Origin: a virus
DNA length: 43,480 nt
Virus record (IMG/VR): IMGVR_UViG_3300034175_000205
Location: 1-43,480 of that record
Strand: one strand, 5' to 3'
In this document: positions 1 through 43,480 of the stretch, one piece after another
How positions within the stretch are numbered: the stretch's first letter is position 1
Layout of the letters: every line of letters starts with the position of its first letter
Position numbers and translations under genes: made by a program
Notes under the pieces: model-generated
Told to the model about the DNA's origin: nothing
The model's input: only the letters and a program-made list of their open reading frames with translations
The model's database searches: none

Positions 1-252
1 ATGGACAAGCCCGATGCACCTTCCGCCGAGTCGCGTAGCCCGGCGATCGACCTCCCGATTTCGCGAGCCCGCCGCTGGCTCAGCGCCAAGCTGGAGCAGG
101 GAGACGTGCTCGATCTGGACAGCGGCATGACCGCTGACGATCTGTTCGCGCTGGTCGAGCACGCGGAGCGGACGAGAAACTTCCGCGTCATCCCGGTGGT
201 GCCGATTGAGGATGCGGCTGCTTACGTGGACCGCCTTCGCGGCGTGTCCTGA
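1..252 (+). CDS. Hypothetical protein (83 aa)
   Basis: The reading frame opens with ATG at the first base of the window and encodes 83 residues with the high third-position GC of its neighbours. I do not recognise the family. The N-terminus is probably disordered (Pro/Ser/Ala-rich), followed by an amphipathic region with a cluster of acidic residues (LEQGDVLDLDSG), and no cysteine or membrane segment is present. It runs rightward and converges with the zinc-binding gene at 278-511, 25 bases away. The start could be internal if the frame continues upstream of the window, which cannot be seen. It may belong to the prophage left end or to the host flank. Confidence 0.55.
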   Translation: MDKPDAPSAESRSPAIDLPISRARRWLSAKLEQGDVLDLDSGMTADDLFALVEHAERTRNFRVIPVVPIEDAAAYVDRLRGVS

Positions 253-277
253 TCAGGGTAGGCCGCGGCCGGCCCTA

Positions 278-511
278 TCAGCCCCAGCCGCGCACGCCGT
301 CCAGCTTTTGTGGGCGCTCGCCGCACTTGATGCACCGCAGATGCGCGGACAAGGTGGCGAAGTCGTCCGCCCAGCCTCGCGCCTGGAACATGGCGAGCAG
401 CGGCCGGGCCGGCTTGTTCTCGATGCGACCGCACCGGCAGATGATGTGGAGGTTCCACCGATCCTCGACCAGTTCGGACAGCGACGCGGGCGGTGGCTTG
501 CGGCGGGACAT
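278..511 (-). CDS. Small zinc-finger-like protein (77 aa)
   Basis: The protein has one CxC pair (IICRCGRIENK, about residues 25-27) and one CxxC pair (LRCIKCGE, about 59-62). This arrangement suggests a single structural zinc site in a nucleic-acid-binding or adaptor protein. Small phage proteins of this appearance are common, but I cannot assign a function. The ATG at 511 lies 16 bases from a GTTC-N7-GTTC LexA box shared with the divergent HTH gene at 558, so it may be SOS-induced. No strong Shine-Dalgarno sequence is visible, so the start is likely but not certain. Confidence 0.6.
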   Translation of the reverse strand: MSRRKPPPASLSELVEDRWNLHIICRCGRIENKPARPLLAMFQARGWADDFATLSAHLRCIKCGERPQKLDGVRGWG

Positions 512-522
512 CGCGACTCGAT

Positions 523-551
523 TTGAGAACAGAAGCGGAACGCCCTATGCT
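523..551 (+). promoter_or_regulatory. Promoter of the HTH gene, leaderless
   Basis: TTGAGA (523-528) is followed by a 17-base spacer and TATGCT (546-551), a good sigma-70 type match. The expected transcription start, about seven bases after the -10, coincides with the ATG at 558, so the mRNA would have little or no leader, as is known for some phage repressor transcripts. Confidence 0.6.
527..541 (+). promoter_or_regulatory. LexA box (GAAC-N7-GAAC)
   Basis: GAAC at 527-530 and GAAC at 538-541 are separated by exactly seven bases. On the minus strand this reads GTTC-N7-GTTC, the known LexA operator of alphaproteobacteria. It covers the end of the -35 and the spacer of the rightward promoter and lies just upstream of the leftward gene starting at 511, so LexA could repress both. 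Confidence 0.7.
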
Positions 552-557
552 CGCGGC

Positions 558-1010
558 ATGGACGAGTCGGCAAGCCCCCAATCCTGCTATGCCACCCCTG
601 CCCCGCTCGGGCCCGAGGAGGTGCGCGCCAAGGTCGCTGCAACCGCCGCCGCGCGTGGCGAGAGCCTGACCGCGGTGTCCGAGGCTCTCGGGCGCAACCC
701 GGCCTACCTCCAGCAATATATCAAGCGCCGATCACCCAAGGTGTTGCCAGAGGACGCGCGCCTGGCGCTCGCGCTTTCACGATATGCCTGGGATTGCGTC
801 CCGCCGCATTATCAGCATGATAGGCTCGATGATGCTATTTGTGACGCGCGGGATAGGACGACTGGTAAATCTCCTGAAATCGCTCAGGACGCCGCCGGAC
901 CTGTGCCGGGCATGTCGGGAGCCGCGCGAGAAGCTCGACAATCGGCGCTTCTGCGAGTCCTGCACCGACGAACATCTCGCCTGGTGACGCGAGGCCGCGC
1001 GCTTAAGTAA
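558..1010 (+). CDS. Repressor-like helix-turn-helix protein lacking its C-terminal domain
   Basis: Residues about 18-76 form a Cro/CI-type DNA-binding domain; the stretch ALGRNPAYLQQYIKR is the recognition-helix region seen in S24/LexA-like repressors of Sphingomonads. After ALALSRY (about residue 75) similarity to such repressors stops and the rest is low-complexity sequence. No S24 catalytic Ser/Lys region is present. The downstream part also overlaps, in another frame, a better-looking small zinc gene (784-987). I infer an HTH-only derivative made by a deletion or junction near base 780. The ATG at 558 sits at the predicted transcription start, under a LexA box. It could act as a competitor of a full repressor. 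HTH assignment is firm, role is not. Confidence 0.6.
   Translation: MDESASPQSCYATPAPLGPEEVRAKVAATAAARGESLTAVSEALGRNPAYLQQYIKRRSPKVLPEDARLALALSRYAWDCVPPHYQHDRLDDAICDARDRTTGKSPEIAQDAAGPVPGMSGAAREARQSALLRVLHRRTSRLVTRGRALK
784..987 (+). CDS. Small CxxC/CxxC protein overlapping the HTH frame
   Basis: This 67-residue frame ends with DLCRACREPREKLDN and RFCESCTDEHLAW, two CxxC knuckles that look like a genuine zinc ribbon. The N-terminal half is basic and hydrophobic. Codon third positions are more GC-rich here than in the overlapping HTH frame, which favours this frame as the coding one downstream of base 784. No Shine-Dalgarno sequence precedes the ATG, so it may be a remnant or the C-terminal part of a longer protein joined out of frame to the HTH. 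Confidence 0.45.
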   Translation: MPGIASRRIISMIGSMMLFVTRGIGRLVNLLKSLRTPPDLCRACREPREKLDNRRFCESCTDEHLAW

Positions 1011-3411
1011 CGATCAATCCGATCAGCGAACGCACCGTCACCGTCCCGCCGATCCCGTTGTCGACGTCCGCTTCCGGGTAAAGCACCGTGCCGGTCGCGA
1101 CAGCGCCAGCGGCGACCATATGGGTCCAGGTCGATCCGGACAGCGTGGCGATGAGCGCACCGGTGCCGGTGCCGGCTTGGCCGGCGACTCCACCGGCATA
1201 GATATGGCGACCGACGAAGTCGGCCTCTGTCAGTCCTCGCGGCGTCCAGAGGCCCGGCTCTAAGCGCACCGTTCCACCCGCCGCCTGAGAGACGGTCCCG
1301 CTCAACCGCATTAGCGGAGCGCTTACGCCGGCGACGCTGCCCGCGCCGGTCGCGACGCGGTTGCCGCCGATCGTCATCACATCTCCCAGATAGGCGGGCG
1401 CGTGGCGAGTCCGCTCGTTCACGAGGTGTGCGAAGGGTCGCTCGATTTCGAAGCTGCCCGCAAGCGTCGACCCGCTCGGCCAGTACAGCGCAAAACCGCG
1501 TTTGCCGGCGAAGGTCGTGCTGCTCCCGTAAACCGGAAGGGGGTTGGTCAGTACCAGCGTGTCCATCGGACTGGCGGCGGCCTCCTGCGCCGGTGTGCCG
1601 GTCGACGCGCCCGGAGATGCGGGTGCCGCCAACGACGCGGCACCGCCGCCCCACTTGCCGAAGTTGTTGCCGAGGAAGTCGGAGCCGAAGTTCCAGAAGC
1701 CGGGGCTGGCGCGCATCAGCGCGCCGGTCATCACATAGGCGCCCGGCGTAGCGGCGATCGTCATGTTGAGACGGTCCTGCAACAGCAGGCGACCATTCGC
1801 CGTCGTCGGGGTGGCGGCGGCGAAGTCGACCACCGTTTTGGTGCGGCCGCCTGCCGTGCCCACCTGCGAGACGGTGATGCCGGTCGCGCCGGTCGTGTTG
1901 GCGATCAGCTTGCTCGTCGCGATCGTGCCGGTAACGCCTGGGCCGGTCACCGTTCCCGCCGTGCCAGTCAGCGCGGCATCGGTATCAAGCTGTGCGCCCT
2001 GCAGCGGATACGTACCCGCCACGATCAGGTCCATGATCTCCGCCGGGGTCTTGGCTTCGATGTGCCCGTCGAGCGAAGCCTTCAAGGCAGCGGCGATGTA
2101 ATATGCGCCGCGCTGGTCGATGTGGACGAACGAGCTGGCCGTGTTGCTGGAATAGGCCGAGGGGGGCAGCATCCCGGTCAGACCGACAAAGGCGACCTTG
2201 CTATCGCCGCCGCCCAGCGCCGCGACGAACGCCGCCTGCGCGGCCCAGACGCGGGTGCGGCGGTCCTGGGTCTCTCCGCTATCGACGACCGTCTCGCCCG
2301 CTTTGGTCGACGCGATCGTCGCCACGACCCGGAACCGTTTTCCGCCATAGGCCTGGAACTTGGCATAGGCGTAAGCCACCGCGTCGTACCAGTCCTGCAG
2401 CCTCGGGTTGGTGGTCTGGCCCGAGGCGGGGTTCACGCCAGGCGCCGTCGCGAGCACGTTATCGTTCGCGCCCATCGATCCCATGATAAAGAGGTCAGGG
2501 GTCTGTGCGGCGGCGGCGTTGATCGCCACCGGCATGATCCAGGCGCGGTTCGATCCGTCGTCCGTCTTGATGGTCGTCCCGGACTGCGCGAGCACCGGGA
2601 GCGCCGTCGGCTGAACCAGTCCAGCCATGAGGGCCTGGAACTGGTGGGGCGCATTGGTGGCGCCCGGACCTACGCCGGCGTCGATCGCGCTCAAGCCGTC
2701 CCCGACCCAAGCGAAGGTGCCGCCGACCGGGATAAGCGCACTCCCCGCCGCGCCGACGGTCGTGGTGACGAAGGTGTCGGTCGTCGCGCCGATCGCGAGC
2801 GTTGTCGCGGTTGCGGCCGAGTTCGCGCCCGCGGCGATGTGCCGCACCGCGATCGTGTCGCCGTTTACCACGCTCACCGGTCCGGCGCTCCACACGCCAC
2901 CGTTCCTCGACAGCTCGCTGGACATCGCACCACTCACCGCCGCGACGGCGCTATCGGATGCGCCCAGCCCCGCGACCGTGATCGTATTCGAGGTCTGGAC
3001 CGAGCCCGTCGTCACGTCGAGCAGGTCGCCGAACGCGAAGGCGGCCGGGTTCGTGTCGTTCAGGTTCAGGATCTGGATCGAGACGAGCTGCGAGGTCGCA
3101 TTACCTGCGGCGTCGGTCGCGGTGCGGGTCCACGAGAGCGCCTGCCGCATCTCGAAATCCTGCGCGGCGATCGACCACGCGCCGGTCGATGGGTTCAGCG
3201 TCACCAGTGCCGCATCGGGACCTGTCTTGCTCCAGGTGACCGCCTCGTTTGCGGCCGAGGCGCCGCTCAGCGGCGAGTTCTCGCTGACGCTATAGCTGGA
3301 CGGCGACGAGATGACGGGCGCGGCCGTGTCGGCGACCGGCGGGAGGATCGCTCCTCCCGCCCCGCCCCGGAGCAGGGTAGCGCGCGTCTGTCCGAACCCG
3401 AACCCTATCAT
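1003..3411 (-). CDS. Tail fibre with SGNH-hydrolase (esterase) domain
   Basis: This 802-residue protein is probably the receptor-binding fibre. After a Gly-rich N-terminus, residues about 30-115 look like a cadherin-like/Ig-type domain (SYSVSENSPLSG, ending NLND). Residues about 230-450 carry the SGNH hydrolase blocks in order: GDGLS (237-241, nucleophile Ser), GANDN (314-318) and HID (430-432). Such domains deacylate carbohydrates, so the fibre could trim O-acetyl groups from a capsule or LPS. The C-terminal 350 residues are beta-rich with a Gly/Ala linker, typical of a fibre shaft or trimerisation region. The start ATG overlaps the stop of the upstream spike-base gene (ATGA). Its 3' end overlaps that of the opposing HTH gene by eight bases. 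Confidence 0.85.
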   Translation of the reverse strand: MIGFGFGQTRATLLRGGAGGAILPPVADTAAPVISSPSSYSVSENSPLSGASAANEAVTWSKTGPDAALVTLNPSTGAWSIAAQDFEMRQALSWTRTATDAAGNATSQLVSIQILNLNDTNPAAFAFGDLLDVTTGSVQTSNTITVAGLGASDSAVAAVSGAMSSELSRNGGVWSAGPVSVVNGDTIAVRHIAAGANSAATATTLAIGATTDTFVTTTVGAAGSALIPVGGTFAWVGDGLSAIDAGVGPGATNAPHQFQALMAGLVQPTALPVLAQSGTTIKTDDGSNRAWIMPVAINAAAAQTPDLFIMGSMGANDNVLATAPGVNPASGQTTNPRLQDWYDAVAYAYAKFQAYGGKRFRVVATIASTKAGETVVDSGETQDRRTRVWAAQAAFVAALGGGDSKVAFVGLTGMLPPSAYSSNTASSFVHIDQRGAYYIAAALKASLDGHIEAKTPAEIMDLIVAGTYPLQGAQLDTDAALTGTAGTVTGPGVTGTIATSKLIANTTGATGITVSQVGTAGGRTKTVVDFAAATPTTANGRLLLQDRLNMTIAATPGAYVMTGALMRASPGFWNFGSDFLGNNFGKWGGGAASLAAPASPGASTGTPAQEAAASPMDTLVLTNPLPVYGSSTTFAGKRGFALYWPSGSTLAGSFEIERPFAHLVNERTRHAPAYLGDVMTIGGNRVATGAGSVAGVSAPLMRLSGTVSQAAGGTVRLEPGLWTPRGLTEADFVGRHIYAGGVAGQAGTGTGALIATLSGSTWTHMVAAGAVATGTVLYPEADVDNGIGGTVTVRSLIGLIVT

Positions 3412-3665
3412 CAGGAAAGCGCCCAGATGTTGTCGGCCGTGCCACCCGTCAGCACCTTAAGCACACGAAGCGGGTTGTACCCCTGCTGGAGCGGGACGTT
3501 GTCGCGCTGCGTACCGTCGGGCTGAACGAGGTTGGCCGTTCCCGCGACGCCGACGAGCAGCGCCTTGGTCACCGTCGGCAGGTCGCCGGGACCTTTCACG
3601 ACCGGCTGGTAGGTGGCTGCGGGAGAGTCGACGCTGTCGGCGTAGCCGGCGAACTTGTCGGGCAT
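3411..3665 (-). CDS. Spike base protein, RCAP_Rcc01079 family
   Basis: At 84 residues it matches the small family named after Rhodobacter capsulatus rcc01079, the base of the head spike in the gene transfer agent. Diagnostic features are the N-terminus DKFAGYADSVDSPA, the central LLVGVAGTANLV, and the C-terminus PLRVLKVLTGGTADNIWALS. In such phages it often lies next to fibre genes and may serve as a fibre or spike adaptor. A clear Shine-Dalgarno (AAAGGA) precedes the ATG at 3665. It is translationally coupled to the fibre gene downstream. Confidence 0.8.
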   Translation of the reverse strand: MPDKFAGYADSVDSPAATYQPVVKGPGDLPTVTKALLVGVAGTANLVQPDGTQRDNVPLQQGYNPLRVLKVLTGGTADNIWALS

Positions 3666-3689
3666 GATATTCCTTTCAGGCGGGGTGAG

Positions 3690-4034
3690 TCAGGCGGGCG
3701 TGACGGGCACGGGATCAGCGTCGTCGTTGACGATCGTCGCTTTGACTGGGCCGGACGGCGTGGCGGCGAGCGCCTCGCGCGCGAGGTCGACCGTCTTGCC
3801 CAGATTGACCGACCGGGCCGCGTCCAGGTCCTGCGCGCGCGTGTCCCCTGCCTTGCTGGCATAGTGGTAGGCGATGATGCCGCCCGCGAACCCGGACAGC
3901 TGGCCGAGCATGTAGGTCACGAGGTCGCGGTTCGCCTCGGGGATCGGCACGACGAACAGCGCCGCCAGCGCGCCCAGAAAGCCGGTGATCAGCGCGGCGC
4001 CGATGACGTTGGCGAACAGCCGCGCCTGCGTCAC
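3690..4034 (-). CDS. Putative holin, two membrane segments (114 aa)
   Basis: The protein starts at GTG 4034, which overlaps the stop of the endolysin gene (GTGA); no other start fits. Residues about 5-29 (ANVIGAALITGFLGALAALFVV) and about 40-58 (MLGQLSGFAGGIIAYHYAS) are hydrophobic segments joined by a short polar loop, followed by a charged C-terminal tail. Size, topology and position directly after the endolysin suit a class II holin, which permeabilises the inner membrane to release or activate the endolysin. There is no holin-specific motif, so the call rests on topology and context. Confidence 0.6.
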   Translation of the reverse strand: MTQARLFANVIGAALITGFLGALAALFVVPIPEANRDLVTYMLGQLSGFAGGIIAYHYASKAGDTRAQDLDAARSVNLGKTVDLAREALAATPSGPVKATIVNDDADPVPVTPA

Positions 4035-4543
4035 GCCTCGTTCCTCGACAGCGGAACCCCCGCCCGCGCCGAGAGCTGCACCGGCCCGCCGATCACCGGC
4101 TGGCCGATCGGCCACCGGCTGGCGAACAGCCGGTCCTTGGCGATGCGGGTGACGGTCACCGCATCGCCCTGGTTGCCGCCCAGGACGTGATACGCAGCCG
4201 CGTCCTCGCCCACATAGAAGCCGACATGCCCCCCGCCCTGGCGCTCGAACACCAGCACCGCGCCGGGCGCGAGCCGGTCGGGGCGCAGCCGCGCACCCCA
4301 GGTTGCCCAGCTCTTCGCGCGAACCGCGATCGACACGGGCGCGATCCCGACCTCGTGGAAGCACGTCGCGACGAACAGGCCGCACCAGGGTACGCTGTCC
4401 GCGTTGTATGCCATCCCGACGATCTTCGACCCGAGCCGCTTGGCCCAGCCCATGATCGTCGACGAGTTCGCGGACCCGGCCGCCTCGCGCGTGCCGAGCT
4501 TCGCCCGCGCGGCCAGGAGCCACGCCGGTTCTTTCGCTGCCAT
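4031..4543 (-). CDS. Endolysin, TIGR02594/CHAP-like peptidoglycan hydrolase
   Basis: This 170-residue protein matches the TIGR02594 family (NlpC/P60-CHAP fold). The nucleophile region is VPWCGLFVATCFHEVG (Cys about residue 54), followed by the conserved AVRAKSWATWG, the histidine in GGHVGFYVGED (about 111) and the family signature VLGGNQGDAVTV. These cut peptide bonds in cell-wall stem peptides. It has no signal peptide, so export must come through a holin. It lies between the two-TM protein (3690-4034) and the single-TM protein (4581-5057), forming a lysis group inside the fibre genes. Confidence 0.85.
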   Translation of the reverse strand: MAAKEPAWLLAARAKLGTREAAGSANSSTIMGWAKRLGSKIVGMAYNADSVPWCGLFVATCFHEVGIAPVSIAVRAKSWATWGARLRPDRLAPGAVLVFERQGGGHVGFYVGEDAAAYHVLGGNQGDAVTVTRIAKDRLFASRWPIGQPVIGGPVQLSARAGVPLSRNEA

Positions 4544-4580
4544 GATGCTTCTCCAATCGGATTTGATCAGCGACGAGTCG

Positions 4581-5057
4581 CTATTCGTTCGTCCCGCGCA
4601 TTTTTGAGAGCCCGGCCGCGAGCCGCTGGTCGATGCCGGGGAAGCCGCCGCTGGTCGCCGCGGCGAGCAGCTCCATCGCCTGCGCGAGTGTGGGGTCGTT
4701 CGGGTTGTCGGCCCGGACCTTCGCCGCCAGCAGCTGGATCGCTGCGACCGCGTAGACGAGCTTCATCTCGGCCGTGTGGGCGGCCGTGTGGGCGGCATCG
4801 ACCTTGGTTTCGAGCTCGCTGATCCGCTTGCGTAAATCCTCGATGTCCGCCCGGCGCTGGCCCATGAATAGTTCGACCAGACGGGGCCACACCCGGACTA
4901 CGCCAGCGGCCAGCGTGATCAGGGCGATGACGACACCCGTCCACACGCCGGCTGCCGTCCAAAAGCCGGTTTCGCTCTTCACGGTGATGGGCGCGTTCTG
5001 GGCGACCGTATGCACGGTGTTGGCGACCGCGCGCGCGGCGGGGCTGGCGGTGCTCAT
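4581..5057 (-). CDS. Membrane-anchored coiled-coil protein, putative lysis accessory (158 aa)
   Basis: One hydrophobic segment (about residues 33-52, TAAGVWTGVVIALITLAAGVV) is followed by a basic turn and a heptad-rich region (about 68-95, RADIEDLRKRISELETKVDAA). This is the architecture of inner-membrane spanin subunits or pinholin-associated proteins, but no family is recognised. Its ATG overlaps nothing upstream except by coupling: the fibre gene stops at 5054 inside this start (ATGA). Position next to the endolysin supports a lysis role. It could equally be a fibre-associated structural protein. Confidence 0.5.
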   Translation of the reverse strand: MSTASPAARAVANTVHTVAQNAPITVKSETGFWTAAGVWTGVVIALITLAAGVVRVWPRLVELFMGQRRADIEDLRKRISELETKVDAAHTAAHTAEMKLVYAVAAIQLLAAKVRADNPNDPTLAQAMELLAAATSGGFPGIDQRLAAGLSKMRGTNE

Positions 5058-7390
5058 GCCGGCACCGTCGAGATCACGCCGGTGTTCGACACCACGTCCC
5101 GCCAGCGGCTCCCGTTCTGCGAGGTACGGATCACGCCGTGGCCGGGATCGGTGATCACGAGATGACGATTACCGATCATCACCTGGTCGGCGCCGTCGGT
5201 CACGCTCCCGACGCCCAGCGCCACCGAAGACGAGTGCAGCGCCTTGGCGTCCTTGCCGAGCGCAACCGAACTGTCGCCGTGCGCCCATGCTCCCGCACCG
5301 AGCGCGGTGTTGTTCAGCCCCGCCGAGGACAGCCGCCCGATCGCGGTGCCGAACGCGCCGCTGGCGTTGGCGTCCGACCCGACCGCCGTGGTGCCGGTCA
5401 GGATGGCCCAGGCACGGGCGCCCAAGGCGACCGATAGCTGCCCTGTGGATTTGGCGTTGACGCCGAGCGCGACCCCCTGATCGCCTGCCTCCGCCTGCGC
5501 GCCGACAGTTGTACCGTTCAGCCCACCGATGGCCTGGAAGCCCCAGACGGTCGCGTTGGTGCCGTTCGCGCGCGCGCCGCGTCCGCCCGCCGTCGCGTTC
5601 GCCGCAGTGAGTGCCACCACGACATCCGCGCCGATCGCCGTGGCGAAGTTGCCCAGGGCCAGCGCGCGCCAGCCATAAGCCGTGCGCTGCTCACCCGTCT
5701 CACCGTTCGCCCGCGACCGCGGGCCACCCGACACGCTGCGAAACCCGGCCTCCGAGTCGCCTCCGATCGCAAGGCTTCCCACGGGGCTCATGCGACGGCC
5801 GAACAGCACACCGCCCGGATCACGCAGCGTGTCCGCCTGGACGCCCGGAGGCGGCACCGTCGCGGTCAACCGGCCCGGCAGTCCCGCCGTCTCGTTGAAG
5901 ATGCTGAGCGTGAGGCGGCGCTTGCCCGGCGAGACCGTCAGGTAGAAGGGCGATCGATAGCCCGTGACCGCGACGTTCGGGCTATCGTAAACGACCGACG
6001 CGCTCGCGCCATCGGACGCGGCGATGACCAGCCGCCCGCCCCCATAGACGGTGTTCGGTCCCTCGGCGCGGAACGCGACATAGACGATCCCGGTCGCAGG
6101 ATCGCGGAAGCTGGTATTGGCGAACCCGTTGAGCTGATCGGCGCCCCGGTTCCACTCCCATGCCCAGCGCAGGAACATGTCCGCCGGGTCGGCTGCGCGG
6201 TCGAGGATGTAGAGCCCGTTATACTCGCTGTCCGACCCGCACACGATGCCCAGATCGGTGGCAGTGATCGTGGTGGGCGCGGTCGTCATCGGGAAGCCGA
6301 GCTTCGTGACCTTGGCCCAGCTCACCCCTTCGTCGAGCGAGTAGTAGATGCCGACGCCCGGCCCATGCCCCTCGCACACGAAGAAGATGCGGCTCCAGCG
6401 GTCATAGGCGCAGCCGTGGATATGGCTCTGGCTCGGGCCGGACGCGGGTGCCTGGACGTTGCTGTTCCAGCGCGCGGTCCAGGTCTCCCCGGCATCGGTG
6501 CTGATCCATGCATAGGTGGAGTCCGACCAGGTCGCAGGGTTGGTGGAATATTCGCCGACGATGAACCGCGTCCCGTCGCCGTCAGCGCCGAACGACAGGA
6601 ACGTCGCGCTCCCGCCGCTGTTCGCCTGTTTCTGGGTCCACGTCACGGGGCCGGTGCCCCAGCCGCTCGACTTGTAGATCGCGGCCGGGCCGATGCCGAT
6701 CACCTCGCCGTCGCTGGTGCGCATCAGCTTCACCGTCCCGCCGGGGACGCCGGGCGCGAACGTGCCGCTCCAATTGTCCTCGTCCCCGACTTCCGCGAAG
6801 ACGATGTTGCCGCCCATCAGGCCCCAGACCCGGCCGTCGAACACCGCGATCGGCAGCGGCACATTGTCGTTATGCTCGCGCGCGGCGGTCAGGTGCGCGG
6901 CGCAGCAGGACGTGCGCGGAGCCTCGCGGATGGCCCGGCCCGGCTCGTCGGGCGCGATGCCGTCCGGGCGGAGAACCCCCGAGCCGTCATCGGGCAGCAG
7001 GGAGTCAGGGTCCCAAGCGAACGACCCGCCCAGCCCGTCATCGGCGGCCATCAGGCCCTTGATGATGAGCGAGGCCGTGCCGTCCGGGATCGGCAGCGCG
7101 CGAAAGCCTTCGATGGTCGAGCGGATCGGGACGTTGCCCTGCGCCACGACATCGCCCGCGAACCCGGCCACGATGGCGGTCGCGAGGTCGACGGCCTCCA
7201 TGGCCTCCCCGCGCGCGGCCGCGACCGCATCGAGCGCGTCCGTCATCGCGGTCACGACCGCGGTCGCCTCTGCGCTGGAGATCGTCGCCAGCGCGCGCGA
7301 GAGCGCGCTACCCAGCATGGCCGCGAGCGCATCCGCGCCGACGATCTTGAGCACCTTGCGCTCGTTCGAGACGTAGCGAAGCCTGATCAT
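5054..7390 (-). CDS. Tail fibre/tip protein with beta-propeller and YadA-like head repeats
   Basis: The start is ATG 7390, overlapping the stop of the upstream gene (ATGA), giving 778 residues. Residues 1-110 are an alpha-helical attachment domain. The middle (about 180-550) has two Asp-box motifs, STDAGETW (297-304) and SLDEGVSW (351-358), typical of sialidase-like propellers that bind or cut glycans; catalytic residues cannot be confirmed. The C-terminal part (about 590-745) contains repeats of the form GxxSVALGxxAxA, as in the head domains of trimeric YadA-type adhesins, ending in a conserved VMIGNRHLVI block. I infer a trimeric receptor-binding fibre additional to the SGNH fibre. Confidence 0.75.
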   Translation of the reverse strand: MIRLRYVSNERKVLKIVGADALAAMLGSALSRALATISSAEATAVVTAMTDALDAVAAARGEAMEAVDLATAIVAGFAGDVVAQGNVPIRSTIEGFRALPIPDGTASLIIKGLMAADDGLGGSFAWDPDSLLPDDGSGVLRPDGIAPDEPGRAIREAPRTSCCAAHLTAAREHNDNVPLPIAVFDGRVWGLMGGNIVFAEVGDEDNWSGTFAPGVPGGTVKLMRTSDGEVIGIGPAAIYKSSGWGTGPVTWTQKQANSGGSATFLSFGADGDGTRFIVGEYSTNPATWSDSTYAWISTDAGETWTARWNSNVQAPASGPSQSHIHGCAYDRWSRIFFVCEGHGPGVGIYYSLDEGVSWAKVTKLGFPMTTAPTTITATDLGIVCGSDSEYNGLYILDRAADPADMFLRWAWEWNRGADQLNGFANTSFRDPATGIVYVAFRAEGPNTVYGGGRLVIAASDGASASVVYDSPNVAVTGYRSPFYLTVSPGKRRLTLSIFNETAGLPGRLTATVPPPGVQADTLRDPGGVLFGRRMSPVGSLAIGGDSEAGFRSVSGGPRSRANGETGEQRTAYGWRALALGNFATAIGADVVVALTAANATAGGRGARANGTNATVWGFQAIGGLNGTTVGAQAEAGDQGVALGVNAKSTGQLSVALGARAWAILTGTTAVGSDANASGAFGTAIGRLSSAGLNNTALGAGAWAHGDSSVALGKDAKALHSSSVALGVGSVTDGADQVMIGNRHLVITDPGHGVIRTSQNGSRWRDVVSNTGVISTVPA

Positions 7391-7797
7391 GCCTGGTTGG
7401 CTCCGGGGACGAGGAGAAAGGTGCCGGTCATCCATCGCGACTTGGGCAGGCCAGCGGCGTCGATCACGAGGTCATAGGCCAGCTCCAGCGGGCGGCCGGG
7501 TTCGAGCCCGTTGCCGGGGTAGGGCAGCAATGCTTCGAGACTGGTCTCGTTGATGCGCAGCTGGAGCGTGTAGGTCGACAGCCCGTCCACCTGCTCGACG
7601 AACGCGACCGCGATCCCCTCGGCATTCGGGTTGTCGTTGCGGTTGATGTGGATCAGCGGCTCGCCGGGCGCGTCGGGATAGGCGCGCACCTGCAGGGTGA
7701 CCCCGGCCGCGCCGAGGTCGAGCCCCGATATCTCGATCAACTCGACATAGGGCTGCCACCGATACGCGATCAGCGTCTCGGCTACCGGATGGATCAT
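7387..7797 (-). CDS. Tail-associated hypothetical protein (136 aa)
   Basis: This is an all-beta looking protein with alternating hydrophobic strands (VELIEISGLDLGAAGVTLQVRAY) and a C-terminal SRWMTGTFLLVPG. Small proteins of this type sit between the tail tip protein and fibre in related phages and resemble upper-baseplate proteins, but I cannot name the family. It is coupled to the fibre downstream by ATGA and separated from the tip protein upstream by 14 bases. Confidence 0.65.
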   Translation of the reverse strand: MIHPVAETLIAYRWQPYVELIEISGLDLGAAGVTLQVRAYPDAPGEPLIHINRNDNPNAEGIAVAFVEQVDGLSTYTLQLRINETSLEALLPYPGNGLEPGRPLELAYDLVIDAAGLPKSRWMTGTFLLVPGANQA

Positions 7798-7811
7798 GAT
7801 GGGCCTCGCGG

Positions 7812-9332
7812 TTAGGGGGCTTGTTCGAGCGCGTTCAGGCGCTCTTCGAGCGTCTTGATCTGGGCAGGGGTGTAGGTGGTCGTGCCGTCGGTGACGCTGC
7901 CGGCGGAACCAGCGCTGGCCACGGTGTCCGCGATCGGATCGGCCGGCACGAGGTCGCCCACCTCTCCGACCGCCGCGTACATGCCCGTCGTGAACTCGAA
8001 CATCTCGGCATTGTGCTCCTCAAGCTGGAGCGCGACCGAGAAGTCTTGGCTCAACCCCCACCCGACGGTCTGGAACACGTAGTTCGACAGGCCGTACCGC
8101 GCGGTCGCCAGCTGCACGGTGTCGAGCGTCGAGATGGCGATGCCCATGATATTCATCGGCCAGCTGACCCGGCGTTCGGCCTGGGCTTTGCGCAGGTAGA
8201 TTTCGAGGATGCGCTGCCCCCGATAGATCGAGGTGACATGCGGCAGATCGTAGGAGGTCTGGCGGATGTCGGTCGCATCGAGCGATCGTGTCGGTACGTC
8301 ACTGGGTTGGTATAGCGTCGGTTCGATATAGGTGCCGGTCACCTCGTTCGACATCTGGTCGCCAGCCAGAAGGGCGGGAACCGTGATGGGCCCGGCCAGA
8401 TCGTCCTCCTTGAGGGTCGCGGATGGCGGGACATAATAGCCGGGCCGCAACAGCATCTTCCCGCCGCTATAGGTGAACGCGCCCGCGCAGCAGGTGACGA
8501 ATGTGTCGCGCACCTCGCTCGGCGCGGCGCCGGTCTGGATGTAGCTGTCGAACTCGTACCGCCGCTCCTGACCGGCTGGCGTGTCGACCATTTCGTCGCA
8601 GACGTTCGCCTGGGCCGCGACCCAATCGTCGTCGATCTCGTCGGGATAGGCGCCGAACCCGCCCTCTTCGCGAGCAAGGGCAAGCCAGTCATAGAACACC
8701 AGGGCGGCGTTGCGCGTGTAACCCCGCGTGTCGGTGCGCGGATCGAGGATATCGTCCTTGCCCTCCACCTCCGCCGTGATGTTCGGCATCCCCGCTTGCA
8801 CCACCTCGTCGGACATCTGGAACTTGGCATAGATCAGCGCGGTGCCCTGCCCGCGGTGGCTGGCGGTCCACTTGCCCTGCGTCTCCGCGACGAAGGTCGG
8901 GTGGGCCACCTGATCGTCGGTGCCCCGGCTGAACCAAAGCCAGCCCTTGTTCGCATACCGCCCGCTGGTCACCTTCCCAGCGCCGTCCACGGTGACTTCC
9001 TCTTCCCCCAGCCACCAGCGCGTGACGCCTTTGCATCGGTGCCCCGCGACGGCGATCACGAAGTAGCGGAACTCCTTGCCGAGCGGATGGAAGAAGATCA
9101 GCAGGCCACCGGCCCGTCGTTTCCCGTAGATGATGAAGCTGTTCGAGACCGCCTGACGGAACACCCCCGGCGTGCCGCCCTTCGTGGTCGGAGCCGACGC
9201 GCCGAGCGACCTGGCGACCTCCGAGAGCGTGTTCATGATCGCGGCCGAGGGCCCGCCGGTGAACCCGGTGACGAAGTTGCTCAGGCCGCGAAGGGCGCCT
9301 TGCGTGCCGTCCGTGATGAAGCCGGTCACCAC
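7812..9332 (-). CDS. Tail tip / host-specificity protein (phage tail protein)
   Basis: This protein of about 506 residues resembles the central hub of siphophage tail tips (lambda J-like). It has IIYGKRRAGGLLIFF (about 71-86), the region FRYFVIAVAGHRCKGV, and a C-terminal EIYLRKAQAERRVSWPMNIMGI segment seen in J-type hubs, then a short coiled coil (IKTLEERLNALEQ). The first canonical start is GTG 9332. However, a perfect AGGAGG (9380-9385) lies five bases upstream of an in-frame ATC at 9374, which would add 14 residues (IGKVVSAVWRSTYG) of plausible sequence. No canonical start exists between them, so the true start is uncertain. Confidence 0.85.
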   Translation of the reverse strand: MVTGFITDGTQGALRGLSNFVTGFTGGPSAAIMNTLSEVARSLGASAPTTKGGTPGVFRQAVSNSFIIYGKRRAGGLLIFFHPLGKEFRYFVIAVAGHRCKGVTRWWLGEEEVTVDGAGKVTSGRYANKGWLWFSRGTDDQVAHPTFVAETQGKWTASHRGQGTALIYAKFQMSDEVVQAGMPNITAEVEGKDDILDPRTDTRGYTRNAALVFYDWLALAREEGGFGAYPDEIDDDWVAAQANVCDEMVDTPAGQERRYEFDSYIQTGAAPSEVRDTFVTCCAGAFTYSGGKMLLRPGYYVPPSATLKEDDLAGPITVPALLAGDQMSNEVTGTYIEPTLYQPSDVPTRSLDATDIRQTSYDLPHVTSIYRGQRILEIYLRKAQAERRVSWPMNIMGIAISTLDTVQLATARYGLSNYVFQTVGWGLSQDFSVALQLEEHNAEMFEFTTGMYAAVGEVGDLVPADPIADTVASAGSAGSVTDGTTTYTPAQIKTLEERLNALEQAP

Positions 9333-9383
9333 CCCGTAGGTCGACCGCCAGACGGCTGAAACAACCTTGCCGATGACAGCCTC

Positions 9384-9719
9384 CTATCTGCCGTTCAGCC
9401 GCCAAGCGGCATCGACATATTTCATGCGCACCATGACGCCGCCGAAGAACTCCGCGCGGTCACCCCGGCAGATGCCGATCGCCCAGCCCCGCCGCACGAT
9501 GTCGCCGCGACCAGCCAGGCGGTACGGGATGGGTTCGCCGTGAACCGCGCCGATCACACCCGACATGTCACGCACGCCGAGCCTGCGCATCATCGCCACC
9601 CAATCCCGCGTCGATCGGGGCGAGCGGCCCACCACGTCGCAAATGTCGCGACCCGTCGAACTCAGCACATGCTGCCGCCAGAGATCGCCGCAATGGTGAT
9701 CCCATCCGGGGTCGTTCAC
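9384..9719 (-). CDS. DUF6950-like tail assembly protein (111 aa)
   Basis: GTG at 9719 overlaps the stop of the upstream gene (GTGA), so this start is chosen over longer options. The sequence has the Cys-Gly near the N-terminus (HHCGDLWRQHVLSSTGRD), a DWVAMMRRLGV helix and GRGDIVRRG, which fit the DUF6950 family found just before the tail hub in alphaproteobacterial phages and gene transfer agents. That location is usually held by an NlpC/P60 or related tail peptidase, but the catalytic triad is not convincing here. Confidence 0.65.
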   Translation of the reverse strand: MNDPGWDHHCGDLWRQHVLSSTGRDICDVVGRSPRSTRDWVAMMRRLGVRDMSGVIGAVHGEPIPYRLAGRGDIVRRGWAIGICRGDRAEFFGGVMVRMKYVDAAWRLNGR

Positions 9720-10291
9720 AGCACCGCGTCTTGCTTGGCCTTTGCCCAGAGGATGTTCGCTTCGACCATGCGGCTGACATACTGGAACGCGAGATCGCCG
9801 GGGTGGCGGCGCTGCTGCCACCAGTCCGTGAAGCGCTTGATCGCCGGGCGGCGCTGGTCGCGCATCCGGCTTTCGCCTCCCGCGCTGACCGTGATCGTGT
9901 CACCGGCGTCGAGTATCTCGTACGTGTCGAGCCGGCCTTTCCAGATGTTCTTGAACCCGACCACCTCCTGATAGGAGGGATCGAGCGCGCCGACGTACAG
10001 CTCGTACAGGCACCCCCGCACCGCCTGGTCGGCGATGTCGTCGCGAAACTCGGAAGGGATCTGAAACAAGGTCGCGGTCACCCCGACCGATGAACCGTCC
10101 GTGCCTTCCCCGATCGTGTCGATCGAGCCGATGCCGCCGATGGCCGTCCACTCGTTCCCGTCATAGGTGAGCGAGGTATTGCCGGTGACCGCGAACACCG
10201 GATCGGGCAGATCGATGTGCAGCCCGAGGAACGGGCGAAGCTCCGGCTTCTCGATCTCGCTCTGGAGCGCGGGGTCAAGGTTACGCGGCAC
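9716..10291 (-). CDS. Minor tail protein, DUF2163-like (191 aa)
   Basis: GTG 10291 (VPRNLDPAL) overlaps the end of the upstream gene by 11 bases and is the best start. The protein has the strand-rich pattern of tail tip adaptor proteins (VFAVTGNTSLTYDGNEWTAIGG, then WKGRLDTYEILDAGDTITVSAGGES), ending with the helical DWWQQRRHPGDLAFQYVSRM. The wording SGGES-R-x(R/D)-Q-R-x-P is typical of distal tail proteins preceding DUF6950. I place it at the tail tip, binding between tube and hub. Confidence 0.65.
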   Translation of the reverse strand: MPRNLDPALQSEIEKPELRPFLGLHIDLPDPVFAVTGNTSLTYDGNEWTAIGGIGSIDTIGEGTDGSSVGVTATLFQIPSEFRDDIADQAVRGCLYELYVGALDPSYQEVVGFKNIWKGRLDTYEILDAGDTITVSAGGESRMRDQRRPAIKRFTDWWQQRRHPGDLAFQYVSRMVEANILWAKAKQDAVL

Positions 10292-10961
10292 CGAGCTTCT
10301 CCACGAAATCCAGCGCATATTCGGACAGCGATCCGACTTCCGTTTCGTTCTGCCCCGCGTCCTCGTTCATCAGCTCGAACCGACCCGTCACCGGCCAGGT
10401 CAGCACCGTGTTTGCCGGGATGTCGGCCGAGAGTGGGGGATTGAACCCGACGAGCGCCGCGCCGGTGGCATCGGCCAGGATCGTGCCCGCGCCCGCAAAG
10501 GCGCCGCCGGCCGCGAGCGTGGCCGCCATGCTGACGAGGTGCGGGCGCCCGTCGCCGCCGATATAGTCGCCGATGCCCAGCGCCCGCCCGCCGGGCGCGA
10601 ACCCCGTGACGATCATGCTGGTCGCGCCCTTCGGCGCCCCGGCGCTGCGGAGCGCCGTGGCGCGGTCGACCGGCCCGACCGGCTTGGGGCGGCGCCAGTC
10701 GTGAAAGACGGCGATGTTCAACCCGCCGTGGAGATCGGCGATCAAGGAGTCGAGCCGGGCGCCATATCCCCCCTGCTCCCCGCGCCTGACCTCCCCGCCA
10801 TACCCGCCTCGGAACGTCAGCCGCGCGAGCCAGCGCGGCGCCGACAGGCCGTAGGTCTTCCGGGTGCGCGTGACCGGGCTTTCCTGCCCCCCGACATGGG
10901 GCTGGAGGTGGAAGGCGACCCGGTAGGGAACGAGATCGTCGGGCCATGCGATGTCAGCCAC
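10281..10961 (-). CDS. Minor tail protein (226 aa)
   Basis: GTG 10961 (VADIAWPDDLVPYRVAFHLQPH) overlaps the tape measure stop by eight bases. The longer upstream frame lies inside the tape measure gene and is not credible. The motif RVAFHLQPHVGGQESP followed by LARLTFRGGYGGE is a pattern of distal-tail-like proteins that cap the tail tube after the tape measure. Catalytic motifs are absent. Its position directly downstream of the tape measure supports a lambda M/L-type or Dit-like role. Confidence 0.65.
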   Translation of the reverse strand: MADIAWPDDLVPYRVAFHLQPHVGGQESPVTRTRKTYGLSAPRWLARLTFRGGYGGEVRRGEQGGYGARLDSLIADLHGGLNIAVFHDWRRPKPVGPVDRATALRSAGAPKGATSMIVTGFAPGGRALGIGDYIGGDGRPHLVSMAATLAAGGAFAGAGTILADATGAALVGFNPPLSADIPANTVLTWPVTGRFELMNEDAGQNETEVGSLSEYALDFVEKLGAA

Positions 10962-13900
10962 GGCGGCGGTCCGCCTCCCTGATAGCCCGCACGGCCGATT
11001 GCCGGGCTGCGTCCGCCACGCGGTACACCTCGGAGCGGGTCGCGAGGTCCACGGCGCCGCTGAACTGGATTGTCTGATGGACGGTGGTGCTGCCGCCAGC
11101 TCCGTTGTCGTTGCCTGGCCGCCGGATGTCGACCATCTCACCCTTTGTGGCACGGAATGCGACCACGTTACGATCAACTCCCGACATTCCGCCGACCTTG
11201 AACGAACCGCCCGTCGCAAAACCGGGCAAGCTGAACGCCGCTGCGGATTGTTCCGCCGACGAAGGGCGAGACGACTCGCCCCCGAGCACCGACCCGATGG
11301 CTTTGCCGATCGTATCCAGCGCCCCGCTGCTAGACCCGCTCCGAAGGTCGGAGAACAGGCCAGCGATCAGGTCGGCAAGGCTGTTCAGCGCCTCCTCCAT
11401 TCCCTTGGCGACACGGTCGCGCCACCAGTTCTTGAACCAGCCCTTCAGGTCACCGTCGAGCGCGGCGCGCACGCCCTCCTTGAACGTGTCGCGGAACACG
11501 CCGGTCTGGCGGGCCTTATCCTCCTCGCTCCATTCGGTCTCCGCCTGCTTGCGCGCGGCGCCCGCGCTCATGGCTTTGTCCGCGTTCCGCAGGTCCTCAA
11601 TCCGCCGCGCGATATCCTCCTCACGCTTGAGGGCCCGGATGCCTTCTTCGCTATCGCCCCGAAGCTCCGCCATGCGAATGGCGCGAGAGCGCGCGTCTCG
11701 CTCGAACCATTCGCGACGAATCTGCGCACGGGCCTCATCAATCTCCAGCTGCTGCCGCGCCGAGCGCAACTCCGCTTCCGCAGTGGAAAGTCCATCAGCA
11801 CGGAACCGAGCAATTCGCTCCTTTATTTCATGCTCACGCTCAAGCGCCTCGACGAGTCCGTGCTCGTTCCTCATGCGCGCGACATCAAGCTGGTGCCCCA
11901 GTTCTTGGCGGGCCATCTCCTGACCTTGTGCGTCCAACCGCGCGGCTGCGATCTCCTTCATATCCCGCTGAGCCGCCGCGCGCGCTTGGTCGAGGGTCAG
12001 GCCGGTGCGCTGATACGCCTCAATCTGGCGCGACATGTCCAGGCGGTCCTGGATCAGGCGCACGGCTGCGTGGTCGCCGCGCAGTCGGGCGGCTTCGAGC
12101 GCGATCTGCTCGCGCAGCTGCTCGCGGTTCTGCCCGTCATATTCGGTATTGCGGCCCTTCTTCTCGCGAACCTTCTTCGCCGCCTTGGGCTGCTCGAAAC
12201 TGACGTTGCGCGTTCCGGCCGGCGTTGGCGGAGCAACGACTGGCTTGGGAGCGGCCGGCGCTTCGGAACTGTCACCAGCCGCACTCGCGCCCAGGCCCAG
12301 TCGCTCCTTCAGCGCAGCATATTTGTCGCCGATCCACTTCGCGGCGTTGCCGATCCAGGTCATCAGCCCGCCGAACTTGTCGACCAGCCAGCCCTTCACG
12401 CCCTCGTAGACCGACTTCGCCGCGGAAACGACGCCGGGGAATGCTTCACCGACCGCCGATACCGCGCCCTGAACGATGCCGACGAACAGCGCGCCGATGC
12501 TCGCAAACCCATCGACCAGGAACGCCTTCGCGGCCTCGTACATCGCCTGGATTGCGATCGTCGCCTCCGGGAAGATGGCCGTCACGATGTTGACGATCGT
12601 CTGACAGGCCGCGTCTACCGCTGCCGCGGCGGCGCTCCAGGCGCTCGCGAAATCGCCGGTCAGCAGCGCGGCGACCGCGGTCACGACCTGCTGCACGACC
12701 GCGATCACGCCCGATACCGCCTCTATCGCGACAGCCATCACGGTGACCAGCTCCTGCCCGACCGCCTCGATCACGACCGCTGCGAACGTGTTGAGCACGT
12801 CGAGCACGACGCCGATCAGCGCGCCGAGCTTTGAAAGCGCGCCGCCTATCGGTCCATTAACTACGGAGGTAAACAGCGCGCCGAGCTGGTTCAGCAGGTC
12901 CCCGAGGCGCCCGCCGAGCGTCTGCTCCGCGATCGTCGACACCGCCTGCAGGCCGGCCGCGATCCCGTCCTTCAGCGAGATCACGGCGGCAATAGCCCAG
13001 GTGATTGGCCCACCCAGCCCCAGCAGCAGCCGCCCGATCGCGGCCAGGCCACGGAACAGGCCGAACCGCAGCACGAGCGCGCTGATCTCGCTGGCGAGCG
13101 CGGAAATCGGCGAGATGATGAGCGCGGCGATGCGGCCGAGAGTGCCGAAGCCCCGGACCACATGGCCGATGATCAGACCGGCCACGGAGCCGAGCACGAG
13201 CGCGAGCGGCCCGAGCGCGGCTGCTACGGCCCCGAACACCACGCCCACCTTCAGCACGGCCGGGCTCGCGCCCGCTATGCTCTCCAGCACGCCCGCGAAC
13301 GCGGCCTTAACGCGGGTCATCAGCTCGAGCAGCCCGGCCTCGCCGATCGCGATGCGGACACTCTCCCAGGCGTTGGCGATCCGCGTCGTCGCGGCAGCCT
13401 CGCCCTCCAGGCGCTTCGCGATTTTGGCCCCGACATCACCGCCCGCGATCTCGCGCTGGAGCTTCTCGATGCCTTCGCGACCCTGGTTCATCAGGCCGAT
13501 TGCGGTGCGCGCCGCGTCGGCGCCGAAAATCGTTTTCAGGGCGTCTGACTTCGACTTGTCGTTCAGGTTGCCGAGCGCCTTGCGCAGCATGTCCGCCTGC
13601 TCGACCAAAGGCTTCATCCGCTTCGTTCGAACATCGAAGAACTCTAACCCGAGCTGGTTCATCGCGAACTCAGCGTCCTTGGACACCGGCACTAAACTCT
13701 GAATATACGTCTTGAAGCTGGTTCCCGCGTCGCTGCCGCTGCTGAACTGGGTGCTCGTCGCTGAAATCGCAGTCGCAAAGTCGGCGAAGGAGATGCCCGC
13801 CTCTTTCGCAATGCCGCCGCCCTGCGCGACGGCCTGCTGGAAGTCAATGAAGCCGAACTTCGAAGAGTCCAGCGCTCCGACCACATTCTGGACGATAACT

Positions 13901-14436
13901 GGCAGGTCGGCCGCTGTCTTTTTGAACTGCCCCATAACGTCGGTAACGAGCGAAGTAGCTGGCGCAAGCTGAACTGCGCCCGCCGCCGCCAAGTCTAGCG
14001 ACGCCTTCAGCGCGCCACCCAAGATGTCTGCGGTCGACACGCCCGCTAGGCCGAGCGCCTCTATTCCATCGGCCGTTTCGGTAGCCCCTTTGCCGACCTT
14101 GGGGCCAAGCTCCCGAGCAGCCAACGCCAGCTCTTTCAGCTCCTTGCCGGTGACGCCTTTCAGCGCGGCCTCGACGTTCTTCATCGACTTCTCGAAACCG
14201 CTCGCGGTCTTCGCCGAAGTCGCGGCGAGCGCGGCCAGCGGCGCGCTCAGGCCAACGGTGAGCCCCGTTCCGACGGCGCGCGCCCGTCGGGCAACCTCGT
14301 CCATCGTGCGCGCGACCAGCTCCAGCGCGCCGCGCAGACCCGTCAGATCACCGCGCGCGCGGCCGATCGCGGGGGACCAGTCGCTGGTGTCGAGTACCAG
14401 GACGCCCCGAAGGGCGCCGATCACTGCGTCGCTCAT
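10954..14436 (-). CDS. Phage tail tape measure protein (TIGR01760 type)
   Basis: This 1160-residue protein sets tail length. It starts at ATG 14436, which has a GGAGA five bases upstream; the ATG 18 bases earlier has no such site. The N-terminal 100 residues are followed by the conserved PhageMin_Tail block (about 60-310: SGFEKSMKNVEAALKG, LKELALAARELG, GAVQLAPATSLVTDVMGQF, GISFADFATAISATSTQFSSG). Several long hydrophobic segments (about 390-480) and an Ala-rich helical region follow. Residues about 760-990 are strongly charged coiled coil. The C-terminus (TVHQTIQFSGAVDLATRSEVYRVADAARQ) is typical of the family. A hairpin lies just upstream. Confidence 0.93.
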   Translation of the reverse strand: MSDAVIGALRGVLVLDTSDWSPAIGRARGDLTGLRGALELVARTMDEVARRARAVGTGLTVGLSAPLAALAATSAKTASGFEKSMKNVEAALKGVTGKELKELALAARELGPKVGKGATETADGIEALGLAGVSTADILGGALKASLDLAAAGAVQLAPATSLVTDVMGQFKKTAADLPVIVQNVVGALDSSKFGFIDFQQAVAQGGGIAKEAGISFADFATAISATSTQFSSGSDAGTSFKTYIQSLVPVSKDAEFAMNQLGLEFFDVRTKRMKPLVEQADMLRKALGNLNDKSKSDALKTIFGADAARTAIGLMNQGREGIEKLQREIAGGDVGAKIAKRLEGEAAATTRIANAWESVRIAIGEAGLLELMTRVKAAFAGVLESIAGASPAVLKVGVVFGAVAAALGPLALVLGSVAGLIIGHVVRGFGTLGRIAALIISPISALASEISALVLRFGLFRGLAAIGRLLLGLGGPITWAIAAVISLKDGIAAGLQAVSTIAEQTLGGRLGDLLNQLGALFTSVVNGPIGGALSKLGALIGVVLDVLNTFAAVVIEAVGQELVTVMAVAIEAVSGVIAVVQQVVTAVAALLTGDFASAWSAAAAAVDAACQTIVNIVTAIFPEATIAIQAMYEAAKAFLVDGFASIGALFVGIVQGAVSAVGEAFPGVVSAAKSVYEGVKGWLVDKFGGLMTWIGNAAKWIGDKYAALKERLGLGASAAGDSSEAPAAPKPVVAPPTPAGTRNVSFEQPKAAKKVREKKGRNTEYDGQNREQLREQIALEAARLRGDHAAVRLIQDRLDMSRQIEAYQRTGLTLDQARAAAQRDMKEIAAARLDAQGQEMARQELGHQLDVARMRNEHGLVEALEREHEIKERIARFRADGLSTAEAELRSARQQLEIDEARAQIRREWFERDARSRAIRMAELRGDSEEGIRALKREEDIARRIEDLRNADKAMSAGAARKQAETEWSEEDKARQTGVFRDTFKEGVRAALDGDLKGWFKNWWRDRVAKGMEEALNSLADLIAGLFSDLRSGSSSGALDTIGKAIGSVLGGESSRPSSAEQSAAAFSLPGFATGGSFKVGGMSGVDRNVVAFRATKGEMVDIRRPGNDNGAGGSTTVHQTIQFSGAVDLATRSEVYRVADAARQSAVRAIREADRRRG

Positions 14437-14453
14437 CTTGCTCTCCCATGACA

Positions 14454-14480
14454 AAGGGCGGCCCGAACCGGACCGCCCTT
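14454..14480 (-). terminator. Hairpin upstream of tape measure, possible cassette terminator
   Basis: AAGGGCGGCCC (14454-14464) pairs with GGACCGCCCTT (14470-14480) around a five-base loop, with one mismatch. Read leftward it is followed by only a short T-rich stretch (TTTGT), so it would be a weak intrinsic terminator. It lies between the foreign cassette and the tape measure start, where a moron terminator would be expected. Confidence 0.4.
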
Positions 14481-14502
14481 CCGAGCAGTATTCTTGAGGC
14501 TG

Positions 14503-14684
14503 CTAGGAGCCGGAGTAAACGACCGGCAGGCCGTAGCTGAGCGCCTCGACCATCGCGGCGGCGTAGCTGCGATGGTCGCTGCTGATGACGCTGGCGTCGC
14601 CTGCATTAGAAGGCCTTGCCGTACCGCATCCGCTCCTACGTGGTGGTCCGGGTAGTCAGCGGCTTCTTTGCTTGAGCGCCGATC
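14503..14684 (-). other. Spacer with a start-less open frame
   Basis: The stretch between the tape measure and the nuclease-like gene has no complete gene. Leftward, an open frame ends at a TAG at 14503-14505 and encodes SNAGDASVISSDHRSY followed by AAAMVEALSYGLPVVYSGS, but no ATG, GTG or TTG precedes it before a stop at 14656. It looks like the C-terminal remnant of a gene cut when the cassette was acquired, or it is chance. Confidence 0.3.
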
Positions 14685-15305
14685 CTAGGCACGCCCCTCA
14701 AGCGACTGGCGCCAGTCACCAGCGGGTACGAACTCCATATCCGGGTCTAGTTCGACTGCCAGTGTCGCGGCGATAGCGAAGCCGCGTTTAGCGCCGTAAA
14801 ACTCCATGTACCGCCTGAGTTGGCTCTTCGCCGCTTTATCAAACTTTCCGAGCTTAACCTCAACCGGACACTCAGAACCGTCCGCGAGCTTCACTAGGAT
14901 GTCGCAAAGACCCTTACCGCCCTTTGATCGAACAGGAACACTGATACCGTCAATGAACGCAGAGAGATTCGCCCTTATATGCTTTTGCAAGTCCAGCTCG
15001 CGGGGGGCAGATCGTGATCTCCCGTCGATAATGTGGACATATGCGGTCACCCATAAGTCCGAGTAGGCTTCGGACCACAGGCCACTTCGCATAACCTCAT
15101 CCCGCGCTTTTTCTATCTGATCAAGCGCACGATTATAATCCCGATCTTTACACGCGCCATTTATCGCCCGAGCGCATTTCAGAGAGAACCAGCCGAACAT
15201 TTCGACGAGAAGATGATTGATCTCTGAGCCGCCATCAGCAGGGGGCTGGTCAAATCTCATCCCAGCCGGGGTTAATTCCGGCACGATATAAAGCTTTTCG
15301 TTCAC
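14685..15305 (-). CDS. PD-(D/E)XK nuclease-like protein in cassette (206 aa)
   Basis: The C-terminal half contains GLCDILVKLADG (Asp135), PVEVKLGK (Glu149, Lys151) and SQLRRYMEFYG (Gln162), which fit the D-Xn-ExK core and following helix of PD-(D/E)XK nucleases. The N-terminal half is helical with a Trp/Phe-rich region (VEMFGWFSLKCARAINGA). GTG 15305 is preferred because GAGG lies seven bases upstream; GTG 15362 overlaps the upstream stop (GTGA) but lacks a ribosome site. GC is near 50-57% locally, lower than the tail genes. It is not a standard tail gene and breaks the usual chaperone/tape-measure pairing. A defence or superinfection-exclusion role is possible; VSR-like or Holliday-resolvase-like activity is also open. 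Confidence 0.65.
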   Translation of the reverse strand: MNEKLYIVPELTPAGMRFDQPPADGGSEINHLLVEMFGWFSLKCARAINGACKDRDYNRALDQIEKARDEVMRSGLWSEAYSDLWVTAYVHIIDGRSRSAPRELDLQKHIRANLSAFIDGISVPVRSKGGKGLCDILVKLADGSECPVEVKLGKFDKAAKSQLRRYMEFYGAKRGFAIAATLAVELDPDMEFVPAGDWRQSLEGRA

Positions 15306-15358
15306 CGGACCAACCTCAGCACCCCGTGCCCCTCCCGTGATTCCGGTTAACGCCGCCG

Positions 15359-15736
15359 TCACACCATGAACCGTGCGATATCGCGCAGCAGCGCCATGAT
15401 CTCATCGCCCGCGAGCTCCATGCCCAACTCGTCCTGATCGACCAGGAAGCGGATCTGCGACTGCGCCTCCGCCAACGTCCGGGCTGGCGTGTTCGTGATC
15501 CGCCGCTGCATCGCGGCCATCTGCGCGTACACCCGCTGCGTCGCATCGTCGCCGTCGGCCTGATCGCACTGGTGGAAGAGGCTCCGATACTCGGCTCGCC
15601 ATCCGTCGTGACGATTGCCGCCGATCGGGGCGGATGCGTGACCCTGAGCCGCTGCGGGAATGCTGATCGCGAGCGGCGCGGCGATGAACGCACCTAGCAG
15701 CGCGCGGCGGGAGGGGGTCGAGGCGGTGGAAGCCAT
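15359..15736 (-). CDS. Secreted protein with twin-arginine-like signal (125 aa)
   Basis: The N-terminus SRRALLGAFIAAPLAISIPAAAQ has a paired arginine, a moderately hydrophobic core and an AxA cleavage site (about residue 30), so export by Tat or Sec is expected. The mature part of about 95 residues is polar and helical, with one cysteine and no known motif. It has its own candidate promoter (15805-15833) and overlaps the nuclease-like gene downstream. An envelope-acting moron, for example a receptor or entry blocker, is plausible but unproved. Confidence 0.65.
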   Translation of the reverse strand: MASTASTPSRRALLGAFIAAPLAISIPAAAQGHASAPIGGNRHDGWRAEYRSLFHQCDQADGDDATQRVYAQMAAMQRRITNTPARTLAEAQSQIRFLVDQDELGMELAGDEIMALLRDIARFMV

Positions 15737-15798
15737 GGCGCGGTCCTTTCGCGTGGTGGTCAGGAGCGGCGGGGCGTTCGTAGCGGCCCGCCGCTCTG

Positions 15799-15853
15799 TT
15801 GTGCTTATTGTGCTACTTGTGCTTGTCTGTCAAGCGACTTGTGTCTGTTGTGC
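15799..15853. repeat. TTGTGC repeat array, candidate operator
   Basis: TTGTGC occurs at 15799, 15808 and 15817, exactly nine bases apart. A second pair, TTGTGT at 15839 and TTGTGC at 15848, is again nine bases apart. The first three copies cover the -10 region and spacer of the leftward promoter. Direct repeats with such spacing next to a ribbon-helix-helix gene suggest an autoregulatory operator. Confidence 0.6.
15805..15833 (-). promoter_or_regulatory. Leftward cassette promoter
   Basis: Perfect -35 TTGACA (minus strand, 15833-15828), 17-base spacer and CAATAA (15810-15805). It would start transcription near 15798, about 60 bases before the secreted-protein gene. The TTGTGC repeats lie within it, so it is probably repressed by the adjacent ribbon-helix-helix protein. 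Confidence 0.6.
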
Positions 15854-15873
15854 CTTTAGCATAAGCAGCGCTC

Positions 15874-16026
15874 ATGACCGACCTTAGAGACCAGCGTATC
15901 CCCATTATGATGACCTCTCGCGAGGTCGCTGCGATCGACGCTTGGAGAGCATCTCAGCCGGGCGTTCCCTCCCGCGCCGAAGCAATCCGCCGCCTTGTAG
16001 ATAAGGGGCTAACCCCCAGCAGGTAA
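15874..16026 (+). CDS. Ribbon-helix-helix regulator (50 aa)
   Basis: This 50-residue protein has the clear Arc/CopG pattern: a short strand (RIPIMMT), helix A (SREVAAIDAWRAS), a turn (QPGVPS) and helix B (RAEAIRRLVDKGL). RHH proteins bind DNA as dimers through the strand and usually repress their own region. It is the only rightward gene within the late region and is divergent from the secreted-protein gene, with the TTGTGC array and promoter between them. I infer that it silences the cassette in the lysogen or, conversely, during late expression. It ends five bases before the convergent membrane-protein gene. Confidence 0.75.
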   Translation: MTDLRDQRIPIMMTSREVAAIDAWRASQPGVPSRAEAIRRLVDKGLTPSR

Positions 16027-16031
16027 CTTGA

Positions 16032-16595
16032 TCAATCTCGGGACAATTGTTCGCGACCGCGCGCACCAGCACAGGCTGATATCGCAATCTCGCCCGCCTC
16101 CGGCTCCATATCCTCAGGGTAGCGCACTTCGCCATTCTGATAGATAAACAGCTTTCGGCCAGTATACCCGCCGAAGCCGTTTTTTGCGTTCACCTCTCCG
16201 CAGACCGTGCCAGTCGAAACGTCGTATAGATGCTTGCCGAACTCCGCGCTGTTCGGGTCTCGAAGTAGGTCCTTCACAGCCTTCTCGGCCCGAACTTCTA
16301 AGACGAATGAACGATCAAATTGAGATTGTCTGTCCTCATCTGCTGACCGTATGGCGGGCTTAGCCTGCTTATTATCGACAGGCTCGATTTGTTTCGCCGT
16401 GTCAGGCATCGAACTCTTTCGCGGCGAGGCCGCAAACACTGAGAACAGCACCATCCAGCCCAGCCCAAGCACTCTGGCCTTTGTCGAGTGGCCTTTGCGA
16501 AGGGTAAACCAAGCGAAAATGACCGGCAGGAAGATTATTCCAAAGCCCAGCGGCAAGCTGACTTTACGCCTCCTTGGCGTCGCTAACCCATTCAT
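16032..16595 (-). CDS. Membrane protein with periplasmic CGxVNxKN domain (187 aa)
   Basis: Two hydrophobic segments (about residues 14-32, LPLGFGIIFLPVIFAWFTL, and 42-58) form an N-terminal hairpin, reminiscent of small superinfection-immunity membrane proteins. The C-terminal domain has AVKDLLRDPNSAEFGK, VCGEVNAKNGFGGYTG and KLFIYQNG, a pattern recurrent in small envelope proteins of proteobacteria and phages whose function is not established. Local GC is near 50%. It lies between the chaperone gene and the RHH gene and is not a normal tail gene. A role in blocking entry of other phages is a reasonable hypothesis. Confidence 0.6.
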   Translation of the reverse strand: MNGLATPRRRKVSLPLGFGIIFLPVIFAWFTLRKGHSTKARVLGLGWMVLFSVFAASPRKSSMPDTAKQIEPVDNKQAKPAIRSADEDRQSQFDRSFVLEVRAEKAVKDLLRDPNSAEFGKHLYDVSTGTVCGEVNAKNGFGGYTGRKLFIYQNGEVRYPEDMEPEAGEIAISACAGARGREQLSRD

Positions 16596-16635
16596 AGTCG
16601 CTTCCCTTTCAGCGGCCTGCTTAGCAACTACCCTT

Positions 16636-17288
16636 TCAAACTGTCGACTCCCCCTTCCCAGCCACTGCCGACCACATGCGTGCCATCGTCAGCATCGCGT
16701 CTGCGCCCATAGGACCCTTCTTCTTCGCTTTCGGCTTGGCGGTCAGGCTCTTGAGCGGCGGCATCCGCCTGGCGCGCTGGAGCGAGGCTATGTGCCAAGC
16801 CAGCCAGGCGCGATCGTCATGCGCCGCCAGCGCCCGCCGCGACTTGCCCTCGACGATCAGCGTCATCAGGCGCGGTGTCGAGCGCCAGAACCCGTCCGGG
16901 TCGAGGCCGAGCTCGACCCATATGGTCAGCGCCCGCGACCAGTCCCACCCCGCTTCGTCGGCGCGTTTCCCTCCGCGCTCGCGTCGGCGGAAGCTGCCTC
17001 GGGGAATGCCGCCTGGAACGCGCGGCCGATGACCTCTGCCGAGGCCTGCGCCCCCAGATCATGGATTAGCCGACCGGCTTCCAAATCCGACATCCCTCCG
17101 TGCTTCGCTTCGAGGCCGATGCGAAACACGGAGCGTATCATGCTCGGGCTGGACAGCTTGGTCCCGACATCAGCGACATCCACATCGAGCTCCTGCTCGA
17201 TCGTGCATAGCGCGTTGAAGTCATAGACAAGCGTCCAGTCGCTCCCGGCCACCTTGAAGCCGACCTCACCCTTGATGCCGTTCGCCAT
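16636..17288 (-). CDS. Tail assembly chaperone, -1 frameshift product (about 217 aa)
   Basis: Translation from ATG 17288 in the first frame and a -1 slip at GGGAAAC (16971-16965) joins 108 residues to 109 residues of the second frame, which is open from 16965 to the stop at 16636. The second-frame part reads RADEAGWDWSRALTIWVELGLD, then RRALAAHDDRAWLAWHIASLQR and the basic MPPLKSLTAKPKAKKKGP, a T-type extension as in lambda gpGT. Such extended chaperones link the tape measure to tail tube subunits. The second frame has no good start of its own near 16965, which supports frameshifting. Confidence 0.75.
16926..17288 (-). CDS. Tail assembly chaperone, short form (120 aa)
   Basis: ATG 17288 follows the tail tube stop by one base (TGAGATG). 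The sequence GEVGFKVAGSDWTLVYDFNALCTIEQEL and MSDLEAGRLIHDLG matches the gene-transfer-agent/HK97-type tail assembly chaperone that precedes the tape measure. Without frameshifting it ends at 16926 after the low-complexity tail KRGGTGRGR. It is needed for tail assembly but is usually absent from the virion. Confidence 0.8.
   Translation of the reverse strand: MANGIKGEVGFKVAGSDWTLVYDFNALCTIEQELDVDVADVGTKLSSPSMIRSVFRIGLEAKHGGMSDLEAGRLIHDLGAQASAEVIGRAFQAAFPEAASADASAEGNAPTKRGGTGRGR
16965..16971 (-). promoter_or_regulatory. Slippery heptamer GGGAAAC for -1 frameshift
   Basis: Read on the minus strand in the zero frame as G GGA AAC, it fits X XXY YYZ, close to the GGGAAAG of lambda G-T. It lies 36 bases before the zero-frame stop, within the overlap of the two frames. 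Confidence 0.75.
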
Positions 17289-17289
17289 C

Positions 17290-17724
17290 TCAGTCGGCCG
17301 CGCCGCGGACGATCGAACCGCTGACACGTCCGGTCACCTCCATGGTGAGTCGGTCGTTCAGCGGAGCGCTCGGCTGGAGGCCACGGATCAGGAGGTCGAA
17401 CTCCCAGGTCACACCGTTCGGCCAGGTGAAGCGAAAGCCGCGCGGCTTGCGCGTTCCCTTGGCTTCGAGAAGCAACGTCTCGGTCGCGCCGCCGGGGACA
17501 TAGTTGACCGTGAAGGTGCATTCGCCCGGATCGGTAAGGCCGCCGATGAACTCCTTCGTGCCGTCGGGCGACTGGAAATGCGTGACCTCGATCTCGTCGT
17601 CCATCTGCTGGGGCGGCGTGATCTCGAACGGCTCACCGATTTCGGCATAGGTGGTGCCGGTCGGCGTCGTCTTCATCTCGATGACGATGCCGAGACCGGT
17701 CATCGCCTGGCTGTTTCCTGCCAT
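17290..17724 (-). CDS. Major tail tube protein (144 aa)
   Basis: The pattern LGIVIEMKTTPTGTTYAEIGEPFEITPP, THFQSPDGTKEFIGGLTDPGECTFTVNYVP and the C-terminal DRLTMEVTGRVSGS is that of lambda-V/HK97-type tail tube proteins, which stack as hexameric rings. Length suits the family. It sits upstream of the chaperone and downstream of the tail completion genes, the usual siphophage order. Confidence 0.85.
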   Translation of the reverse strand: MAGNSQAMTGLGIVIEMKTTPTGTTYAEIGEPFEITPPQQMDDEIEVTHFQSPDGTKEFIGGLTDPGECTFTVNYVPGGATETLLLEAKGTRKPRGFRFTWPNGVTWEFDLLIRGLQPSAPLNDRLTMEVTGRVSGSIVRGAAD

Positions 17725-17735
17725 GGGTAGTCTCC

Positions 17736-18134
17736 TCAGGGTGCGGGGTGGTGCCAGACCATCACGTCGATGGCCGTGCGGAACGTGGTCGCGGGCTGGT
17801 CGCGGCTGCTGTCGTGCCGGACATTCAGGATGCGCGCGCTTTCGAAGCCGTCCGCATCGGCGAGCGCGCGGCCGTCGACCGCTTCGATCACCGCATCGCC
17901 GATAGCTTCTGCTAGGCCACGGCTGCTCGCCAGACAGTCGATCTGAACGCGCGCGGCGCGCACAGTGTGCGGCCCGGAAAAGGTAAGCGGTCGCGGATCG
18001 CTGATGAGGAGCAGAACAACCGCCGGAAGCGGTTCACCTTGCGGCCGCTCGTCTCGGTGGACGTGCGCGTCGACCAAGGCCTGAATGGATGGTGCTGCGC
18101 GCAGAATGTCGCGCAGCCGGGCGGTCATCGACAT
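17736..18134 (-). CDS. DUF3168 tail completion protein (132 aa)
   Basis: The sequence MTARLRDILRAAPSIQALVDAHVHRDERPQGEPLPAVVLLLI, then RVQIDCLASSRGLAEAIGDAVIEAV and the closing FRTAIDVMVWH is the DUF3168 fold (lambda gpU-like tail terminator). GGAGG lies nine bases upstream of ATG 18134, so this start is preferred over the longer frame. It caps the tail tube for joining to the head. Confidence 0.85.
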   Translation of the reverse strand: MSMTARLRDILRAAPSIQALVDAHVHRDERPQGEPLPAVVLLLISDPRPLTFSGPHTVRAARVQIDCLASSRGLAEAIGDAVIEAVDGRALADADGFESARILNVRHDSSRDQPATTFRTAIDVMVWHHPAP

Positions 18135-18138
18135 GCGT

Positions 18139-18573
18139 TCAGCCCTCCGCAGCACGCTTGATCAATCGACCCAGGCCGTCGGCGACTGAAGCGGGCATGT
18201 TGGCCACTTCCGCGTCCCAGCTCGGCCGCATGTACGGATGGGGTCGGGTCGCGTCATGTTCCCGGCCGGAGGGCTCGACGCGGGCCGGACGCCCCATCTC
18301 GACCTCGTCCGCATATTCGGCAGCCACACTCGGGCCGACATAGGCGGCGATGCCGCGCTCGGCGGGCGCGTCCAAGGCGCGATCGGAGGTAGCGATTTCG
18401 CGGCGCAGCTTGCCCGACCGGACCGGCACGATCTGCCGCGCGCCTTCGGCGACCGGCTCAAGCGCAGCCAAGAGGACGGCCATTACCTCCCGGTTGTCGT
18501 CCATCGCGCGATCGACTGCCAGCAGGCGCCGGTCCATCTCGCCAAAGCCAGAGATCTTGAAGCCGGTCCGCAT
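18139..18573 (-). CDS. HK97 gp10-like head-tail/tail completion protein (144 aa)
   Basis: The pattern ISGFGEMDRRLLAVD, VPVRSGKLRREIATSD, AAYVGPSVAAEYADEVEMG and TRPHPYMRPSWDA is characteristic of the HK97 gp10 (Phage_TAC/minor tail Z-like) family. ATG 18573 overlaps the upstream stop (TGATG); GTG 18576 is an alternative that adds one residue. It stands with DUF3168 in the neck-completion block. Confidence 0.85.
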   Translation of the reverse strand: MRTGFKISGFGEMDRRLLAVDRAMDDNREVMAVLLAALEPVAEGARQIVPVRSGKLRREIATSDRALDAPAERGIAAYVGPSVAAEYADEVEMGRPARVEPSGREHDATRPHPYMRPSWDAEVANMPASVADGLGRLIKRAAEG

Positions 18574-19199
18574 CACTCGGCTCTGGCAATGGCGGTGATC
18601 TCGACACCAATGCGCAGCCCGATCTCGGCTATCGACTGAATATCAAATACATCCCCACCATCAACCAGGCGGTCTGCCGGCCTGATCGATGCCACGGTCT
18701 CGTCCCAGAGCGCAAAAAACGCTGCCGCGCGCCACGCGGTGATCTGATTTCCTGTGGCAGCCTGACCGTCGCTTTCGCGACCGGTCTGATCAACACGAGC
18801 GGCCTGAACCGTCGCGATCTCCTGCATGGAGAGATCATGATCGCCGTAGCTGTTTGGGGCGGGCGCGGCGCGAAGGACTGAGACGACACGCTCCAGCTTC
18901 GGAACTTCACAGGTCCAGGTCAGGCCCTCGGCGTCGATTTCCGGCGGTGCCGAAACCACGAACGTCGACCCGCTGAACAGAACGGCGTCGCCGATCTGCG
19001 GGTTCGGTATCTCGCTTCGACGTATATCAATGAGCCGCCCGCTCACTTCACGGATTGGTCGAACGGTCCCGATCTCGGCGACCCGCTGTCGGCAGATTAC
19101 CCGGATCGGTGAAGCTGGCCCCGAAACCGACACGTATAGCGCGGCCAACGAACCTGGCGCATGGAATAGGGCATCAAGCGCAGCCTCGAATGGGTCCAT
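18573..19199 (-). CDS. Two-domain head completion protein (208 aa)
   Basis: The N-terminal 110 residues (MDPFEAALDALFHAPGS, RVICRQ, RRSEIPNPQIGDAVLFSG, PPEIDAEGLTWTCEV) look like a lambda FII-type head-tail attachment protein. Residues about 116-208 (QEIATVQAARVDQTGRES, VASIRPADRLVDGGDVFDIQSIAEIGLRIGVEITA) look like a separate head closure/adaptor protein. These are usually two genes, so this appears to be a fusion covering two positions in the neck. The start ATG has the ribosome site AGGAG. Confidence 0.65.
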   Translation of the reverse strand: MDPFEAALDALFHAPGSLAALYVSVSGPASPIRVICRQRVAEIGTVRPIREVSGRLIDIRRSEIPNPQIGDAVLFSGSTFVVSAPPEIDAEGLTWTCEVPKLERVVSVLRAAPAPNSYGDHDLSMQEIATVQAARVDQTGRESDGQAATGNQITAWRAAAFFALWDETVASIRPADRLVDGGDVFDIQSIAEIGLRIGVEITAIARAE

Positions 19200-19216
19200 G
19201 AAGCTGCTCCTGCAAA

Positions 19217-19280
19217 CCGGGCGGCGAGACTGTGATCACGCCGCCCGGCGAGGTTCACCGGGCAAAGGGGGAAGCCCGGT
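19217..19280 (-). other. Two adjacent hairpins between decoration and neck genes
   Basis: CCGGGCGGCG (19217-19226) pairs perfectly with CGCCGCCCGG (19239-19248), and ACCGGGC (19257-19263) with GCCCGGT (19274-19280). No long T-run follows, so attenuation or mRNA stabilisation of the abundant capsid messages is more likely than full termination. Confidence 0.5.
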
Positions 19281-19288
19281 CTACGGGG

Positions 19289-19618
19289 TCATGTCGGCGA
19301 GGCGACCAGTTTGACCGCGACGGTGGCCGCGCCCGAGGCCGCGCCGGCCTGGAAGATGCCGATGAGCTTGTTGCCCGCCGCCACGTTTGTCACGAGGCGC
19401 GCGGCGTTGTCCCAAAAGGCGCGGGTCTTGCGCGTGATCGCGACTGCCGCCTTCGGCAGTTCGAATACGCCCGCCGTGACGCCAACGACCGGGGCGCCCG
19501 GCGCAGCGTCGGTGGAGGCGACCGCGAACTCGTCGCCGTCGAGAAACCCGTTGCCGATGGCAAGCGCGTATGGGGCGATACAATCCAGGTTGACGCCCGG
19601 CTGGATGAAGTTCTTCAT
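19289..19618 (-). CDS. DUF2190 capsid decoration/stabilisation protein (109 aa)
   Basis: The sequence MKNFIQPGVNLDCIAPYALAIGNGFLDGDEFAVAS, VVGVTAGVFELPKA and the closing LIGIFQAGAASGAATVAVKL matches DUF2190, a small protein encoded after the major capsid gene in many phages that is thought to decorate or cement the shell. Its length and place after the capsid gene agree. Confidence 0.85.
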   Translation of the reverse strand: MKNFIQPGVNLDCIAPYALAIGNGFLDGDEFAVASTDAAPGAPVVGVTAGVFELPKAAVAITRKTRAFWDNAARLVTNVAAGNKLIGIFQAGAASGAATVAVKLVASPT

Positions 19619-19630
19619 CGGGTCTGCTCC

Positions 19631-19900
19631 TTATTCGGCCGGCGTCGCGCGGTGAGCGCGGATCGCGGCGATGATGTCGGTCTTCTTGGTGGCCTCGCCG
19701 AGGTCGATGCCGTCCTGTTCGGCGATCTTCTTCAGATCGGCGACCGACTTGCCGTCGAGGTCGTCGCTCTCGCCGTCGTCTACGTTCTCGGCGTCGCGCT
19801 GCTTCTTGGCCTCCCCGTCGCTGACGGGAATGGCGCCTTCGGCTGGATATCGCACCGCGCCGTTGATCACGGCCGGGCCTTTGAGCTTGATGGTTTGCAT
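19631..19900 (-). CDS. Small head protein with Rho-N/HeH-like domain (89 aa)
   Basis: The C-terminal third, SVADLKKIAEQDGIDLGEATKKTDIIAAIRAHR, is a helix-extended-loop-helix of the SAP/Rho-N/LEM-like type, usually nucleic-acid- or protein-binding. The N-terminal part holds a beta stretch (TIKLKGPAVINGAVRYPAEGAIPVS) and an acidic linker. Similar small proteins sit beside DUF2190 in phage head modules. Function unknown; head-associated by position. Confidence 0.7.
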   Translation of the reverse strand: MQTIKLKGPAVINGAVRYPAEGAIPVSDGEAKKQRDAENVDDGESDDLDGKSVADLKKIAEQDGIDLGEATKKTDIIAAIRAHRATPAE

Positions 19901-19950
19901 GTCGGGTCTCCCGGCCAGCGCGCCGCGCCGGTCCGTTGGGGTCAGGGGAA

Positions 19951-19972
19951 CGGCGGCACCGGAGCGCCGCCG
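19951..19972 (-). other. Hairpin after the capsid gene
   Basis: CGGCGGC (19951-19957) pairs with GCCGCCG (19966-19972) across an eight-base loop, ten bases after the capsid stop in the direction of transcription. No T-run follows. It may protect or attenuate the capsid mRNA. Confidence 0.4.
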
Positions 19973-19981
19973 CTATGCCGT

Positions 19982-22183
19982 TCAGGCAGGGGCGGCGCCG
20001 GGGTTGCGGTAGAAGCCGCGCCGGTCGACCACGGCCGCGCCAACGTCGAGGCGGGCCTTGTTCTCGACCCCGTCCACGTCGAACCCGACACGGGTTTCCG
20101 TGAACAGCTCCTCCTGGCCGTCGAGGTGCGCGAGCACCATCGTGTCGAACGCGTCCGGCGATGCCGACAGCAGCCACTGGTAACCGGTGATGCGCGGATC
20201 GACGATGAGCTGGAGGTTGCCCGGATAGGGGTTCACGTCCGCCGTCTTGCCCGCGGCGACCGCGGTCAGGAACGCCTGCGCGGCGACCTTCTGGAGCGGC
20301 CCGACGATCAGGAACTCGGGGCGGATGGTGAGGAACCCGCCCTCGTCGTTCTTCTGCTGGAGCATGGCCGTCTCGCCGGCCGAAACCGAGGCGACGGTGA
20401 TCGCGGTGCCGACCAAGGCCAGATTGCCCGCGGCGACGCTGAACAGCGGCTGGTTATCGCCCATCGTCGGGTTGCCGAGCAGCGTGCCGTAGACGAGATC
20501 GGACTCCAGGTCCGCCGCCTTGCGGCCGAACATCGTCGGGATGCGCCCGAACAGGTCCTTGTCATCGTTCACGATCGCCTGGCGGCTGATCGCGATCACG
20601 CGGCCATAGGTCTGCAGGCGATAGGTCAGGCCGGTGTCGGTGACCGCGCCCCGCTTGAACTCGCCCATCTCGGGGACGAGCAGCAGCGCCGGGGCATCGC
20701 CCAGGCCGACGATCTGGGTCGGCTTGAAGTCGGGCAAGGTGCCGGTCGACACGAACGGACGAAACGTCTGCGGAGCCGCGGCGAACGCCGCGCGGACGCG
20801 CCGGTTGGTGGCGTAGGACAGCGCGTTCGCGAAGTCGCTGGTCGTCATCGCGCCGAAGCGCATACCGAGCGCGGCACCCGCGATGTCGAGCCTGCCCATG
20901 CCGCGCGTGTCGACGCCGGTTCGGCCCAGGTGGAACCGCGCCAGCTCCATCAGGGTCATCCCCCGGAAGTCGCGCGCGGCGAGGAGGCGCTGGGCGGCCG
21001 GGCGCGCGGGGTCGTCGTCGAGCGCGTCGGTCGGGTTCGCGCGAAGGGACACCGCGTCGGAGAGCGCCTGGCGATAGGCGTCTTCGTCCTGACTGTGGCC
21101 GGCCGCGCGAGCGTCGATGCTCGGACGCTGCCGGGCCGCGACGAGGTGGTCCCCGATGCGCTGGTGCATGGCGGCCTCGGTCAGGGTGCCTGCCTCGCTG
21201 TCGCGGATCAGGTCGTTCGCGAAGGTCGCGCCGAGTTCCTCCGTCCGGGCGCAGAGTTCGAGGATGCGGCTGGCCGCGATCGTCGGGGAGCGCTGCGCGG
21301 CCGGCGCGGCGTCGCTGTTCGGCTCCGTACGGCTGGACCCGTCCGGCTCGACGACGACGGTCGTCTGGGACGCGGGCTGCTGGGCGGGCTGGGCCGCTCC
21401 ACGATTGGCATTCGGGTGAGCGACACCGCCGCCCGGCAGGTTCCGGTTCATATCATCTTCCTCTTCAGTTCCGTGGGCGGGGGTCCCTGTGTTCGACCGA
21501 ACCACGGCGTTCGGATCAGCGGGAACGGGGACGAGACTGGCTTCGAGCAGCTCCCAGGCGACAGCGCGCCAGGTCTCGTGTTCGTTTTCGTCGGTGGCGG
21601 TGATTTGCCACTTTGTGACACGGTAACCGATCGAGATGGCCCGCAACTCGCCGGCCGCGACGCGGGCCTCGACGGCACGACCGGCCTCGGTATCGGAGAA
21701 GTGGAGCGTGCCGATCAGCTGCTCGTTTTCGATCCGCACCCCGGAGATGCGGCCGAGCACGGCGCCGAGCTCGTACTGGTTGTGCGTGTCGAGCAGCGGG
21801 CAGATGCCGCGCTCGACACGGCCGAGGTCGATCGCCTCGGCGCTGATCTCCAGCTCTTCGGTGAAATAGTAGCGCCGCACCGGCGACCCGGCAGACAGGA
21901 TCGCCTCGACGGTGCGCGCCTCGGCATTGTAGCTGTCTGGGGTCACGGACAGCGCGCGCGTGCCGCGCCCGCCGGTCTGGGGCTGGCGCCGCTCGGCGGG
22001 ATCGCCCTGCGGGGCGGGCGCTTCGCGGGTCAGGATGCCGGCGACGGCGGAGCCGAGCAGCACGCCCGCGAGGAGGGCGGCTTTGCGTTTCGACGGCATC
22101 GGCGGGAGAGGCGCGGTGACGATCTCGCCATCCGCGCGCGGTCGATCGGCGGCGCGCTGCCGCGCCGGGTTGGGTTCGGTCAT
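19982..22183 (-). CDS. Prohead protease - major capsid protein fusion (733 aa)
   Basis: Residues about 80-225 are an S78-type prohead protease with His134 (LLDTHNQYELG) and Ser184 (RAISIGYRV), and the closing ELLEASLVPVPADPNAV. A Pro/Ala/Asn-rich linker follows, then a scaffold-like helical region (about 285-420) and the major capsid protein with an HK97 fold (about 420-733: VRAAFAAAPQTFRPFVSTGTL, RLQTYGRVIAISRQAIVNDD). This protease/capsid fusion is a known arrangement; the protease cleaves itself and the scaffold during maturation. An N-terminal hydrophobic stretch (AALLAGVLLGSAVAGIL) is unusual. AGGAG precedes ATG 22183. Confidence 0.9.
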   Translation of the reverse strand: MTEPNPARQRAADRPRADGEIVTAPLPPMPSKRKAALLAGVLLGSAVAGILTREAPAPQGDPAERRQPQTGGRGTRALSVTPDSYNAEARTVEAILSAGSPVRRYYFTEELEISAEAIDLGRVERGICPLLDTHNQYELGAVLGRISGVRIENEQLIGTLHFSDTEAGRAVEARVAAGELRAISIGYRVTKWQITATDENEHETWRAVAWELLEASLVPVPADPNAVVRSNTGTPAHGTEEEDDMNRNLPGGGVAHPNANRGAAQPAQQPASQTTVVVEPDGSSRTEPNSDAAPAAQRSPTIAASRILELCARTEELGATFANDLIRDSEAGTLTEAAMHQRIGDHLVAARQRPSIDARAAGHSQDEDAYRQALSDAVSLRANPTDALDDDPARPAAQRLLAARDFRGMTLMELARFHLGRTGVDTRGMGRLDIAGAALGMRFGAMTTSDFANALSYATNRRVRAAFAAAPQTFRPFVSTGTLPDFKPTQIVGLGDAPALLLVPEMGEFKRGAVTDTGLTYRLQTYGRVIAISRQAIVNDDKDLFGRIPTMFGRKAADLESDLVYGTLLGNPTMGDNQPLFSVAAGNLALVGTAITVASVSAGETAMLQQKNDEGGFLTIRPEFLIVGPLQKVAAQAFLTAVAAGKTADVNPYPGNLQLIVDPRITGYQWLLSASPDAFDTMVLAHLDGQEELFTETRVGFDVDGVENKARLDVGAAVVDRRGFYRNPGAAPA

Positions 22184-22197
22184 CAGCTGCTCCTGGG

Positions 22198-23700
22198 TTA
22201 GGCGTCGGCGCGCGCGCGCCGGATCATCCGCATCATCGCGCGGCCGAGCATGATCTCGGCGGCGCGGTCGTTCGGAACGGCAGCGCCGGTGTCGGTCGAG
22301 CCCTCGACGATATCACCCTTGAAGGTGAGGCTCTTGGCCTGTGACTTCGCGCGGCTTGCCGCGATCTGCTCGATCAGCTCGTCTTCGTCATAGCCGCGAC
22401 CGGCGATGAGGTTGCCGCGGCTTTCGAGCCCGGCTTCCATCTCCAGCACGTCGGCCTCCGCATCGCCCATGCGGTCGATCGACTCGATCGGGGGCGGGGT
22501 CCAGGTGATCGGCACGTTCTTCTTCGGAAACTGACCGGTCGACGAACCGAAGCCGTAGAACCAGCCCCAGATCGGATCGAGCGCGATCGGGATGAACGTC
22601 AGGTACTGGACGCGGCCGACGGTGCGATTGAACTCAAGCCGACCAGCCTTGTAGCTGGAGAAGTTCACATTCGAGAGGTCGCCGGTCATCTGCTCATAGG
22701 TCGTGCCGATGCCGGCCGCCGACGCGAGGAGCGCGATACGCGCAAGGTCAGCGATGCCGCTGCTCCGGGGCGGGTTGGAGAAGACGATCTCCTCACCGGG
22801 GTCCAGCGTCTCCACGACGCCGGGCACCAGTTCCTCGACGGGCGGGCGGTCCGAGCCGTGGTCGACCGGCATGCCGATCGACTCGTCCTCGTCCGGGTTC
22901 GCGTTCGGCTTGCGGTAGCGAAAGCCGACCAGGCACGCCGAGATGTTGGCCTTCACGACCTCCGCCTCGATCCCTTCGTCCACATCGCCTAGGCGCTTCA
23001 CGACGCTCTCGAAGATCGAGACGCCCTCGGTCTGGCCGAAAAACTCGGCATGATAGAGGTGGATCACCTCGTCGGCGGGAAAGCGGACCGTCTCGCCGGT
23101 CCACCAACGCTGACCCGGCCGGGTACGGTAGAAATGATAGGCGGTAACGCGGCCATCGCCGTCATATTCGATGCCGCTGCTGATCCCCTCGCCGATCTTG
23201 CTCACCGCGAGCATGGCTTTGTCGAACGACTGCAGGCGGATCGGAATGCCGCTCGCGCCGGCGACAAGGCGCTTGACGATGAACGTGTCGCCGTCCCGGA
23301 ACATGCATCGCGCCCACAGTTCCTGGAGACCGTAGAGGTCGAGCCGACCGTTGAAGTCGCAGACCTTGATCCATTCGGCCCAGGCCGCCTTCAGCGACTT
23401 CGACCCGCTCGGCACCCCCTTGATGCCCCAGCCGACGACGCTGTTGAGCAGCGCGTTCATCGCCTTCTTCGCGAACGGGTTTTCCGCGACCAGCTTCAGC
23501 ACGGTCTGGCGACTGACGAAGCGGCCCGGCCGGGCATCGTTTGGATTGCCGGTGTTGATGTTCCAGTCGCGATCAGATCGACGGTTCGCGCGCGTCGCCG
23601 CCCGCGGTGGCGCGGACCGCTCCAGCGCCTTTCGGGCGGCCTGACGGCGAAGGCCGGCAGTCGGGTCGACGAAGCCGACGGCGCGGTCGATCCAGTTCAC
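22198..23700 (-). CDS. Portal protein, lambda family (500 aa)
   Basis: The pattern RRSDRDWNINTGNPNDA, RQTVLKLVAENPFAKKAMNALLNSVVGWGIKG, MFRDGDTFIVKRLV and MTGDLSNVNFSSYKAGRLEFNR is the lambda B-type portal, the dodecameric ring through which DNA is packaged. GTG 23700 overlaps the gpW stop (GTGA) and is preferred to TTG 23706. Length fits the family. Confidence 0.93.
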   Translation of the reverse strand: MNWIDRAVGFVDPTAGLRRQAARKALERSAPPRAATRANRRSDRDWNINTGNPNDARPGRFVSRQTVLKLVAENPFAKKAMNALLNSVVGWGIKGVPSGSKSLKAAWAEWIKVCDFNGRLDLYGLQELWARCMFRDGDTFIVKRLVAGASGIPIRLQSFDKAMLAVSKIGEGISSGIEYDGDGRVTAYHFYRTRPGQRWWTGETVRFPADEVIHLYHAEFFGQTEGVSIFESVVKRLGDVDEGIEAEVVKANISACLVGFRYRKPNANPDEDESIGMPVDHGSDRPPVEELVPGVVETLDPGEEIVFSNPPRSSGIADLARIALLASAAGIGTTYEQMTGDLSNVNFSSYKAGRLEFNRTVGRVQYLTFIPIALDPIWGWFYGFGSSTGQFPKKNVPITWTPPPIESIDRMGDAEADVLEMEAGLESRGNLIAGRGYDEDELIEQIAASRAKSQAKSLTFKGDIVEGSTDTGAAVPNDRAAEIMLGRAMMRMIRRARADA

Positions 23701-23912
23701 CGGCAACGCGCCACGCGTAGAACGGTCATGCGGCGACGACGCTGCCCGACAGCCGCTCCGTCGGCGAGCGCGCCCTCGATCGCCTTTTCGGCCGCGAGCA
23801 GCTGGTCGAGGTTCTGATATTCGGTCGAGCGGCCATCCGCGAACGTCACGCGGCGGATGCCCGACGAGATCGCGGCCCGCACCTTGGTCAGGTCGGCTTC
23901 GGTATAGGCCAT
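23697..23912 (-). CDS. gpW-like head-tail joining protein (71 aa)
   Basis: The sequence MAYTEADLTKVRAAISSG, RRVTFADGRSTEYQNLDQLLAAEKAIEGAL is the gpW fold that caps the portal channel after packaging. ATG 23912 overlaps the terminase stop (TGATG) and the gene overlaps the portal start. Lambda has the same order: terminase A, W, B. Confidence 0.88.
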   Translation of the reverse strand: MAYTEADLTKVRAAISSGIRRVTFADGRSTEYQNLDQLLAAEKAIEGALADGAAVGQRRRRMTVLRVARCR

Positions 23913-26053
23913 CACCGCCTCCTGTTCACCCAGCCGCCACCTTTTCGGGCGGCGAAGTTCATGGCCTTCGGCCGCGCGGTCTTCTTCGGCGCTGGCTCGA
24001 TCCCGCTCGGCGTCTTGGGCGCGGCAGCCTGCGCCGCCTCTGGCGCCGGGGACACCGCCTCCACCACCGCGTTCAGCTTCATGCCCAGATGCATCAGCCC
24101 GGCGAGCGCGGCATAGGCGTAGACGCGGCAGTCGAGCGCTTCGTTCGCCTTGCCCTTGGGCAGGTCCCAGACGGTAAAGCGGCGGCCCGCCACGACCTTG
24201 GTGATCAGCCGCTCCGCGGTCAGCTGCGTGTACCAGCCGAGATCCCGGCGCCCGTCGAAATGCATATAGCCGGGGCTGGGCTCCTCGATGCCGAGGCGGT
24301 TCCTGATCGAGTCCTTGGCGCTGTTCGTGCCGACGATCACCGGCTTGAACTTCTGCCGGTTGGCGGCGCTCGGCTTCACGATCGGCCAGACCGGCGTGCG
24401 CTCGCCGTTGCGCGAGCTTTGCCCCTTCACCGCCCACACATGCCGCCCGAGCCGGGCCTTGGCGAATTTGTACACCTGCTGCGTGTGATGGCCGCCCGAG
24501 TCGATGCAGGCCGCCTGGACGATGAACTCGCGGCCGTCCGCGCGCTTGAAGGTCCGCTGCAGCTCGCGATCGACCCGCGTCCAGAACTCGTCGGCGGCCG
24601 GATCGCCCGGCACGATGATATGGTCGAGCGACCAGCTTTCCTCGCCGTGTCCCCAACCGACGAACTCGATCTCGACCCGGTCATCCTGCGTGTCGAGCCC
24701 CGCAGTGATCGTGCCGACGCCCTCGGGCACCTCCCCCGCCCACCGCTCCGCGCGCGCGGCCAGCGTTTCGGCCGCCACGTCCTTCGACGACTGGCGCTGG
24801 TGCGGCTTGCCGAGCTGGGTATTGTCGAAGGTGACCCGCTTGTCCGGGTCGCTCTTCGCCGCGATCCACTTCGCCGCGATCTTGGGCGGGGCGTCTTTCG
24901 GCCAGGGGCTGAACAGTTTAGACGCGGTGAACGAGGCGTGTTCGTTGTTGATCGCCCACCGGCCGCAGTCCGAACAGGTGGCCCGGTACACCGCCCAGCG
25001 ATCGGACGCCCACCAGTTCCAGATCAGGTCCACCGCGCTCGGCGCATTGTCGCCGCCGGGCGGGTCCCGCCAGACGCGCTCGTAATCTTCGAGCGGGACG
25101 TGCCGCTTGCCGCAGCAGGTGAACGGCTTGGTCTGATGCCAGCGAGTGGTCTGGAGGGCCCGGAGCCGCTGCCCTTCCGACCACCCCGCCCCGCACGCCT
25201 CGCAGTGGATCTGCGCGCGCGCGGTCCGATGCTCGCCGGTCTCTTCGTCCGTTTCCCAATGGACGTGGCGGAAGAACTCGAGGAAATTGCGGTGACCGCA
25301 GTGCGGGCAGGCGACGGACGCCTGCCGCTGGTCGCCGGCATTGTAACTGTCCTCGATCAGGCTTTCGCCCGAGATCGTCGGCGAGCAGGCGCGGACCGAA
25401 AGCCAGTTCGCGAAGGTCGCCATGCGCTCGTCGACGAGATCGAGCGGGTTGCCCTCCTTCGTGATCGGGTATTTGTCGACCTCGTCGCACATGCCGATGC
25501 GGATCGGCCGGCGCGCGAGGTTGTCGGGGCTGCCCGCGCCCGCGAGCGCCGCGAACCCGCCGGGGAACGCCTTATAGAGCAGCGTCTCGTCGGCGTTGCG
25601 GGACATGCCCGATCCGAAGATCTTCCGCAGCGCCGGGGTTGCCCGGATCAGCGGGGTGATGCGCTCCTTCGAGAACTGCTCGGCCGCGTCCTCTTTCGGC
25701 TGCACGATCAGGATCGGGCCGGGGTCGAGATGCGCGAAATAGCCGAACGTGTTTTCGAGCAGCGAGGTCTTCAGCAGCTGCGTACAGACCATCGCCGTGA
25801 TGATGTGGACGCCCGGCTCGGTGACCGAGAGCATCGGCCCGCGCGCCACCTCGACGGTGCTGGTTCGCCATTTGCCCGATGTCGAGCCCGCCTCCTTTGC
25901 GAGCTTTCGTTCGTCATCCGCCCACTGCGCCACGCTGATGCGCGGCGGGGGCTTCCATCCGCGCCGGGCCGATGCCCGGAGCCGGTCAGCCTTCCTGATC
26001 GGCGGTGAAGTTTGCTTCGGGGTCGCCGAGATCGTCGAGCTGCTGGTGGACAT
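23912..26053 (-). CDS. Terminase large subunit, GpA family (713 aa)
   Basis: The N-terminus (DRLRASARRGWKPPPRISVAQWADDERKL) matches lambda gpA. The ATPase has the Walker-A-like region MVCTQLLKTSLLEN (about 88-101) and Walker B RIGMCDEVDKY (Asp190, Glu191). Zinc-type cysteines CPHCGH and CEACG follow. The nuclease half carries AGLDTQDDRVEIEFVGWG and ACIDSGGHHTQQVY. It drives DNA packaging and cuts the genome ends, suggesting cos-type packaging. The start overlaps the small subunit gene by 68 bases; no later start fits. Confidence 0.93.
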   Translation of the reverse strand: MSTSSSTISATPKQTSPPIRKADRLRASARRGWKPPPRISVAQWADDERKLAKEAGSTSGKWRTSTVEVARGPMLSVTEPGVHIITAMVCTQLLKTSLLENTFGYFAHLDPGPILIVQPKEDAAEQFSKERITPLIRATPALRKIFGSGMSRNADETLLYKAFPGGFAALAGAGSPDNLARRPIRIGMCDEVDKYPITKEGNPLDLVDERMATFANWLSVRACSPTISGESLIEDSYNAGDQRQASVACPHCGHRNFLEFFRHVHWETDEETGEHRTARAQIHCEACGAGWSEGQRLRALQTTRWHQTKPFTCCGKRHVPLEDYERVWRDPPGGDNAPSAVDLIWNWWASDRWAVYRATCSDCGRWAINNEHASFTASKLFSPWPKDAPPKIAAKWIAAKSDPDKRVTFDNTQLGKPHQRQSSKDVAAETLAARAERWAGEVPEGVGTITAGLDTQDDRVEIEFVGWGHGEESWSLDHIIVPGDPAADEFWTRVDRELQRTFKRADGREFIVQAACIDSGGHHTQQVYKFAKARLGRHVWAVKGQSSRNGERTPVWPIVKPSAANRQKFKPVIVGTNSAKDSIRNRLGIEEPSPGYMHFDGRRDLGWYTQLTAERLITKVVAGRRFTVWDLPKGKANEALDCRVYAYAALAGLMHLGMKLNAVVEAVSPAPEAAQAAAPKTPSGIEPAPKKTARPKAMNFAARKGGGWVNRRR

Positions 26054-26639
26054 GGACCGTCAGGGCCTCCACGACCTTGTCCGCCTCCAGTCCCAGCTCC
26101 GCCGCGAGCAATGGTCCGATCCGCGTCGGGAAATTCATCCAGGCGTCACGCTGGCCGCGCTGCGTTTCGAACAACACCGTCTCGGCGTGCTCGATCTCGA
26201 CCAGGTTGCCCGCCGTCTTCCGCGCCGCCAGCAGATGCTTCGCCGCAAGCGCGTTTTCCTTGATCCGCTCGGCGGTGCCGGTGTCGGCATACTCGCCGTT
26301 CAACACCTTGTTGAGAAAGTCCTCCGCTTCTTCGGCGAACAGGCCGTCTTCGGCCTCCTCCACCTCTTCCGCCGACGGCGGCGCCCGGCGGCGCGGTGCC
26401 GAGTCCGCACTGCGGACATTTGGTGCGGACTTTTTCGGACTGTCCGCACGGGCGCCGGCCGCGCGGTTCTGCTTTCGCCACCCTGTGCCGGCCAACGCGG
26501 CGTCGAGCTTCTTTTCCGCCGAAATCGGCAGTTTCCCGGCCTTTATGGCACGCCGTACAAGGCCCTCATCGCACCCATCGAGCCGCGCGAACTCGCGTGC
26601 GCTGACCCAGCGGGGTGCGGACAAATCGGGTGCGGACAC
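25986..26639 (-). CDS. Terminase small subunit, Nu1-like (217 aa)
   Basis: GTG 26639 starts a winged-helix DNA-binding N-terminus (RWVSAREFARLDGCDEGLVRRAIKAGKLP), followed by a Pro/Ala-rich linker (about 60-88), an acidic stretch and a helical C-terminus (RIKENALAAKHLLAARKTAGNLVEIEHAETV) typical of Nu1-type small subunits. It recognises the packaging site. GTGCGGAC boxes occur inside its own coding sequence. Confidence 0.85.
   Translation of the reverse strand: MSAPDLSAPRWVSAREFARLDGCDEGLVRRAIKAGKLPISAEKKLDAALAGTGWRKQNRAAGARADSPKKSAPNVRSADSAPRRRAPPSAEEVEEAEDGLFAEEAEDFLNKVLNGEYADTGTAERIKENALAAKHLLAARKTAGNLVEIEHAETVLFETQRGQRDAWMNFPTRIGPLLAAELGLEADKVVEALTVHVHQQLDDLGDPEANFTADQEG
26403..26449. 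repeat. Cluster of GTGCGGAC boxes, candidate terminase binding site
   Basis: GTCCGCAC (26403-26410) abuts TGCGGAC (26411-26417), forming a 15-base palindrome. GGTGCGGAC (26422-26430), TCGGAC (26435-26440) and TGTCCGCAC (26441-26449) follow, the last two forming CGGACTGTCCG. Two further GGTGCGGAC copies lie at 26614-26622 and 26629-26637. Repeats of this kind near the small terminase gene suggest R-type sites of a cos region. Confidence 0.5.
26614..26637. repeat. Paired GGTGCGGAC boxes at the terminase start
   Basis: Two perfect nine-base copies lie 15 bases apart at the very start of the terminase small subunit gene. They match the boxes at 26403-26449. They could bind the small subunit for packaging or for autoregulation. 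Confidence 0.45.
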
Positions 26640-26727
26640 CTTTTACACCTCAACGCTGGGCGTTCGATGCGCCGTTGGACCCCGTATCCGGCGGGAGCCC
26701 AGGAAGGACCCAATGCAATGGGGCTCT

Positions 26728-27114
26728 TCAATCCGAGCCGAAGAGTCGGGCAAGGAGGCCTCGCCGGCCCGGCTTCTTAACCTCCTCGCCCCTCCAGTTC
26801 ACCCGGATGCAGACGCCGAGGGATGGCTTGCCAGGTTCACCGCCGTTGATGCGCTCGACTATAGCTGGAACGCGATCGCCGCGGTCGAGCTTCGGCGCAA
26901 GCCACGCTGCATGGTCGGAAGCGATGTAGCCGATCTGAATACCGCGCGCGCTGAGCACTGCGATTGCCATCTCGTCGTGCTTGTTGCCCGGCTCGCGGAC
27001 AAGCTCGACCCTCTCACCTGGCCGGCAACGCTTGATCTCCGCTTGGCGGCTGCCGCCGTCCGTGTTCTTGAAGCTCTCGCCGACAATATTCAGCGACCGA
27101 TCATTTGCGCCCAT
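26728..27114 (-). CDS. HIRAN domain protein (128 aa)
   Basis: ATG 27114 has GGAGG five bases upstream, so it is preferred to a longer frame. The protein is almost only a HIRAN domain: LNIVGESFKNTDGGSRQAEIKRC, GERVELVREPGNKHDEMAIAVLSARG, QIGYIASDHAAWLAPKLDRGDRVPAIV. HIRAN domains bind 3' DNA ends or damaged DNA and are usually parts of Rad5/HLTF-type proteins; free-standing versions occur in phages. The C-terminus is basic. It lies between the NusG paralogue and terminase, so a role at DNA ends in replication or packaging is possible. Confidence 0.85.
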   Translation of the reverse strand: MGANDRSLNIVGESFKNTDGGSRQAEIKRCRPGERVELVREPGNKHDEMAIAVLSARGIQIGYIASDHAAWLAPKLDRGDRVPAIVERINGGEPGKPSLGVCIRVNWRGEEVKKPGRRGLLARLFGSD

Positions 27115-27195
27115 GCCGTCCTCCGGCACGAAGCATGGCAGGTGCCCGAGGCGCTGGGAAGCGCTCACGAAAGGGTCAACGGGAACTGCCGTTCG

Positions 27196-27954
27196 TCATA
27201 GCTTCGCTTGTCCGCCCGAGCGCGGCGCGCGTCGGTCGGTGTGGTCAGGGAGCGCAAGAGCACGAAGCCCCAGATCAACTAACCCCGCAGCCGCTTGTGC
27301 GGCGATGTTCTCTTCCTGTACATCATGGGGAGACAAACGCCAAGCCTCGATACGCATCGGGAACGCGCCGCCGAAGTCGACCAAGGCAGAGCGTCCGTCT
27401 CCCTTGATGACCGTACCGATCTTGCCGGTGAAGGCGGGCATCTCACCTATGTCCACCTGATCGCCGGGCTGGAATGTCCGTCGTTCGGCGCGCTGTGCCT
27501 TGCGCCGGGCTCGCTCCGTCTTGAGCGCGGCTATGCGGATGCGTTGCGCCTCCTCCCGCGTGTCCGCGTCCAGCAGGGCTCGCCATGCTTCTGCAGCGCG
27601 ACCCTCCTCGTCGCGCAGTCCGGCCACGTCGCTTCCGTTCACCAGCGGGATGCGTCCGCCATGGCGGAAGATCGAGAATGGTGGATGCGGGCTGACAGGC
27701 TCGGCTGCCGCATAGGCCAGCGCGGAGAGGTGACTCGCGCGGGCGAACACGAAGGTCGGCAGGATCGGGGCGTCGACCTGCACCTTGCGCTCTCCCTTAC
27801 GCCCCTTCTGAAGCACACGGCGGAAGGTCCGGGCGGGCGTCCACACCTCGAACCCCGCCGCCGCCAGCGACCGCGCCAGCGCCAGCGTGCGCGGGCCGCT
27901 GGTGCGCAGGATGCACCATCCCCCTTCCCTGCCCTGATGATCTGCCCGCCCCAT
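27196..27954 (-). CDS. NusG/RfaH-like transcription elongation factor (252 aa)
   Basis: The N-terminal domain (WCILRTSGPRTLALARSLAAAGFEVWTPARTFRR, then DAPILPTFVFARASHL) matches the NGN fold that clamps RNA polymerase. The C-terminal domain (QPGDQVDIGEMPAFTGKIGTVIKGDGRSALVDFG) is a KOW domain. A basic helical linker (about 125-158) separates them. Host NusG is normally far from phages, so this is a specialised paralogue. It is the last early gene but one before the late genes, suggesting a late-gene antiterminator working with the KOW domain on S10 or ribosomes. It could also favour termination of host genes. Confidence 0.85.
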   Translation of the reverse strand: MGRADHQGREGGWCILRTSGPRTLALARSLAAAGFEVWTPARTFRRVLQKGRKGERKVQVDAPILPTFVFARASHLSALAYAAAEPVSPHPPFSIFRHGGRIPLVNGSDVAGLRDEEGRAAEAWRALLDADTREEAQRIRIAALKTERARRKAQRAERRTFQPGDQVDIGEMPAFTGKIGTVIKGDGRSALVDFGGAFPMRIEAWRLSPHDVQEENIAAQAAAGLVDLGLRALALPDHTDRRAPRSGGQAKL

Positions 27955-27959
27955 AACCC

Positions 27960-28631
27960 TTACGCTGCCTCCCCGTTTTTGCCGCTGTCCGCCGCGGCCA
28001 ACTTGTCGAGCACCGCCGGATCGACGCCCATGCGGATGTAATCGTCGCGGGCAGGCGTCCGGCAGGAGCGCTCCGGGTTGAGCCCCATAGGGGTCGGGCC
28101 GGAGCCTCGGCCGGACTGCTCGCGCGCATATCGCCCGACCGCGAACCGCTTGCAGATCGCGTCCAGTTCGGTCGCGGTGCCGCGCTCGCCGCCGGGCGCC
28201 GGCAGCGCGCGCGGGGCGTTGTCCGCGCCCTCCCAGATCTTCGACCCGACCGGCCGCCGTCTATCTTCCAGCAGCCCGGCCGTATCCTTCACGATCAGCG
28301 CCACGATCTTGGCCGGGTGATCGGCATGGCGCATCGCGTGTTGTGCGCCGCGCTTCAGCAGATCGACCGGCAGGTCGGCCAGCGCCAGCCGCGCCGCTTC
28401 GAACCATGTGTCCTGCGCGTCCGGCGACATGCCAGATGGCGCTACCAGCTGAAGGCACGGCGTGAGGATCGCGATGAACTCGCGGTCAGTCGCCGGGGTC
28501 AGGCTATCCTTCGGGCGCCGCCTCCCGTCGGGCAAGGAAGCGCTGGGCCGCATCGACGGTTGGTCCCATGCCGCTGGCCGAACCACGTTGCCGGTCATGT
28601 CCTGCCACGGCGTCATTTCGTCTCTGTCCAT
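27960..28631 (-). CDS. Putative replication accessory protein, P-like position (223 aa)
   Basis: The family is not recognised with certainty. The protein has a helical core (REFIAILTPCLQLVAPSGM, DTWFEAARLALADLPVDLLKRGAQHAMRHADHPAKIVALIV) and a polar C-terminus. It follows an O-like initiator that contains iterons, and its length is close to lambda P (233 aa), so a DnaB helicase-loader role is inferred from position. The ATG at 28631 overlaps the initiator gene by 128 bases, which is large; a shorter form starting near 28500 has no canonical start codon. Confidence 0.6.
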   Translation of the reverse strand: MDRDEMTPWQDMTGNVVRPAAWDQPSMRPSASLPDGRRRPKDSLTPATDREFIAILTPCLQLVAPSGMSPDAQDTWFEAARLALADLPVDLLKRGAQHAMRHADHPAKIVALIVKDTAGLLEDRRRPVGSKIWEGADNAPRALPAPGGERGTATELDAICKRFAVGRYAREQSGRGSGPTPMGLNPERSCRTPARDDYIRMGVDPAVLDKLAAADSGKNGEAA

Positions 28632-29274
28632 TTTGATCGTCCTTCGGCGGGAACAGGCCCTGATAGTTGTTGAGGGTGGAGTGGTTCAGCACGTCGCCGG
28701 GCGGGAAGCCGTCGTCCGCCAGCTTTCGGAGCCGGGTCACGGCGAGGTCTCGGGCCTTGGGCGTCATCGGCTTGCCGATGCGGCGGCGCATGTCCTCGAA
28801 ATCCGCCCACGGTTCGCTGGGAATATCGGCGGGCAGAGCGAAGGCGGGCGGCTTAGCCGCGCGCTTCTTCCGAGAAGGCTTGTCCTTCTCGGAAGTGGTG
28901 GTTCCTGAAGGTTTGGGTGCCGATTTGGCAGGGGTAGCGGTCGCATTTGGCAGGGGTGCCGATTTGGCAGGGGTAGCGGTCGCATTTGGCAGGGGTGCCG
29001 ATTTGGCAGGGGTGCCAATCTGGCCGGGGTGGAGGTGGTATTGCGTGCTGCCGCCGTCGCGGTGATGCCGCGTAAGGTGCCCCTTCGCCTCCAAATCATG
29101 AAGCGCGCGCCGAACCGTGCGCTCCCCCTGACCGGACCGCTTCATGATGGTGGACACGGCAGGCCAGCACTGACGGCCCTCGTCGTTCGCCTGATCGGCG
29201 AGCGCCAGCAGGACTAGCTTCTCGCCAGGCGGAAGGTCGAGGTCCCACACGGTCGTCATCAGGCGAATGCTCAC
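28504..29274 (-). CDS. O-like replication initiator with winged helix (256 aa)
   Basis: GTG 29274 overlaps the upstream stop (GTGA); ATG 29259 is the alternative. Residues about 6-78 (VWDLDLPPGEKLVLLALADQAN, CWPAVSTIMKRSGQGERTVRRALHDLEAKGHL) are an HTH_36-type winged helix as in phage O initiators. Next come repeats of TPAKSAPLPNATA encoded by the iterons, a basic stretch (PSRKKRAAKPP), and a C-terminal domain (MTPKARDLAVTRLRKLADDGFPPGDVLNHSTLNNYQGLF) typical of these initiators. It should bind the origin inside its own gene. Confidence 0.85.
   Translation of the reverse strand: MSIRLMTTVWDLDLPPGEKLVLLALADQANDEGRQCWPAVSTIMKRSGQGERTVRRALHDLEAKGHLTRHHRDGGSTQYHLHPGQIGTPAKSAPLPNATATPAKSAPLPNATATPAKSAPKPSGTTTSEKDKPSRKKRAAKPPAFALPADIPSEPWADFEDMRRRIGKPMTPKARDLAVTRLRKLADDGFPPGDVLNHSTLNNYQGLFPPKDDQNGQRRNDAVAGHDRQRGSASGMGPTVDAAQRFLARREAAPEG
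28867..29030. other. Predicted replication origin: iterons and hairpin in the initiator gene
   Basis: Five perfect copies of ATTTGGCAGGGGT start at 28923, 28945, 28962, 28984 and 29001, with a sixth degenerate copy at 29018. Spacing alternates 22, 17, 22, 17, 17 bases. To the left, CTTCCGAGAAGG (28867-28878) and CCTTCTCGGAAG (28884-28895) form a perfect 12-bp stem with a five-base loop. Lambda has its origin iterons in the same place, within gene O. Confidence 0.7.
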
Positions 29275-29597
29275 GCGACCCGCTGCCCCCGCAGCTTCGC
29301 CGGGAACACGGGCACCCAGACTATCGCGGAGCGGCCGGACCCGTTCGCCCGCCGCCCGCCGCTGTCCCGCAGCCTGCCCAGGCGGACGAGCTCCGTGACG
29401 CGCGGGCGGATGCTGAGGATGCTGATCCCCAGCCGCCCGGCGCATTCGTCCGCCGTCATGCCGTTGGACCGCTCGAACAGGTCGAGCACCTTAGCCTGGA
29501 GGGAGCTCGATACCGACGCCATGCTGGCGCCCGCCGCACGCGAGGTATCGCGGGCCTTGGCGCCGGGCCGGTGAGGGTAAGCGAACAGGTCGGTCAT
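29271..29597 (-). CDS. Winged-helix DNA-binding protein (108 aa)
   Basis: The region ASVSSSLQAKVLDLFERSNGMTADECAGRLGISILSIRPRVTELVRLGRLRDSG is a winged helix of the MarR/phage regulatory type, with the wing toward the C-terminus (SGRSAIVWVPV). It overlaps both neighbours (ATGA upstream, GTGA downstream) in the early leftward operon. It may regulate replication or early genes; target unknown. Confidence 0.7.
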   Translation of the reverse strand: MTDLFAYPHRPGAKARDTSRAAGASMASVSSSLQAKVLDLFERSNGMTADECAGRLGISILSIRPRVTELVRLGRLRDSGGRRANGSGRSAIVWVPVFPAKLRGQRVA

Positions 29598-29872
29598 AGC
29601 CGTACCCGCCCCTCGCGCAACATCGTCACGACCTCGCGGATGTACGCCCTATGGACGCCAGGAGCGTCTGGCAGTGGATCAAGCACCTGCTTCTCGATCA
29701 TGCGCGCGGCGACGAGATGCGGCGGAGACGCGAAACACTCGCCGCCCATCATGCACCGCTGATGGTAGGAGCAATCGGGCGTGAAGCCTTCACACTTCAC
29801 AGCAGCGGCACCGAACCGGATCGGGTCGGCATCGTGGCGCAGGTCTCGCTCTTGCGCGCGACGAGTGCTCAT
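29594..29872 (-). CDS. Cysteine-containing small early protein (92 aa)
   Basis: The central block CEGFTPDCSYHQRCMMGGECF holds four cysteines and one histidine, probably a zinc site. A helical, basic C-terminus follows. The family is not recognised. Overlaps of four bases on both sides (29594-29597, 29869-29872) tie it to the operon and fix the start at 29872. Confidence 0.65.
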   Translation of the reverse strand: MSTRRAQERDLRHDADPIRFGAAAVKCEGFTPDCSYHQRCMMGGECFASPPHLVAARMIEKQVLDPLPDAPGVHRAYIREVVTMLREGRVRL

Positions 29873-30162
29873 CGTCCGACCGCCTCCTGGCGCAGCTTGC
29901 GGGCGAGTTCGATCATCCGCGCGGCGCGGGTGTCGAGGAAATCCGCCGTGATCGTCAGGTCGACGTCGTCAATGCCGGACCGTCCCGCAGTCTTGTAGCG
30001 AAGCGCGCGGGGCTCTATGCCCAGCACGGTGGCGATCTCGCGCTGGCCGCCGCGGCCGAGCAGCTCGGCGGCGCGCTCCATCCCCACCATTCGGCTGACC
30101 GGGCAGGGCTTGCGGCGCTGTTCCTCGAACGAGGAACAAGGGGCTGGCGACGCGGGCGTCAC
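29869..30162 (-). CDS. Helix-turn-helix early protein (97 aa)
   Basis: GTG 30162 overlaps the helicase-methyltransferase stop (GTGA). The region MERAAELLGRGGQREIATVLGIEPRALRYKTAGRSG has a helix-turn-helix character, and the C-terminus is a basic helix (DTRAARMIELARKLRQEA). It could be a DNA-binding accessory factor. No closer family is recognised. Confidence 0.65.
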   Translation of the reverse strand: MTPASPAPCSSFEEQRRKPCPVSRMVGMERAAELLGRGGQREIATVLGIEPRALRYKTAGRSGIDDVDLTITADFLDTRAARMIELARKLRQEAVGR

Positions 30163-32774
30163 GCCGCCTGCTCCAACTCGAGCAGGTCGAACAGGGTCGG
30201 CACGGCCATCTCGCGCTCCAGGTCGCGCAGATACTGGACGGATTGCGCCCAATATCCGGGGTTGAGCTCGCTCCCGCCGCCGCGGCGCTTGAGCGCCAGC
30301 GCGCGCATCGGAACGGTCCCGAGGCCGCAGAACGGGTCGAACACCATTTCGCCGGGCATCGAATATCGCTCGATCAGCCGGTCCACGATGTCGAACTGGA
30401 GCGGGCAGACGTGCTTCTCGGCGCCCTTGCGGACCTGCTCCGCGTTCAGCGTGCGCATCCGCACCACGTCGTCCCATACATCAGGGTGATGCGAGCCGGG
30501 GGCGATCGCCATGAAGGTGCGCGGGAGCGTGCCGTTGTTGTCGCTGGCCGGCCGGTCCGCGACGGCTTCCCCGACCGCGACATGCGCCTCGTGATCATGC
30601 ACCAGGTCGCGAGTGTCCTCGCGGAACCGCTTGGGCAGGACCGAGGTCGGCATGGCCGCGAACCGGGCGGCTGCGTCGGCCAGCTCCGCCGCGTGAAGCG
30701 GGCGGTTACCGCTCGAGCGCCAGAAGGCATGGGCGTCGATCTGCCACCGCGCCAGGCTGTACGCCGCACGGTCTTTCACCACCGGCCGGTCGGCATAGCC
30801 GCGCGACTGGTCGGATTGCGGCTTGCGCATCAGCAGGACGTATTCGGGGCAGCCGACGCCCATCTTCGTCCCGTCTTTCAGCATCTCCGAATAGGAGAGC
30901 CGATAGGTCTGGTTGTTCTCTCGAACGACATCGGTGACGACGGTGATCATGCCCATGAACTGGAAGCCGTGGCGGATGTAGTGCTCGATGCACTTGGCGT
31001 GGAACGGGTTCACCGTCGGCACGCCCTCGCCGGTCACGTTGCCGAACATGATCCGGTCCTTGACGTGGATGCAGGCCAGTCGGCCGGGTGCGAGTGCGCG
31101 CAGCAGGTTCGGCGTCAGGTGATCCATCTGCGCGAAGAAGTGCGCGTCGTCGTCGGTATGGCCGAAATCGTTGTAGCTGGGCGTGTACTCATAATGGTTC
31201 GAGAACGGGATGCTGGTGACGACGAGGTCGACGGAACTCCCGTCGAGCCGCGCCGCTTCGTCGACGCAGTCGTTATGCGCCAGACGCCAGCCCGCGCCGC
31301 TGGCCTCGCTCCGATCCACGCCGATGGCGCGCTCGAGGCCAGCCAGCGCGACATCATGCGCGAGCCCGTGCCGTCGGATGATCTCCGACATGCGCTCGGT
31401 CAGCTCGTCATGACGGGCCCACTTCGCCTGTAGATCGCGCACGACCTCGCGCTCCGTCTCGGCGTAGATGATGTCGATCTCGACCGGATGCGGCTGCTGG
31501 AACCGCTGGATGCGGTGCACCGCCTGGATGAAGTCGTTGAACTTGAACCCGACGCCAACGAATATCGCGCGGTGACAGTGGCGCTGGAGGTTGGTGCCCG
31601 AGCCCAGCATGATCGGCTTCGCCGCGAGCAGCCGCGACATGCCTTCGGCGAACCGGGAGATGATCCCCTCGCGCCGATCGAGATCCTGCGTCCCGTAGAC
31701 CGTGTCGATGCCAGGAAACGTCGCCTCGATCGCGCGGCGCTCGTCCTCGAGGTCGTGCCAGAGCAGGAAGTGGTCCGCCGGCGAGGCGGTGACGATCGCC
31801 TCGGTCGCCGCGATCCGCGCGCCGAGCGTCGAGCGCTTCTCCCGCGCCGCGTCCACCACCCCCAGCGCCGCGCTGCGCATCAACCGGCCCTGCCCGTTGC
31901 TCTCGACCTCGGCGCTGGCGAGGTCGGCCTGCACCTCGTGCCAGCGCACCGCGATCGGGGGCAGGTCATAACCTTCGTCGCTGAACCCCAGGTCGCTCGG
32001 GCGCTGAAGGAACACCGCCCAGCTATTCAGCCAGGTGAAGAACTCCTCTTCCTTGTGCGGGTAGAGGGTTAGGTCCCCCGCTTTCTGCGCATTGCGCTGG
32101 AAGAACCGGGTCAGCGCCTGGCCGGTGTCCATGACCCCCAGGAAGCCGGCATAATGGATCAGCTCCTTGTAGCGGTTCGGCGATGGCGTAGCCGTCGCGA
32201 CGAAGCGGTACGGCACCGCATCGAACAGCGGCAGGAACGTCTGGAACGTCTTCGACCCGTAGGAGCGCAGGACGCTGGCCTCGTCCAAGCTGACGGCCGT
32301 GAACAGGGCGATCGTGATCTTGCCGTCTCGCACGCTCTCATAGTTGGTGAGCAGGAGCGGCGGACGGGCAACGTCGCTGGCCGCCGCGATCAGAAGTTGA
32401 GCCTCGATCTCCGTGTCCGACCGCACGAACGCGATCGGGATGCCCAGCAGCTCCGCGTCCCGCATGAACTCGCGACGCACGCCCAGCGGCGCGACGATCA
32501 ATCCCAGGCCTCGCTCACCTGCCGCCGCGCGCTTGCGCAGGATGATGTCGAGGATCAGCAGCTGCTGCATCGACTTGCCCAGCCCGAACGCCTCGAACAG
32601 CGCGCGCCGGCCGCCCTCCACCGCCCAGCGGATCACATGGCGCTGGTGCGGCTTCAGCTCGCGCCCGTCCACGAGATGGGTCGGCACCTCGCTGAGGTCG
32701 CACGGCAGACCCGCCAGCGGCGCAGTCGGGATCTTCGCCTCCAGGAAGGCGCGGTAGCTCGGCTGCTCGGTCAT
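30159..32774 (-). CDS. Fused SF2 helicase - DNA methyltransferase (871 aa)
   Basis: ATG 32774 overlaps the upstream stop (ATGA). The N-terminal half is an SNF2-like superfamily 2 helicase: KPHQ (41-44), Walker A GLGKS (64-68), motif II LDEAS (163-167), motif III TATPSPN (194-200) and motif VI HRIQRF (420-425). The C-terminal half is a beta-class adenine-N6/cytosine-N4 methyltransferase with catalytic motif TSIPF (520-524), an unusual form of the (D/S)PP(Y/F) box, and SAM-binding DPFCGLG (813-819). No nuclease domain is visible, so it is probably a protective or regulatory modification enzyme rather than a complete restriction system. Related fusions occur in phages. Confidence 0.88.
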   Translation of the reverse strand: MTEQPSYRAFLEAKIPTAPLAGLPCDLSEVPTHLVDGRELKPHQRHVIRWAVEGGRRALFEAFGLGKSMQQLLILDIILRKRAAAGERGLGLIVAPLGVRREFMRDAELLGIPIAFVRSDTEIEAQLLIAAASDVARPPLLLTNYESVRDGKITIALFTAVSLDEASVLRSYGSKTFQTFLPLFDAVPYRFVATATPSPNRYKELIHYAGFLGVMDTGQALTRFFQRNAQKAGDLTLYPHKEEEFFTWLNSWAVFLQRPSDLGFSDEGYDLPPIAVRWHEVQADLASAEVESNGQGRLMRSAALGVVDAAREKRSTLGARIAATEAIVTASPADHFLLWHDLEDERRAIEATFPGIDTVYGTQDLDRREGIISRFAEGMSRLLAAKPIMLGSGTNLQRHCHRAIFVGVGFKFNDFIQAVHRIQRFQQPHPVEIDIIYAETEREVVRDLQAKWARHDELTERMSEIIRRHGLAHDVALAGLERAIGVDRSEASGAGWRLAHNDCVDEAARLDGSSVDLVVTSIPFSNHYEYTPSYNDFGHTDDDAHFFAQMDHLTPNLLRALAPGRLACIHVKDRIMFGNVTGEGVPTVNPFHAKCIEHYIRHGFQFMGMITVVTDVVRENNQTYRLSYSEMLKDGTKMGVGCPEYVLLMRKPQSDQSRGYADRPVVKDRAAYSLARWQIDAHAFWRSSGNRPLHAAELADAAARFAAMPTSVLPKRFREDTRDLVHDHEAHVAVGEAVADRPASDNNGTLPRTFMAIAPGSHHPDVWDDVVRMRTLNAEQVRKGAEKHVCPLQFDIVDRLIERYSMPGEMVFDPFCGLGTVPMRALALKRRGGGSELNPGYWAQSVQYLRDLEREMAVPTLFDLLELEQAA

Positions 32775-33244
32775 GCTGATGCTCCGGAATTGTGGGGATT
32801 GGCGGCGGCGTGCTCGCACCCGACCGCCACCCGCGCGCCGCAGCGCCGACACGTCGAGCTGTCCACGCGCCGCGCCTCGATCTGTGCCTCGGTCAGCTTT
32901 TCGTTCAGCACCGGATCCGCGCGGGTGTCGCGCGTGCAGACCTTGTCCGGCCGGGGCTTCGTGTATCGCAGGCCGACCCGGACGTTCGGCCACTGGCCCG
33001 CTTTCACGAACGTCGCCTGCCCGGTCGCGAGGATCGTGACGCGGCGAGCCTGAGCGAAGCGATCGACCTTGATCAGGCCTGCGCGTTCGAGGGCGTGGAC
33101 GGCCTGCTGGCCGAGCGCGCCGGTCTCGCCCCCGATCAGGTCGGCAAGTTCCCGGTTCGTCGGGCAGCGCCTGCCGGCATCGGCCGCGGCCGTGATCGCG
33201 GCCAGAGCAGGCGCGAGGCGCTCGGGCGGGAATGGGCTGGTCAT
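32771..33244 (-). CDS. Winged-helix and zinc-ribbon protein (157 aa)
   Basis: ATG 33244 overlaps the upstream stop (ATGA). The N-terminal part (CPTNRELADLIGGETGALGQQAVHALERAGLIKV) is a winged helix, and the C-terminal end (STCRRCGARVAVGCEH) is a small zinc site with three Cys and one His. A middle part matches the phrase WPNVRVGLRYTKPRPD seen in small phage proteins beside methyltransferases. Function unknown; DNA-binding likely. Confidence 0.7.
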   Translation of the reverse strand: MTSPFPPERLAPALAAITAAADAGRRCPTNRELADLIGGETGALGQQAVHALERAGLIKVDRFAQARRVTILATGQATFVKAGQWPNVRVGLRYTKPRPDKVCTRDTRADPVLNEKLTEAQIEARRVDSSTCRRCGARVAVGCEHAAANPHNSGASA

Positions 33245-33435
33245 CGGCGGCCGCCCCCTGCCCGCTTCGGCTCGCGGCACGGCGCGCAGCGCCCGCCCAC
33301 CAGCCGCGGGCTGTCGTCGCCGCATTCGTCGCACACACCGGCCACCCCGGCCGGAACCGGCTGGCGCGCGGCGCGGATCGCGCGATCGGTGTATGCCGCG
33401 GCGAAGTCGTTCGCTTGGTCCACGGGATCAGCCAC
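33241..33435 (-). CDS. DksA/TraR-like zinc finger protein (64 aa)
   Basis: GTG 33435 overlaps the upstream 50-residue gene by eight bases. CDECGDDSPRLVGGRCAPC is the TraR/DksA-type C4 finger, with a short N-terminal helix (DQANDFAAAYTDRAIRAARQ). Phage TraR-like proteins act on RNA polymerase through the secondary channel; the short helical part fits a TraR-size protein. Confidence 0.75.
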   Translation of the reverse strand: MADPVDQANDFAAAYTDRAIRAARQPVPAGVAGVCDECGDDSPRLVGGRCAPCREPKRAGGGRR

Positions 33436-33580
33436 GGGCGCGTGCCAGCCAGCGGAGCCGCTCGTTCCATCTCGGCAGGGCGCTGACCTCTACCGGGACC
33501 GCGTCCATGATCACGGCTTTCGCCGGACGCACCTTTCCTGTCGCGAAAGCACGAGGCTTCGCGGCTCCTATCGCCTGCAT
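33428..33580 (-). CDS. Hypothetical small early protein (50 aa)
   Basis: ATG 33580 has GAGG eight bases upstream. The frame encodes MQAIGAAKPRAFATG, then VPVEVSALPRWNERLRWLARARG. The C-terminus is a basic helix. It ends within the start of the zinc finger gene, in keeping with the operon. No family recognised. Confidence 0.6.
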   Translation of the reverse strand: MQAIGAAKPRAFATGKVRPAKAVIMDAVPVEVSALPRWNERLRWLARARG

Positions 33581-33627
33581 TGATCTGACCTCAGTTGAGC
33601 CGGGATCGGGCCCGGCCGGTTAGAACC

Positions 33628-34053
33628 TCACTCGTCGCCGATGACATCAGAGAGCTCGGCGATCAGGCCGCGCGCGCGGGTGCGCAGTCGCGCCCGCTCG
33701 ACATGGTCGACCACGCCGTCTTTCCGCGCATCGCAGATCTCGAACGTCAGCCCGGCAGCGCCTGCCGCGATGACGTCCCAGTTCGTATCGCTGGTCTCGA
33801 CCTCCACCAGGCGGTAGCCGCCCGGCTCGGTGAGCATGTTGATCGCCTGCCCCGGCAGGTGCGGGCGCAGCGCCAGCACGGCGTGGAGGGGCATCGCCGC
33901 CCCGCCCGCGTAGCTGCGCAGAGTGCTCTCCGGGATGCGCGAGGCCGCGGCGAGGGCGGCGCGGGTGGTATACCGCCCCTGCCCCACGAACGACGCGAAC
34001 ATCGCCGTCTGCCGCTCCGCGACATCCTGCGCCAAACGGCTTTCACCCGACAT
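33628..34053 (-). CDS. Regulatory helix-turn-helix protein, CII-like position (141 aa)
   Basis: ATG 34053 (MSGESRLAQDVAERQ) is preferred; the longer frame runs into the neighbouring gene. The segment YTTRAALAAASRIPESTLRSYAGG is a helix-turn-helix, followed by a beta-rich region (YRLVEVETSDTNWDVIAAGAAGLTFEI) and a helical C-terminus. Position (early, just after the Cro-like gene set) and size agree with a CII-type activator or a phage regulatory protein. It overlaps the preceding gene by 11 bases. Confidence 0.7.
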   Translation of the reverse strand: MSGESRLAQDVAERQTAMFASFVGQGRYTTRAALAAASRIPESTLRSYAGGAAMPLHAVLALRPHLPGQAINMLTEPGGYRLVEVETSDTNWDVIAAGAAGLTFEICDARKDGVVDHVERARLRTRARGLIAELSDVIGDE

Positions 34054-34291
34054 GATGACGCGCCTCCATCGGCGTACCAGGATCGACATGATCCGGGCCG
34101 CGACCTTGCTGAAGATGAACCTCCCCGGCGCGGGAACACAGGGGCACGCCGGGGAGGGTACGGCCACCGCCAGGGGGAAGCGCGGCCGTATCGGGGGAAC
34201 CGTGGTCGGAGACTCGACCGGCGAGGCAGGCGCGATCGAGCGCGCGCTGCCAGCTGCCGGGGTCGGACTGGTCGTCGATGTAGGTGGTCAT
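34043..34291 (-). CDS. Hypothetical small early protein (82 aa)
   Basis: ATG 34291 overlaps the upstream stop (ATGA), the main support for this gene. The first 22 codons (MTTYIDDQSDPGSWQRALDRAC) have strong coding bias; later codons are weaker and the sequence is polar, with many His and Pro. It may be shorter in reality, or the end may have drifted. No family recognised. Confidence 0.5.
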   Translation of the reverse strand: MTTYIDDQSDPGSWQRALDRACLAGRVSDHGSPDTAALPPGGGRTLPGVPLCSRAGEVHLQQGRGPDHVDPGTPMEARHHVG

Positions 34292-34509
34292 CTGACCTGC
34301 CCTTCGGGGGAGAGGCTTGCGGCCCCTCCCCGTCCGGCTATCGTCGTGTTGCAACGCACCGACGGAGGGCTAGAATCTTGCACGACGAACAAATCCGCGC
34401 GTCCATCGCCGCCGTTACCGCCGGCTTCGCGGAACTTTGCAGCATCCTTGGTCAGCGACACGTCATTGACGCAGGCGATCTCCAAGGGATTGAGCAGCTT
34501 ATGCTTCAT
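34288..34509 (-). CDS. Hypothetical small early protein (73 aa)
   Basis: ATG 34509 overlaps the preceding gene's end by 11 bases, and its own stop overlaps the next start (ATGA). The sequence begins MKHKLLNPLEIACVNDVSLTKDAAKFREA and becomes Gly/Ser-rich. No family recognised. Confidence 0.5.
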   Translation of the reverse strand: MKHKLLNPLEIACVNDVSLTKDAAKFREAGGNGGDGRADLFVVQDSSPPSVRCNTTIAGRGGAASLSPEGQVR

Positions 34510-34699
34510 GCTCTTCGCCCCCACGGGGAGGAGGACCAGCATCAGCAAGCCCGCAAGATGCTGTCGACGTGGTTCGGTCGGGCGAAGCCGCTCGCGCCAG
34601 AAAGCCTTCCACTTCCGCCAGAGTGACGCACCCGGCCGTCTGGCGGCCTGCCGACACCGTGAAACCCGCGCGGCCGATGTCTATGCCCGCGATGATCAT
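34499..34699 (-). CDS. Hypothetical small early protein (66 aa)
   Basis: ATG 34699 overlaps the Cro-like stop (ATGA). The N-terminus MIIAGIDIGRAGFTVSAGRQTAGCVTLAEVEGFLARAAS is well formed and the rest is low complexity. GIDIGRAGFTVS is reminiscent of the start of an actin-like/RuvC-type fold but is far too short to be one. No function assigned. Confidence 0.5.
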   Translation of the reverse strand: MIIAGIDIGRAGFTVSAGRQTAGCVTLAEVEGFLARAASPDRTTSTASCGLADAGPPPRGGEEHEA

Positions 34700-34920
34700 G
34701 CCGCCACCTGGGTGTCGGACGCAGGCAGCAACTCAGTCATCTTGAACGCGATGCGTTGCGCCTTCGCCGCAGCGGCGATGGCCTGCCAATGATCGACCGG
34801 GATTTTCTCGCGGCTCTTCCACCCTTGCACCGCGCCCGGCGTGATGCTGAGTGCGCGGGCCATCGGCCGTATGCCGCCGAAGCGGTCGATAAGGGACGTA
34901 ATGGGGCTCTGCTGATCCAT
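34696..34920 (-). CDS. Cro-like regulator, carph-isopro type (74 aa)
   Basis: ATG 34920 (MDQQSPITSLIDRFGGIRPMARALSITPGAVQGWKSREKIP) is the first gene of the leftward operon. The pattern FGG-x(3)-MARAL-x(5)-AVQGWK-x(4)-IP-x(3)-W is the carph-isopro helix-turn-helix common in alphaproteobacterial prophages. The promoter -10 ends only seven bases upstream, so the mRNA is nearly leaderless. It probably acts as Cro, repressing the divergent repressor. Confidence 0.85.
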   Translation of the reverse strand: MDQQSPITSLIDRFGGIRPMARALSITPGAVQGWKSREKIPVDHWQAIAAAAKAQRIAFKMTELLPASDTQVAA

Positions 34921-34922
34921 AA

Positions 34923-34953
34923 ACAGTTTGTACTCACGTCGAATACAAACTGT
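34923..34953. promoter_or_regulatory. Immunity operator with nested inverted repeats
   Basis: TGTACTC-N5-GAATACA (34929-34947) is a 7-5-7 operator. It is nested in a longer perfect inverted repeat, ACAGTTTGTA (34923-34932) and TACAAACTGT (34944-34953). A half-site GAATACA follows at 34965-34971. Confidence 0.65.
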
Positions 34954-34956
34954 CAA
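34927..34956 (-). promoter_or_regulatory. Leftward early promoter (PL/PR-like)
   Basis: Perfect -35 TTGACA (34956-34951), 18-base spacer and TACAAA (34932-34927). The operator lies between the two hexamers. This promoter would drive the early operon and, with antitermination, the late genes. Confidence 0.65.
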
Positions 34957-34995
34957 GCTAGTATGAATACAGCCGTATGCGGCAATCTCCCCCGA

Positions 34996-35481
34996 ATGTC
35001 AGACAATACGGATTCAGTCGGGACGCGGCTTTTGCGCCTCAAGAAGCGCAGCGGACTGTCGTTCGAGAAAATCGCGGCCGAGCTAGGGGTGAAGCGGGGC
35101 GGACTGCCCCGTTATTTTCAGCCTGACTACCGCCCCGATGGTACGCTAGCGCTTCCGAAAGCCATTGAGTTTGCGCGCGTGTTCGCCGGCAGGGGAAAGC
35201 CGCCCATCACCCAGGACGAGGTCCTCGCGCTGACCGGGCTTCCTGAGGTCGAGATGTCGGACGAGGTCGCCGCGCCTCTCACTCTGCCCGTAGCCACGGC
35301 AATCGTCGATGTCCTGGGCCGCATTATTCTAGGAGGCCAAGAGCCTGCGCCCGGTGGGGTCGTAAGCGCCGCGCAAGTGCTACGAGACTTGTCCGAAGTG
35401 TATCGATCCGCGCCAGAAGCGCGGGGCGATCCTGCTCAGACGCGCGGCGTACTTCTTGCTCTAACCCAACGATCTGGCTAG
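34996..35481 (+). CDS. CI-position repressor candidate, HTH without cleavage domain (161 aa)
   Basis: ATG 34996 is divergent from the Cro-like gene; ATG 34963 is an alternative. Residues about 8-60 (VGTRLLRLKKRSGLSFEKIAAELGVKRGGLPRYF) are a helix-turn-helix. The C-terminal 90 residues (EVAAPLTLPVATAIVDVLGRIILGGQEPAPGGVVSAAQVLRDLSEVY) are helical and may dimerise. There is no S24 Ser/Lys region, so RecA-stimulated self-cleavage is not expected. Its 3' end overlaps the opposing PAS gene by 158 bases. I infer it is the lysogeny repressor. Confidence 0.7.
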   Translation: MSDNTDSVGTRLLRLKKRSGLSFEKIAAELGVKRGGLPRYFQPDYRPDGTLALPKAIEFARVFAGRGKPPITQDEVLALTGLPEVEMSDEVAAPLTLPVATAIVDVLGRIILGGQEPAPGGVVSAAQVLRDLSEVYRSAPEARGDPAQTRGVLLALTQRSG

Positions 35482-36028
35482 CAACCGGCCTTAGCGCGTA
35501 CAGCGCTGCCTTGCATTGCGGCGCGCATTCAATGCAGATCGGATAGCACGACGCCGGTCGGACGATGCGCTTCGTCTTAACCGCAACCAGCATGTTGACC
35601 GCGCCGAGCAGCTCGCCAGTGCCGTTGTCGTTCTGATACACAGGCGTCGGGTAGCCCTCTAGGCGAACTCGCGATCCGTCAGCCTTTTGGCCTATGGCTT
35701 GCCCGCGAATCGCGACGCCGTCTCGAACCACTGCCGCAACGGCGCATTCTTCCATAGGCACATGCGCGCCTTCGAGCGTGTAGATGCCGGCCATAATGCA
35801 CCATCGATCTACGCCGAGCCGGGGGATTCGACCCGCAAAGGGCACGCAAGCCGCATTGTAGTAGGTGATATTTCCGTCGGTCCCCACCGCATAGATCGCC
35901 TCGGGCAACCGATCGAGATTGCTCGTCACACGATTTCTGAAAGCATGGACCGCTTGCTCCAGGTACGCGGAGCGAACAGCCTCCAAGGCACTCAACGCAA
36001 GGTCCTCCCTGTGTGACTTCAATAACAT
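35324..36028 (-). CDS. PAS-domain protein under LexA control (234 aa)
   Basis: Starting at ATG 36028, a helical lead (about 1-38) precedes a PAS domain (about 40-150: RLPEAIYAVGTDGNITYYNAACVPFAG, then ADGSRVRLEGYPTPVYQ and ELLGAVNMLVAVK). A cysteine cluster CYPICIECAPQC (Cys161, 165, 168, 172) follows, then a coiled coil (VGLEQEVRRASEQDRPALLARIDTLRTSLVALARRL). No kinase or HTH domain is present, so signalling by protein binding is likely. TTG 36076 is an alternative start adding 16 residues. A perfect LexA box lies at 36083-36097. PAS domains bind ligands or cofactors; the cysteines may hold metal or sense redox state. Confidence 0.75.
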   Translation of the reverse strand: MLLKSHREDLALSALEAVRSAYLEQAVHAFRNRVTSNLDRLPEAIYAVGTDGNITYYNAACVPFAGRIPRLGVDRWCIMAGIYTLEGAHVPMEECAVAAVVRDGVAIRGQAIGQKADGSRVRLEGYPTPVYQNDNGTGELLGAVNMLVAVKTKRIVRPASCYPICIECAPQCKAALYALRPVASQIVGLEQEVRRASEQDRPALLARIDTLRTSLVALARRLRPHRAQALGLLE

Positions 36029-36082
36029 AGCCCACGAACGCGCAAACGCAATCAGCGGAGATTCACAATTCTGCAACTTAGT

Positions 36083-36097
36083 GTTCTACGTATGTTC
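36083..36097 (-). promoter_or_regulatory. LexA box (GTTC-N7-GTTC) before the PAS gene
   Basis: GTTC (36083-36086) and GTTC (36094-36097) are exactly seven bases apart, the alphaproteobacterial LexA operator. It lies seven bases upstream of the TTG and 55 upstream of the ATG, over the likely promoter of the PAS gene. Confidence 0.75.
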
Positions 36098-36152
36098 CAT
36101 TTCTGATGCGCATAGGCAAGCGAAATAATGTTCGCATGGTGAATACGGACTG

Positions 36153-36182
36153 TTGACACTCTGTGTTCAATGCGAATACAAG
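36153..36182 (+). promoter_or_regulatory. Rightward early promoter with immunity operator
   Basis: Perfect -35 TTGACA (36153-36158), 18-base spacer and TACAAG (36177-36182). The operator TGTGTTC-N5-GAATACA (36162-36180) lies in the same place as in the leftward promoter. A half-site GAATAC is at 36141-36146. It would drive the rightward genes from 36225. Confidence 0.65.
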
Positions 36183-36224
36183 GTTGCCAGACAGCGGCGC
36201 CCCGCCGCGCTGGAGACGATCACC

Positions 36225-36899
36225 GTGGCGACACAGCCGATCACCATAGACGAAGAGCGCTGGGCATCCGTCCAGACCCGTGGCCTGGACAAGGGCGATC
36301 ACACGGACCCGGCGGTCGGCATGTGCGCGATGGAGGCGGCGGCGTACATCGCCCGCGAGCCGTTCTCCGATCACCCGGCCTGTGTCGACAAGGCCATCGC
36401 CGCGTTCCTGCGCACCTGGAACGACGCGCTGCCCGACGAGGAGCGCCGAATGCTCCTGCCGCTCATCCCGCTGACCGTCGGCACCGCCGGGAGCGAGAAG
36501 CTCTCCGAGCGCCGGGCGCTGCTGGCCGTCGACTGGTATATCCGCGTCCATACGCCCGCCTGGCTCCGACTGGCGGGCCTGACGAAGCAGGCCGACAACC
36601 TCGCCGCGCTGCCCGCGATTGTCGAGACGGCGCAGATGCCGTCGTTGCGCGGTCCGCTGGAGGCCGTTCGCGATGATGCGTCGGCGGCGTGGTCGGCGGC
36701 GGGGTCGGCGGCGGTGTCGGCGGCGTGGTCGGCGGCGGAGTCGGCGGCGTGGTCGGCGGCGGAGTCGGCGGCGTGGTCGGCGGCGCGGTCGGCGGCGTGG
36801 TCGGCGGCGCGGTCGGCGCTGGATTCCACCCGACGCGATTTGCAGGCGTCGGCGCTCGACCTTGTCGAGCGGATGTGCGCGCTGACCGAAGCCGACTGA
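36225..36899 (+). CDS. Early protein with SAAx tetrapeptide repeats (224 aa)
   Basis: GTG 36225 (VATQPITIDEERWASVQ) has GGAG nine bases upstream. The N-terminal 140 residues form a compact, mostly helical domain (DPAVGMCAMEAAAYIAREPFSDHPACVDKAIAAFLRTWND) found in phage and actinobacterial proteins of unknown role. Residues about 153-200 are twelve tetrapeptides of the form Ser-Ala-Ala-x with x mostly W, E or R. The C-terminus is a short helix. The repeat predicts a long amphipathic helix or solenoid. It is first in the rightward operon. Confidence 0.7.
   Translation: MATQPITIDEERWASVQTRGLDKGDHTDPAVGMCAMEAAAYIAREPFSDHPACVDKAIAAFLRTWNDALPDEERRMLLPLIPLTVGTAGSEKLSERRALLAVDWYIRVHTPAWLRLAGLTKQADNLAALPAIVETAQMPSLRGPLEAVRDDASAAWSAAGSAAVSAAWSAAESAAWSAAESAAWSAARSAAWSAARSALDSTRRDLQASALDLVERMCALTEAD
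36681..36824 (+). repeat. 12-bp tandem repeat inside the coding region
   Basis: Eleven perfect-length units of TCGGCGGCG plus one variable codon (TGG, GGG, GTG, GAG or CGG) and a degenerate twelfth. Copy number changes would keep the reading frame, so the array could expand and contract without breaking the gene. Confidence 0.85.
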
Positions 36900-36902
36900 T
36901 GC

Positions 36903-37259
36903 GTGCGTCGCTCCCCCATCGCGCGCCGGACGCCGCTGAAGCCCGGCCGGGCCACCCTGTCCCGCTCTCGGATCGTCGCGCGCCCACGGCCCAAGCCCGC
37001 CGCGCACAAGCGCCATCACGAGCGCATCGCGGCCATGCCGTGCATCGCCTGCTCGTCCTGGCCGGTCGAGGTGCATCACGTGATCTACGACGGGTCGGCC
37101 CGCATCACGCGCGACCATCGGCTGGTGCTGCCGCTCTGCCCGCGCTGTCACCGGACGGGTCCGACCGCGGTCCACGTCATCGGCTCGGCCGCGTGGAACG
37201 AGCTGCACGGGATCGACCAGCTGGCGCTCGCGACGTCGCTGTGGGGCGCTGAGCTGTGA
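36903..37259 (+). CDS. HNH-type recombination endonuclease-like protein, DUF968 type (118 aa)
   Basis: GTG 36903 gives the basic N-terminus RRSPIARRTPLKPG. The sequence CIACSSWPVEVHHVIYDGSARITRDHRLVLPLCPRCHR contains two CxxC pairs and the VxVHHV histidines of an HNH/Ref-type nuclease, and VHVIGSAAWNELHG matches NinG/DUF968 proteins of lambdoid phages. It probably cuts or resolves DNA in recombination. Confidence 0.82.
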   Translation: MRRSPIARRTPLKPGRATLSRSRIVARPRPKPAAHKRHHERIAAMPCIACSSWPVEVHHVIYDGSARITRDHRLVLPLCPRCHRTGPTAVHVIGSAAWNELHGIDQLALATSLWGAEL

Positions 37260-37537
37260 CCGCCGCCGATCTTAGCCCCGCGCAGTGGAAGACGCTGGTT
37301 CTGGTCGAAGCGCTCGACGAGGGCTACCCCGCCAGCTTTCGCAACCCGTCCCTGTGCTGGCTCCAGCGGCACAACCTCGCCGAGGTGCGCGGCGCCGCGG
37401 CGGCGTCGCGCAAGCACCGCTGGTTCGTCACGATCTTCGGGCGCGAGCTGGTCGAGACGTTCCACCGCGACGCGGATTGGAACTTCTCTTCCGAAAACCG
37501 GCACAGTTCTTCCACCGTAACGAAGGCCGGCGCCTGA
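37256..37537 (+). CDS. Hypothetical early protein (93 aa)
   Basis: Start overlaps the HNH stop (GTGA). The sequence has a winged-helix-like pattern (SPAQWKTLVLVEALDEGYPASFRN, CWLQRHNLAEVRG, HRWFVTIFGRELVETF), a common phage DNA-binding shape. No specific family recognised. Confidence 0.65.
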   Translation: MTAADLSPAQWKTLVLVEALDEGYPASFRNPSLCWLQRHNLAEVRGAAAASRKHRWFVTIFGRELVETFHRDADWNFSSENRHSSSTVTKAGA

Positions 37538-37674
37538 TGGTGCGCGACCGCATCGCTCCGCTCGCGCGCATGCTCGCCGAGCCCGCCCTTCGCCCACCCG
37601 CGCACATCTGCGCGACCGTCGCCGCGCCGCGCGCGCCTCACCCTTTTCGCCGCCAGTTTCTCACGAGGGCCTGA
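37537..37674 (+). CDS. Hypothetical short early protein (45 aa)
   Basis: ATG 37537 overlaps the upstream stop (TGATG) and the stop overlaps the next ATG in the same way. It is basic, with several Pro and one Cys (PPAHICATVAAPRAPHPFRR). Support comes mostly from this tight arrangement. Confidence 0.5.
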   Translation: MVRDRIAPLARMLAEPALRPPAHICATVAAPRAPHPFRRQFLTRA

Positions 37675-37838
37675 TGCACATCGTCGACCATGCCAATCCG
37701 CTGCACGATCAGTTCTGCCGCTGCCGGGCGTGCAAGCCCTCCCGCGCGCTGCGCGATCTTCCGCCGACGCGGCGTGTCGAGGTGGCCGCGCTTGGGTTCC
37801 TGGCCCTGGGCGTCGCGACCTGGATCATCGGCCGATGA
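37674..37838 (+). CDS. Small membrane protein with CxCxxC motif (54 aa)
   Basis: ATG 37674 gives MHIVDHANPLHDQFCRCRACKPSRALRDLPPTRR followed by one transmembrane segment (VAALGFLALGVATWIIG) at the C-terminus, a tail-anchor topology. The cysteine motif faces the cytoplasm and could hold zinc. Similar tiny proteins occur in Sphingomonad prophages. Function unknown. Confidence 0.65.
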   Translation: MHIVDHANPLHDQFCRCRACKPSRALRDLPPTRRVEVAALGFLALGVATWIIGR

Positions 37839-38089
37839 GCATCGCCGACCGCGTTCGCGCGATCATCGACGAGCTTCTGCCCGCCAGCGCCGCGCCCGTC
37901 GATGCCCAGACCCTATCGGACCGCGGCGCTGACTTCGCCGACCTGGTCGCGATCGAGGTGGAGATCGAGGCCGCGTTCGGGGTCCGCCTCCCGCTCGACG
38001 ACGCGCTCGACGAGACGACGACGATCTCCGCGGTAATCGCGCAGGTCGAGGTGCTGGTGGCAGCGCGCGGCGAACAGGTGACGCTGTGA
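37835..38089 (+). CDS. Acyl-carrier-protein-like protein without the carrier serine (84 aa)
   Basis: Length and pattern match ACPs: MSIADRVRAIIDELL, then LSDRGADFADLVAIEVEIEAAFGVRLPLDDALDETTTISAVIAQV. In true ACPs the second block is LGADSLDxVELxMxLEExF, where the Ser carries phosphopantetheine. Here DSL is DFA, so the protein should not be modified. It may act as a structural mimic or partner-binding protein. It overlaps both neighbours. Confidence 0.75.
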   Translation: MSIADRVRAIIDELLPASAAPVDAQTLSDRGADFADLVAIEVEIEAAFGVRLPLDDALDETTTISAVIAQVEVLVAARGEQVTL

Positions 38090-38511
38090 CCGCATCCCCC
38101 ACCCCTCCCCTCGGAACCCGCCTGGATGGGGAGGCGCTGGAGGGACCATGGCGAACGGCATATGTCGAGAATGCCGCCACCGCGCGCCGGGCGATGTATC
38201 GCCGCGACGGATCGTTGGTAAGCGATCAGGTGAGCAACTACGATCCGCCGGCGACCGGAGTTCATCTTTGCGGCGTGACCGATGACGACCAGCAGCCGAC
38301 GACGGTTGCCACCTATTGCGCGCCGGCCGACAAAGCGCGGGACCTCTGGCGGGCAGCGCGAGCCGTTGCTGAGTGCAGTAAGGACGAAGCGGATTTCGTT
38401 GTCGACCTGTTCGTTGACGACCAAGTTGAGGACGACTTCTGGAGCAACCGCCAGCTTTGGCCGCGTGCGATTGCCTCTTGGAACGCCCTCTCCCAGGCCA
38501 GCCCCTCATGA
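38086..38511 (+). CDS. Hypothetical early protein (141 aa)
   Basis: Start overlaps the upstream stop (GTGA). It has a short N-terminal beta region (WRTAYVENAATARRAMYRRDGSLVSDQV) and an acidic helical C-terminus (CSKDEADFVVDLFVDDQVEDDFW). No family recognised. Confidence 0.6.
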   Translation: MTASPTPPLGTRLDGEALEGPWRTAYVENAATARRAMYRRDGSLVSDQVSNYDPPATGVHLCGVTDDDQQPTTVATYCAPADKARDLWRAARAVAECSKDEADFVVDLFVDDQVEDDFWSNRQLWPRAIASWNALSQASPS

Positions 38512-38915
38512 TCCTCAACCAAGGACAGGGCGTCCCCGAGACGGAGGTGGCGATCCTGCATGTCCTGCAACACGCGCTGGGCACGGACGAGTATGGACGC
38601 GGCACCCGATATCGCTCGCATTTCGTCTGCGGACCCGGCCATCGCGATCACGACACCTGCGTTGACGCGACCGAACGCGGCCTGATGACCTGCCGAGCTG
38701 CAGTCGGCATATTCGGCGGGGATGACCTGTTCCACGTCACCGACGCGGGCCGGGCGTGGGTCACGGCGAACAGCCCCGCGCCGCCGAAGCTGACCCGCTC
38801 ACAACAACGCTACCAGCGCTTCCGCGATGCCGACAGCAGCTACTCGTTTCGCGAATGGCTCCGGTACGACGCGGCGCGCGAAAAGGAGAACCGGCTATGT
38901 CCGATCCCGTTCTGA
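38508..38915 (+). CDS. Hypothetical early protein (135 aa)
   Basis: ATG 38508 overlaps the upstream stop (ATGA). The C-terminal helix-rich section TRSQQRYQRFRDADSSYSFREWLRYDAARE recurs in small phage proteins. FVCGPGHRDHDTC may bind metal. Its end overlaps the next gene by 19 bases. Confidence 0.6.
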   Translation: MILNQGQGVPETEVAILHVLQHALGTDEYGRGTRYRSHFVCGPGHRDHDTCVDATERGLMTCRAAVGIFGGDDLFHVTDAGRAWVTANSPAPPKLTRSQQRYQRFRDADSSYSFREWLRYDAAREKENRLCPIPF

Positions 38916-39382
38916 CCCACCCCTCTATCCCCCCTTCTTCTAATGCAGGGAGCGATGACGCCCTGTGGTGCATGCATGTCACCGGCATGGACGACGTGCA
39001 TCCCGCCCCGGATCGTGCGACCGCGCAACTGTGGGCCGCGCAGTGGACGATATTCTGGCATCGCCGCAATCCGGTCCCGCACTACCACGACCCGCTGATG
39101 AACTTCACCGTCGCTCGGTGGCCGTGGGACGCTGAGACTCACGCCGCTAGCTTGGCCGCGTCGATTGCGGACAACACGTTCCCGGTAGACCCGCTAGCCG
39201 CCCATGCGTCCACTCCCTCCGACCAATCCGCCGCACGGGCGGAGGGGCGACGCGAGGAACGTCAGCACATTCTAAGCGAGGCCCGTCGATCGCTGCGGCT
39301 CATCCGGGGCTGCTTGGAATGCAACGCCGACGACGAGCGCAAATGGGCGAACACAATCCGTTGGCTGGAGGCGTTGGCATGA
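38897..39382 (+). CDS. Hypothetical early protein (161 aa)
   Basis: ATG 38897 has AGGAG eight bases upstream. The block MHVTGMDDVHPAPDRATAQLWAAQWT is common in small alphaproteobacterial phage proteins. The C-terminus is a helix with CLECNADDERKW. Function unknown. Confidence 0.65.
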   Translation: MSDPVLTHPSIPPSSNAGSDDALWCMHVTGMDDVHPAPDRATAQLWAAQWTIFWHRRNPVPHYHDPLMNFTVARWPWDAETHAASLAASIADNTFPVDPLAAHASTPSDQSAARAEGRREERQHILSEARRSLRLIRGCLECNADDERKWANTIRWLEALA

Positions 39383-39507
39383 TGGGTCGCAAGCCCCGCC
39401 CAGACACGCGCAGGCGCTGTTTTCGACCTTGCCGTCCCGGATCATTTTGCCGGTGCAAAGGACAAATTGTCCCAGAAGTTCGTGATGAGAAAGGCAAGGA
39501 AACGTGA
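39379..39507 (+). CDS. Short cysteine-rich early protein (42 aa)
   Basis: ATG 39379 overlaps the upstream stop (ATGA). The protein is basic with CFRPCRPGSFCRC, four cysteines in twelve residues, a likely zinc knuckle. Its stop overlaps the start of the next gene (GTGA). Confidence 0.5.
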   Translation: MMGRKPRPDTRRRCFRPCRPGSFCRCKGQIVPEVRDEKGKET

Positions 39508-39851
39508 CCATGTTGCTGACCCTCGTCGCAGGCCACGCGCTCTGCGACTACCCACTACAGGGCGATTTTCTCGCCAAGGCCAAAAATCGTAACGCGCCAA
39601 TCCCCGGCGTGCCCTGGTATCAGGCGCTAGGGGCGCACGCGGTGATCCACGGTGGCATGGTCGCGCTGGTGACGCGCTCTCCATTGCTCGGCCTAGTCGA
39701 GACGGTGATCCACGCCGCGATCGACGACGCCAAGTGCCGGGGCAAGCTGTCCTACAATCAGGATCAGGCCATCCACCTAGCGTGCAAGCTGGCGTGGGCG
39801 CTGATCGCACGGAGGCCCGACCTCCCATCCCCGAAAGGTGACGCACAGTGA
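39504..39851 (+). CDS. DUF3307 membrane protein (115 aa)
   Basis: The pattern HALCDYPLQGDFLAKAKN, ALGAHAVIHGGMVALV and VIHAAIDDAKCRG is the DUF3307 family, integral membrane proteins with conserved His/Asp in helices, often found on phages. Role unknown. Starts at GTG 39504. Confidence 0.8.
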   Translation: MTMLLTLVAGHALCDYPLQGDFLAKAKNRNAPIPGVPWYQALGAHAVIHGGMVALVTRSPLLGLVETVIHAAIDDAKCRGKLSYNQDQAIHLACKLAWALIARRPDLPSPKGDAQ

Positions 39852-40072
39852 GCGACCGCGCCATCAAGCGAGCACTCGCTGACCTGACAGATGCGCAGAA
39901 GCGGGTACTGGCGTCCGCCAAGCCGACGCTCGACGCCCGCATACTCGTGCCCGCGCGCGTGGAGCGAAAGTCATGGCCGCAAGGGATCGTTGACACGTAT
40001 TCGGTCGCGTTCCGGCGTGTGACGCCGTTCGGTTTGACCGTCCGCCAGCAGCTTTCGGAGACTCCCGCATGA
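39848..40072 (+). CDS. Hypothetical early protein (74 aa)
   Basis: GTG 39848 overlaps the DUF3307 stop. One helical N-terminus (RAIKRALADLTDAQKRVLAS) and a strand-like C-terminus (GIVDTYSVAFRRVTPFGLTVRQ). No family recognised. Confidence 0.6.
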   Translation: MSDRAIKRALADLTDAQKRVLASAKPTLDARILVPARVERKSWPQGIVDTYSVAFRRVTPFGLTVRQQLSETPA

Positions 40073-40449
40073 CCAATCAACCGATCTCCCGCGAGGAGGT
40101 GGCGCGGCTGCGCGAGCTGCTGGCGGCGCACGAGGCCTGGCCAGCAGATCGCGGTCCGCCCGCGTGGGCATGGGCAAGGGGGTGGACCACTTTCCATACC
40201 GCCAATCGCGCGCGCCAGGCTCTGCTCGCCCGTCTCCCCGCCCTTCTCGACGCGGCCGACCGCCTAGCCGCCCCGACCGATGCGGGAGAGGCGAGCGAGC
40301 GGGTGCGGGAAGCTCTGTCCGACCTGCTGCCCGCGCCATTGTGCGGCGAGGCTTGGGACCTGCCCGACAGCAATACCGTCGCAATCACTATCACATTCGG
40401 CAAGCTCCGTGCTGCCCGCGCCGCCCTGAAAGGACCAACCCATGGATAA
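40069..40449 (+). CDS. Hypothetical early protein (126 aa)
   Basis: ATG 40069 overlaps the upstream stop (ATGA). It has helical N- and C-termini (SREEVARLRELLAAHE; TFGKLRAARAALKGP) with WAWARGWTTFHTAN in between. Its stop lies within the first copy of the 18-bp direct repeat, where the Lar-like gene probably once began. Confidence 0.6.
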   Translation: MTNQPISREEVARLRELLAAHEAWPADRGPPAWAWARGWTTFHTANRARQALLARLPALLDAADRLAAPTDAGEASERVREALSDLLPAPLCGEAWDLPDSNTVAITITFGKLRAARAALKGPTHG

Positions 40450-40460
40450 GCCCAGCATGG
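40443..40460 (+). repeat. 18-bp direct repeat, copy 1
   Basis: TGGATAAGCCCAGCATGG, identical to copy 2 at 40924-40941, flanks the reverse-oriented cassette. With the base before it this copy gives an ATG overlapping the upstream stop, the usual arrangement in this operon, so it is likely the ancestral start of the Lar-like gene. Confidence 0.85.
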
Positions 40461-40464
40461 GCCT

Positions 40465-40620
40465 CTACAGCCCGAGCGCTCCTCGCAGGAGGTCGTCATA
40501 TGTCCTGCCCGATGCATCCTTGGCTGCGATCACGTCGGGAGACAGTCGAGTGCTGATGGTGCGCTTGGCCCCGTCGCCTTTGGAGGGGCGGCCGGGGCGG
40601 CGTTTGGGCTCAGCGGGCAT
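40465..40620 (-). CDS. Ribbon-helix-helix protein with basic arm (51 aa)
   Basis: ATG 40620 lies within the end of the upstream gene (11-base overlap). KRRPGRPSKGDGAKR is an AT-hook-like basic arm, followed by the RHH pattern TISTRLSPDVIAAKDASGRTYDDLLRGAL. It is probably an autorepressor acting on the two palindromic operators at 40859-40903. Antitoxin proteins often look like this, but the partner gene is not a recognised toxin. Confidence 0.68.
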   Translation of the reverse strand: MPAEPKRRPGRPSKGDGAKRTISTRLSPDVIAAKDASGRTYDDLLRGALGL

Positions 40621-40816
40621 CGCGCCAGCCCTTGCGACCCACAGTACCGGTCGAGACGACGACCGGGCCGTGCGTGTTGGTGTGTTCGGCGATGCGGATG
40701 CGATCACCGATGTATCCTCCGTCGAACTCGCGCCGGGCGCGGACCTTGGCAGCGATGAGCGTTGGGGCGTCGAAGCTGATCTCACGGGCGTCAATGGCGG
40801 CGGTGTAGGTGGTCAT
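40610..40816 (-). CDS. Cassette partner protein (68 aa)
   Basis: ATG 40816 has AGGAG seven bases upstream and a strong promoter. The sequence MTTYTAAIDAREISFDAPTLIAAKVRARREFDGGYIGDRIRIAE is mixed alpha/beta with no known toxin motif; it has the flavour of a small strand-helix-strand protein that makes DNA or protein contacts. Only its pairing with the RHH gene suggests a joint function. Confidence 0.65.
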   Translation of the reverse strand: MTTYTAAIDAREISFDAPTLIAAKVRARREFDGGYIGDRIRIAEHTNTHGPVVVSTGTVGRKGWRDAR

Positions 40817-40855
40817 TTAATGTCTCCTGGTCGGGCCTCCGTGGCCGATGCACAG

Positions 40856-40884
40856 GTAATAAGCGCACATGCACTTATCGTCAA
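40856..40884 (-). promoter_or_regulatory. Promoter of the RHH cassette
   Basis: TTGACG (40884-40879), 17-base spacer and TATTAC (40861-40856), leftward. One operator fills the spacer and the other lies directly upstream. Confidence 0.65.
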
Positions 40885-40903
40885 TAGCGCAAATGCGTTT
40901 ATT
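40859..40903. promoter_or_regulatory. Two palindromic operators
   Basis: Site 1 (40859-40878) and site 2 (40883-40903) share AGCGCA-n-ATGC followed two bases later by TTAT, 14 of 17 positions identical, 24 bases apart. Both are imperfect palindromes. They straddle the -35 of the cassette promoter and could also limit rightward reading into the Lar-like gene. Confidence 0.6.
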
Positions 40904-40922
40904 TCGCGCAAAGGAGATTATT

Positions 40923-41651
40923 GTGGATAAGCCCAGCATGGCCGGGGATGCGGAGGCGTTGAAACCATGTCCTAGATGCAGCGGACAAGCGTTCGTGACG
41001 ATCAACTTCGGCGTATGGTGCCAGCAGGACAGGTGCCTGACTTTGCCGCCGCGGTTGGATCGTGCCGAAGCCATTGCCGCCTGGAACACGCGCGAAGCAT
41101 CCGAGCACCCCGCGCCGGTGGGGTCAGTGGATGGGGAGCGGCTGACCACCCGGTACGAGTTAGAATGGCGCAACGGTGGCGAGTGGAAGCGACCCGGTGG
41201 CGGGGGCTTCCGCGACGGGTTGCATAGGACGCAATCACTAACCGATCGCGAAGAAGCGTTTCGCGAGATGGCGAGTGAGAACGCGCGGTGGGTAGATACT
41301 GCCGAGCATCGCATTGTCGAAATCACCGAACGCGTGATCGGTCACGCGTCCGATAAGGGGCGGCACGTGATTACCGACTCCGCCCTCGCCACCCCTTCAA
41401 GCGAACCGATCGCAGCGGAGCCGACAGTCGCGATCCCGAAACGCTTGGTTGATTTCCTGATGGGTGCGGGCGAGCTGGAAGGATGTCACTTCGGGGAGAT
41501 GGAGCGCGGCTACGGACATCGCGGCCGGTTCTGGTGGCGAGCCCTTCTTGCTGCGGCGATGCGATCGGCTTCGAGTTCCGCCCTACCCCTCACCGGATCG
41601 GAGCCGAGCGCAGACGCCATCGCCGCCACCGGCAAGGGAGAGGGGGCATGA
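40923..41651 (+). CDS. Lar-like restriction alleviation protein (242 aa)
   Basis: GTG 40923 has AAAGGAG six bases upstream. Residues about 10-55 (ALKPCPRCSGQAFVTINFGVWCQQDRC, then RLDRAEAIAAWNTR) match the zinc-binding Lar family, which in lambdoid prophages counters type I restriction. The long C-terminal part is not conserved in Lar and contains SFDFL-type helices near KRLVDFLMGAGELEG. The N-terminal codons lie in the second copy of the 18-bp repeat. Confidence 0.75.
   Translation: MDKPSMAGDAEALKPCPRCSGQAFVTINFGVWCQQDRCLTLPPRLDRAEAIAAWNTREASEHPAPVGSVDGERLTTRYELEWRNGGEWKRPGGGGFRDGLHRTQSLTDREEAFREMASENARWVDTAEHRIVEITERVIGHASDKGRHVITDSALATPSSEPIAAEPTVAIPKRLVDFLMGAGELEGCHFGEMERGYGHRGRFWWRALLAAAMRSASSSALPLTGSEPSADAIAATGKGEGA
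40924..40941 (+). repeat. 18-bp direct repeat, copy 2
   Basis: Identical to 40443-40460 and in frame at the start of the present Lar-like gene. The copies are 481 bases apart and bracket the inverted two-gene cassette. Confidence 0.85.
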
Positions 41652-41773
41652 GCCGTCCGATCGCCGCCATCGCGCTCTACATCATCGCGCTTTGCCAAAT
41701 TAGTAGCTGCACTGCTGCTCAGGAGCAAAGCCGCGCCGTCCAACGAATCTCGTATCAGGAGCGGTGCAAGTGA
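41648..41773 (+). CDS. Small putative lipoprotein (41 aa)
   Basis: ATG 41648 overlaps the upstream stop (ATGA). The sequence MSRPIAAIALYIIALCQISSCTAAQEQ has a short hydrophobic core and an ISSC lipobox-like end. The mature part would be about 20 residues. An outer-membrane spanin (Rz1-like) is conceivable but it sits in the early region, far from the lysis group. Confidence 0.5.
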   Translation: MSRPIAAIALYIIALCQISSCTAAQEQSRAVQRISYQERCK

Positions 41774-41982
41774 CGGCCCCCAACACCCCCGAGCCTGTCG
41801 ACGGGCTGGTGGAGCGTGAGGCCGATGCTTTCTTGGTAGAGTGGGTGAAAGCTGGCGAGACCTGGGTGCTGGCTCATGCTGACGAGCCGACCGCCGTTGA
41901 CCACGCGCGGCGCGTCGGCGGCACCTGTACGCCGTTGTACCGCACCCCCACCCCCGACCTTTCGCATAGGAGGGGAGAGTAG
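41770..41982 (+). CDS. Hypothetical protein (70 aa)
   Basis: GTG 41770 overlaps the lipoprotein stop (GTGA). It contains GLVEREADAFLVEWVKAGETWVLAHADEPTAVDHARRVGG. No family recognised. Its stop overlaps the next gene by one base. Confidence 0.6.
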   Translation: MTAPNTPEPVDGLVEREADAFLVEWVKAGETWVLAHADEPTAVDHARRVGGTCTPLYRTPTPDLSHRRGE

Positions 41983-42215
41983 TGGGCGTCCCGCTCGAAC
42001 GTTTCCCCAATTGGCCCGTCGCGATGAACCGCGACCTCGCGCTCGCCTATACCGGCGTGGCGGAGACCCAGCTGCGCGAATGGGAGCGGTGCGGCCGAGT
42101 GCGGTTCCGGCCGCGCGGGCCCCGCGGCGAGCATATCGCGCCGCGCGCGGATTTGGACGCCGCGCTGGGCGCCTTGTTCGACACGGTAGCCGACGACGGG
42201 CCGATCGAGTTCTGA
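41982..42215 (+). CDS. Excisionase/AlpA-like DNA-binding protein (77 aa)
   Basis: GTG 41982. The block MNRDLALAYTGVAETQLREWERCGRVRFRPRGPRGEHIAPRADLDAAL has a MerR/Xis-type winged helix (entry helix, recognition helix, then a basic wing). Position directly before and overlapping the integrase (TGATG) supports a role as directionality factor. Confidence 0.75.
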   Translation: MGVPLERFPNWPVAMNRDLALAYTGVAETQLREWERCGRVRFRPRGPRGEHIAPRADLDAALGALFDTVADDGPIEF

Positions 42216-43480
42216 TGGCGATGATGCGCCTGCCTGCCTATGTGCGCGCGACGAAGCTGTCGGGCGGCCGGACCGGCTATTATTGGGAACTGCCGCCCTG
42301 GGCGCGGCCCGAACGGGACCCGGCGACCGGGGCCGAGGCGCCGCGCGTCCGCCACGGTCGGCCCTGCCTCCTGCACTCCGAGGCGCTCGGCGCTGACCTC
42401 GCTGCGGCGATTGTGAAGGCCGACCTGCTCAACACCGCGCTCGCCGAGTGGCGCACCGGGCACGGCGGGGGCGAAGCGAAGATCCTGCCCGGCTCCGTCG
42501 ACTGGCTGTTCGCCTGGTATCGGGACCAGGAGCGGTTCAGGAAGAACGCGCACAAAACACGCGCCGACTATTCGAAGCTGATGAACATGCTCGCCGCGCT
42601 CGACACGAAGGGCGGGCAGCCGCTCGGCCGCCGCGCCGCGAAGCAGATCGACGCCACCTCGGCGGACAAGCTCTATGCCCGCCTCCGCCGCGAGACGGGC
42701 GAGCGCCAGGCGACCTATGCCATGCAGGTTTGCAGGCTGATCTGGACCTGGGCGGTACGCCACAAGCGCACCACCGGCGTGACCGAGAACCCGTTTGCCG
42801 GCATGGGGCTGAAGAGCACTGCCGCGAAGGGCAATCGGCCGACCTCGCGGACGGAATACGACCTGTACCGAAAGACCGCGCGCGCGCTCGGATTCCAGTC
42901 GATGGCGACCGCCGCCGCGCTGGTATTCGAATGCTGCCAGCGGGTCTCCGACGCCTTCGGCTTCGAGGACCCTGATGACAGGGAAAGCCGCGGCATTCCG
43001 TTCGACGGCTACGTGGCGGGCGAGCGGATCACGCTGGTCCAGGCCAAGACCGGCAACCTGGTCGTGCTGCCGCTCTATGCCGAAGTTCCCGGCGAGGAGG
43101 GCAAGGTCGAGCGCGTCCCGCTTTACCCCGAGCTGGAGGAGGAGCTTGCGCGCGCCCAAGCTGTCAGGCGCGCGGGGCAGGATCTGATCGTTGTCGAGGA
43201 GCGCTCCGGGCAACCGTACAAGGAGCGGCGCATGTCGACCGTCCACCGCGCGATCTGCGTCGAGGCCAAGCTGCCGAAGTCCATGACCTTCACCGGCTTT
43301 CGTCATGGCGGCATCACCGAACTGGGCGATGCTGGTGTCGACGACGTGCGCGCCGTCTCGGGTCACAAGACGCTCGCGGTGACCGCCATCTACAACAAGG
43401 CCAGCGAGGAGAAGGCGCGGCGCATCGCGGCAACCCGGCGGGCGCATGTCGAGGCGCTCGGTGCGCTGGACGGGCGGTGA
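42215..43480 (+). CDS. int: Tyrosine integrase (421 aa)
   Basis: The catalytic domain shows Arg243 (CCQRVSDAF), Lys278 in the beta hairpin (QAKTGN), Arg363 (FTGFRHGG), His384 (SGHKTL) and nucleophile Tyr393 (AIYNKAS). The box II position usually held by His is Thr360 here, as in related alphaproteobacterial integrases. The SAM-like core-binding domain spans about 90-200. The enzyme integrates and, with an excisionase, excises the prophage. The stop codon is the last codon of the window, so att lies just outside. Confidence 0.93.
   Translation: MAMMRLPAYVRATKLSGGRTGYYWELPPWARPERDPATGAEAPRVRHGRPCLLHSEALGADLAAAIVKADLLNTALAEWRTGHGGGEAKILPGSVDWLFAWYRDQERFRKNAHKTRADYSKLMNMLAALDTKGGQPLGRRAAKQIDATSADKLYARLRRETGERQATYAMQVCRLIWTWAVRHKRTTGVTENPFAGMGLKSTAAKGNRPTSRTEYDLYRKTARALGFQSMATAAALVFECCQRVSDAFGFEDPDDRESRGIPFDGYVAGERITLVQAKTGNLVVLPLYAEVPGEEGKVERVPLYPELEEELARAQAVRRAGQDLIVVEERSGQPYKERRMSTVHRAICVEAKLPKSMTFTGFRHGGITELGDAGVDDVRAVSGHKTLAVTAIYNKASEEKARRIAATRRAHVEALGALDGR

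Follow-up and report, generated by a model that had tools for sequence, protein, structure and literature searches.

How could a prophage respond to DNA damage if its repressor lacks the self-cleaving S24 domain? This question is raised by an IMG/VR virus record of 43,480 bases (67% GC), referred to here as the window. It has no nucleotide similarity to known phages. An integrase gene lies at its right end, and genes for head and tail, replication and antitermination are also present. A preliminary description of this DNA had proposed that SOS induction acts here through a separate protein, a LexA-controlled antirepressor of the PAS type encoded opposite the repressor gene. Viral loci used for comparison carry L-numbers, and the searches for related PAS proteins covered viral contigs, INPHARED phages, plasmids and genome contigs.

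The PAS gene lies within the immunity region

The following features, all located by sequence, define the region.

34696-34920, minus strand: Cro/YdaS-like gene, the first of the leftward lytic operon (PF15943, 1.5e-06; P22_Cro, 2.6e-06)
34928-34956, minus strand: promoter PR with OR (-35 TTGACA at 34951-34956, 17-bp spacer, -10 GTACAA at 34928-34933)
34928-34948, minus strand: OR operator, TTGTACTC-N5-GAATACAA, a sequence pattern in the cro promoter
34996-35481, plus strand: CI-type repressor gene, 161 aa, without S24 (N-terminal alignment; no S24 match)
35324-35481, both strands: 158 bp shared tail to tail by the repressor gene and the PAS gene (ORF coordinates)
35324-36076, minus strand: PAS ORF (250 aa if read from the first TTG); probable coding sequence 35324-35995, 223 aa
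36083-36097, plus strand: LexA (SOS) box GTTCTACGTATGTTC, an exact match 5' of the PAS gene
36129-36153, plus strand: operator-like repeat OL1 (repeat family D1; 72% identity with OR across 25 nt)
36153-36181, plus strand: promoter PL with OL2 (-35 TTGACA at 36153-36158, 17-bp spacer, -10 ATACAA at 36176-36181)
36161-36181, plus strand: OL2 operator in the rightward early promoter

Between OR and OL sit the genes for the repressor and the PAS protein, as cI and rex do in lambda. On a reading of the sequence, PR and PL have the same geometry, with the operator placed between a TTGACA -35 element and the -10 element and a spacer of 17 bp. As OR and OL, lying in PR and PL with identical spacing, flank the PAS gene, the latter can be assigned to the immunity region. 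The operator pattern TTGTAyTC-N5-GAATACAA is expected 0.03 times at three mismatches or fewer and was found twice, as OR and OL2. For the Cro/YdaS-like gene, the PF15943 and P22_Cro scores both fall just under the curated cut-off. From the matching operators we infer that the repressor, probably with Cro, acts on PR and PL. The first gene of the rightward operon (36153-36899) encodes a product with repeated WSAAxSAA units.

The repressor gene lacks an S24 domain

Over residues 1-82, the repressor matches the DNA-binding portion of CI proteins of the S24 type, from phi2LM21 as well as from other prophages of Alphaproteobacteria (31-34% identity to the CI proteins of phi2LM21 and L049), and the aligned part includes a 'GRGxPPI...LALTG' stretch immediately ahead of the hinge. 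AlphaFold2 modelled residues 8-80 as helical with confidence and the C-terminal 79 residues as low-confidence helices. The S24 family (PF00717) was matched neither in the repressor nor anywhere in the six-frame translation of the record, while 10 of 14 control genomes were positive. Judged by its sequence, the protein is thus a CI-type repressor that has lost the self-cleaving domain. A single-sequence scan returned no close relatives of it, nor did plasmids contain any.

The closest phage relatives of the window (L008-L025), chosen as the phages whose helicase-methylase most resembles its own, encode an S24 CI in the corresponding slot in most loci, at least a dozen. Likewise, S24 was scored in 24 of 28 loci with a window-like repressor N-terminus. 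With an S24 CI in most relatives and none here, the immunity module of this phage has therefore been exchanged for one whose repressor does not cleave itself. Loss of S24 is not always paired with a LexA-controlled gene in this layout, because no exact LexA box lies near two relatives of the repressor that lack S24 (L105, L120). Sinorhizobium phage phi2LM21 shares the cro-CI layout and the homologous CI N-terminus; however, the S24 domain of its CI is complete, and no PAS gene follows. In L049, a stand-alone S24-like ORF (3778-4137, 119 aa, weak Pfam score) is convergent with a complete S24 CI.

The absence of a cleavage domain and the convergence of the two genes, with 158 bp (35324-35481) shared at the 3' end of the repressor gene, had both been put forward in the preliminary description and are borne out. 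Codon-position GC across the overlap did not single out either strand as constrained.

The convergent gene encodes a protein with a PAS domain

The probable start of the PAS gene is the TTG at 35993-35995, eight bases past a GGGAGG Shine-Dalgarno sequence (36004-36009); an ATG at 36026-36028 and the TTG at 36074-36076 are other possible starts. In tblastn, PAS homology begins near residue 23-54 of the long form. The encoded parts are as follows, with residues counted in the 223-aa form.

35582-35905, minus strand: PAS domain, residues 31-138 (tblastn, alignment, AlphaFold2, Foldseek)
35513-35548, minus strand: four-cysteine cluster CYPICIECAPQC, C-x3-C-x2-C-x3-C, residues 150-161
35324-35512, minus strand: C-terminal helical hairpin (AlphaFold2), encoded in part by the stretch shared with the repressor gene

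The PAS domain first described from the sequence alone is now matched by both sequence and fold. It gave tblastn matches to alphaproteobacterial PAS kinases with E-values down to 2e-23 and aligned with six alphaproteobacterial PAS proteins at 38-42% identity. AlphaFold2 predicted a confident PAS fold over about residues 31-138 (pLDDT ~90), for which Foldseek retrieved PAS/LOV-type structures from the PDB (E 1.8e-07); other phage PAS proteins and kinases were distant matches only. Pfam PAS_4 scored 16.4 bits on the window protein, below its cut-off of 23.1. The four cysteines, a possible site for a [4Fe-4S] cluster or Zn, are present as described and sit in a disordered, low-confidence linker (pLDDT <50 at residues 142-157). 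The coiled coil proposed for the same protein stands insofar as C-terminal helices are predicted (residues 154-184 and 190-209; pLDDT ~90 across residues 171-200), but AlphaFold2 arranges them as a helical hairpin.

Two known types of PAS protein were considered and rejected. A flavin-binding LOV domain does not fit, as the NCRFLQ-type motif with the photoactive cysteine was not seen on reading through the protein, though LOV structures are the top Foldseek matches. A VqmA-like PAS-HTH receptor was dismissed for want of a C-terminal HTH, the C-terminus being modelled as the helical hairpin. Correspondingly, the protein matched no HTH family and contains no DNA-binding domain, and a PHROG scan assigned it to no family.

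Alternatively, the PAS gene may be an accessory gene under SOS control whose product targets signalling in the host, for instance by pairing with PAS histidine kinases there, with induction proceeding otherwise, e.g. through gene 558-1010. Several observations are in line with such a role. The protein is most closely related to PAS domains from histidine kinases of Alphaproteobacteria; the annotated ones are multi-domain 'PAS domain S-box' proteins, and in most cases a response regulator gene follows. A search of 2.9 million viral contigs for the PAS family yielded three loci, all of the kinase type (same-family histidine kinases at L095:2-1927, L096:4782-7382 and L097:4908-6056, the first followed by a response regulator). 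The PAS gene has a GC3 of 0.65, compared to 0.81-0.92 in the main genes of the phage, which suggests recent acquisition. Two results count against the protein being an antirepressor. Its homologs were PAS proteins only, with no homology to known antirepressors, and neither a second stand-alone copy nor another PAS-repressor pair was found in viral contigs, INPHARED phages, plasmids or genome contigs, where matches were weak or were PAS domains of larger signalling proteins.

In addition, a second exact LexA box (527-541, minus strand) is located between the divergent genes 278-511 (minus strand) and 558-1010 (plus strand). The latter encodes an HTH-like protein of 150 aa ('NPAYLQQYIKR') without S24 and is a possible alternative SOS trigger, which could be the real one; the former encodes a small CxC/CxxC protein. 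Set against an accessory role is the place of the PAS gene, between the operators and in convergent overlap with a repressor that lacks S24, together with the recurrence of an analogous architecture elsewhere (see below). We therefore regard this explanation as unlikely, and SOS-driven antirepression as the better account of the gene.

An unrelated family with LexA boxes recurs opposite S24-less repressors

If SOS acts through a separate protein in the window, similar arrangements may exist in other prophages. The phrog_32610 family comprises proteins of 75-85 aa, annotated as of unknown function and unrelated to PAS. In each of the first eight loci, a LexA box lies 49-318 bp upstream and the last 50-92 bp of the gene are shared with the 3' end of the gene for a short HTH repressor. 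A broader search returned 41 loci, of which 32 have a LexA box no more than 420 bp upstream and nine have no exact box; S24 was present in none of the 41 facing repressors, whose HTH domains are many and unrelated. After removal of duplicates, 31 of 39 loci had the box, compared to 0.45 expected from the density of the motif elsewhere in the same loci. Loci combining a LexA box with a short S24-less HTH repressor include L166-L206, L126-L133 and L029:3712-3957. On these sequence patterns, phrog_32610 is probably an undescribed family of SOS-controlled partners.

A second, linked family, FFVVQ (~82 aa, 'FFVVQSF..ADxPVQ..S', function unknown), occurs at L134-L165, L033:2469, L053:4156 and L122:5029. 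Its genes have a LexA box 12-113 bp upstream in 26 of 32 loci and mostly face an S24 CI gene with an overlap of 4 bp. Among these 32 loci, 24 had S24 without phrog_32610, seven had phrog_32610 without S24 and one (L141) had neither. Fisher's test on this distribution gave p = 2.4e-6 with loci treated as independent, which overstates their independence as they are related. The simplest reading is that phrog_32610, under LexA control, would do what the S24 domain does in other loci.

The window PAS gene has no homology to phrog_32610 and shares with it the LexA box, the orientation, the 3' overlap and a partner without S24. More generally, the phrog_32610 and FFVVQ loci (alphaproteobacterial prophages, L126-L206) resemble the window in having a LexA box and a gene overlapping a short S24-less HTH repressor gene, but their proteins are unrelated to PAS and the overlaps usually measure 50-110 bp (range 17-134 for phrog_32610) as against 158 bp. 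The proposal that SOS acts through a separate protein thus gains support by analogy, in that an unrelated LexA-box gene occupies the same layout in dozens of prophages and only with S24-less repressors. This suggests that different proteins have filled the same role, with an unrelated PAS protein in the place of phrog_32610 in the window.

The same layout allows for an RNA-based explanation. By transcriptional interference or antisense RNA, a LexA-controlled leftward transcript might lower repressor expression, leaving the PAS protein secondary or dispensable. This would fit the 158-bp overlap with its promoters face to face, and LexA-driven genes also converge on cI where the CI has S24, usually with a 4-bp overlap, so that convergent SOS transcription is general. 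Yet the PAS domain is intact and its sequence well conserved, and conservation is strong among phrog_32610 proteins even though the repressors they face vary, which a purely RNA-based role leaves unexplained. Interference as the main mechanism hence seems quite improbable to us when compared with antirepression by the protein.

Direct binding of phrog_32610 to the repressor is at most a candidate mechanism, because its partners carry many unrelated HTH domains and, outside the overlap, their tails resemble one another no more closely than the HTH parts do. The idea of a shared C-terminal tail co-inherited with phrog_32610 was only partly borne out and is not used as an argument here. The tail of the window repressor does not match those of phrog_32610-type repressors.

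A LexA box is located in the promoter position of the PAS gene

As originally described, the GTTC-N7-GTTC box at 36083-36097 is exact, and it occupies the promoter position of the PAS gene. Chance alone would give about 1.0 exact GTTCN7GTTC match in the window; two are observed, and 30 of 100 shuffles contain at least two. The motif alone is therefore weak evidence. The narrower form GTTCTN5TGTTC, picked post hoc, is expected 0.01 times per window and was found once, at 36083-36097. What makes the box credible is its promoter position together with the LexA boxes found 5' of analogous genes in related prophages, where boxes in the corresponding slot reach about 50-100 times the background density. 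Against a position weight matrix built from rhizobial-type boxes, the spacer of the window box fits poorly (score of -1.8, where known boxes range from -3.3 to 12.7). At its two ends, the spacer has the same bases as the boxes in relatives L008, L013, L014, L017 and L027.

That the box is a chance match, with the PAS gene constitutive or otherwise regulated, e.g. as a lysogenic-conversion or exclusion gene in the rex position of lambda, would accord with the background expectation, the atypical spacer and a scan for a consensus sigma-70 promoter that found none, but is very unlikely given the promoter position, the density of same-slot boxes in many relatives and the spacer bases shared with the phage's own clade. 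We infer that LexA binds at 36083-36097 and that the PAS gene is SOS-induced.

LexA boxes also lie ~27-30 bp ahead of a gene at L008:13125, L013:14530, L014:15413 and L017:15671. The boxed gene of L008 resembles the NusG-like antiterminator of the window, and those of L013, L014 and L017 encode different proteins. The window antiterminator gene (27196-27954) has no comparable LexA box.

SOS induction may proceed by PAS-dependent antirepression

Because the phrog_32610 layout recurs, and does so only with S24-less repressors, SOS-driven antirepression is the best reading of the PAS gene. Taking the sequence evidence together, we consider SOS induction by PAS antirepression, rather than by repressor cleavage, to be the best explanation of the locus and hold it with moderate confidence; by analogy, the PAS gene probably triggers prophage induction. 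Based on the observed anatomy, homology, absence of S24 and recurring architecture, we propose a model in which LexA binding, repressor binding and induction are predicted steps. In the absence of damage, LexA would repress the PAS gene, and the S24-less repressor, probably with Cro, would act on the PR and PL operators. Upon DNA damage, cleavage of LexA would release the PAS gene and PAS protein would be made. This protein would most likely inactivate the repressor, whereupon PR and PL would fire; transcription running antisense into the repressor gene may contribute.

More tentatively, the locus may be a two-input switch, in which LexA sets the synthesis of the PAS protein while its ability to inactivate the repressor is gated by the PAS domain, the four-cysteine cluster or both. 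We consider this extension doubtful. If true, one antirepressor, the first of a PAS class, would combine DNA damage with a metabolic or redox signal.

Relation to known antirepressor systems

Tum of phage 186 is a LexA-controlled antirepressor. Its logic, and that of the N15 antirepressor, is like that proposed for the window, but proteins and layout are unrelated. In the Gifsy prophages, SOS induction leaves the repressor uncleaved and works through the GfoR/GtgR repressors and the LexA-controlled antirepressors GfoA/GftA (Lemire et al. 2011, PMC3121763), and an antirepressor of a non-cleavable repressor, belonging to the SOS regulon, is likewise cited for N15 (in PMC10432266). Gifsy and the window have in common a short repressor without cleavage domain and a separate gene with a LexA-controlled promoter. 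However, in Gifsy the antirepressor unit is distant from the immunity region, whereas the candidate in the window, a PAS protein of ~223 aa, is encoded inside it, convergent and overlapping.

A phage PAS protein is also tied to induction through antirepression in vibriophage VP882, where the PAS receptor VqmA switches on the antirepressor Qtip (PMC8284805). VqmA is a PAS-HTH activator responding to DPO; in contrast, the window protein lacks a DNA-binding domain and is itself the candidate antirepressor. The earlier statement that no PAS-type antirepressor is known has to be narrowed accordingly: PAS proteins acting in induction are known, but VqmA itself is not an antirepressor. Full-text literature searches returned no paper combining a PAS domain, prophage induction and an antirepressor, and no description of the convergent, overlapping layout. 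LexA-controlled antirepression is already known (Gifsy, N15); what appears to be new is the use of a PAS protein and the layout with convergent, overlapping genes.

An SOS-driven gene that faces the repressor gene and ends inside it may represent a common wiring by which prophages of Alphaproteobacteria are coupled to DNA damage without a cleavable repressor. With the PAS version, SOS and a second signal would converge on a single protein, and each gene pair is small and directly testable. LexA boxes are further found 5' of a small 'FIVVPP...' family at L110:5130, L035:1183 and L121:7233, near or facing the repressor operon.
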